Shown here: in pieces, positions 1 through 35,453 of the stretch
Layout of the letters: each line of letters begins with the position of its first letter
How positions within the stretch are numbered: the stretch's first letter is position 1
Assembly: GCA_948433885.1 (NCBI GenBank)
Contig: CAOJEC010000010.1
Coordinates: 1-35,453 of the forward strand
Direction of reading: 5' to 3'
DNA length: 35,453 bases
Origin: an uncultured bacterium
GTDB taxonomy: Bacteria > Bacillota_I > Bacilli_A > RF39 > UBA660
Translations under genes and position numbers: made by a program
Notes under the pieces: generated by a model
Seen by the model: the letters and a program-made list of their open reading frames with translations, nothing else
The model's database searches: none
What the model was told of the DNA's origin: nothing

Positions 1-5
1 TTTGG

Positions 6-51
6 GACATAATCAAATACTAACACTTAAGACATTATCATATACTAATCA
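6..51. repeat. Imperfect direct repeat upstream of the phosphoketolase promoter
   Basis: Two copies of a 19-base unit lie at about 6-24 and 33-51. They share GACAT, ATCA and ATACTAA and differ at three positions. The copy-to-copy distance is 27 bases and both lie upstream of the -35 box at 81. The arrangement suggests a regulator site, but no regulator can be named and AT-rich chance similarity is possible. Confidence 0.35.
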
Positions 52-80
52 AATCCGACACAAAAAGAGACTTAAAACCA

Positions 81-109
81 TTGCATAAATTGCACATTTA
101 CATTATAAT
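81..109 (+). promoter_or_regulatory. Sigma-A type promoter for phosphoketolase
   Basis: TTGCAT at 81-86 and TATAAT at 104-109 are separated by exactly 17 bases, about 30 bases before the start codon at 142. The ribosome binding site GAGGG is at 132-136. Confidence 0.7.
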
Positions 110-141
110 ATCTATATAAAATAAGAGAATAGAGGGAACAT

Positions 142-2502
142 ATGAAAAAACTTTCAAATAAAGAATTAGAAAAACTAGATGGCTATTTTCGAGCAGCCAA
201 TTATCTTTCACTCGGTCAACTATATCTTTTGGATAATCCACTTTTAAAAAGACCACTTGCCTTGACGGATATTAAGACGAACGTCGTCGGTCATTGGGGA
301 ACAGTCCCTGGTCAAAACTTCATCATGACACATCTCAATCGCATCATAAAGAAAAACAATTTGAACATGATTCTTGTCGTCGGTCCTGGTCATGGAGGAA
401 ATGCCGCTGTATCGAACTGCTATTTGGAAGGAACATACTCAGAAACGTATCCCGATGTAAGTCGAGACGAAAAAGGTATGAAACGCCTATTCAAACAGTT
501 CAGCTTTCCTAAAGGAATCTCTTCTCACGTCGCTCCTGAAACACCAGGATCAATAAACGAAGGAGGAGAACTAGGTTATTCACTTGCTCACTCTTTCGGA
601 GCAGCACTCGATAATGACAAACTGATAGTCGCTTGCATCGTCGGAGATGGAGAAGCAGAAACTGGACCGTTGGCTACGAGTTGGCACCTCAATAAAATTT
701 TGAATCCCAAAACTGATGGAATCGTCTTGCCGATTTTGCATTTGAATGGTTACAAAATATCCAATCCGACAGTCCTTTCGAGAATTCCGAGAAGCGAATT
801 GAAAAGCTTTTTCAAGGGATGCGGTTGGAAACCGTATTTTGTAGAAGCAAATTCGACCGCATCTGCCCACGAAAAGATGGCCGCTGCTATGGATCAAATA
901 GTCGAAGATATGAAGACTATAAAAATAAATGCCCATAAAAAAAAGATAAGTGAAAGACCCGAATATCCGATGCTCGTCTTCATTTCAAAAAAAGGATGGA
1001 CAGGACCAAAACTCATCGAAGAAAAAGAAATAGAGGGAACTTTCAGAGCCCATCAAGTACCAGTCGTCGTCGACCGCACGAGTGGAAAGAACATGGATCT
1101 TTTGGAAACATGGCTCAAAAGTTACAAACCCGAAGAGCTTTTCGATGACGATGGCCGTTTGAAGACGAAGTACGAAAGTATCATCCCCGATGAGAATCAT
1201 CGCCTCTTCAATAGACCTTATACAAACGGCGGACTGTTACTCGAAGAATTGAAGTTGCCCGATTTCAAAAAGTATGGTATTAAAGTTAACCACGGAAACA
1301 TAGAAGCACAAGATATGACCGTGTTGGCAACATACTTGAGAGACGTCATCAAGATGAACGATGAAACAGCCAATTTCCGTCTTTTTGCCCCTGATGAGAC
1401 TTTATCGAATAGAATGGCTCCACTTTTCGAAGTGACGAATAGACAATGGAACGGAGTGACATTGACTAACGACGAATTCCTGAACAAAAGAGGTGCTGTC
1501 GTCGACTCGGTGTTATCCGAACACGTCTGCGAGGGAATGCTAGAAGGATATATCTTGACTGGACGACATGGCATTTTCGACTCGTACGAAGCATTCATAA
1601 GAGTAGTCGACTCTATGATAAGTCAGCATGCTAAGTGGCTCAAAGTGACTAGTGAACTTCCTTGGAGAAAGAGTATATCTTCCTTGAACCTTCTACTGAC
1701 TAGCCATTGTTGGCAACAAGACCATAATGGATACACTCATCAAGATCCGGGTATTTTGAATCATCTAGTGACCAAAAAAGCATCGATTGTAAGAATGTAC
1801 TTGCCACCTGATGCAAACACCTTGTTATCCACAGTAGATCATTGTTTAAAAACCAAAGATTATATCAATGTCGTCGTCGCATCTAAACATCCGCGTCCCG
1901 AATGGCTATCGATGAAAGAAGCAACCATACACTGTACTAAAGGAATAGATAAATGGTCATGGGCTTCGACAGACAATGGAAAAGAACCCGATGTCGTCTT
2001 AGCTTGTGCCGGTGATACGCCTACTTTGGAATGTTTGGCAGCTGTTTCGATATTGCACGAGCATATGCCAAAACTGAAAGTTCGTCTCATAAATGTCGTT
2101 GATTTGATGAGACTGACATCTAATAAAGCACATCCTCATGGCCTCAGTGACAAAGAATACGATGAATTGTTCACAAAGAAAAAACATATCATCTTTGCTT
2201 TCCACGGCTATCCATCTTTGATTCACGAACTCACGTACAATAGAACAAACCAAAATCTACATGTACATGGTTACAACGAAGAAGGAACGATCACTACACC
2301 ATTCGATATGCGTGTACAAAACAATTTGGATAGATACCATCTCGTTTTAGATGTTCTAAAATACGTAGATAAGTATCCTGAAGAAGCCAAGAAATTGAAA
2401 AAAATCTGTAACGATTTACTCAAAAAACATGAACAGACGATCGGAGAAACTGGTGTGGACATAGATGAAGTTCGCATGTGGAAATGGAAAGAACTTAAAT
2501 GA
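142..2502 (+). CDS. xfp: Xylulose-5-phosphate/fructose-6-phosphate phosphoketolase
   Basis: This thiamine-diphosphate enzyme cleaves xylulose 5-phosphate (and often fructose 6-phosphate) with phosphate to acetyl phosphate plus an aldose phosphate, the key step of heterofermentative sugar use. The 786 residues match the usual family length. Visible signatures include GHWGTVPGQNF (50-60), GPGHGGNA (81-88), the substrate-loop GTYSETYPDVSRDEKGM (97-113), the ThDP-binding GDGEAETGP (168-176) and the DHNGYTHQDPG block in the second half. The start at 142 has GAGGG five bases upstream. The gene stands alone with its own promoter and terminator, so it is probably monocistronic. Acetyl phosphate made here would feed ATP production in the cytoplasm. 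I see no lesion. Confidence 0.97.
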   Translation: MKKLSNKELEKLDGYFRAANYLSLGQLYLLDNPLLKRPLALTDIKTNVVGHWGTVPGQNFIMTHLNRIIKKNNLNMILVVGPGHGGNAAVSNCYLEGTYSETYPDVSRDEKGMKRLFKQFSFPKGISSHVAPETPGSINEGGELGYSLAHSFGAALDNDKLIVACIVGDGEAETGPLATSWHLNKILNPKTDGIVLPILHLNGYKISNPTVLSRIPRSELKSFFKGCGWKPYFVEANSTASAHEKMAAAMDQIVEDMKTIKINAHKKKISERPEYPMLVFISKKGWTGPKLIEEKEIEGTFRAHQVPVVVDRTSGKNMDLLETWLKSYKPEELFDDDGRLKTKYESIIPDENHRLFNRPYTNGGLLLEELKLPDFKKYGIKVNHGNIEAQDMTVLATYLRDVIKMNDETANFRLFAPDETLSNRMAPLFEVTNRQWNGVTLTNDEFLNKRGAVVDSVLSEHVCEGMLEGYILTGRHGIFDSYEAFIRVVDSMISQHAKWLKVTSELPWRKSISSLNLLLTSHCWQQDHNGYTHQDPGILNHLVTKKASIVRMYLPPDANTLLSTVDHCLKTKDYINVVVASKHPRPEWLSMKEATIHCTKGIDKWSWASTDNGKEPDVVLACAGDTPTLECLAAVSILHEHMPKLKVRLINVVDLMRLTSNKAHPHGLSDKEYDELFTKKKHIIFAFHGYPSLIHELTYNRTNQNLHVHGYNEEGTITTPFDMRVQNNLDRYHLVLDVLKYVDKYPEEAKKLKKICNDLLKKHEQTIGETGVDIDEVRMWKWKELK

Positions 2503-2524
2503 GATAGCAAACGCTATCTTTTTA
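2502..2524 (+). terminator. Intrinsic terminator after xfp
   Basis: AGATAGC (2502-2508) and GCTATCT (2513-2519) form a 7-bp stem with an AAAC loop, followed by a run of T. The stem begins on the last base of the stop codon. Confidence 0.8.
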
Positions 2525-2578
2525 TATATTCACAAGCATGTCTAACTTTGTATTATGTTTCTATAATAAGAAAGACAA

Positions 2579-2608
2579 TTACACTTTTTAATTCATTTAT
2601 TGTATAAT
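2579..2608 (+). promoter_or_regulatory. Promoter for the GH25 lysozyme gene
   Basis: TTACAC at 2579-2584 and TATAAT at 2603-2608 are spaced by 18 bases. GAGG at 2621-2624 sits six bases before the ATG at 2631. Confidence 0.55.
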
Positions 2609-2630
2609 ATAAGACGAAAAGAGGAACACG

Positions 2631-3851
2631 ATGAAAAAGAAAATATGTATCATTACTAGTATTTTGATATGCACGATCGTTCTTATCACAATCGGCATCA
2701 AGTCGGGAATTCGGGCTTATGAGAAAGCAAAAGAAGAAGAGAAGATCAAAAATGCAGTGATCGAAGTAAAATTGGCCGAAGATTTGACTGCAAAATTCGC
2801 TTCTAAAAAGAAAGTTTCCGATTATATCACATCTATAAATGGCAAAATAATCGACGATCACTTGATAGATACGACTGAATTGGGTACGAAGAAAGTGCAA
2901 TTCGATTTTATAAACGAAGATGACATAAAAATACCGTATTCGTACGAAATAGAAGTGAGAGATACGACACCACCACTAGTGTGGTTATTTGGAGATTACT
3001 ATGTCACGACAGCTTTCACAGGCACCCTGGAATCGAAAATACTATGTGCAGATGACTACGAGGATGAACCTGTTTGCAAAGTGGAAGGGGAATACGACAC
3101 TAAAAAAGTAGGAACATACAAACTGAACTTCAAATCCTACGATTCGAGTGGAAATGTGACCGACATACCTTTCAGCTTACATGTCAGCAAGCCATCACAA
3201 GGAGGCTCTACGTACACACCAAATCCCGACAAGTTTTCAGAATTCGTCGCAAAGTACGAAGATGAACATACATCTCTTGGTATAGACGTTTCTTCTTGGC
3301 AAGGTGACATAGACTTCCAAAAAGTCAAAAATGCCGGAGTAAAATTTGCATTTGTGAGAGTCGGATCCAAGTGGGGTGCCGATGGAGATTACTTCTTAGA
3401 CTCGAAGTTCGAACGCAATATGAAAGGTTTTATGGAAGTAGGTATACCTATAGGAGCATACTTCTATTCGTATGCTAGAAATGAACAAGAAGCCAAAGAA
3501 GAAGCCGAATGGTTGATCGAAAAACTCGAAGATTACAAAGTCGACTTACCGATCGCCTTCGACTTCGAAGATTGGTCGCGTTACAACGATTACAAAATGA
3601 GTCTATATAGACTGAATAGAAATGCCGAAGTTTTCATCGAAACTCTCGAAAAAGCGGGATACAAAGGAATGCTTTACAGCAGCATTAACTACTTGAATAG
3701 AGTATGGGATACCGACGGAAAGATCGTTTGGGGTGCGCACTATACTACTAAAGCAGATTATCGAGGAAAATTCGATTATTGGCAAATTTCCAGTGAAGGA
3801 ATAGTCGATGGCATCCAAGGATATGTCGACTTGGATATCATGTACAAATGA
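2631..3851 (+). CDS. Membrane-anchored GH25 muramidase (lysozyme)
   Basis: A predicted peptidoglycan hydrolase that cuts the N-acetylmuramic acid-N-acetylglucosamine bond. Residues 5-24 form one hydrophobic segment after a Lys-rich start, with no obvious lipobox, so it is probably an N-terminal membrane anchor with the rest outside. About residues 40-190 form Ig-like modules ending in the DTTPP and YDSSGNV motifs of DUF5011-type domains. The GH25 domain begins at LGIDVSSWQGD. D219, D311 and E313 (in AFDFEDW) match the spacing of the catalytic acids D9, D98 and E100 of the Streptomyces enzyme Cellosyl. The gene has its own promoter. It ends 14 bases before the next start and may be co-transcribed with the dehydrogenase. 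Likely roles are wall turnover or competition. Confidence 0.9.
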   Translation: MKKKICIITSILICTIVLITIGIKSGIRAYEKAKEEEKIKNAVIEVKLAEDLTAKFASKKKVSDYITSINGKIIDDHLIDTTELGTKKVQFDFINEDDIKIPYSYEIEVRDTTPPLVWLFGDYYVTTAFTGTLESKILCADDYEDEPVCKVEGEYDTKKVGTYKLNFKSYDSSGNVTDIPFSLHVSKPSQGGSTYTPNPDKFSEFVAKYEDEHTSLGIDVSSWQGDIDFQKVKNAGVKFAFVRVGSKWGADGDYFLDSKFERNMKGFMEVGIPIGAYFYSYARNEQEAKEEAEWLIEKLEDYKVDLPIAFDFEDWSRYNDYKMSLYRLNRNAEVFIETLEKAGYKGMLYSSINYLNRVWDTDGKIVWGAHYTTKADYRGKFDYWQISSEGIVDGIQGYVDLDIMYK

Positions 3852-3864
3852 AGGAAGTGATTTC

Positions 3865-4599
3865 ATGCGAAAGAAAGTTTTGATAACAGGCGCAGCACGA
3901 GGTTTGGGAAAAAGTATCGCGATCGCATTTGCCGAACATGATTACGATGTAGTCATCACTTATTTGAACGGTGTTGAAGAAGCCCAAAAATTGCGGAGTC
4001 ATTTGATGGAAAATTATGAAGGAACATTCGAAATTGTCAAATTGGATCTCAGGGACGAGAATGCATGCCGACAATTGGGGAAAAATATGAATAGGCTAGA
4101 TGTCCTTGTGAACAATGCGGCCTTCAATGAAGATAAAAACTATGATGAATTCGACACTAAAGACTTCATCGATACTTACAAAGTAAATGTTGTCGGCCCA
4201 TATCTCTTGTCCATATCGTGTGAACGAGCTTTGAAAGAAGCTAATGGCTCGATAATCAATATATCTTCTTCAAATGCCATCGATACGATGTACAAAGAAT
4301 CCATCCCGTACGACGCTTCCAAATCGGCACTCATAAACATGACTAAAAATTTGAGTGTAGCCATGACCCCTGTACGCGTGAATGCGATCGCACCTGGATG
4401 GATAGATACACCATCGACAAAAGATATGGAACCAAAATTCAAAAAAAGAGCCCAAAATAGTAATATCATACATCGATTCGCAACACCTGAAGAAATCGCC
4501 AAAACAGTATATTTTGTAGCAAACGACGCCACGTACATGACAGGATCGACGATCATTTTAGACGGAGGTAATTATTATGGAAACGAAAAAGATAATTAA
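3865..4599 (+). CDS. Short-chain dehydrogenase/reductase (FabG-like)
   Basis: A classical SDR of 244 residues, the usual length. The nucleotide-binding TGAARGLG is at 8-15, the NNAA motif at 83-86, the catalytic SSS at 134-136, and YDASK gives Tyr149 and Lys153. The C-terminal TGSTIILDGG block is that of FabG-type oxidoreductases. The substrate cannot be told from sequence; 3-oxoacyl-ACP reductase is one option, but there are no fatty-acid genes nearby. The start at 3865 is chosen because AAGGAAG lies just upstream and the TGxxxGxG motif then falls at the normal position. Its last 23 bases overlap the next gene, which suggests translational coupling with the PLP enzyme. Confidence 0.88.
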   Translation: MRKKVLITGAARGLGKSIAIAFAEHDYDVVITYLNGVEEAQKLRSHLMENYEGTFEIVKLDLRDENACRQLGKNMNRLDVLVNNAAFNEDKNYDEFDTKDFIDTYKVNVVGPYLLSISCERALKEANGSIINISSSNAIDTMYKESIPYDASKSALINMTKNLSVAMTPVRVNAIAPGWIDTPSTKDMEPKFKKRAQNSNIIHRFATPEEIAKTVYFVANDATYMTGSTIILDGGNYYGNEKDN

Positions 4600-5800
4600 A
4601 GAAGCGGAAAAAGCTCTCAAAAAAGAAATATCCGCAATAGACGAACTGATATATGAAAACAGCCGAAAAGTATTAAACGCTTTTCACGAAGTCGGCATAA
4701 GCGAAATTCACTTTGGCACGACGACGGGATATGGATATGGAGACATCGGACGAGAAGCCATTGAAAAAGTGTTCGCACGAGTTTTAGACGCCGAAAGTGC
4801 CCTCGTTCGCAATCAGTTCATCTCGGGTTCACACGCATTGACAGTGGCCTTCTTTGCCTTTTTGAGGCCAGGAGATACGATGATCTCGATCACAGGAGAA
4901 CCTTACGACACATTGCACGAAGTGATCGGAATAAAAGATAATCCTAGTTCGCTAAAATCATACGGCATATCCTACGAATGCATAGATCTAAAAGATGACG
5001 ACTTCGACGATGAGAGCGTCATCGATACCTTAAAAGAAAAAAAATATAGATTAGTTCACATTCAAAGATCGCGAGGATATTCGAACAGGAAAAGTCTCAC
5101 GATAGATAAAGTCGAGCGCATAGTAAAGAAAATCGCTCAAATATCTCCAAACTCCATCATCATGGTCGACAACTGCTATTGTGAATTTGTCGAAGAAAAG
5201 ACTCCACTTACAGTAGGCGCACATATCATAGTAGGATCTCTCATAAAGAACCTAGGTGGAGGTATCGCCCCCAATGGAGCCTACATAGCAGGTCGAAAAG
5301 ATCTCGTCGAACTAGCCGCCGAACGACTGACCTTGCCAGGCGAAGGAAGTGAAGTAGGTCCTACTCTCGGCATAAACAAAGACTTTTTGAGAGGATTATA
5401 CATGGCACCAAGTGCCGTCGGTGCAAGTTTAAAACTATCTTTTCTCTCGTCGTACATACTAGAACAACTCGGTTATCGAGTATCTCCTCGCTACGACGAA
5501 CCACATGCGGACATCGTTCTAATGATCGAATTCAACTCGCCAGACAAATTGATCTCTTTCACACAAGGTATTCAATCCGGCTCAGCCATAGACGCCTTCG
5601 CCACGCCCGAACCGACCGAAATGCCCGGATACGATGATCACATCATCATGGCTTCGGGAAGTTTCATTCAAGGCTCGTCGATCGAAATAAGTTGCGATGG
5701 TCCTTTGAGACCACCGTATAATGCTTACTTACAAGGAAGTCTCACCTATGAGTATGCCAAATTGGCTCTCGAAAAGGCCCTTGCAAAATTGGAGGATTAA
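4577..5800 (+). CDS. Methionine gamma-lyase family PLP enzyme (aluminium resistance/YnbB type)
   Basis: A fold-type I PLP enzyme of 407 residues that fits the family once called aluminium resistance protein (YnbB in Bacillus). The GTTTGYGYGD motif is at 47-56, the conserved RNQFISGSHAL at 78-88, Asp198 in MVDNCY is the likely pyridine-nitrogen contact, and Lys224 in SLIKNLGGG is the likely Schiff-base lysine. The family's physiological reaction is poorly established; C-S lyase activity is inferred from homology. A GGAGG lies just before the start, inside the 3' end of the dehydrogenase gene, and the next gene follows at once, so 3865-6106 looks like one operon. Confidence 0.88.
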   Translation: METKKIIKEAEKALKKEISAIDELIYENSRKVLNAFHEVGISEIHFGTTTGYGYGDIGREAIEKVFARVLDAESALVRNQFISGSHALTVAFFAFLRPGDTMISITGEPYDTLHEVIGIKDNPSSLKSYGISYECIDLKDDDFDDESVIDTLKEKKYRLVHIQRSRGYSNRKSLTIDKVERIVKKIAQISPNSIIMVDNCYCEFVEEKTPLTVGAHIIVGSLIKNLGGGIAPNGAYIAGRKDLVELAAERLTLPGEGSEVGPTLGINKDFLRGLYMAPSAVGASLKLSFLSSYILEQLGYRVSPRYDEPHADIVLMIEFNSPDKLISFTQGIQSGSAIDAFATPEPTEMPGYDDHIIMASGSFIQGSSIEISCDGPLRPPYNAYLQGSLTYEYAKLALEKALAKLED

Positions 5801-6106
5801 ATGCTTTTAAATGGAAAAGAATACGATATAGGTACTCTCGTCAAAAACTTGGATACAGCATCAAACTCGTTCGTCAAAGTAGGGAATTTGATGCTCACCA
5901 AAAGAGAAGTGAATATTTTGAAAAGAAACTTTATAAAATACGAATGTGCTTCTTCGCTCAGCGATCTTCGTATCAAAATAGAGGAGGTCATGAAAGATGA
6001 AAGTTTGGACGAGGACTATTCTTACGAGCTAGAATCGGTCCTAGACAGCATTACTGAAAGAGATTACTACGATTATAGATCTCACGATCGTCGGCAAAAA
6101 GACTAG
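5801..6106 (+). CDS. Small acidic protein of unknown function
   Basis: 101 residues, not recognised. It begins directly after the stop of the PLP enzyme, with GGAGG in the last codons of that gene, so translational coupling is likely. The sequence is charged and mostly helical in character, with an acidic second half containing DEDYSYELE and a Tyr/Asp/Arg-rich tail (RDYYDYRSHDRRQKD). There is no signal peptide, membrane segment or metal motif. Codon use, including TCG, CGT and CGA, matches the upstream genes, so it is a resident gene. It ends before a good terminator. Confidence 0.75.
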   Translation: MLLNGKEYDIGTLVKNLDTASNSFVKVGNLMLTKREVNILKRNFIKYECASSLSDLRIKIEEVMKDESLDEDYSYELESVLDSITERDYYDYRSHDRRQKD

Positions 6107-6133
6107 AATCGCCCTGTCAAAATGTAAAATTCG

Positions 6134-6166
6134 AGCATCGAGATGTCAATTCGGTGCTTTTGTTTT
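6134..6166 (+). terminator. Intrinsic terminator of the 3.9-6.1 kb operon
   Basis: AGCATCGAG (6134-6142) pairs with TTCGGTGCT (6150-6158) over 9 bp including two G-T pairs, with a 7-base loop, followed by TTTTGTTTT. Confidence 0.7.
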
Positions 6167-6238
6167 GTCCAAAACGCGTAAAAGAAATGATATAGAAGTC
6201 TTTAAATATCTAGGTTTATATATACTTTGCTTCGAAAA

Positions 6239-6370
6239 GTATCCACAGTTTTGAAAGAACTTCGTGTAAACGTTTCTTCTTTTTCGACATCACGTATACA
6301 CTTTTCCACAAGCGATTAGACAAATCATTGGACGCATTTTGACTGTGGAAAACTATAAACTTTTCCACAG
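6239..6370. promoter_or_regulatory. Cluster of DnaA-box-like sites between convergent genes
   Basis: Three exact TTTTCCACA sites occur at 6302-6310, 6344-6352 (minus strand) and 6361-6369, plus GTATCCACA at 6239-6247. The DnaA-box consensus is TTATCCACA, so each differs from it at one position. The second and third TTTTCCACA sites form a perfect inverted repeat, CTGTGGAAAA-8-TTTTCCACAG (6343-6370). The first and last are both followed by a purine and GCGA. The 387-base gap 6107-6493 holds otherwise only the two flanking terminators. No replication gene is near, so an origin is not implied; DnaA titration or a repressor operator are options. Confidence 0.5.
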
Positions 6371-6473
6371 GCGAAATTTATCTACCTTTTTAAAAGGGTT
6401 TGCGTATTTCCAACATTGTCAAATATCCTATAAAAATGACCATTCGATGTGTAAAGTATATTTCTTTCAAAGA

Positions 6474-6494
6474 AAAAAGAGCCATTCGGCGCTT
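6474..6494 (-). terminator. Probable weak terminator of asnB
   Basis: Reading the minus strand, the asnB stop is followed by AGCGCC, a GAAT loop and GGCT, then a run of six T. The stem is short and imperfect, so this is tentative. Confidence 0.35.
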
Positions 6495-8320
6495 TATCTA
6501 ACTAAAAAGTATTCTTTATACCAAAGTAAGAAAGAATAGATCGTATAAACTTTTCTATGTGTCTCTCGAACTCCATTGTGATGATCATCTAACAGCTTCA
6601 TGATCTCATCTTGCTTGAAAAATTCGGCAACATAATCCTGTTCGAACTCCTCTTTTATCATTTTGTAATATTTATCTTCTTTCAAATAATCTTTAAAAGG
6701 AACTAGAAAACCGAGTTTTCTTCTTTCGAACCACTCTTTAGGGATCGTCGAACTAGCGGCTTGTCTCAATGCATACTTTCCTATGCCATCCCTGAGTTTA
6801 TCCGTCATTTTCAACTTTGTTGCCAATTTCAAGACTTCTTTATCCAAATATGGAACTCTCAACTCTAAAGAATGAGCCATCGTCATCTTGTCGGCTTTCA
6901 ACAAAATGTCATTAGGAAGCCACAAGAACATGTCGACGAACTGCATCTTCGAAATATCGTCCAAGCCTTTCGCACGATCGAAGTAAGGCTTCGTTATTTC
7001 CTTCGAGTCGGGACCACACATATATTCAGTAGTGAGGACACTTCCTACTTCCTTCGCGTCGAATATCATCGCTTGACCTATGTAAGATTCCTCTAGATTC
7101 TTCTTTCCTCTAATCAAGAAATGCTTTCCCTTAAAATTGGAAAGCAATTCGGCTACTTTGCCATTCAAAACTCTAAGAAACTTTGGTAGGCGTCTATACA
7201 TCCTTATATATGGACTATAGTTGTACGTGTCGTACCCTCCGAAAAGTTCGTCGGCACCTTCGCCCGATAGAACTACTGTGACATCTTTCTTTGCCATCTC
7301 ACTCAAGTAGAATAGGGGAACCGAAGAAAGGTTGGCATGAGGTTCATCGGAATAATATTGAACTTTTGGCAATGCTTCGAAGAATTCCTCGGAAGTGATC
7401 GTCTTTTTGGTATTCCTTATACCCAAAGATTCACTCAACACCTTCGCCCTGTCCGTCTCATCGAATCCATCGTGATCGAAGCCGACCGTAAAAGTATCGT
7501 CTGGTTTCAACAAAGATACTATATAAGAAGAATCGATGCCCGAACTCAAAAATGAACCTACCTTGACGTCGCTTATCTTGTGATATTCGACCGAAGAAGC
7601 GATAGTTTTCTCGATGTCGTCCAAGCGAACTCCTCCTTCGCCACTGAAATCTATGTCGAAATACTCTACAGGAGTGATCTTTTCTTTTTGATCAACACTA
7701 TACTTGATATAATGTCTAGGTTCTAATTTGTAAACACCCTTGAAAAACGTCTCATTTAGGGGATTGTACTGAAAAGTCATGAATGGCTTCAAAGCATCTT
7801 TGTTTATTTCACGTACAAAATCTGGATTGTCCAAAAAGGCTTTTATCTCGCTCGCGAACATGAAAGTATCGTTCATATGAGCATAGTAAAGTGGCTTTAT
7901 GCCGAATATATCTCGGGCGATGAATATTTCCTTCCCTACGATATCCCAAATGACGAAGGCGAACATACCACGAAGTTTTTGAAGTATTTCGGGTCCAAAC
8001 TCTTCATAACCATGCAAAACGACCTCGGTGTCGCTGTTCGTCTTGAAAACGTGTCCTTTTTCTTTGAGATCTTCTCTCAACTCTTCGAAATTGTAAATTT
8101 CTCCATTGAACATGATCACTTTCGTCTCATCTTCATTATAAATAGGTTGATCTCCACTTTTCAAATCGATTATCGAAAGTCTTCTAAATCCCATATGTAG
8201 CACATCATCCATGTAATAACCACAAGAATCTGGCCCTCGATGTATTATTCTTCTATTCATACCCTCGATGACAGCTTTATTTTTTTCTTTATTATTTATA
8301 TATCCTACAAATCCACACAT
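6494..8320 (-). CDS. asnB: Asparagine synthetase, glutamine-hydrolysing
   Basis: Makes asparagine from aspartate, glutamine and ATP. The start at 8320 is chosen because it gives the MCGFVGYI N-terminus, whose Cys2 is the class II amidotransferase nucleophile freed by removal of Met. An in-frame start 18 bases earlier would bury it. The glutaminase domain spans about 1-210, with RGPDS (28-32) and FNGEIYNF (71-78). The synthetase domain follows with the pyrophosphatase loop SSGIDSS (259-265) and SGEGADELFGGYD further on. The length of 608 residues is typical. AGGA lies nine bases before the start. It is transcribed against the neighbouring genes and is probably monocistronic. Confidence 0.95.
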   Translation of the reverse strand: MCGFVGYINNKEKNKAVIEGMNRRIIHRGPDSCGYYMDDVLHMGFRRLSIIDLKSGDQPIYNEDETKVIMFNGEIYNFEELREDLKEKGHVFKTNSDTEVVLHGYEEFGPEILQKLRGMFAFVIWDIVGKEIFIARDIFGIKPLYYAHMNDTFMFASEIKAFLDNPDFVREINKDALKPFMTFQYNPLNETFFKGVYKLEPRHYIKYSVDQKEKITPVEYFDIDFSGEGGVRLDDIEKTIASSVEYHKISDVKVGSFLSSGIDSSYIVSLLKPDDTFTVGFDHDGFDETDRAKVLSESLGIRNTKKTITSEEFFEALPKVQYYSDEPHANLSSVPLFYLSEMAKKDVTVVLSGEGADELFGGYDTYNYSPYIRMYRRLPKFLRVLNGKVAELLSNFKGKHFLIRGKKNLEESYIGQAMIFDAKEVGSVLTTEYMCGPDSKEITKPYFDRAKGLDDISKMQFVDMFLWLPNDILLKADKMTMAHSLELRVPYLDKEVLKLATKLKMTDKLRDGIGKYALRQAASSTIPKEWFERRKLGFLVPFKDYLKEDKYYKMIKEEFEQDYVAEFFKQDEIMKLLDDHHNGVRETHRKVYTIYSFLLWYKEYFLVR

Positions 8321-8338
8321 AATGTTTTGTCCTTTCAA

Positions 8339-8813
8339 ATTATTATCATTGTATCAAATTTTTGACGAAAAGTCTTTAGTTTCATATAAAAAATGTTAGA
8401 TTATTACAAATTTCAATCAGCAAAATGATGATGTAATAATTGAATATCCATCCTTCGTTTTTTTATATTTTGCACCTACAAGGTTTAATTCAGTATAACC
8501 GGCTAGATTTCAAATCGATTAATAAATTTCTTGAAAAACAATATTTTTAGTCATTATTTTATCCTAGAAATTAAAAATAGAAGAAATTAATCCTCTATTA
8601 AAATATGTAATATAAAAGAAAATATAGGGTTCCATCAATAAAGACAGTGCCCATGCAAAAATGTAAAACTTTTTTTCTTGCATAACCATCCCATCAAATA
8701 ACAATAATCATGTCAAACTATCTTATTCAAAACACATACTCTCCATTGCCTTTTTATTATTTATGCACCAATAAAGTGATTTCGAGCCCTCGTTTACAAA
8801 AAAATGAAATTTT
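8339..8813. other. 475-base AT-rich intergenic region
   Basis: Between divergently oriented asnB and the ABC operon. I see no coding frame or RNA gene. The only structure is ATGCAA (8653-8658) against TTGCAT (8678-8683), with A and T tracts extending the stem, and a downstream T-rich stretch; it is not attached to a gene. The asnB promoter should lie near 8345-8380 on the minus strand but no convincing hexamer pair stands out. Confidence 0.5.
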
Positions 8814-8855
8814 TTGACAAATGTCACTTACCTGTCACTTTACTTCGAATATAAT
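8814..8855 (+). promoter_or_regulatory. Promoter region with TGTCAC repeats before the ABC operon
   Basis: TTGACA at 8814-8819 and TATAAT at 8850-8855 are 30 bases apart, too far to act as one promoter. The -10 is likely real and may be activator-dependent. The palindrome TGACA-AA-TGTCA (8815-8826) overlaps the first copy of a direct repeat TGTCACTT (8822 and 8833, an 11-base period of one helical turn). An 11-base phased repeat just upstream of a -10 suggests a response-regulator site, possibly for the OmpR-type regulator encoded at 14108. Confidence 0.45.
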
Positions 8856-8885
8856 GGTGGTGTATTAAGAAAGGAGAAGTTTTCT

Positions 8886-9557
8886 ATGGAAATATTGAGA
8901 GTAGAAAATTTGACTAAAATATATGGAAAGGGAACTACCAAAGTCGTCGCTTTAGATGGCGTTTCCTTCACTGTTAATAAAGGAGAATTCATCGCGATCG
9001 TCGGGGCATCGGGCTCGGGAAAATCGACACTTCTTCACCTAATCGGAGGAGTCGATCGTCCTACAAGTGGCAAGGTGTTCATAGATGGAAAAGATATAAC
9101 CAAATTCGATGACGAAAAATTGGCCATCTTCAGACGTCGCCAAGTAGGGCTCATCTACCAGTTTTACAATCTCATCCCAATTTTGAATGTCGAAGAGAAC
9201 ATCACATTGCCCTTGAATTTGGACAATAGAAAAGTCGACGAGAAAAAACTGAACGAGCTCATCGAAACATTGGGTCTCACGTCCCGCCGAAAACATTTAC
9301 CTAACGAATTGTCGGGAGGACAACAACAAAGGACGTCGATCGGAAGAGCCCTCATCACCTCACCCGCTATAATCTTGGCCGATGAACCGACCGGTAACCT
9401 AGATTCCAAATCTTCGGACGAAATTGTCGAACTTTTGAAAAAATCCAATCGCGACCTCAAACAAACTATCATAATGATCACGCACAACATGGAAATTGCC
9501 AAATGTGCTGACCGGATCATCACTATCGAAGATGGTCGAATCGAGGATGTGAAATAA
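8886..9557 (+). CDS. ABC transporter ATP-binding protein (LolD/MacB/BceA class)
   Basis: 223 residues, the typical size of ATPases that partner FtsX-type permeases. Walker A GASGSGKST is at 40-48, the signature LSGGQQQRTSIGRAL follows, then Walker B IILADEPTGNLDSK, where ADEPTGNLD is characteristic of the MacB/LolD/BceA class. The start at 8886 follows AAAGGAG by seven bases; a longer frame upstream has no ribosome site and lies in the promoter. Together with the adjacent permease gene at 9558 it should form a mechanotransmission-type or lipid/peptide-handling ABC complex at the membrane. Confidence 0.93.
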   Translation: MEILRVENLTKIYGKGTTKVVALDGVSFTVNKGEFIAIVGASGSGKSTLLHLIGGVDRPTSGKVFIDGKDITKFDDEKLAIFRRRQVGLIYQFYNLIPILNVEENITLPLNLDNRKVDEKKLNELIETLGLTSRRKHLPNELSGGQQQRTSIGRALITSPAIILADEPTGNLDSKSSDEIVELLKKSNRDLKQTIIMITHNMEIAKCADRIITIEDGRIEDVK

Positions 9558-12110
9558 ATGAAAATCATCGATAAATTGGCTATTAAAAATTTAAAACTCA
9601 ACAAAAAGAGAACATTGGGAACCATCATAGGCATAATTTTGTCGATCGCTCTCATCACCGCGGTCGCTGGCATGTTCACGAGCCTTCGAGCAACCTTAAT
9701 TGCCAATGCCACCGAAGAGACAGGTTACTATCACTATTCTATGGAAGGACTTGACGAAGAAACGTTGAAAATCGTCGAAGCAAATAGACAAGTCGAAAGC
9801 ATCATGAAAAATTACTATTTAGGCATTGCCAAAATAGAAATAAACGACTTAAAAAACACTTTTATGACTGTGAGATCGAGCGATAATTTTGACGACTTTC
9901 CTTACGTTATATTGAAAGGACGTAAACCTGAGAATGCTCACGAAATCGTCGTTCCCGAGATGTTCCTCAAAGAAACGAACTTGTCGATTGGAGACACCAT
10001 CGAACTCGACTTAGGTGTGCGAATGACTAATGATGGCTTTGAACTCGACCTATCGAATCCTGCGAATCCCGAAGAGACGGGAGAATATATTGCCAACTCG
10101 GTACATAAGACGTACAAAATAACTGGAATATACAAATCGCCAGGAAACAGGATTTACTATAGCAACAATGGAAATCCTACGACCTTTTATGCAGGAATAA
10201 CCGTAGGAGATGAATCTAAATCGATAGATACATATGTCATTCTCAAAGATCTCCATAAAAGAGAGACATTCGTAAATAGTCTCTACGCTACAGGTAAATT
10301 TAGGTCGCCGGATAATTACGACCCCAACATATACGCGGTCCATTCAAATAATGAACTACTAAGATGGGAAGTGTTCGCCTTCTCAGATCAAACAACCCAA
10401 ATGCTCTACACACTATTTGGAACAGTCATCGCCATCATACTTTTCACGAGCATATTTTGTATAAGGAATTCCTTTGCCATATCGACGACCGAAAAATCTA
10501 AGATGCTTGGCATGCTCGCGAGTATAGGTGCCACCAAGAGTCAAATCAAAAAGAGTGTTTTAAAAGAAGCCTTTGTACAAGGATTAATCGGCATACCTCT
10601 CGGCATCGCGTCGGGAACTTTGGCCACATTTGTACTCGTCGAAGTGGTCAACTTGATTTTGAAAGATGCCGTTTTGTCCTTCGGTTCTCACCTCGTTTTC
10701 AGTATTTCCATACCTGTGTGCATTTTGGCCATAGCACTTGGAATCTTGACTATTTACTTTTCTGCTATATCTTCGGCCATCAAGGCGAGTCGCATAAGTC
10801 CGATCGACAACATTCGAAATGCTAAAGATGTCACTTTGACTGCCAAAAATATGAAAACTCCTAAGATCATTAATCGAGTTTTCAAGACAGGTGGAACTAT
10901 TGCATTCAAAAATCTACGACGCAGCAAGAAAAAATATAGAACCACTGTCATATCCTTGACTGTGAGTATCTTCGTCTTCATTTCGATGAACACTTTTCTA
11001 CATGAAACATTCGGATTGACCAATAAATATTATGGCGAACTCGAATACGACCTCATATTGAGTGGAACCGAACAGTTCACAAATGATGACATCGAAAAAG
11101 TAAAAAATTCTTCCGATGTCGATGATATCCATGTTTTATATGATTTGAATAACTATGTCGCGATCGCAGATTTGAACAAAATAGACGATGCAGAGAGTAC
11201 AAGCCTTCAATGTGATAAATATGATGAAACGACAGGAACATGTATAGGGAAGTATTTTATGAGTTTATATTTAGTGGCTTTGGATGATGATACATTCCAA
11301 GAATATGTGAGCAAACTCGGACTCGATTATGAATCTATAAAGAAAAAAGGTATCTTGTCGGATATGGTCGATATGCTCGACTCCAAAGGCAACTTCTATC
11401 AAAAACGACGTTACAATTACGAAAAAGGTCAAAAAATCGAAGGAACACTCGCAAATGCTCCATTCGAATTAGAAATAGGAGAAGTCACCGATGTAAAACC
11501 TTATGGACTAGAAAAATACCATTTTTGGGGTGGTTTCCTCATAGTCGATAAAGACTACTTCGAAGAACTGGCATTTAAACCTTTTAGAATACCGATCAAT
11601 ACTTCAAAACCTGATAAACTGGAAACCGAATTCGCGAAAAATTTCAAAGGAATCCACATCGAAAATATCGCCCGAAGTAATCGCGAAAATAGGGCAATGA
11701 ATATAATCGTCAGCATCTTCATGTACGGTTTCATCGCCGTGATCAGTCTGATCGGAGTCACTACGATATTCAATACTATAACTTCGAACATGGAACTGAG
11801 AAGCAAAGAATTTGCCATGTTGAAAAGTATCGGAATGACCAAAAAAGAATTTTCGCACATGATAAATTTAGAAACACTTTTTTACAGCCTTAAATCGCTT
11901 CTTTGGGGAATTTCACTTGGACTTGCCACATCATATCTAATATATAAAATATTCAGCGCGAAAAATAAAGTCGCATATACATTGCCCCTTGAAGCAGTAA
12001 TCATCTCTACGATATTCGTCTTCATTCTCGTCTTCATAATAATGCATTTCTCCATAAGCAAAATCGACAAACAAAATACGATAGAGACGATCAGAAAAGA
12101 AAACATATAA
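9558..12110 (+). CDS. FtsX-family ABC transporter permease with two FtsX modules
   Basis: 850 residues with about eight membrane segments in two sets of one plus three: roughly 19-42, 280-302, 337-365, 380-403, then 463-482, 715-738, 772-795 and 808-832. Each set carries an extracellular insert (about 235 and 230 residues) between its first and second helix. Both FtsX modules show the cytoplasmic loop motif MLGMLASIGATKSQ or FAMLKSIGMTKKE. This is longer than BceB (about 650) and lacks its typical layout, so a general FtsX-type exporter is safer than a bacitracin transporter. It starts right after the ATPase stop codon and ends in a terminator. The two-component genes downstream suggest, but do not prove, an envelope-stress role. 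Confidence 0.9.
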   Translation: MKIIDKLAIKNLKLNKKRTLGTIIGIILSIALITAVAGMFTSLRATLIANATEETGYYHYSMEGLDEETLKIVEANRQVESIMKNYYLGIAKIEINDLKNTFMTVRSSDNFDDFPYVILKGRKPENAHEIVVPEMFLKETNLSIGDTIELDLGVRMTNDGFELDLSNPANPEETGEYIANSVHKTYKITGIYKSPGNRIYYSNNGNPTTFYAGITVGDESKSIDTYVILKDLHKRETFVNSLYATGKFRSPDNYDPNIYAVHSNNELLRWEVFAFSDQTTQMLYTLFGTVIAIILFTSIFCIRNSFAISTTEKSKMLGMLASIGATKSQIKKSVLKEAFVQGLIGIPLGIASGTLATFVLVEVVNLILKDAVLSFGSHLVFSISIPVCILAIALGILTIYFSAISSAIKASRISPIDNIRNAKDVTLTAKNMKTPKIINRVFKTGGTIAFKNLRRSKKKYRTTVISLTVSIFVFISMNTFLHETFGLTNKYYGELEYDLILSGTEQFTNDDIEKVKNSSDVDDIHVLYDLNNYVAIADLNKIDDAESTSLQCDKYDETTGTCIGKYFMSLYLVALDDDTFQEYVSKLGLDYESIKKKGILSDMVDMLDSKGNFYQKRRYNYEKGQKIEGTLANAPFELEIGEVTDVKPYGLEKYHFWGGFLIVDKDYFEELAFKPFRIPINTSKPDKLETEFAKNFKGIHIENIARSNRENRAMNIIVSIFMYGFIAVISLIGVTTIFNTITSNMELRSKEFAMLKSIGMTKKEFSHMINLETLFYSLKSLLWGISLGLATSYLIYKIFSAKNKVAYTLPLEAVIISTIFVFILVFIIMHFSISKIDKQNTIETIRKENI

Positions 12111-12129
12111 AAGAGCGTATGCTCTTTTT
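12110..12129 (+). terminator. Intrinsic terminator after the FtsX permease gene
   Basis: AAGAGC (12111-12116), GTAT loop, GCTCTT (12121-12126), followed by T residues. A12110 and T12127 add a seventh pair. Confidence 0.8.
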
Positions 12130-12132
12130 GCA

Positions 12133-12161
12133 TTTACACCATTTTATACTGGTGCTATAAT
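12133..12161 (+). promoter_or_regulatory. Promoter with internal inverted repeat before the NatAB-like operon
   Basis: TTTACA at 12133-12138 and TATAAT at 12156-12161 have a 17-base spacer. The inverted repeat CACCA (12137-12141) and TGGTG (12150-12154), spaced by eight bases, lies between the two boxes, where a bound repressor would block polymerase. Confidence 0.6.
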
Positions 12162-12180
12162 ACTTTTGGAGGATTTATTT

Positions 12181-12939
12181 ATGTTAAAAGTTGAAAACGT
12201 AAAAAAGAAATTTATAAAACTCGACGAGAAAAAAAAGAAGCACGAGTTTTGGGCCGATAAAGATATATCCCTCGAAGCAAAAGAAGGTGAAATAGTCGGT
12301 ATCTTAGGTCCAAACGGTGCCGGTAAAACGACACTTTTGAGGATGATCGGTGGAATACTCGAGCCGACCGAAGGAACCGTCAAATTTGACGATATCAGCT
12401 ATGCCGAAGATGAGATCACAATCAAGAAAAATTTGGCATACCTCTCGGGCAATACTAAGATCTATCAAAATCTCACTTCGTACGAACTTTTGAACATGTG
12501 CTGTGAATTTTATGGTGTCGATAAAGACACTGCTCAAAAGAGAATCGAAAAGATCGCCAAAAAACTTAAAATGGAAAGCTTTCTTTATAACAAAATAGAA
12601 AAATTATCGACAGGTCAAACTCAACGAGTGAACATTGCTCGTTGCTTAGTACACGACCCGAAATACTACATCTTAGATGAAGCGACAAGTGGACTAGATA
12701 TCATCTCTAGTCAAGTCATTCTAGATTTCATCAAAGAGGAACGCGATAAAGGAAAGACGATCCTATATTCGACTCACTACATGGAAGAGGCCGAAAATAT
12801 ATGCGACAAAGTGCTTCTCATACACAAAGGAGAAGTCATATGTACGGGTACGCCTTCTGAAATATTGAAGAAAACTTCGACGACGAACTTGCGAGATGCA
12901 TTCTTCGCACTCATTGGAGGTAATGACGATGAAAAATAA
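12181..12939 (+). CDS. ABC transporter ATP-binding protein, NatA-like
   Basis: 252 residues with Walker A GPNGAGKTT, the signature LSTGQTQRVNIARCL and Walker B YYILDEATSGLD. DEATSGLD and the HYMEEAENICDKVLLIHKGEVICTG tail region are typical of exporters of the NatA/DrrA class that pair with ABC-2 permeases. The N-terminus carries an unusual Lys-rich insertion (IKLDEKKKKHEFWADK) before the first ATPase strand pair. GGAGG lies about seven bases before the ATG at 12181. It overlaps the permease gene by 11 bases. Sodium extrusion is the role of the Bacillus NatAB pair; the substrate here is not determined by sequence. Confidence 0.88.
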   Translation: MLKVENVKKKFIKLDEKKKKHEFWADKDISLEAKEGEIVGILGPNGAGKTTLLRMIGGILEPTEGTVKFDDISYAEDEITIKKNLAYLSGNTKIYQNLTSYELLNMCCEFYGVDKDTAQKRIEKIAKKLKMESFLYNKIEKLSTGQTQRVNIARCLVHDPKYYILDEATSGLDIISSQVILDFIKEERDKGKTILYSTHYMEEAENICDKVLLIHKGEVICTGTPSEILKKTSTTNLRDAFFALIGGNDDEK

Positions 12940-14089
12940 TGTAAAACATATGTTGAAAAAAGAACTAAAAGAGATGTTTAGAGACAAAAAATCTCTTTCC
13001 ATGATGCTCATCATCCCGATCATGATCCCACTTTTGATCATCGGAATGTCGGCACTTTTCGAAATGCAAACTAACAAACCTCAAGAAGACTACAACAAAG
13101 TAGGTTTTACCTACGAACTGAGTGAGACGGAAAAGACTATTCTCGAAAATGTTGGAATAGATTATGAAGAAAACACTGTCGAAAAACTCGAAGAGGGCGT
13201 CCAAAATGGCGATGTGAACATGTACGTGACCAAAGAAGATGCGAATTACATTTTCCATTCGAGAAGAGACGACAAGAGTTCGTATACGGAGAGACTCGTC
13301 TCGACTTACTTCGAATCATACAAGCAGTATCTCCAAACAGCTTATTTGAACAATCACGATATGCCAGCCGAAGATATTTTGAACATAATCACTTATGGTT
13401 ATGCCCCTACAGACGCCGACGATGGAACTAGTGAATACTTTGCCAACTACATCACAACTTATGCTTTCTTGTTCATCATCATGGCCATAACAGTCTCGGC
13501 GACATATCCGGCGACAGACGCAACAGCAGGAGAGAAAGAACGTGGCACACTCGAAACACTTTTGACTTTCCCAATCAAAAGTAAAGATATCATACTTGGA
13601 AAATTCCTCAGTGTTTCTATTTCATCTATCATCACGGGACTACTGAGTTTGATACTCATGGTCACCTCTTTAGTCGTCGCGAATGGCATGTTTACAATAT
13701 ACGAAGAAGTTTCCTTGATGCCTTCAATTACTAGTCTCGCCTTTGCACTCGTCGTCATCATCGCATATTCATGCTTGATAAGTGGCTTGTGTATCTCGAT
13801 TGCATCAAAGGCAAAGACATTCAAAGAAGCCCAAAGCGCTTTGACACCACTCACTTTCATCTCGTTTTTCCCTAGCATGATCGCATTCATGATCGAAATA
13901 AAGTCTAGTGCTTTATTATCCATGGTTCCATTCTTGAATTTCACACTTCTTTTCACGGATATAACGAATGGAGAAGTTGATATTCTAAATATAGTACTGA
14001 TGATCGCATCGACAATTATCTTCATAGCAGTCATGTTATCGATGATCATCAAACAATATAAATCCGAAAATGTATTGTTCACAAACTGA
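12929..14089 (+). CDS. ABC-2 type permease, NatB-like
   Basis: 386 residues from the ATG at 12929, which has GGAGG eight bases upstream inside the ATPase gene. One membrane segment near 20-43 is followed by about 130 extracytoplasmic residues and then five more hydrophobic segments in the C-terminal half. The GEKERGTLETLLTFPIKSKDIILGKF loop is the hallmark of NatB/ABC2_membrane_3 permeases. The N-terminal LKKELKEMFRDKKSL motif also fits. It forms the membrane partner of the preceding ATPase. The response-regulator gene begins 18 bases after its stop, so 12181-15971 may be one transcript, with the exporter serving the sensor's stress. Confidence 0.87.
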   Translation: MKNNVKHMLKKELKEMFRDKKSLSMMLIIPIMIPLLIIGMSALFEMQTNKPQEDYNKVGFTYELSETEKTILENVGIDYEENTVEKLEEGVQNGDVNMYVTKEDANYIFHSRRDDKSSYTERLVSTYFESYKQYLQTAYLNNHDMPAEDILNIITYGYAPTDADDGTSEYFANYITTYAFLFIIMAITVSATYPATDATAGEKERGTLETLLTFPIKSKDIILGKFLSVSISSIITGLLSLILMVTSLVVANGMFTIYEEVSLMPSITSLAFALVVIIAYSCLISGLCISIASKAKTFKEAQSALTPLTFISFFPSMIAFMIEIKSSALLSMVPFLNFTLLFTDITNGEVDILNIVLMIASTIIFIAVMLSMIIKQYKSENVLFTN

Positions 14090-14107
14090 TGTACAGGTGA
14101 TATTTTT

Positions 14108-14773
14108 ATGAAAATACTCTTAATCGAAGATAACCCTTCCATCGTGAAGGGTCTCGTCTTCTCATTAGAAAATGCAGGATACGATGTTCTAGAAGCATCC
14201 AATGTGGCCGACGCCAAGGCCCTTTTGAATACAACTTCGATCGACCTTTGTATAGTCGATATAACTTTGCCAGATGGCGATGGGGTTAGTCTTTATGAGG
14301 ATAACATCAAAGAAAGAGACATCATGACGATTTTCCTGACTGCCAAAGATGACGAAGAAACAGTAGTAAAATGCCTGACTTTAGGCGCGGAAGACTACAT
14401 CACCAAACCTTTCCGAGCCAAAGAACTACTCGTGAGAATCGAAAAAATCTTCATGCGAAAAAACAAGAACACGATCGTAAGTGTCGCCGATTTAACGTTC
14501 GACATGGACAAGATGGTCGTCTACAAACGAGGGGACATAGTCGAATTGACGAGCTTAGAACTTAAGATACTTCATCTATTGTTCTTGAATTTGAACAAAG
14601 TCGTTCGACGAGATACGATCATCGAAAAAATATGGGAATGGACCGGAAACGACATCGAAGATAATACCGTTACTGTCTACCTAAAACGCATACGCGAAAA
14701 AATAGGGAACGACCTCATAATAACTATCAAGGGAATAGGATACAGGATTGATGCCGATGAAAAATGCCATTGA
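14108..14773 (+). CDS. OmpR/PhoB-family response regulator
   Basis: 221 residues. The receiver domain (about 1-115) has the acidic pair E7/D8, phosphoacceptor D51 in IVDITLPDGDG, and the conserved TAK and KPF near 82 and 101. The winged-helix output domain (about 125-219) has the SLELKILHLLFLN and RDTIIEKIWEW helices and ends in VYLKRIREKIG, ITIKGIGYRID. The start has AGGTGAT upstream. The kinase gene overlaps its 3' end. Target promoters are unknown; the TGTCAC repeats at 8822-8840 and the dyad at 12137-12154 are candidates within the window. Confidence 0.94.
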   Translation: MKILLIEDNPSIVKGLVFSLENAGYDVLEASNVADAKALLNTTSIDLCIVDITLPDGDGVSLYEDNIKERDIMTIFLTAKDDEETVVKCLTLGAEDYITKPFRAKELLVRIEKIFMRKNKNTIVSVADLTFDMDKMVVYKRGDIVELTSLELKILHLLFLNLNKVVRRDTIIEKIWEWTGNDIEDNTVTVYLKRIREKIGNDLIITIKGIGYRIDADEKCH

Positions 14774-15971
14774 TTTTAAAAAGTATTTGCTTTTGAGTAT
14801 GCTCGCAATTCTTTTGCTCACAGGATCGTTCGTACTCTACGACAAGTACCAATTCGAATCTTACCAAAAAATATATAACAAACAAATAGACATCATTCTA
14901 TACGATATAACACAAAAGTATCCCGAGCTAGATGAGACGGATATCTTCGAACTCTTGAAAGAAGATGCACCACCTGAGCGAAGTGTTCTAGCTAAATACG
15001 GAATAGATATCTCGACGACCCCAGCCATCGTAAAAATGCAAGCCCTTCGTCGAAGAAACTTCCTGATAGGCATGTGCCTTTTTATAAGTTCACTATTACT
15101 TGTCGCCGGCATTTACATTTTATATATACATCATAGACGTAAAAAGATACTAGGCATCATAGAACTAATCGAAAGAATAAACGCCAAGGATTATTCTATA
15201 GATATAGGATATTCGACCGAAGATGAACTTTCCATCTTGAAAACGGAACTTTACAAGACGACGATCACTTTGAAAGAAGCAGCTGAAAACTCGCTAGAAG
15301 ACAAACGCCGACTGAAGTCATCGCTCTCGGACATTTCTCACCAACTGAAAACACCGCTCACATCTATAATGATCGCTCTCGACAATTTAGACGAAACAGA
15401 AAATATCGACGAGAAAACAAGACATTTATTTCTACAAACTATTCAAAAAGAGACGACGAAAATCGACTTCTTTGTCAAGTCCCTTTTGAAGTTGTCCAAA
15501 CTCGACACGAACACGGTGACGTTCATAAAAACCGAAACATCGATCGAGAAATTGCTCACCAAAAGTTTGGAAAATGTCTCTCTTTTGGCAGATCTCAAAG
15601 ATGTCGAAATGGAAGTACGCGGTAAAACGTCGCTTCCAATCACATGCGACTTCGCTTGGCAAATCGAAGCCATCACGAACATTTTAAAAAATGCGATCGA
15701 ACATTCCATCAAAAAGTCATCGATCATCGTAACAATCGAAGAAAACAAAATATACAGTTCTCTTTCTATAAAAAATGAAGGAACTATCGACAAAACCGAT
15801 CTTCCACACATATTCGAACGATTCTATCGTGGCAAAAACGCCTCGCCCGACAGTGTAGGCATAGGTCTTTCTCTTGCCAAGACCATAATAACTAAAGAGG
15901 GCGGCTCTTTAGAAGTCGAATCAAATGAGAAAAATGGAACAACATTTACTATAAAGTATTATCACAAATGA
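14757..15971 (+). CDS. Membrane sensor histidine kinase
   Basis: About 404 residues. Two membrane segments (about 10-29 and 98-122) flank a short extracytoplasmic sensor of about 65-70 residues. A linker leads to the HisKA helix with phosphorylated His195 in SDISHQLKTPL. The catalytic domain shows the N box NILKNAIEHS, the F box HIFERFYRG and the G2 box VGIGLSLAKTIITKEGG. The start is uncertain: ATG at 14751 and 14757 both lie inside the regulator gene; 14757 has AGGA nine bases upstream. It pairs with the regulator at 14108. What it senses cannot be read, but neighbouring transporters suggest an envelope or ion signal. Confidence 0.92.
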   Translation: MKNAIDFKKYLLLSMLAILLLTGSFVLYDKYQFESYQKIYNKQIDIILYDITQKYPELDETDIFELLKEDAPPERSVLAKYGIDISTTPAIVKMQALRRRNFLIGMCLFISSLLLVAGIYILYIHHRRKKILGIIELIERINAKDYSIDIGYSTEDELSILKTELYKTTITLKEAAENSLEDKRRLKSSLSDISHQLKTPLTSIMIALDNLDETENIDEKTRHLFLQTIQKETTKIDFFVKSLLKLSKLDTNTVTFIKTETSIEKLLTKSLENVSLLADLKDVEMEVRGKTSLPITCDFAWQIEAITNILKNAIEHSIKKSSIIVTIEENKIYSSLSIKNEGTIDKTDLPHIFERFYRGKNASPDSVGIGLSLAKTIITKEGGSLEVESNEKNGTTFTIKYYHK

Positions 15972-15985
15972 CTCAAAACAAAAAC

Positions 15986-16012
15986 TTCACCGTAAAAAGT
16001 GAATTTTTTTTT
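15986..16012 (+). terminator. Intrinsic terminator after the histidine kinase gene
   Basis: TTCAC (15986-15990) and GTGAA (15999-16003) form a short stem with an 8-base loop, followed by nine T residues. Confidence 0.6.
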
Positions 16013-16023
16013 GTGAAAAATTG

Positions 16024-16073
16024 TTGACAATTCATTCGTCACATTGTATTATTGTATTATTCAAGTGATACAA
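16024..16073 (+). promoter_or_regulatory. Promoter and likely operator of the first GntR-ABC operon
   Basis: TTGACA at 16024-16029 and TATTAT at 16047-16052 have an ideal 17-base spacer. ATTGTATT is repeated in tandem (16043-16050 and 16051-16058) over the -10. TTGTAT (16053-16058) also forms an inverted repeat with ATACAA (16068-16073). This suits autorepression by the GntR protein encoded next. Confidence 0.65.
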
Positions 16074-16085
16074 CGAGGTGTTCGT

Positions 16086-16451
16086 ATGAAATTCGATTTT
16101 GACAATGTCAGACCCATCTATCTCCAATTAGTAGAACAGCTAGAAAGATACATAGTCTCGGGAAATCTCAAACCCGGCGACAAATTACCATCCGTTCGAG
16201 AACTAGCCATATCTTCGAAGACGAACCCGAACACTGTTCAAAAAGCATTGACTGAACTAGAAAACTTGGGACTCATCTATACCGAAAGAACGAATGGAAA
16301 ATACGTGAGTACCGATGAGACGTCGATCCAAAAACACGGAGAAAAATATGCGAAAGTACTCACCGAAAAGTATTTAGATGACATGACCAAACTAGGATTC
16401 ACAATAGAACAGGCTAAAGATTACCTGAATAAATTTGGAGGAATAAAATGA
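16086..16451 (+). CDS. GntR-family (YtrA-type) transcriptional regulator
   Basis: 121 residues: a winged helix-turn-helix (about 10-75, with PIYLQLVEQLERYIVSGNL, KLPSVRELA and NPNTVQKALTELENLGLI) and only a short helical tail, the layout of the YtrA subfamily. It has no ligand-binding domain of the FadR or HutC type. GAGGTG precedes the ATG at 16086; a frame extending upstream runs through the promoter and is not used. The stop overlaps the ATPase start as ATGA. YtrA proteins commonly repress their own ABC operon and respond to cell-wall-active compounds in some species; that role is inferred. Confidence 0.93.
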   Translation: MKFDFDNVRPIYLQLVEQLERYIVSGNLKPGDKLPSVRELAISSKTNPNTVQKALTELENLGLIYTERTNGKYVSTDETSIQKHGEKYAKVLTEKYLDDMTKLGFTIEQAKDYLNKFGGIK

Positions 16452-17146
16452 AAGAAATAGTAAAATGTAAAAACTTATCAAAATCCTTCGGTGAAAAACG
16501 AGTATTAGAAAACATCGAACTCAATATCCAACGAGGAAAGATAATCGGGTTGCTCGGCAAAAATGGCATGGGAAAATCCACCTTGATAAAATTGATAGTC
16601 GGATTGCTCACACCGAACTCGGGTGAAATTACGGTCGACGGCAAAAAAATAGGGGTAGAATCCAAAAAGAAAATATCTTATTTACCTGAACGAACATATT
16701 TAGATAAGACGATGAAAATCGAAGAAACGATCGAGTTCTTCGATGAGTTCTATGACAATTTCGATAAAGACAAGGCGTTCAAGCTGCTAAAAGATTTGAA
16801 CCTCGATAGAAACACTCGAATATCTAAGATGAGTAAAGGTATGCAAGAAAAGTTGCAACTCATTCTCGTGATGAGTAGGGAAGCGGATCTCTACATATTA
16901 GATGAGCCACTTGGAGGAGTAGATCCTGCTACTCGCGACTACATATTGGATACGATTCTATCTAACTTCGGCAAAGACTCGAGTGTCTTGATCTCGACAC
17001 ATCTCATCGCCGACATAGAAAGAATTTTAGACGAAGTGATCTTCATCGAAAATGGAAAAATAGTACTCACTTCGGACACCGACACACTGCGGGAAGAGAA
17101 AAACGCATCCATAGATGAAATTTTTAGGGAGATGTTCAAATGTTAA
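16448..17146 (+). CDS. ABC transporter ATP-binding protein of the first GntR operon
   Basis: 232 residues with Walker A GKNGMGKST, the signature MSKGMQEKLQLILVMS, and Walker B LYILDEPLGGVDP, where DEPLGGVDPATRD is usual for YtrB/EcsA-like ATPases. The middle contains a Lys- and acid-rich helical region. It starts within the GntR stop (four-base overlap) and its end overlaps the permease start by seven bases, so the three genes are translated together. It would energise the permease at 17140. The transported substrate is unknown. Confidence 0.92.
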   Translation: MKEIVKCKNLSKSFGEKRVLENIELNIQRGKIIGLLGKNGMGKSTLIKLIVGLLTPNSGEITVDGKKIGVESKKKISYLPERTYLDKTMKIEETIEFFDEFYDNFDKDKAFKLLKDLNLDRNTRISKMSKGMQEKLQLILVMSREADLYILDEPLGGVDPATRDYILDTILSNFGKDSSVLISTHLIADIERILDEVIFIENGKIVLTSDTDTLREEKNASIDEIFREMFKC

Positions 17147-17931
17147 ATAAATTACTCAAATACGATTTAAAATACGTATACAAAACTTTGATAGTATTTT
17201 ACATACTCGATTTTGTATTCGCACTTCTTACGAGAGGAATAAGACTTTTCGAAAATAGTTCGCTCATGCAATTCGTTGCCTTCATAATGAACATTGTCAC
17301 CATCGTCTCATTCATCGCGACCATCATCATAAACATTATGAAATTGTGGAGCCGCTTCGTAAACAACATTTATAAAGATGAATCTTATCTAACTCATACG
17401 TTGCCAGTCACCGAGAAAGACATCTACATTTCTAAATTCCTATCGAGCATTTTGACAATCACTACAAGTGTAATCGCCATCATATTGAGTTTGTTCATCA
17501 TCTATTATTCGCAAGATTTTATCGAGTTTCTAAAAACGAGTTTGGATGGCCTTGCAAACGCCTACGATAGTACAGTGATAAGTATAATAATCGTCTTGTT
17601 TGTAGTCTTCCTTTTAGAACTTATCTCGGTCGTCGTAGAGGGTTATACGGGTATTCTTTTAGGACATCGAAGTGGCGACCATAAAATGATCAAGTCGATC
17701 GTGATAGGCTTCCTGTTCTTCATGGGTTCTTCGATTCTAATAATCGCAGTCATTCTATTGGCTGGACTGTTTGTAAAAGACATCATGGACTTATTCGTAA
17801 CGCTAGCACCTCCAAATGTAAAAACTATTAAAAATTTGCTCTTGGTAGCTATAGTCATCTATTCGCTCGCGATCACATTCTATTTTATATTCGATATACA
17901 CATCTTGAAAAAAGGTGTAAATGTAGACTGA
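17140..17931 (+). CDS. ABC-2-like permease of the first GntR operon
   Basis: 263 residues with about six hydrophobic segments (near 15-35, 45-68, 103-125, 145-168, 185-208 and 225-252). The cytoplasmic stretch KDESYLTHTLPVTEKDIYISKF resembles the coupling loop of YtrC/YtrD-like and other ABC-2 permeases, which often show TLPV there. Its start lies inside the ATPase gene. Its stop is followed by the promoter of the second GntR operon within 40 bases, and no terminator separates them, so read-through into the second operon is possible. Confidence 0.85.
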   Translation: MLNKLLKYDLKYVYKTLIVFYILDFVFALLTRGIRLFENSSLMQFVAFIMNIVTIVSFIATIIINIMKLWSRFVNNIYKDESYLTHTLPVTEKDIYISKFLSSILTITTSVIAIILSLFIIYYSQDFIEFLKTSLDGLANAYDSTVISIIIVLFVVFLLELISVVVEGYTGILLGHRSGDHKMIKSIVIGFLFFMGSSILIIAVILLAGLFVKDIMDLFVTLAPPNVKTIKNLLLVAIVIYSLAITFYFIFDIHILKKGVNVD

Positions 17932-17970
17932 TGAGTTGTTCTATTCGAACGACTCTTTTAATTTTGCATC

Positions 17971-18005
17971 TTGACAATTGTTATGTACTGTTATATACTG
18001 TATAT
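17971..18005 (+). promoter_or_regulatory. Promoter and dyad operator of the second GntR-ABC operon
   Basis: TTGACA at 17971-17976 and TATACT at 17994-17999 have a 17-base spacer. A 13-base palindrome ATATAC-T-GTATAT (17993-18005) covers the -10. A 10-base tandem repeat, TTATGTACTG then TTATATACTG (17981-18000), surrounds it. Autoregulation by the GntR protein at 18024 is the likely reading. Confidence 0.7.
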
Positions 18006-18023
18006 GTCGAAGGGAGAAGTGTC

Positions 18024-18401
18024 ATGAAACTCATAATCAGTAACAGCAGCCCTGTGCCTATATACGAACAAATAAAAACCTCGCTCGTAGAACAAATCAT
18101 CGATGGAACATTGGAAGAAAATGAACCGCTTCCATCGATAAGGAACCTAGCTCAAGATATAAGGGTGAGCGTACTGACTGTCAAAAAGGCTTACGACGAA
18201 CTCGAACGAGACGGTTATATCGTATCCATTCAAGGTAAAGGCACTTTTGTCGCGACGAAAAATTTGACATTGATCAAAGAAAAAGCTCAAAAAGACATCG
18301 AATCTCACTTAGAAACAGCCGTCGAATTGGCCAAGAAATTCGAAATAGACAAAGAAACCATGATCGAATTGATCGATCTATACTTCGAGGAGGATTTATG
18401 A
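18024..18401 (+). CDS. Second GntR-family (YtrA-type) regulator
   Basis: 125 residues with a GntR winged helix (PIYEQIKTSLVEQIIDGTL, PLPSIRNLAQDIRVSVLTVKKAYDELERDG) and a short C-terminal helical tail, again YtrA-like. It is a distinct paralogue of the regulator at 16086, not a recent copy. GGGAG lies just before the ATG at 18024; a longer in-frame extension would run through the promoter. The stop overlaps the next ATG by four bases. It has its own promoter with a dyad unlike that of the first operon, so the two operons probably answer to different regulators. Confidence 0.93.
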   Translation: MKLIISNSSPVPIYEQIKTSLVEQIIDGTLEENEPLPSIRNLAQDIRVSVLTVKKAYDELERDGYIVSIQGKGTFVATKNLTLIKEKAQKDIESHLETAVELAKKFEIDKETMIELIDLYFEEDL

Positions 18402-19252
18402 ACTATATCATAGAAATTGAAAATTTAGTAAAGAAATACGACGCATTCACTTTAGGAGAACTCAACTTGAAAATTCCGAAAGGTGAAATAGTCGGTTTAA
18501 TCGGAGAGAATGGAGCAGGAAAGACGACCTTGATAAAGGCTCTTTTGGGTATCATAAAGCCCACCCGAGGTCGTATAAAACTATTCAATAACTACGTCGA
18601 ACAAGAAGCCGACAATACGGATATAGGTGTAGTACTCGATAATATGTTTTTCCCGGAATTGCTGACTGTCAAAGACATCGACTCCATCATGAAAGACATA
18701 TATCCCACTTGGGATTGTAAGCTGTACGATGAACAACTCTCAAAATTCGGCATACCCATGGATAAACCATTGAAAAAGCTATCTAAGGGCATGCGAAAGA
18801 AAGTTGAAATTGTCACCGCATTAGCTCATCATCCAAAACTACTCATCCTAGACGAACCGACTTCCGGTTTGGACCCTGTCGTCAGAAGTGAAGTTCTAGA
18901 CATCTTTCTAGATTTCATTCAAGACGAAGAACACACCATTTTGATGTCTACACACATAACAAGTGATCTCGAACATATAGCAGATCGAATCGTCTTCATT
19001 GAAAATGGAAAAGTCTCTATGAACGATGCCAAAGACGAAATACTCGATAACTATGGAATTTTAAAATGCGACTTGGAAGACTTTGGTCAAATCGACGAGA
19101 AAGACATGATCGCTTATAAGAAAAATAGATACAACTACGACATTCTCGTCGATCATCGCGAAGATAAGAAAAAAAAATACAAAAAGTTTTGCATAGATAA
19201 AATAACATTAGAAGATCTCATGCTGTTGATGATAAAGGGGGAAAGAAGATGA
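18398..19252 (+). CDS. ABC transporter ATP-binding protein of the second GntR operon
   Basis: 284 residues with Walker A GENGAGKTT, signature LSKGMRKKVEIVTAL and Walker B LLILDEPTSGLDP. About 60 residues follow the switch region and form a charged C-terminal extension (GILKCDLEDFGQIDEKDM and beyond) as in YtrB-like and bacitracin-type ATPases with an accessory domain. It begins in the GntR stop and ends in the permease start, both four-base overlaps. Its pairing with a small ABC2_membrane_5-type permease is standard for this family. The substrate is not known. Confidence 0.92.
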   Translation: MNYIIEIENLVKKYDAFTLGELNLKIPKGEIVGLIGENGAGKTTLIKALLGIIKPTRGRIKLFNNYVEQEADNTDIGVVLDNMFFPELLTVKDIDSIMKDIYPTWDCKLYDEQLSKFGIPMDKPLKKLSKGMRKKVEIVTALAHHPKLLILDEPTSGLDPVVRSEVLDIFLDFIQDEEHTILMSTHITSDLEHIADRIVFIENGKVSMNDAKDEILDNYGILKCDLEDFGQIDEKDMIAYKKNRYNYDILVDHREDKKKKYKKFCIDKITLEDLMLLMIKGERR

Positions 19253-19872
19253 AAGGTTTGATCAAAAAAGATTTTCTTATATTGAAAAGAAGCTCCAAAA
19301 TGATTTTATTTTTATTAGTCATTTACTTCATATGCAGTATCGATGCGAATGGAATGGAATCTTCTATCCTCCCGTTCATGATGGCGGTGCTTTGCAATTC
19401 GACATTCAGTTATGACGAATATAACAAATGGGATCCTTATGCGATGACCCTGCCAGGTAAGAAAAACACAGTGATAGCCGCGAAATATGCGATGACTCTA
19501 GTCGTCATGATGATAGCTTTCGTTTTTACAGTAGTCATATCGTACATCATGGGAACTGTTCGAGGTGATTATTCGTTGGGCATTTCTTTCCAAGATGGAC
19601 TTTTGGGTGTATCGCTTGGGATTCTCGCCATAGCTATAATTTTCCCGCTCATCATAAAATTCGGTCTTGAAAAAGGAAGAATAGCTATAATGATAGGATC
19701 CATCGGGCTAGCGGCTTTCTTCATGATAGTCGGCTCCATTATAGAAGTCCCCAAAAACGTTGCCGGTTTTCTTGAAGTATATTTAGTATACTTGTTACCA
19801 CTTCTAGCCATGACACTTCTCATCGGATCCTACTTTCTCTCGACAAAAATATACTCGAAGAAGGAATTTTAA
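19249..19872 (+). CDS. ABC-2 transporter permease (PF13346-like) of the second GntR operon
   Basis: 207 residues with six hydrophobic segments. The N-terminus MKGLIKKDFLILK and the block NSTFSYDEYNKWDPYAMTLPGKKNTVIAAKY are characteristic of the ABC2_membrane_5 family found next to YtrA-type regulators. It overlaps the ATPase gene by four bases and is followed after 16 bases by a strong terminator, closing the operon. It is much smaller than the permease of the first operon, so the two transporters are not duplicates. Confidence 0.9.
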   Translation: MKGLIKKDFLILKRSSKMILFLLVIYFICSIDANGMESSILPFMMAVLCNSTFSYDEYNKWDPYAMTLPGKKNTVIAAKYAMTLVVMMIAFVFTVVISYIMGTVRGDYSLGISFQDGLLGVSLGILAIAIIFPLIIKFGLEKGRIAIMIGSIGLAAFFMIVGSIIEVPKNVAGFLEVYLVYLLPLLAMTLLIGSYFLSTKIYSKKEF

Positions 19873-19888
19873 AAGACCGAGCATTGTC

Positions 19889-19922
19889 AAAAAATCGTAC
19901 TTATATGAGTCGATTTTTTTGG
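19889..19922 (+). terminator. Intrinsic terminator of the second GntR operon
   Basis: AAAAAATCG-T-ACT (19889-19901) pairs with AGTCGATTTTTT (19908-19919) over 12 bp with one bulged T; the stem ends in the T run. The A-rich left arm would also allow termination of minus-strand transcripts. Confidence 0.75.
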
Positions 19923-20205
19923 TTATATACACATTTAGAAAAATATTTTTTTGGCAATAAGACTTCACAAAAGTGAAAAGCAACCAATAAGTTACAAATT
20001 TCAACTCATAATTGGTAGACCGCACTCGGGTAGAAGTTATAAAATGATGCTGTATTGAGCGACAAGAAACACTTAAAAATTCTTGCATGCAATACTCATG
20101 GGCGATATAATAAAAACGAATGACGATCGACACATAAAACTCTTGTCAATCGAAGTGCGTTCATCGATATAGAATAGAAAGGATCTTCTAATAGAGGTAA
20201 ATCAT
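19923..20205. other. Intergenic leader region before the flippase-like gene
   Basis: The 333-base gap 19873-20205 contains the terminator above and a promoter at 20083. I see no coding frame. A tRNA-like string around 20010-20036 is discussed as a finding. The transcript from the promoter would carry an untranslated leader of roughly 85-90 bases with GAGG before the ATG at 20206. Confidence 0.5.
20083..20111 (+). promoter_or_regulatory. Promoter for the flippase-like gene
   Basis: TTGCAT at 20083-20088 and TATAAT at 20106-20111 with a 17-base spacer. The hexamers and spacing are the same as in the phosphoketolase promoter at 81-109, though the spacer sequences differ. Confidence 0.7.
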
Positions 20206-21240
20206 ATGAAAAAAAGTACGATAAACAACATTATAAAATATTCTATCTTCGTCTTACTAGTCGGAGTTACCCTGTATGTAGTTTTTCAAAAAAACGACTT
20301 TGGCAATTTTCTTGCTAATTTGAAAGGAGCCAACTATTGGTTCATATTACTAGGAATCTTATGCATGGTCGTCTTCTTAGGAGCAGAAGCCTCTAACATC
20401 AGGTTGATATTGAAGAATCTAGGACACAAATTGACATTTTTACAGTCCTTCCGTTATTCGTTAGTAGGATTCTTCTTCAGTTCGATCACACCTTCATCTA
20501 CAGGAGGCCAACCTGCCCAAATATATTTCATGAACAAAGACGGAATACCGATCGCACATTCTACTTTGGCTTTGTTAGTAGAACTCATGGGTTATCAGTT
20601 TGCCACCGGATTTTTGGCGATCATCGGTTTTATCTTGAACTTCAAAATGATAGTTTTCGATCTCGGCAAAATCAAGTTTTTGATATTTCTCGGATTGACT
20701 ATAAATTTGATAATCTTATCTGGACTCATCGTGATGATTTTCTCCAAAAGAATCGCCATCAAAATTGTAGAAGGTTTGACCAAAATACTCAAATTTTTCC
20801 ACTATGCAAAAGTAGAAGCATTCGAAAAATCTTTTTTGTCACAAATAGACGAATATCATAAATGCAGCTTGTATTTGAAAGAAAACAAAATAATATTATT
20901 GAAAGCTATTTTGACAAACATCATTCAACTGACCGCTTATCACGCGATTCCTTACTGTGTATACTTAGCTTTCGGTTTGACAGGAGAAAGTGCTATCACG
21001 ATCATATTGATGGAAGCAGTTCTATATGTAGCAGTAGCCTCCCTTCCATTCCCGGGCTCAGTAGGTATAAGTGAAGGCACATTCATGATAATGTTCAAGA
21101 CATTCTTCTCGAGCACATTATTGGGAAGTGCCATGATTATATCTAGAGGAATCAGTTTCTACTTCTTCGTACTTTTGAGTGCTGTAGGAGTCATATGGAG
21201 CTTTTTCAAAAGTAGGAAAAAGAGTATTCCAAATACATAA
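20206..21240 (+). CDS. Flippase-like integral membrane protein (LPG_synthase_TM/UPF0104 family)
   Basis: 344 residues with about eight membrane segments. The stretch SSITPSSTGGQPAQIYFMNKDGI and the later SLPFPGSVGISEGTF are the two conserved loops of the family that includes the membrane half of MprF and the YbhN/AglD-like proteins. The aminoacyl-transferase domain of MprF is absent, so it is not a lysyl-phosphatidylglycerol synthase. A role in moving lipid-linked intermediates is inferred from the family; a glycosyltransferase partner is not adjacent. It has its own promoter and terminator and is monocistronic. Confidence 0.88.
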   Translation: MKKSTINNIIKYSIFVLLVGVTLYVVFQKNDFGNFLANLKGANYWFILLGILCMVVFLGAEASNIRLILKNLGHKLTFLQSFRYSLVGFFFSSITPSSTGGQPAQIYFMNKDGIPIAHSTLALLVELMGYQFATGFLAIIGFILNFKMIVFDLGKIKFLIFLGLTINLIILSGLIVMIFSKRIAIKIVEGLTKILKFFHYAKVEAFEKSFLSQIDEYHKCSLYLKENKIILLKAILTNIIQLTAYHAIPYCVYLAFGLTGESAITIILMEAVLYVAVASLPFPGSVGISEGTFMIMFKTFFSSTLLGSAMIISRGISFYFFVLLSAVGVIWSFFKSRKKSIPNT

Positions 21241-21261
21241 AACTCCAATCGGAGTTTTTTT
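21239..21261 (+). terminator. Intrinsic terminator after the flippase-like gene
   Basis: AAACTCC, AATC loop, GGAGTTT, then a T run. The stem starts in the stop codon. Confidence 0.85.
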
Positions 21262-21290
21262 GATAGAAAAATGCACTTTAACCGCCAACC

Positions 21291-21319
21291 TTGACAAAAG
21301 TACAAAAAAAATATAAAAT
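21291..21319 (+). promoter_or_regulatory. Promoter for the 224-residue unknown gene
   Basis: TTGACA at 21291-21296 and TAAAAT at 21314-21319 have a 17-base spacer; TATAAA at 21312 is an alternative -10. AAGGGG at 21333-21338 is the ribosome site. Confidence 0.6.
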
Positions 21320-21346
21320 ACTCGCATAGAAAAAGGGGTGATTATC

Positions 21347-22021
21347 GTGAAATTTGATTCGACACTTTATTTGAGCAATTTTTTAATAGAAAACACTAGT
21401 TGGTCGCCAAAGATTCTAGAAAATTGTATGAAAATTCTCAACGGTTTTGTAGTAATTCCAAATTCTCTCGTATACGACGACAACACGGGAACTATATCAC
21501 TAAAAGCAAAAATTCCAAATAGCCAATTTTGTCCAAGTGAAATATCGATAAATGATAGCTCGGGAATAGATATATACGGTGTAATAGCAGATTATCCCAA
21601 AACGGCACTACATTTGAATATTTCTATTGACTCCTTTCGTTCGAGATCGGTGTTACTCATCCACGATGAAACTCCGTCCGCAGGAATCTATTACCACCAA
21701 TCTACAATTTTTGATAAAAATATACCTGTCGAAGAAAAACTGACATTTTATGATAAATATGCTCTGCAGGCCATACGCAATTATACAACTCGAATCGGTT
21801 CTACACTTGAAGAGACGATTAAAACCACATCCGAAAAATTGTATCAAATAGGTCTAGTCCCGGATAAAGAAATATCAAAAAAGACCAAATTTGAAAATCT
21901 AGATGAAAGAGTAAAAGCTATGAACCTAGCGATAAGATCTTTGAGCAAAGACACAGTGACTCGATATATCGACGAAGTTCGCATAGAACCTCAAGAAATT
22001 TACGATCCCATATCAATATGA
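21347..22021 (+). CDS. Unrecognised soluble protein, 224 residues
   Basis: I do not recognise this protein. It starts with GTG at 21347, eight bases after AAGGGG; a GTG at 21338 overlaps the ribosome site and is less likely. There is no signal peptide or membrane segment. The first 140 residues alternate beta-like and polar stretches; the last 80 are helical and charged (LDERVKAMNLAIRSLSKD). It has its own promoter and terminator. Codon use is more AT-rich than the genes upstream, and the next gene is similar in this respect, so the two may have been acquired or be lineage-specific. A phage or structural role is possible but unsupported. Confidence 0.7.
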   Translation: MKFDSTLYLSNFLIENTSWSPKILENCMKILNGFVVIPNSLVYDDNTGTISLKAKIPNSQFCPSEISINDSSGIDIYGVIADYPKTALHLNISIDSFRSRSVLLIHDETPSAGIYYHQSTIFDKNIPVEEKLTFYDKYALQAIRNYTTRIGSTLEETIKTTSEKLYQIGLVPDKEISKKTKFENLDERVKAMNLAIRSLSKDTVTRYIDEVRIEPQEIYDPISI

Positions 22022-22053
22022 ACTTACATTCTACAAAAAGTGTGAGTTTTTTT
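22021..22053 (+). terminator. Intrinsic terminator after the 224-residue unknown gene
   Basis: AACTTACAT (22021-22029) pairs with GTGTGAGTT (22040-22048) over 9 bp including two G-T pairs, followed by T residues. Confidence 0.7.
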
Positions 22054-22124
22054 ATCGATAAAATATAGCCATTTGACAACTTCCGTGTTATAATTTATTC
22101 ATAATACGGACAAGGAGAATTTTT

Positions 22125-23468
22125 ATGCGACAATTACAATATACTAACCAGTTTTTTGATATTTTGGAATCGGCAAAATCTCTACCTAAAGATACCGTTA
22201 AAAAAGCTCTAAATATTTTGGACATCAAAAATCAATATTTATCAGCTGAAAGTGGTAACAACATGAGATTAGCTCATCATGTCGAAGAATATATAAACGA
22301 TTTCGAATTTGTCAACATGGAAAAACGTTTGATTAGACAATTACAACAATTAGGGGAGAACTTAGTAAATATCGCTCGTCGTATGCAATCAGAGTTAGCC
22401 GCCACTGGAGAGATAAACATAACTCACTATGTTGGAGAAATGTTAAATTTCATCAAAGCACAAAAAATTTATTCGTTCGATTTAGATGTCGATTTTAGAA
22501 GATTAGCCACTCGAGCTTCTTCTAGATACGATATTCCATATGATATGCTATATATGTTTTTTAAAGGCAAAACAAATTCGATAAATTCGATGCTAATATC
22601 AGAAAATGGCAAAGTTTTGGATTCTTTATCGAAAATTGTTTCATCATTGATAAACGAATTAAAAGAAAATGTAGAGAAAAAAGTCGCTGAGGAGACTATC
22701 ACAGTTTTAATCGACTCAACTGGCAACCGCTACATTGATAAAGAAAATGCACAAAAACTAAGTTGGCCATGCCCAGATGACTACCTTTGGCTGACTATAG
22801 AGCAATATAAAGCCATAGAAGAAACTCATACTGTAAAAATAGAAAATTTCAAAAAACCTAATGAAACAGCGATGACTGAAAAGGATAAAAATGATAATCC
22901 TCCACTAGATTTATTAACTTTGGATATATTCACCGACGGTACGAAGAAGTATATCACATGGACTGTTGCTATAAAATTGGGCCTAGTGACCTCTGCCGAT
23001 CAGCCATCACAATACTTCTGCTTGACTGACGAAATGTACGAGAGTATAAAAACCAAGTACTTTATAGACATTATATCTCTACCCAAAAAAGAACAAAGAG
23101 TGACACCTCCAAAACCAATTTCGGATGAAAATCCACGCCCAGTCGTGATGTTGTATGTGTCACAAGAAAATGACATTTATTTGAATGTACCTTTCAAGGG
23201 AGATAAAATAGATGTAGAAAATATTGATAGTCCACTCGAACTAGATAAACTAGCTGATGTTTTATCGGAAGCAGGTATTTGCTTTATAAAATTCGATGGA
23301 CAAGGACAAATGTCTACTGCAAAAAAAGACGAAATGTCACCTGTATTGGACAGCAAATTTGAAAAAATATGTACAGTGACTTTAGTATCAAATACGAACG
23401 GAATAGAATACTACAACATTTCATATGTCCTCAAGGACGGTAGTCTCTCTACAGCACCTATAATTTGA
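22125..23468 (+). CDS. Unrecognised protein with an internal repeat, 447 residues
   Basis: Not recognised. AAGGAG lies before the ATG at 22125; TATAAT at 22089 is a likely -10 but no -35 fits well. Residues 1-190 are mainly helical and charged. Two similar modules follow, about 193-242 and 265-318. They share the order I-D-x-x-G-x-(R/K)-Y-I, then A-x-K-L, then (W/C)LT-x-E-x-Y-x-x-I, and they end in a hydrophobic strand and a basic motif. A third, beta-rich segment (330-447) closes the protein. No membrane segment or signal peptide is visible. It is adjacent to another orphan gene and to the insertion sequence, and it is AT-rich. The modules look like binding domains; the ligand is unknown. 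Confidence 0.72.
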   Translation: MRQLQYTNQFFDILESAKSLPKDTVKKALNILDIKNQYLSAESGNNMRLAHHVEEYINDFEFVNMEKRLIRQLQQLGENLVNIARRMQSELAATGEINITHYVGEMLNFIKAQKIYSFDLDVDFRRLATRASSRYDIPYDMLYMFFKGKTNSINSMLISENGKVLDSLSKIVSSLINELKENVEKKVAEETITVLIDSTGNRYIDKENAQKLSWPCPDDYLWLTIEQYKAIEETHTVKIENFKKPNETAMTEKDKNDNPPLDLLTLDIFTDGTKKYITWTVAIKLGLVTSADQPSQYFCLTDEMYESIKTKYFIDIISLPKKEQRVTPPKPISDENPRPVVMLYVSQENDIYLNVPFKGDKIDVENIDSPLELDKLADVLSEAGICFIKFDGQGQMSTAKKDEMSPVLDSKFEKICTVTLVSNTNGIEYYNISYVLKDGSLSTAPII

Positions 23469-23490
23469 AACACAATTTTTGTGTTTTTCT
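23468..23490 (+). terminator. Intrinsic terminator after the 447-residue unknown gene
   Basis: AAACACAA and TTGTGTTT form an 8-bp stem with a short T loop, followed by T residues. It ends less than ten bases before the left inverted repeat of the insertion sequence. Confidence 0.75.
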
Positions 23491-23553
23491 TTTAAATAAA
23501 AGTTGTGTTAAACAAAATGACTGAAAAAAGCAGAAGTATGATATAATATAAAT

Positions 23554-23659
23554 GCCAAACGGAATATAGAAAGGAGATATCCTTAATCAGTTAGTCTATC
23601 TATATTTTGTTTGGCGATAAAATTAATGATTTAGACTAACTGATTAAGGGTATTTTTTT
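23554..23659 (+). promoter_or_regulatory. Transposase leader with two competing long hairpins
   Basis: Hairpin A pairs 23554-23570 with 23599-23615 (17 bp, two G-T pairs). Its loop contains AAGGAG (23571-23576) and the whole left arm of hairpin B. Hairpin B pairs 23581-23598 with 23632-23649, a perfect 18-bp stem. It is followed by seven T residues directly before the transposase ATG at 23660. The only ribosome site at proper distance from that ATG, AAGGG at 23646-23650, lies in the right arm of B. B can therefore both terminate transcription and hide the ribosome site. Confidence 0.7.
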
Positions 23660-24716
23660 ATGAAAATAGAAGAATTAGTAAAAGATTTTAGACCCAGTTA
23701 CAATTATTGAATTTAAAAATTATTTAAACGAAAATATAAAAGATTTATGTTCTACAAAAAATTCTAATTCAAAAGTAATCTCAAAATATAAGAATGAAAC
23801 TGTATATTGTAAAAAATGCGGTTCCAAAGTTCATAGAAATGGCAAAACAAAAAACGGTGTTCAGAAATATATATGTAGTAGCTGCAAAAGAACTTTTTCT
23901 GAAACAACTGACACGACCACTTATCATAGCAAACTTTCGTTTGAAGTATGGAGCAATGTCATAGATAATCTAATAAATGGATTTAGTTTAAAGCGGATAG
24001 CAGAAGAGAATAACATTTCACTTTTAACATCCTTTAGACTTAGACATAAAGTTTTACATGCCCTTAATACATTTATCTTACACATAACACTTTCAGGTAA
24101 TATTCAATCTGATGAAAAATATTTTGGAATAAATTTGAAAGGAACAAAACCAAGCAATATGCCCAGATTTTCTAAGAAAAGAACTTCTACCAAATCTCCA
24201 TACAGAGGGATAAGTCATCATAAAATATGTGTCGTTTCTAGTATTGATGAAAATGATAATCTACTATTGAAGATAGTTGGACTAGGAAGATGTACAACAG
24301 AAATGCTAAATGATTCGTTAGGCTTAAAGATTAATAAAGCCATTTCTATCACAACAGATAGTGCCAGTGCTTATCAAGAGTTTTGTAAAAATAATAATCT
24401 AGTTTTAAATGCTGTTCCATCTGGATTTCATAGTGATGGTCTGATAAATATTTCTGAAATTAACGGAGTTCATTCTCAGTTGGAATCTTGGCTCTCTAAG
24501 TTTAGAGGTATTTCTACTAGACATCTACAAGATTATCTTAATTGGTTTGTCTATGTTTTTACTATGAAAAAAAGATTCAAATTAAGCAAAATCAAAACTG
24601 AATCTTATTCCAAAATTTTAATTGATTCTAATTATATTTCTTCCAATAATTTATTTCATGTTCCCTTACCTATTAATTTAAATATTGCTTATGCTGAATA
24701 TATTAATCAGTCTTAA
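23660..24716 (+). pseudogene. IS1595-family transposase, frameshifted near the start
   Basis: The ATG at 23660 opens a frame that stops after 16 codons. Moving to the next frame near the CCC at 23693-23695 gives one uninterrupted protein to 24716, about 351 residues in all. The likely lesion is one extra C: without it the N-terminus reads MKIEELVKDFRPVTIIEF. The protein has a zinc ribbon (CKKC then CSSC, in the IS1595 spacing) and a DDE core of the ISXO2-like type, with SDEKYF, TTDSASAYQEF and NGVHSQLESWLSKFRG. The remaining long frame would start only at a TTG at 24135 and would lack the zinc ribbon and the first acidic residue. Either the copy is dead, it uses programmed +1 slippage at CCC, or there is a sequencing error. 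Confidence 0.85.
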
Positions 24717-24735
24717 TGTTTAACACAACTTTATA

Positions 24736-24825
24736 TAAAATAAAAACTCACGAACTTTCATTAGTCCGTAAGTTGTCTCCAAATGGAGCGAATCACATAC
24801 AATTTACGAACTCTGTTCTCTTTCT
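24736..24825 (-). ncRNA. Small RNA or attenuator, copy 1
   Basis: On the minus strand a stem of 11 bp forms between 24764-24774 and 24745-24755 with an 8-base loop. It is followed by a T-rich tract. The two C-A mismatches seen on the plus strand become G-U pairs on the minus strand, so the RNA is encoded there. A second segment at 24799-24811 can pair with 24764-24776 over 12 of 13 positions, giving an exclusive alternative hairpin. A CUCC-GGAG mini-stem sits between. The same element recurs at 29974-30083. Its downstream gene, if any, has been replaced by the insertion sequence. Confidence 0.55.
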
Positions 24826-24831
24826 ATAAAT

Positions 24832-24860
24832 ATTATAAATGAATTGTTATTAAATTTCAA
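24832..24860 (-). promoter_or_regulatory. Promoter for small RNA copy 1
   Basis: On the minus strand TTGAAA (24860-24855) and TATAAT (24837-24832) have a 17-base spacer. Transcription should begin near 24825. Confidence 0.6.
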
Positions 24861-24944
24861 TGAGAGTATAGCAAATTTTTGCCATATATAGTATAATTTA
24901 GACATAAGAAATCTTATGATTAAATTAAAGATTGGAGGAAACTA

Positions 24945-25970
24945 ATGGGCAATGAATTAATTAAAAATGATAATGAAATCAATAATATATTTGATAATAT
25001 TAAAGAACTAGTAATTAGTAGTAGAAATAAAGTATATAGTGCGGTAAATACTGAAATGCTTAATCTATATTGGAATATAGGAAAAGCAATTATGGAAATA
25101 CAACAGGGTGATGAAAGAGCAAGTTATGGTGATGCCGTTTTAGAGAAGCTATCACAAAGACTAACTAATGAATTTGGCAAAGGCTTTTCTAAAAGAAATT
25201 TAGAGAGAATGAGAAAGTTTTATATCTATTTTCCAATTGCGACAACAGTGTCGTCGCAATTAAGCTGGTCGCATTATTTAGAAATATTAAAAATAGAAGA
25301 AGAACCTAAAAGGAATTTTTATATTAAAGAAACTATTAACTCTAAATGGAGTGTTAGAGAACTTCAAAGACAAAGAGATTCATTGCTATATGAAAGATTA
25401 ACTTTATCTGCTGATAAAGACAAAATATTAGAATTATCTGAAAAATGACAAATTTTAAGGACAAGTAAGGATTTAGTAAAAGATCCATTTGTTTTGGAGT
25501 TTTTAGATATAAAAGAAAATACAAATTATCTAGAATCTGATTTAGAAAAAAATATTATAGAACATTTAAAAGAGTTTTTATTGGAACTTGGGAAAGGTTT
25601 TAGTTATGTTGGGAATCAAGTAAGATTAACTTTGGAGGAGGAACATTTTTATCCAGATTTAGTTTTCTATAACAGACTTTTAAAGTGTTTTGTCATAATA
25701 GATTTAAAAATAGGAAAAGTGACACACCAAGATATAGGTCAAATGCAAATGTATGTTAATTATTATGATAGAGAAATAAAGCAAGATGATGAAAATAGAA
25801 CTGTAGGAATATTATTATCAACAAATAAAAATGAAACTATCGTAAAATATACCCTACCGGAGGATAATAAAACGATATTTTCATCAGAATATAAATTACA
25901 TATGCCAACGGAACGAGAATTAATAGAAGCAGTAGAAGAAGAAAAGAAAAATTTTGAGTTAAATGAATAA
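24945..25970 (+). pseudogene. DUF1016 (YhcG-like) PDDEXK nuclease, one in-frame TGA
   Basis: Without one stop codon the reading frame encodes a 341-residue YhcG/DUF1016 protein, close to the family's usual 340-380. The N-terminal domain has YSAVNTEMLNLYWNIGKAI and the conserved LSWSHYLEIL near the middle. The C-terminal PDDEXK nuclease domain includes YVGNQVRLTL, PDLVFYNR and VIIDLKIG. Codon 168 (25446-25448) is TGA where the family motif LS-x-x-G-Q calls for glycine, so a GGA to TGA change is likely. The frame is unchanged on both sides. A TTG at 25494 could restart only the nuclease half. Family members are linked to phage defence and restriction islands. GGAGG precedes the start at 24945. 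Confidence 0.85.
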
Positions 25971-26023
25971 ATCTAATTATGGCGAAATTGCCATATTTAA
26001 ATTTAAAAATAGGAGGAAATAAA

Positions 26024-26566
26024 ATGAGTGAAAATTATATAATAATTCATGGGAGTTTTGGCTCAAAAGATGGTAATTGGTTTCCTTGGTTAAAGAAAGA
26101 ATTAGAGCAAAAAGAAAAGCAGGTCGTAGTTCCACAAATGCCAATTGGTGTTGGCAATCAAAATTTTGAAAACTGGTCTAATGTTTTAAATGAATTAACT
26201 ATAAATGAAAATACTATTATAATTGCACATAGTATTGCACCAATATTCGTATGCAAATATTTAATAACAAATAAGATTAAAGTTAAAAAATTAATATTTG
26301 TATGTGGATTTAATAATTATTTAGGGATTGATTCAGATTTTGATACTGTTAATGAACCTATGTTTATTGACAACTTTACTGATGTTAAAAAATATTGTTC
26401 TGATATAATATGCTATTATTCAGATAATGATCCATACGTTAAATATGATATCGAAAAAGAATTTGCTGATAAACTAACAAATAAACAATATGTTATCAAA
26501 AATGGCGGTCACATAAATGCAGAAACAGGTTATACTAAATTTGAAGAAATACTAAAGGAGATATAA
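26024..26566 (+). CDS. RBBP9/YdeN-type serine hydrolase
   Basis: 180 residues, a small alpha/beta hydrolase. IIIHGSFGS at 6-14 is the oxyanion-side loop, Ser70 in AHSIAP is the nucleophile, Asp136 in SDNDPYV and His163 in NGGHINAETGY complete the triad. This spacing matches S75, D138 and H165 of human RBBP9. The substrate is unknown. The start at 26024 is set by AGGAGG seven bases before it; an earlier in-frame ATG at 25979 has no ribosome site. The gene follows the broken nuclease gene by about 50 bases and the methyltransferase gene begins four bases after its stop, so they are probably co-transcribed. Confidence 0.85.
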   Translation: MSENYIIIHGSFGSKDGNWFPWLKKELEQKEKQVVVPQMPIGVGNQNFENWSNVLNELTINENTIIIAHSIAPIFVCKYLITNKIKVKKLIFVCGFNNYLGIDSDFDTVNEPMFIDNFTDVKKYCSDIICYYSDNDPYVKYDIEKEFADKLTNKQYVIKNGGHINAETGYTKFEEILKEI

Positions 26567-26570
26567 TTTA

Positions 26571-27242
26571 ATGGAAACAAATATAACTTCTTTTGATAAA
26601 AGAAATGGTGTAAAAAAGAATTATGATTTGATAGCAAAACAATATAGTAAAGATTTTGGGACTTTTATTGAAGACTTAGATGTTTACGAAGAATTTGAAA
26701 AATATCTTCCACCAAATGCTAGAATTTTAGATTTGGGTGCTGGCTCTGGAAGAACATATTCTTACTTTAATAAAAGAAATTATAAATACATAGGCTTGGA
26801 TTTCTCTAAAGAAATGAAAGATTGTGCATTTGCAATACATGGTGAATTTCCATATATTTTAGATGATATGACTAATTTAAAAAAATATTTTAATGCTAAT
26901 TCGGTAGATGGTATATTTGCAGTTTATTCTTTATTTCATTTACCAAAAGATGATTTAAAAAAATTATTATCCGATATTTATGATATTTTAAAGGTTAATG
27001 GGATCTTTCTTTTTACATATCAAATTGGATCAGGCGAAGAAATGGCAGATGAACCATATTTAAAAAATAAAGGGGTTAAAGTTTTATATATGAATTATCA
27101 AACAAATGAAGAAATGAAAAATCTTTTAACTCCATATTCATATAAAAAACTTTATAGAAAAGAAAAGATTGAAACATCTGATTCGGCTATTAATAGTAAC
27201 TCTGTCACTACTGCCTTTGTGTTATTGAAAAAAATTAAATAG
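26571..27242 (+). CDS. Class I SAM-dependent methyltransferase
   Basis: 223 residues. Motif I DLGAGSGR is at 54-61, the acidic end of the second strand is Asp77 in GLDFSKEM, and DGIFAVYSLFHLPKDD gives motif IV and the post-IV helix. The Methyltransf_25/11 type acts on small molecules as often as on RNA or protein, so no substrate is assigned. AAGGAG lies before the ATG in the tail of the hydrolase gene, and the pair likely works together or travels together as cargo. It runs convergent to the recombinase-tnpV operon. Confidence 0.88.
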   Translation: METNITSFDKRNGVKKNYDLIAKQYSKDFGTFIEDLDVYEEFEKYLPPNARILDLGAGSGRTYSYFNKRNYKYIGLDFSKEMKDCAFAIHGEFPYILDDMTNLKKYFNANSVDGIFAVYSLFHLPKDDLKKLLSDIYDILKVNGIFLFTYQIGSGEEMADEPYLKNKGVKVLYMNYQTNEEMKNLLTPYSYKKLYRKEKIETSDSAINSNSVTTAFVLLKKIK

Positions 27243-27313
27243 TCCTTTGAAAGGGATGGGAACTTCCCATAATAGAAAACGTGCGGGAGTAGGTTTTCAG
27301 TGCTGGCTAGGAC
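27242..27313. other. Structured, relatively GC-rich 72-base segment (5S-like fragment?)
   Basis: An outer stem GTCCT (27242-27246) and AGGAC (27309-27313) encloses three smaller hairpins. These are CCTTT-G-AAAGG, TGGGAA-C-TTCCCA, and GAAAAC with GTTTTC around a 12-base loop. It is noticeably richer in G and C than everything around it. The strings GGGAGTAGG and TTCCCATA are reminiscent of conserved parts of 5S rRNA, but they occur in the wrong order and spacing for an intact gene. It may be an RNA remnant or a compact structured RNA. Confidence 0.35.
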
Positions 27314-27357
27314 ATAACAATGCATCTGTTTTCACACATTTTTAAGGTTAATTTTAA

Positions 27358-27386
27358 AGGACTGCTTGTTTTGCAGTCCTATTTTC
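27358..27386. terminator. Terminator between convergent methyltransferase and tnpV genes
   Basis: AGGACTGC (27358-27365), a 7-base loop and GCAGTCCT (27373-27380) form an 8-bp stem, followed by ATTTT on the plus strand. The minus strand has TTTAAAATT after the stem, so it may act in both directions. Confidence 0.65.
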
Positions 27387-27738
27387 ATACATAAATTAGT
27401 TCTTTTAAGATAATTTCTTCAGCCATAATTTTATAATTATTCATTAGTCTCACCCATTGAAGTTGGTTATCCATTTTGCTTTTTTCGGATAGTAACTCAT
27501 CAGAATTTTTGTATTGTTCCATTAAAATATTTAATCTATTTTTGGTTTCAATACTGACTGAAACAAGATGATTTGCGAGTTCATTTTGCATTAAAAGTGT
27601 TGTATAAAGTGCTTTATTGTTTTTCTTTAAGTATTGTAATCTTAAATATCCATACTTGTTAATTTTTTCATTGTTTTGTTTTTCTATTGTTAAATTTGGT
27701 AATAAATAATCGCCAACTTTTATATAATTTAATTCCAT
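27385..27738 (-). CDS. tnpV: Transposon-encoded protein TnpV
   Basis: 117 residues matching the TnpV family of Tn4451/Tn4453: KVGDYLLPNL near the N-terminus, a KYGYLRLQYLKKNNKALYTTL block, and the C-terminal QWVRLMNNYKIMAEEIILKELIY. Its biochemical role is not established; in Tn4451 it is not essential for excision by the large recombinase. It is the last gene of a leftward operon that begins with the recombinase. AGAG lies before the ATG at 27738 and only four bases separate it from the preceding gene. It is the clearest marker of the element's family. Confidence 0.88.
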   Translation of the reverse strand: MELNYIKVGDYLLPNLTIEKQNNEKINKYGYLRLQYLKKNNKALYTTLLMQNELANHLVSVSIETKNRLNILMEQYKNSDELLSEKSKMDNQLQWVRLMNNYKIMAEEIILKELIYV

Positions 27739-27742
27739 TTTT

Positions 27743-27985
27743 TCATCTCTCCATTTCTTTATTTTTAATATTTCTTTCGTAAAAATCTACTGTTTTAGTT
27801 TTGTTATTGTATTTAAAATAACCTTGCTCTTTGTTTTTATCTATAACTTTAATTGTAAATCTATCAATTAAATAGACAGCAAACTCACCAATAGATAGTT
27901 GCTTTTTTAGATAATCAAGAACCTTAAATTGTTCTACAGTATCTACTTGATTCTTTAAAATATTTTCTTTTGTTAATTGTCTCAT
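27743..27985 (-). CDS. Small unknown protein of the recombinase operon
   Basis: 80 residues, not recognised. AAAGGAG lies before the ATG at 27985. The sequence has a helical N-terminus (ENILKNQVDTVEQFKVLDYLKKQL) and a beta-rich Lys/Tyr C-terminal half (EQGYFKYNNKTKTVDFYER), without metal or membrane motifs. It sits between another small gene and tnpV. Size and position suggest an accessory protein of the element, such as an excision helper or DNA-binding regulator; nothing in the residues proves either. Confidence 0.7.
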   Translation of the reverse strand: MRQLTKENILKNQVDTVEQFKVLDYLKKQLSIGEFAVYLIDRFTIKVIDKNKEQGYFKYNNKTKTVDFYERNIKNKEMER

Positions 27986-28003
27986 TGCTAACTCCTTTCA
28001 TTT

Positions 28004-28210
28004 TTAATTTGCTTTTACTACTTCTTTTTTTGGAACTAATAATAGAAAATCTTTAGAAACATTCCCTTCAAAATAAGGACTGCCAATTATACCATTTACA
28101 TAAAAATGACTGTGTGCTTTAGCAAAAAAATCATCTACAAACTCACTCGGATATTCATTTCTTGTCATTTTTAAAATAGACAAAACATTATAATCTTTTT
28201 TCTTAATCAA
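28004..28210 (-). CDS. Small unknown protein overlapping the recombinase gene
   Basis: 68 residues, not recognised. It starts with TTG at 28210, overlapping the last eight bases of the recombinase gene, with no separate ribosome site, so it depends on translational coupling. Motifs such as TRNEYPSEFVDDFFAKAHSHFY are well conserved-looking, and the C-terminus is basic. An alternative is that the start is an internal codon and the protein shorter. The position directly after a serine recombinase suggests an accessory role. Confidence 0.55.
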   Translation of the reverse strand: MIKKKDYNVLSILKMTRNEYPSEFVDDFFAKAHSHFYVNGIIGSPYFEGNVSKDFLLLVPKKEVVKAN

Positions 28211-29450
28211 GAGTTATTTTCTTTTTGTTCAGTTTCTCAATTTCCTTTTTGATAACCTCATTTTTATGATTAATCGTTTCAACATCTAGGGTAGAACTTA
28301 AATATAAATCTACTAACTTTTTTTCCTGTAATTTCAACTTTTCAATCGTTTTTTCTATCTCTTTTACATCATTACTTTTTGTAGAATTACAAGTGATAAT
28401 TTCATTATTTGTTCCCATCATAAAGATAGTTAATTCTTCTAAAACTCGTCTTAATTTAACTTCTATTTTCTCGGTATTATAATGAAGTCCATATCCACTA
28501 CAATTATGATTTTTACATCTTAAATGATAATAAACTTTTTGTTTTCCATTTGGATATTTAAAAGATTCTGATGAAGCCATAATACTACCACATATCGGAC
28601 ATTTCACTAATCCTGAAAACAAATGAATAAACTCTCCATAATTTGAGTGCTTATTTTTCACTAATACATTTCGAGTAGCATTCCAAGTAACTTCATCAAT
28701 AATCGGCTCGCAATAGTCTTTTACTCTTAAAATATCTTTTTGCTTTCTTTTGTATTTTCCATATTCAAATATACCAATATAAATAGAATTAGTAAGTATT
28801 TTATAAACTCTATCGGCTCGCCATTTGCCTTGTTTTAAATAAGCATTATTGTCTTGCATAATCGTAGCAATACCTCTAGTAGAGTGTCCTTCTTGGCATA
28901 GTTTAAATATTTCCTTTACAACTTGGGCTTCAATAGGCTCTATTTCTAAATGTCCTGTATCTTTGTTTCTAACATAGCCATAAGGTGCTTTACTGGGATG
29001 GATATGTTCAAGTGCCATTTCCTCCATTGCTCTTTTTGTTCTTGCTCCAATTTCTTTTCTTTCTCTCTGACCAAATACTAAATTCATACCAAATATCATT
29101 TCACCATTAGCAGTAGATACATCATAAGGCTCTAATATTAATTCTATTTTAACATCATGTTCTTCACAATAATTTAAAAGCCAAAAGCCATCATAGTTGT
29201 TTCTGGTAAGTCTATCTACCTTAATAGCAATTAACTTATCAATCTTTTTAGATTTAATATCTGCAAGTAATCTTTGCATTTCTGGTCGCATTAAATCTTT
29301 TCCAGAATGACCTGCATCATTATAAACATCTACGATACTATAATCGTTTTTCTCACAATATTCTTTAATCATACGAAGTTGTGAATCAATAGAGTAACCA
29401 TTATCTCTTTGGTCATCTGTACTTACTCTTACATATACTGCACATCTCAT
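28203..29450 (-). CDS. Serine recombinase (large serine integrase class)
   Basis: 415 residues. The catalytic resolvase domain (about 1-150) begins VYVRVSTDDQ with nucleophile Ser10 and has the usual IAIKVDRLTRN and the GQRERKEIGARTKRAM helix. The recombinase domain (about 155-265) follows with APYGYVRN and KILTNSIYIG. A zinc ribbon uses Cys284, Cys287, Cys312 and Cys317. A coiled-coil stretch runs from about 360 to the end. It would integrate and excise the element by site-specific recombination, making and joining two-base staggered cuts. It is shorter than TnpX (707) and than most integrases (450-600); the coiled coil stops abruptly, so truncation is possible. The ATG at 29450 lies after AGGAG. 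Confidence 0.92.
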   Translation of the reverse strand: MRCAVYVRVSTDDQRDNGYSIDSQLRMIKEYCEKNDYSIVDVYNDAGHSGKDLMRPEMQRLLADIKSKKIDKLIAIKVDRLTRNNYDGFWLLNYCEEHDVKIELILEPYDVSTANGEMIFGMNLVFGQRERKEIGARTKRAMEEMALEHIHPSKAPYGYVRNKDTGHLEIEPIEAQVVKEIFKLCQEGHSTRGIATIMQDNNAYLKQGKWRADRVYKILTNSIYIGIFEYGKYKRKQKDILRVKDYCEPIIDEVTWNATRNVLVKNKHSNYGEFIHLFSGLVKCPICGSIMASSESFKYPNGKQKVYYHLRCKNHNCSGYGLHYNTEKIEVKLRRVLEELTIFMMGTNNEIITCNSTKSNDVKEIEKTIEKLKLQEKKLVDLYLSSTLDVETINHKNEVIKKEIEKLNKKKITLD

Positions 29451-29460
29451 AAAATAATCA

Positions 29461-29637
29461 TCTCCTCACTTGTTTCCTCACTCAAAAGCAAAAAAACAGA
29501 CATCAATTATGAAAAAAGTTAAAATTTTACGCATTTTTTACACTTTTTTCATTAGTTTTCTCACTTAAAGTGGCTTTTACGAAGTCTAATTTGAAAAATT
29601 AGTCCTCTCATCTGTTTCCTCACTAAAACGGAAAAAG
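29461..29637. repeat. Repeated TGTTTCCTCACT sites upstream of the recombinase gene
   Basis: The 12-base core occurs at 29471-29482 and 29613-29624, each preceded by TCCTC and followed by A-rich sequence. A related GTTTTCTCACT is at 29555-29565. A 7-bp palindrome, CTAATTT-GAA-AAATTAG (29586-29602), lies between. The gap 29451-29643 has no gene. They may be binding sites for the element's own regulator or recombinase. Confidence 0.45.
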
Positions 29638-29643
29638 TAAAGT

Positions 29644-29928
29644 CTAAAATTTCAATTTCTTTAAAATTTGGATTAGTTCTGATAATGAATATTTTTGATT
29701 ATGTTCTTTAATATAAAACGGTTTGTTAGATATTTCGTTAATTTTATATTCTAGTATTGTAAGAGTAGTAGGATATGTAATTTGATACTCTGTAGGCTCT
29801 ATAACTTGTAAATTAGTATGTAATAAGTGTTTAACTGTTCCTTTTTTAACTTTGTAGGTGTAATCTTTAATAACTTCCAAAATTTCACTATTTGGCTTTA
29901 ATGTTTCAATCGTTTTAAATTCTAACAT
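29644..29928 (-). CDS. Small unknown protein upstream of the recombinase
   Basis: 94 residues, not recognised. AGGAGG lies nine bases before the ATG at 29928 (a TTG three bases earlier is also possible). The middle has the strand-rich TEYQITYPTTLTILEYKIN and the C-terminus KYSLSELIQILKKLKF is a likely amphipathic helix. It lies directly downstream of small RNA copy 2, whose terminator would sit in its 5' leader, so the RNA could control this gene and the recombinase after it. It may be a regulator of the element. Confidence 0.65.
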   Translation of the reverse strand: MLEFKTIETLKPNSEILEVIKDYTYKVKKGTVKHLLHTNLQVIEPTEYQITYPTTLTILEYKINEISNKPFYIKEHNQKYSLSELIQILKKLKF

Positions 29929-29973
29929 CAAAAAAGTCCTCCTTCCTAGAAAGAGAACTTTAAGTTTTATATA

Positions 29974-30083
29974 AAATAAAAACTCACGAACCTTTTATAG
30001 TCCGTAAGTTGTTTTCAAATGGAGCGACAATAGAGCCTATTTCGAACTCTTGCTCAAAAGTAAGATTGATAAATATCAAATCT
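29974..30083 (-). ncRNA. Small RNA or attenuator, copy 2
   Basis: It shares with copy 1 a 25-base identical block (29967-29991), a 15-base block ending in GTAAGTTGT (plus strand) and CAAATGGAGCGA. The minus-strand hairpin pairs 30000-30010 with 29981-29991, again with two G-U pairs and an 8-base loop, followed by a T tract. The upstream competing arm is present but interrupted (GTTCG at 30047-30043, then TTGT further on). On the minus strand it precedes the gene at 29928 by about 45 bases, the layout of a transcription attenuator. Confidence 0.55.
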
Positions 30084-30089
30084 ATTAAT

Positions 30090-30117
30090 AATATACCACA
30101 AATTATGATAAATTCAA
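30090..30117 (-). promoter_or_regulatory. Promoter for small RNA copy 2
   Basis: On the minus strand TTGAAT (30117-30112) and TATATT (30095-30090) with a 16-base spacer. On the other strand a TGT-TATAAT extended -10 at 30158-30166 probably serves the gene at 30201, so the two promoters are divergent. Confidence 0.45.
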
Positions 30118-30200
30118 TCAATTTAAGTGAAATTCTACTAAAAAATTAAGTATTTAATGTTATAATATTTATTGAAAAAGTTGCTAGAGGTGATTCTAAC

Positions 30201-30962
30201 ATGATAGATACTTATGAATATTATCAAAAGAATATTAATCAAAATAGTTTTTATTATTTTACTTTTAATAATGATATAGAAACATACTTTGTTTTTAATG
30301 AGGATTTTAAATATTATGATGAAAAAGAACTAATAAATAGATTTAAAGTTTTAACATACCCTTCAAATGATTACCCTGAACCAGTTAATATGGAATTTAT
30401 AATGATTTGTTTTTATCTAAATAATGAAAATTACTATATAGAACAATTTCCTAATTTCCTAGAACGACCAACAAATGTTGCAGATTTCTCATTAGAAATA
30501 AGGGAATATATTTTAGCGCAGGGAAATAGCTCTGGAGTGGTTGCTTGGGCTACAAGAAGAAATGTAGCAAATAATTTGAAATTTTCAAAAAAAGATAATA
30601 CAAATATAAAAGTTAGTGACGACTTAAACCAACTATTTAAAAAAATATCAAATAGAAATGCTGATTTTATTTTAATGTCAGAAGATGAAAAGTTAGAAGA
30701 AATTAATAATGTAATAGAAAATATATTAAAAATTAATAATAAATGGGCAGATATTGATTATAAAAATGAATCTTTTGATTTTATTTCAAATGATTTAGTA
30801 ATTAAATACAGAAAATTAATACACTGCTTTAGACATGGCTCTGAAAATTCAATAAAAGAAAGAGAAAAAATTAGTAAAAATCAGAAAGAATTTTTAATTA
30901 ATTATGGCATAACTATATGTGAATTATTGTTGAATGCTATTAGAAATAAAAATGAAAGTTAA
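30201..30962 (+). CDS. Unknown protein opening the three-gene cassette
   Basis: 253 residues, not recognised. GAGGTGA lies before the ATG at 30201 and an extended -10 at 30158-30166. There is no signal peptide or membrane segment. About 110-125 reads AQGNSSGVVAWATRRNV. The C-terminal 60 residues are helical and contain YRKLIHCFRHGSENSIKERE followed by ICELLLNAI. The latter recalls the C-terminal helices of HEPN-like or abortive-infection proteins, but the Arg-His spacing does not fit the usual R-x4-6-H motif, so this is only a hint. The next gene begins 20 bases downstream, so the three genes 30201-33487 form an operon. Confidence 0.75.
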   Translation: MIDTYEYYQKNINQNSFYYFTFNNDIETYFVFNEDFKYYDEKELINRFKVLTYPSNDYPEPVNMEFIMICFYLNNENYYIEQFPNFLERPTNVADFSLEIREYILAQGNSSGVVAWATRRNVANNLKFSKKDNTNIKVSDDLNQLFKKISNRNADFILMSEDEKLEEINNVIENILKINNKWADIDYKNESFDFISNDLVIKYRKLIHCFRHGSENSIKEREKISKNQKEFLINYGITICELLLNAIRNKNES

Positions 30963-30982
30963 GTTATTGAGGTGTGATTCAA

Positions 30983-31507
30983 ATGAAAGTATATATAGTA
31001 AGACATGGACAAGTACCACATAATGCTTTAGGACAGTATAATACAGCAGATGAAGATCTAACTGAATTGGGAATACAACAAGCAGAAGAATTAAAAGATA
31101 AAATTAAAAATTTCCATTTTGATATTGTTATTTCTTCGCCTCTATTGAGGGCAACACATACAGAATATATTCTTACTAATTATGATAGTAGTATAATTAC
31201 AGATGAAAGATTAAGGGAAAGAAGTTGTGGAACGTTAAGTGGACAACCACTTGAAGTTACCAATAGAGAGGAATATTGGAATTATAATAGTAATATCCAA
31301 TATGGAATTAATGAAAATATTCAAGACTTTTTTAAAAGAGTTTATGCTTTTCTAGATGAGTTAAAAACTAAAGATTATAAAAGTGTTTTAATAGTTGCTC
31401 ACAGTGGAGTATCAAAGGCATTTAGTGGCTATTTTGAAGGAATACAAGACGGAAAATTTTTAAATAGAGGATTAAAGAATTGTGAAATTAAGGAGTATGA
31501 ATTATAG
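30983..31507 (+). CDS. Histidine phosphatase superfamily protein
   Basis: 174 residues of the phosphoglycerate-mutase-like branch 1. The phosphorylated His8 is in VRHGQ, Arg56 in SSPLLRATHT, Glu79 in LRERSCG and His140 in IVAHSGVSKAF complete the phosphate pocket. It most likely hydrolyses a phosphomonoester of a small molecule or nucleotide; the mutase reaction is unlikely at this size. The ATG at 30983 is preceded by GAGGTG; an in-frame GTG nine bases earlier overlaps that site. It lies between the unknown gene and the HD-kinase fusion in one operon, suggesting a shared nucleotide or phospho-metabolite pathway. Confidence 0.87.
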   Translation: MKVYIVRHGQVPHNALGQYNTADEDLTELGIQQAEELKDKIKNFHFDIVISSPLLRATHTEYILTNYDSSIITDERLRERSCGTLSGQPLEVTNREEYWNYNSNIQYGINENIQDFFKRVYAFLDELKTKDYKSVLIVAHSGVSKAFSGYFEGIQDGKFLNRGLKNCEIKEYEL

Positions 31508-31522
31508 AGAAGGTTTTAGATA

Positions 31523-33487
31523 ATGAAGGATATAAACAAACAATTACAACAGTATGTTGAAGAAAAAATATTTCCAATATATGAGAATAACGATTCAGGG
31601 CATAGTATTGATCATATTAAATATGTAATTAAAAGAAGTTTTGAATTTGCTAATCAATTTGAAAATATAGATTTTAATATGGTGTATGTAATAGCCTCTT
31701 TTCACGATTTGGCACACCATATTGATAAAGATAATCACGAAGTTTTATCAGCTAAATTATTTTATGAAAAAGAGAAGATGAAAGAATTTTTTACTTATGA
31801 ACAAAGAAAGATTATAAAAGAAGCAATAGAAGACCATAGAGCAAGCCTAGAATATGAACCTAGAAGTGATTATGGAAAGATAATATCTTCTGCTGATAGA
31901 AATGTTGATATAATGTCATCATTAAAAAGAACACATTCTTATACCACTAAACATTATCCAGAGTTAGATTTAAGTGGGATGATTACTCGTGCATATAAAC
32001 ATATCAGTAAAAAATTTGGGGATTGTGGTTATGCAAAAATGTGGCTTGTTGATAAAGAATTTGATAAATTTAAAGATGATGTCAAAGAGTTATTAAAGGA
32101 TAAATATATATTTGGGGTTAAGTATATGGAGGTAAATGATATTATGGATATTAAAGAAAAAGCAAAATTGTTCGCTATAAGAGCACATATGGGACAAGTT
32201 AGAAAAAGTGAACCAGATAAACCTATGATTATGCATCCAATTGGTGTAGGTCAGTTATTAGAATCATTTGGATATGATGATAATGTTGTAGCAGCTGGAT
32301 ACTTGCATGATGTTGTAGAAGATACAAAATACACAATTGAAGATATAGAAAAAGAGTTTGGTAGTGATATTGCTTCTTTGGTTATGGGTGCTTCTGAACC
32401 AGATAAATCTCTATCTTGGGAAGAAAGAAAAAAGCATACAATTGAAGAAACTACAAAATTACCTTTACGAAATAAATTAGTTATTTGTGCAGATAAGATT
32501 AATAATTTAGAAGATTTATTTTTGAAGTTTGAAAAGAGTGGAGAAAGAGATTTTTCAGCATTCAAAAGAGGTGAAGAACAGCAAACATGGTACTATACAA
32601 GTATTTATGAAAGCTTAATTGCTGGAGAAGATAAAGATTTACCTATTTTTATAAGATTAAAGGATATACTAGATAAAGTGTTCTATAAAAAAGAAGATTT
32701 ATTTTTAAGAGATACTATTTTTGTTGATAATTTAGATTATTATGCAAAATTAAGACAATTACATGCTATGAAAATAGAACTTCAAAAGTTAAAATCATTG
32801 TGTCAACTATCTAAGCCTTTTGTTATTGAATTTAGTGGTACACCTAGAACAGGAAAAACAACTACAATCAATAATTTATATGATTTCTTTAAAAAAGGTG
32901 GATTTAATGTAGAATTAATTGAAGAATTTACAACATCAAAATATTATAAAGAAAATTTAAAAAAGAAATTTGATCAAATGAATTTAGGTGATGGAAACAT
33001 TGCAATTATAGATGAAGTATATAAACAATTACAAGGTTCTCTTGAATCTGACAAAGATATTATATTAATTGATAGATCAATTAATGACAGACAAATTTGG
33101 AATTATAGAAGATATATTAGAGGTGATATGCCAGAGGAACAATATTTTAATGCTAGAGATAAATATAAAGCAATTTCAAAGGAACTCATTGATTTTCTCC
33201 TTATCACATATGCTGATCCAATGGTTTCGTTAAAAGGAGATTATGTATCTAGTTTAGCTTTAGAAAAAAGGAACTTCTTAAATCAAGAAAATATAGAAGA
33301 GTATAATACTTGTTTAAATGCTTTACAAGGTTTATTTTCTGAAAGTGTTGATTCTATGCTTTTACTTGATACTTCTAATATAGAATTAAATGATGTCTCT
33401 ATTGAAGCAACATCTCAAATTCTACCTGCTATGCGAAAAAGATATATAAAAGCATTTGAGCAAAAATATGATTTGATTAAAAAATAA
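31523..33487 (+). CDS. HD hydrolase - RelA/SpoT-type HD hydrolase - P-loop kinase fusion
   Basis: 654 residues in three domains. Domain 1 (about 1-200) is a YedJ-like HD phosphohydrolase with His31, His61-Asp62 and an SSADR motif. Domain 2 (about 208-370) is an alarmone-hydrolase (MESH1/SpoT) type HD domain. His238 in MHP, His262-Asp263 in LHDVVED and Asp324 in CADKINNL are spaced like H35, H61-D62 and D122 of MESH1. No (p)ppGpp synthetase domain follows. Domain 3 (about 430-654) starts with Walker A GTPRTGKTT (439-447) and has DRSINDRQIWNYRRYIRGD; it resembles nucleoside or nucleotide kinases. Together with the histidine phosphatase, three phosphohydrolases and a kinase are encoded side by side, pointing to nucleotide-signal or nucleotide-pool control. 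The substrate is inferred only. The gene ends at a terminator. Confidence 0.85.
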   Translation: MKDINKQLQQYVEEKIFPIYENNDSGHSIDHIKYVIKRSFEFANQFENIDFNMVYVIASFHDLAHHIDKDNHEVLSAKLFYEKEKMKEFFTYEQRKIIKEAIEDHRASLEYEPRSDYGKIISSADRNVDIMSSLKRTHSYTTKHYPELDLSGMITRAYKHISKKFGDCGYAKMWLVDKEFDKFKDDVKELLKDKYIFGVKYMEVNDIMDIKEKAKLFAIRAHMGQVRKSEPDKPMIMHPIGVGQLLESFGYDDNVVAAGYLHDVVEDTKYTIEDIEKEFGSDIASLVMGASEPDKSLSWEERKKHTIEETTKLPLRNKLVICADKINNLEDLFLKFEKSGERDFSAFKRGEEQQTWYYTSIYESLIAGEDKDLPIFIRLKDILDKVFYKKEDLFLRDTIFVDNLDYYAKLRQLHAMKIELQKLKSLCQLSKPFVIEFSGTPRTGKTTTINNLYDFFKKGGFNVELIEEFTTSKYYKENLKKKFDQMNLGDGNIAIIDEVYKQLQGSLESDKDIILIDRSINDRQIWNYRRYIRGDMPEEQYFNARDKYKAISKELIDFLLITYADPMVSLKGDYVSSLALEKRNFLNQENIEEYNTCLNALQGLFSESVDSMLLLDTSNIELNDVSIEATSQILPAMRKRYIKAFEQKYDLIKK

Positions 33488-33493
33488 TTTTGG

Positions 33494-33525
33494 TAGTTTA
33501 GAGCCTAACGTTCTAAACTATCTTT
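33494..33525. terminator. Terminator between the convergent cassette and relaxase genes
   Basis: TAGTTTAGA (33494-33502) and TCTAAACTA (33512-33520) form a 9-bp stem with a 9-base loop, followed by TCTTTTT on the plus strand. The relaxase stop codon (33505-33507) lies in the loop. Confidence 0.75.
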
Positions 33526-34893
33526 TTCATTTGAATAATAATTACTTTGAATATAATCCATATCCTCATTGTCTAAAATTTCTTCTTCTAACATTTCATC
33601 AAGAACTTGTTCATAAATTTTATCTTCATATTTTGAACTGAAAAATTTATCTTGAAAGAAATCTCGTATTCTTTGCCATAATTGTTGCCATGCTTGAATT
33701 ATTTTTTCTAATCTTGAAATTTCTTTTTCTAAATTTTTGATTTCTTCACGTTGCTCTGCAATTTTATCTTGTTTAGTGATATTCTGTTTTTCAAGAATTT
33801 TAATTTTTTTTGATTGATTGTCTACCATTACTTTTAAATCACTAACTTCTTTATCGTGAGTTTTTAAATCTTGCTCAAAATCTTCCATAAGTGAAGTTAA
33901 ATCATTTACACTTTTTATATCATTTACATTTTTATCAACATTTTCAATGTAATTATGAATAACATTTATTTCTTCATCATTAATAATAAAATTATTTTTA
34001 GTAATTTTAGTTGGCTTTAAATTAGAAATAATTTCTTTTACCTCTTTAGATTTTGAAAGAGTAAATTCAGTTTGGCGATTTACTTTTTCTAACCTTTGTC
34101 TATTTTTATCAGCTTGTTTTTTTAGATAATCATATTGCTTACTCATATTTTTAGATTCAATATCTTCATTTCTACCTTCTATTTTTTCTAATAATTCAAT
34201 ATTGGTTTGATAAATTTTATTAAATGATTCTTTACAATATATTCTTATAGTATCTTGAATTTCTCTTAATGATTCTTTTGTAAATATAGTAGATTTACCA
34301 ACTTGTTTTTTCATACCATTTTTATTTCCATCTTTAACGGGATCACCAACAATATGTAAATGAGGACTAGCTTCATCATAATGTACAACTGCATTTGCTA
34401 CTTTAAAAGATGGAATAATTTTTTCTAAATCTCTAATTTGTTCTTTAAAAACTTCTGTCATTTTTCTTTTATATGTTTCATCTTTATCTTTCCAAAATTC
34501 CATATTACCAAGTTCAATAATTATTTCAACCGCCAAATCATTTTTATCATTATTAGAAATATGAGAAAAATAATCTTCAATTTTTCTATCATTTCGTGTT
34601 TGTTTTTCATTGTATTCAAGTCTTGCTACATCAAATTCCTCTACATATAATTTTTTCACATCTTCATAAAGACTATTCGTTCCACAAATGAGTTCAATTG
34701 CATTTTCGTTATCATCGTATTTTCTTAAATTATGTTTATCAACTCGTGATAATTGTTGTGCATTTTGAATTGCATTATTATTAAAAACTTTATCAGCAAC
34801 AACACCATTCTTAATAGTTTTTCTTGATCTTTTACTTTTATTTTTATCATTTCCAATATGAAATGAATATGCTAATTTTTGTATAAATATCAT
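33505..34893 (-). CDS. MobV-family relaxase (Mob/Pre plasmid recombination protein)
   Basis: About 462 residues. The relaxase domain occupies the first 230. The metal-binding motif VVHYDEASPHLHIVG fits the MobV pattern H-x-D-E-x-x-P-H-x-H (His171, His178, His180 from the 34893 start). The N-terminal motif AYSFHIGN and the mid motif EYNEKQTRNDRKIEDYF are also family-like. The C-terminal half is a long coiled coil (about 240-420), then an acidic tail. It would nick the element at its oriT and lead one strand into a recipient, using another element's conjugation pore. The ATG at 34893 sits immediately after AAGGAG, an oddly short spacing, so the true start may differ by a few codons. TnpZ of Tn4451 is of this family. 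Confidence 0.9.
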   Translation of the reverse strand: MIFIQKLAYSFHIGNDKNKSKRSRKTIKNGVVADKVFNNNAIQNAQQLSRVDKHNLRKYDDNENAIELICGTNSLYEDVKKLYVEEFDVARLEYNEKQTRNDRKIEDYFSHISNNDKNDLAVEIIIELGNMEFWKDKDETYKRKMTEVFKEQIRDLEKIIPSFKVANAVVHYDEASPHLHIVGDPVKDGNKNGMKKQVGKSTIFTKESLREIQDTIRIYCKESFNKIYQTNIELLEKIEGRNEDIESKNMSKQYDYLKKQADKNRQRLEKVNRQTEFTLSKSKEVKEIISNLKPTKITKNNFIINDEEINVIHNYIENVDKNVNDIKSVNDLTSLMEDFEQDLKTHDKEVSDLKVMVDNQSKKIKILEKQNITKQDKIAEQREEIKNLEKEISRLEKIIQAWQQLWQRIRDFFQDKFFSSKYEDKIYEQVLDEMLEEEILDNEDMDYIQSNYYSNEKDSLER

Positions 34894-34967
34894 CTCCTTA
34901 ATCTTTACTATTTTGAGGTTTTCTAAATACTCGTAGAGTAGATAGGAAACCAAGACAAAATTTCTAA

Positions 34968-35088
34968 CTCCCTATATGTTTTGACACAAGTATCAAAACA
35001 TGGGAGCTAAGGTTTACCACCTTAGAACCGTTAGTCTTATTTCGTAATATTCCCAAACTATTGTAAAGGAATAAAACTACATAAGACT
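34968..35088. other. Candidate oriT: array of inverted repeats upstream of the relaxase
   Basis: Several dyads lie in a row. ATGTTTTGA (34976-34984) pairs with TCAAAACAT (34993-35001), flanked by CTCCC (34968-34972) and GGGAG (35002-35006). CTAAGGT (35007-35013) pairs with ACCTTAG (35019-35025). AGTCTTAT (35033-35040) pairs with ATAAGACT (35081-35088), enclosing TATTCC/GGAATA (35048-35053 and 35068-35073). Dense dyads just upstream of a relaxase gene are typical of oriT. I could not locate a MobV nick consensus. Confidence 0.5.
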
Positions 35089-35202
35089 TAGAAAAACAAG
35101 AAAGTACAACTTTCTCATTTTTCTATGAAAATTATTCGTGATTCCACAAACTTCGTAAGTGAAATTTCTCATAATTTTTATACAAACTATCGCCACTTTC
35201 AT
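35077..35202 (-). CDS. Possible 41-residue micro-protein
   Basis: An ATG at 35202 opens a 41-codon frame ending at the TAG at 35077-35079. The product is basic and ends in a hydrophobic stretch (KLYFLVFLSLM). There is no clear ribosome site before the ATG, and the frame crosses one arm of the inverted repeats assigned to the oriT, so it may be coincidental. Confidence 0.2.
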   Translation of the reverse strand: MKVAIVCIKIMRNFTYEVCGITNNFHRKMRKLYFLVFLSLM

Positions 35203-35259
35203 TTGCTAAAGCAAACAGAAACGTGCCACGTTTGTTATTACTTTTTTGGAAAAAAGTAA
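35202..35259. repeat. Three adjacent palindromes
   Basis: TTTGC-TAAA-GCAAA (35202-35215), AAACGTG-C-CACGTTT (35219-35233) and TTACTTTTTT-GG-AAAAAAGTAA (35238-35259) lie within 58 bases. The last is a perfect 22-base palindrome apart from its central GG. They follow the partial gene at 35278 on the minus strand and may serve as its terminator or as part of the oriT region. Confidence 0.6.
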
Positions 35260-35277
35260 ACAAAAAACCATGAATTA

Positions 35278-35453
35278 TCACAATTCATAGTCATCATTTT
35301 TTTCTAATATATATTCATTACTTGTAATATCATTTGGTGGAATTGCAGAAAATAATTCTTCTTCATTTTCAACACGAGTTTCATTATCTTTTGATACACC
35401 AATCATTCCCATATTGATTTTTGTTTTTGTTGTATCAAATTTTTCTAATGGAA
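35278..35453 (-). CDS. 3' end of an unknown gene of the element (partial)
   Basis: Only the last 58 codons are inside the window; the start lies beyond the right edge. The frame is open from the edge to a TGA at 35278-35280. The visible C-terminus is acidic (NETRVENEEELFSAIPPND and EKNDDYEL at the end), without a recognisable motif. Its position upstream of the relaxase region and in the same direction suggests another element gene, perhaps for mobilization or replication. The family cannot be told from this fragment. Confidence 0.6.
   Translation of the reverse strand, partial: PLEKFDTTKTKINMGMIGVSKDNETRVENEEELFSAIPPNDITSNEYILEKNDDYEL

Follow-up and report, generated by a model that had tools for sequence, protein, structure and literature searches.

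In phage lambda, sib retroregulation provides a post-transcriptional control element for int that lies across attP, and integration alters int expression. In the Clostridium elements Tn4451 and Tn4453, which use the large serine recombinase TnpX, the Tn4451 circle is reported to form a promoter for the recombinase; to our knowledge these elements are not reported at tRNA ends, and we know of no split RNA structure in them. State-dependent switching of integrase promoters has been described for ICEKp1 of Klebsiella pneumoniae, together with ICEclc and ICEEc1, with a tyrosine integrase (PMC13023037). The ICEKp1 integrase is transcribed from the tRNA promoter when the element is integrated, with attenuation by a stem-loop in the 5'-UTR, and from a promoter at the far end when it is excised, and the authors suggest, as a suggestion only, that a 15-bp sequence of the 3' end might pair with stem-loop SL3 and destabilise it (PMC13023037). 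According to a review of IMEs, the site-specific ones with a serine recombinase disrupt dispensable genes, and tRNA 3' ends are listed there for tyrosine recombinases (PMC5704250).

The locus considered here comes from an uncultured bacterium and lies in a window (the whole stretch of DNA that was analysed; contig CAOJEC010000010.1 of assembly GCA_948433885.1) of 35,453 nucleotides. It quite likely holds the pair of attachment sites of a mobile element that uses tRNA ends and whose own two ends, P and P', would carry the parts of a split RNA switch that opens the recombinase operon in the excised circle, a reading drawn from comparison with relatives and from predicted folds. Two 62-nt repeats in the same orientation, at 24730-24791 (copy 1) and 29966-30027 (copy 2), are identical at 56 of 62 positions (90%) and spaced 5,236 bp apart, which bears out the report in an earlier note on this DNA of an element duplicated about 5.2 kb apart. 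The sequence common to the copies begins at GCTCCATTTG and the halves upstream of GCTCCATTTG are unrelated, so that the duplicated unit is the downstream half only, that is the core and the terminator. A search of the bacterium's own genome returned copy 2 at E = 2.9e-18 and two further copies, on contigs C44 and C56, at E <= 3e-21. On both contigs the 3' end of a tRNA-Gly gene runs straight into the repeat, which is followed by the same 94-aa ORF, after which the full-length recombinase follows on C44 and the recombinase begins at the contig end on C56. This joining of the downstream half to tRNA 3' ends elsewhere in the genome was absent from the earlier note.

Scanning bacterial genomes for the recombinase yielded 80 loci; their MAGs carry labels such as uncultured Bacilli, Tenericutes and Clostridia. 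The earlier note had proposed looking for the element upstream of other serine-recombinase operons, and at 45 of the 80 loci the recombinase does begin 420-800 nt past a tRNA 3' end with the same arm, here called P', in between; the tRNAs are mostly Gly and Thr, also Cys, Leu, Tyr and Phe. In relatives a second conserved arm (P) is found at the other end, 2-7 kb from the recombinase; past it come the same core and then chromosomal sequence that varies. The core consists of the discriminator base plus CCA, with GCTCCA in both arms of the Gly and Thr elements and GCACCA in both arms of the tRNA-Phe elements, and across 41 elements only this short core, GCTCCA or GCACCA, is common to the tRNA, the P' arm, the P arm and the flank. 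As the repeat continues tRNA 3' ends and the same core stands in both arms, the repeats are, on sequence grounds, the attachment sites of a serine-recombinase mobile element that inserts at the CCA end of tRNA genes. Of 386 genomes sampled from this family of uncultured bacteria, 97 contain a match to the P' arm. Searches of plasmid and phage collections gave no meaningful DNA match, and the relatives of the recombinase on plasmids have less than about 36% identity. After the P-arm core in loci L092-L170 the same few sequences recur, e.g. TTGACGAATCTGTTCGAAC... and TTAAGTAAAATCGTCGCACC..., as though other families of elements shared these tRNA 3' ends in tandem.

Element A of the window, at about 24785-30020, is tandemly arranged and partly decayed, with its recombinase operon and cargo between copy 2 and copy 1. 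Its attachment sites, genes and neighbours are as follows.

24784-24789, minus strand: copy 1 core GCTCCA (acceptor end of the tRNA with CCA), which is the right-hand attachment site of element A; a second P'-type arm is joined to it.
30020-30025, minus strand: copy 2 core GCTCCA, which is the left-hand attachment site of element A; the P arm of neighbouring element B is joined to it.
30026-30130, minus strand: P arm of element B, with a weak promoter and without segment a (see below), not homologous to the upstream half of copy 1.
29644-29928, minus strand: 94-aa ORF, always between attachment site and recombinase.
28203-29450, minus strand: serine recombinase, truncated (415 aa against 596 aa on contig C44).
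27385-27985, minus strand: a small ORF of 80 aa and a TnpV-like gene, both downstream of the recombinase, with PF14198 for 27385-27738.
24945-27242, plus strand: cargo, comprising a split DUF1016/YhcG nuclease gene, a serine hydrolase and a methyltransferase.
23485-24746, plus strand: IS1595-like insertion sequence, which truncates the arm downstream of copy 1.

The recombinase scores well above the cutoff for the resolvase domain PF00239 and the recombinase domain PF07508, and the zinc ribbon PF13408 scores 23.8 on C44 (cutoff 25.3) and 26.0 in the window. A C-terminal remnant of the element A recombinase lies in another frame near 28000-28200, and since the window recombinase is truncated the element is probably no longer active. 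The 94-aa protein is conserved (42 sequences) and has a confident predicted fold (pLDDT 89.9); it gave no match in Pfam or NCBIfam, no confident match in PHROG, and no match in structure searches of PDB and BFVD. An imperfect direct repeat (74%; 29452-29494 and 29594-29636), placed between the recombinase and the 94-aa ORF, is a possible further regulatory or binding site. Among the cargo, the nuclease gene at 24945-25970 is split by an in-frame stop near 25446, and the copy on C44 (L009:1602-2627) is intact.

The left neighbour of element A is a truncated P'-type arm cut by the IS1595-like element, so that copy 1 abuts an insertion sequence just as the earlier note had it. The inverted repeat ends of that insertion sequence are at about 23485-23524 and 24707-24746, and its DDE_Tnp_IS1595 match at 24135-24716 scores 26.6, just under the cutoff of 27; within it, a 22-bp inverted repeat (23577-23653, 95% complementary, 33-nt spacer) lies upstream of the transposase remnant. 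On the right the upstream half of copy 2 is the end of a different element, B, and the window therefore holds a tandem array that shares one tRNA-type core. Element B, in the region 30026-35453 of the window, carries a MobV-like relaxase. Foreign arms like that of copy 2 also stand upstream of recombinases in L096, L097, L102, L106 and others.

The P arm has the order TTGAAA-N17-TATAAT promoter, AGAAAGAGAAC (segment a), GTTCGTAANNTGT (m1), and copy 1 is this arm joined to a P'-type arm.

24832-24860, minus strand: P-arm promoter of element A, TTGAAA-N17-TATAAT, 11 of 12 consensus matches, kept at the outer end of relatives.
24815-24825, minus strand: segment a, AGAAAGAGAAC, where the transcript is predicted to begin; its complement is a' (29948-29958), with which it covaries across 41 elements.

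A minus-strand promoter had been claimed for each copy, and this holds well for copy 1, where it is near consensus (11/12), and less so for copy 2, whose weak site has 9 of 12 matches and an extended -10 and is of a kind of which four were found against 1.6 expected. Judged by its position and direction, the far-end promoter would point at the recombinase operon only after the ends join.

The downstream half begins with a terminator, one strand of which also forms an inverted repeat with the P arm.

24745-24774, minus strand: copy 1 terminator hairpin, 12-pair stem and U tail, cut off downstream by the insertion sequence.
29981-30010, minus strand: copy 2 terminator hairpin (m2-m3), first feature of the P' arm, with compensatory changes in relatives.
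24799-24811, minus strand: segment m1, GTTCGTAAATTGT, outer arm of the attP dyad, which could act as an antiterminator; 12 of 13 positions complementary to m2, conserved.
30000-30012, minus strand: segment m2, ACAACTTACGGAC, which is both the left terminator arm and the inner arm of the attP dyad.

The terminator stems seen earlier are present in both copies, each of 12 pairs with a U tail, where shuffled sequences lead one to expect 0.0. Across relatives the stem is 95.6% paired with double changes present; homologues that lack compensatory changes in the stems had been named as grounds for abandoning the element, and the terminator stem in relatives does show such changes. At the sequence level a terminator is present between the tRNA and the recombinase operon. 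The further claim, that each copy has a 5' segment able to pair with the left arm of the terminator, stands for copy 1 (12/13); in copy 2 only about 6 contiguous pairs can form, because the upstream halves of the copies are unrelated. No RNA family could be named at the outset, and Rfam searches of the window agree, with no match at the gathering threshold; at E <= 1 copy 1 had none and copy 2 a best E of 0.3, far below gathering scores. The suggestion of an attenuator or a stand-alone regulatory RNA survives in part. Regulation by RNA structure is supported, since promoter, terminator and alternative pairing are kept in relatives and the terminator stem has compensatory changes, but the unit itself is the attachment site of a mobile element.

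Two uses of the m1-m2 pairing have to be weighed. A transcription attenuator, in which m1 pairs with m2 and blocks the terminator so that the operon is transcribed, with or without an extra signal, would draw on a complementarity of 11-12 out of 13 in nearly all elements (90.6% paired), on the fact that m1 is transcribed first, and on four elements (L139, L151, L159 and L110) in which a large part of the ensemble has m1-m2. It is nevertheless a rather doubtful account: in folded circle leaders the terminator dominates most elements (on average 11.4 terminator pairs to 2.4 m1-m2 pairs), copy 2 and the sites behind tRNAs have no m1 or an unrelated sequence in its place, and the fixed mismatches point to a DNA half-site. 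The attP of a large serine integrase is expected to be a dyad of about 48 bp, and m1 and m2 are imperfect inverted repeats of 13 nt on either side of the core, separated by about 22 bp and spanning 48 bp. Because two central positions of the helix are mostly unpaired (22/31 and 12/31 sequences) and the terminator outcompetes the helix in most elements, m1-m2 looks mainly like a recombinase-binding dyad and would be better read so than as an antiterminator. As the main switch it was rejected, the terminator winning on folding in most elements.

In the better-supported RNA switch the anti-Shine-Dalgarno strand would pair with the transcript's 5' end, a pairing that is present only after the ends join. 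Two further features of the P' arm are concerned.

29933-29961, minus strand: hairpin hiding the Shine-Dalgarno sequence GAAGGAGGAC of the 94-aa ORF, 13-pair stem, with covariation.
29948-29958, minus strand: segment a', GTTCTCTTTCT, which has two alternative partners, the Shine-Dalgarno strand and, in the circle, segment a.

The hairpin is 92.9% paired, with double changes and with covariation that includes a UA/AU exchange. Segment a' is located just past the terminator, and when the ends of the 41 elements are rejoined AGAAAGAGAAC pairs with GUUCUCUUUCU; in the chromosome a and a' are kilobases apart and they meet only once the ends are joined. The earlier note did not have this complementarity between the 5' end of the copy 1 transcript and the region before the ribosome-binding site downstream of copy 2. 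The a-a' helix is 93.4% paired with double changes present, and its duplex dG in the 41 elements is -16.55 for cognate against -15.04 for swapped pairs (z = -5.85, 0 of 5000 permutations), relatedness between the elements not being removed from these figures. The variable extension alone gives z = -2.2 and the 11-bp core z = -2.5; control windows elsewhere in the P' or P arm range from z = -3.2 to +3.3, and the peak lies only over a'. In the most divergent element (L171, about 60% recombinase identity) a, a' and the Shine-Dalgarno strand have changed together, and in L146, L141, L156 and L145 the helix is extended with different complementary sequences. Part of the complementarity could come from an inherited duplication, because segment a resembles the Shine-Dalgarno strand.

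Folding predictions give the Shine-Dalgarno sequence an opening probability of 0.346 in circle leaders, against 0.013 when segment a is shuffled (over the first 13 nt), 0.013 for the tRNA plus P' arm (n=24) and 0.009 for the P' arm alone (Wilcoxon p = 9e-12). Behind foreign upstream arms, that of copy 2 in the window among them, the sequence stays closed (predicted opening 0.001-0.035), and in 9 of the 41 elements the predicted opening in the circle is below 0.1. RNAalifold applied to the joined leaders returned the terminator and the Shine-Dalgarno hairpin and not a-a', as is expected if a-a' is an alternative state. A conserved hairpin that hides the Shine-Dalgarno sequence and an upstream strand that competes with it, which are what a translational switch calls for, are thus both found in the predicted folds.

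It has to be asked whether all this could be no more than attachment-site architecture, the symmetric segments being DNA bound by the recombinase, the terminator a replacement for the tRNA's own, promoter relocation sufficient for expression and a-a' functionless. The m1-m2 dyad has the size of a serine-integrase attP (13-nt arms about 22 bp apart, 48 bp) and fixed central mismatches, and promoter relocation alone is an established strategy (ICEKp1 and ICEclc; PMC13023037). Such a reading is unlikely, however, given that a-a' covaries between distant ends and competes with the conserved Shine-Dalgarno hairpin, and recombinase binding fails to explain a-a' because the pair is asymmetric about the crossover and its spacing varies between elements.

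Joined P-P' junctions are rare in chromosomes. Among 385 genomes of the order three have one, in each case decayed: that of the window is truncated by the insertion sequence, L172 has the Shine-Dalgarno hairpin inverted and the ORF cut, and L173 is without the ORF. In L172 (G468:C28 near 20231-20274) the hairpin segment is inverted in place. None of the assemblies searched showed an intact P-P' junction that runs into an intact operon, and a search of viral contigs for joined element ends gave no hit. The rarity is in keeping with the idea that chromosomes do not retain a permanently open operon, with only three cases to go by. It also bears on a stand-alone small RNA made from each copy and acting in trans, for example on the Shine-Dalgarno hairpin of other copies. 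Copy 1, with promoter, segment a and terminator, would yield an RNA of about 80 nt carrying a, and a could pair with the a' of other mRNAs; the proposal is very improbable all the same, as the upstream halves differ between copies, the terminator belongs to the tRNA transcription unit in most loci and the junctions occur in only those 3 of 385 genomes. A stand-alone small RNA gene was rejected, the upstream halves of the copies being unrelated and the same downstream half following tRNAs.

The switch split between P and P' would work as follows. The P' arm carries the terminator, the hairpin that masks the ribosome-binding site, and the genes for the 94-aa protein and the recombinase, and the P arm an outward promoter and segment a. 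In the integrated state the P' arm would lie behind the tRNA, where the element's terminator would end the tRNA transcript and any read-through RNA would keep the ribosome-binding site closed, so that recombinase is low, the operon is quiet and the tRNA still works. On excision the ends would join in a circle and the P promoter would now face the operon; the 5' end of the RNA, segment a, would pair with the hiding strand and free the ribosome-binding site, and the resulting expression would favour reintegration, with some role, we infer, for the 94-aa protein, which may or may not be a directionality factor. Against this proposal stands the terminator, which stays folded in most circle leaders and would have to be passed there by RNA polymerase; the m1-m2 helix could help transcription past it in a minority of elements. 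The element can thus probably sense from its own RNA whether it is integrated, and it is somewhat likely that the attachment site splits a riboregulator for which recombination itself would be the input signal, with neither ligand nor protein. If true, this would give a mobile element a direct RNA readout of its own state, and would offer a compact, ligand-free design for toggling translation by DNA recombination.

In the open-access literature searched, with subscription papers mostly outside it, neither a translational switch split by attP nor serine recombinases at tRNA 3' ends of this kind are described, and an RNA switch that attP divides in two, backed by comparison and belonging to a serine recombinase, appears to be new. 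The analysis supplies comparative evidence, from a recombinase class and a phylum unrelated to those of ICEKp1, for the pairing across the junction that was only a suggestion there, and places serine recombinases among elements using tRNA ends, with a defined core (discriminator base plus CCA). With the serine-recombinase IMEs of Firmicutes the present elements share a single serine recombinase, a small mobilisable or non-autonomous nature and Firmicutes-like hosts, but unlike the serine IMEs of the review they use tRNA 3' ends and restore them (PMC5704250). As in ICEKp1, insertion is at a tRNA 3' end, the tRNA terminator is displaced, read-through from the tRNA into the integrase operon would be damped by a stem-loop of the 5'-UTR and a promoter at the other end would take over after circularisation. 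ICEKp1, however, has a tyrosine integrase, belongs to Proteobacteria and is without a described Shine-Dalgarno switch, whereas a serine recombinase and another host are found here, and the cross-junction pairing, supported by comparing 41 elements, has as its target the ribosome-binding site of an ORF that precedes the recombinase gene. Recombinase class, host and pairing target all differing, the present elements are not members of the ICEKp1 family. They resemble Tn4451 and Tn4453 in being serine-recombinase mobilisable elements with a TnpV-like gene downstream. As with lambda sib, an element of integrase control would lie across attP; sib acts on the 3' side through RNase III, whereas the split parts here are segments of a 5' leader that would act on a ribosome-binding site.
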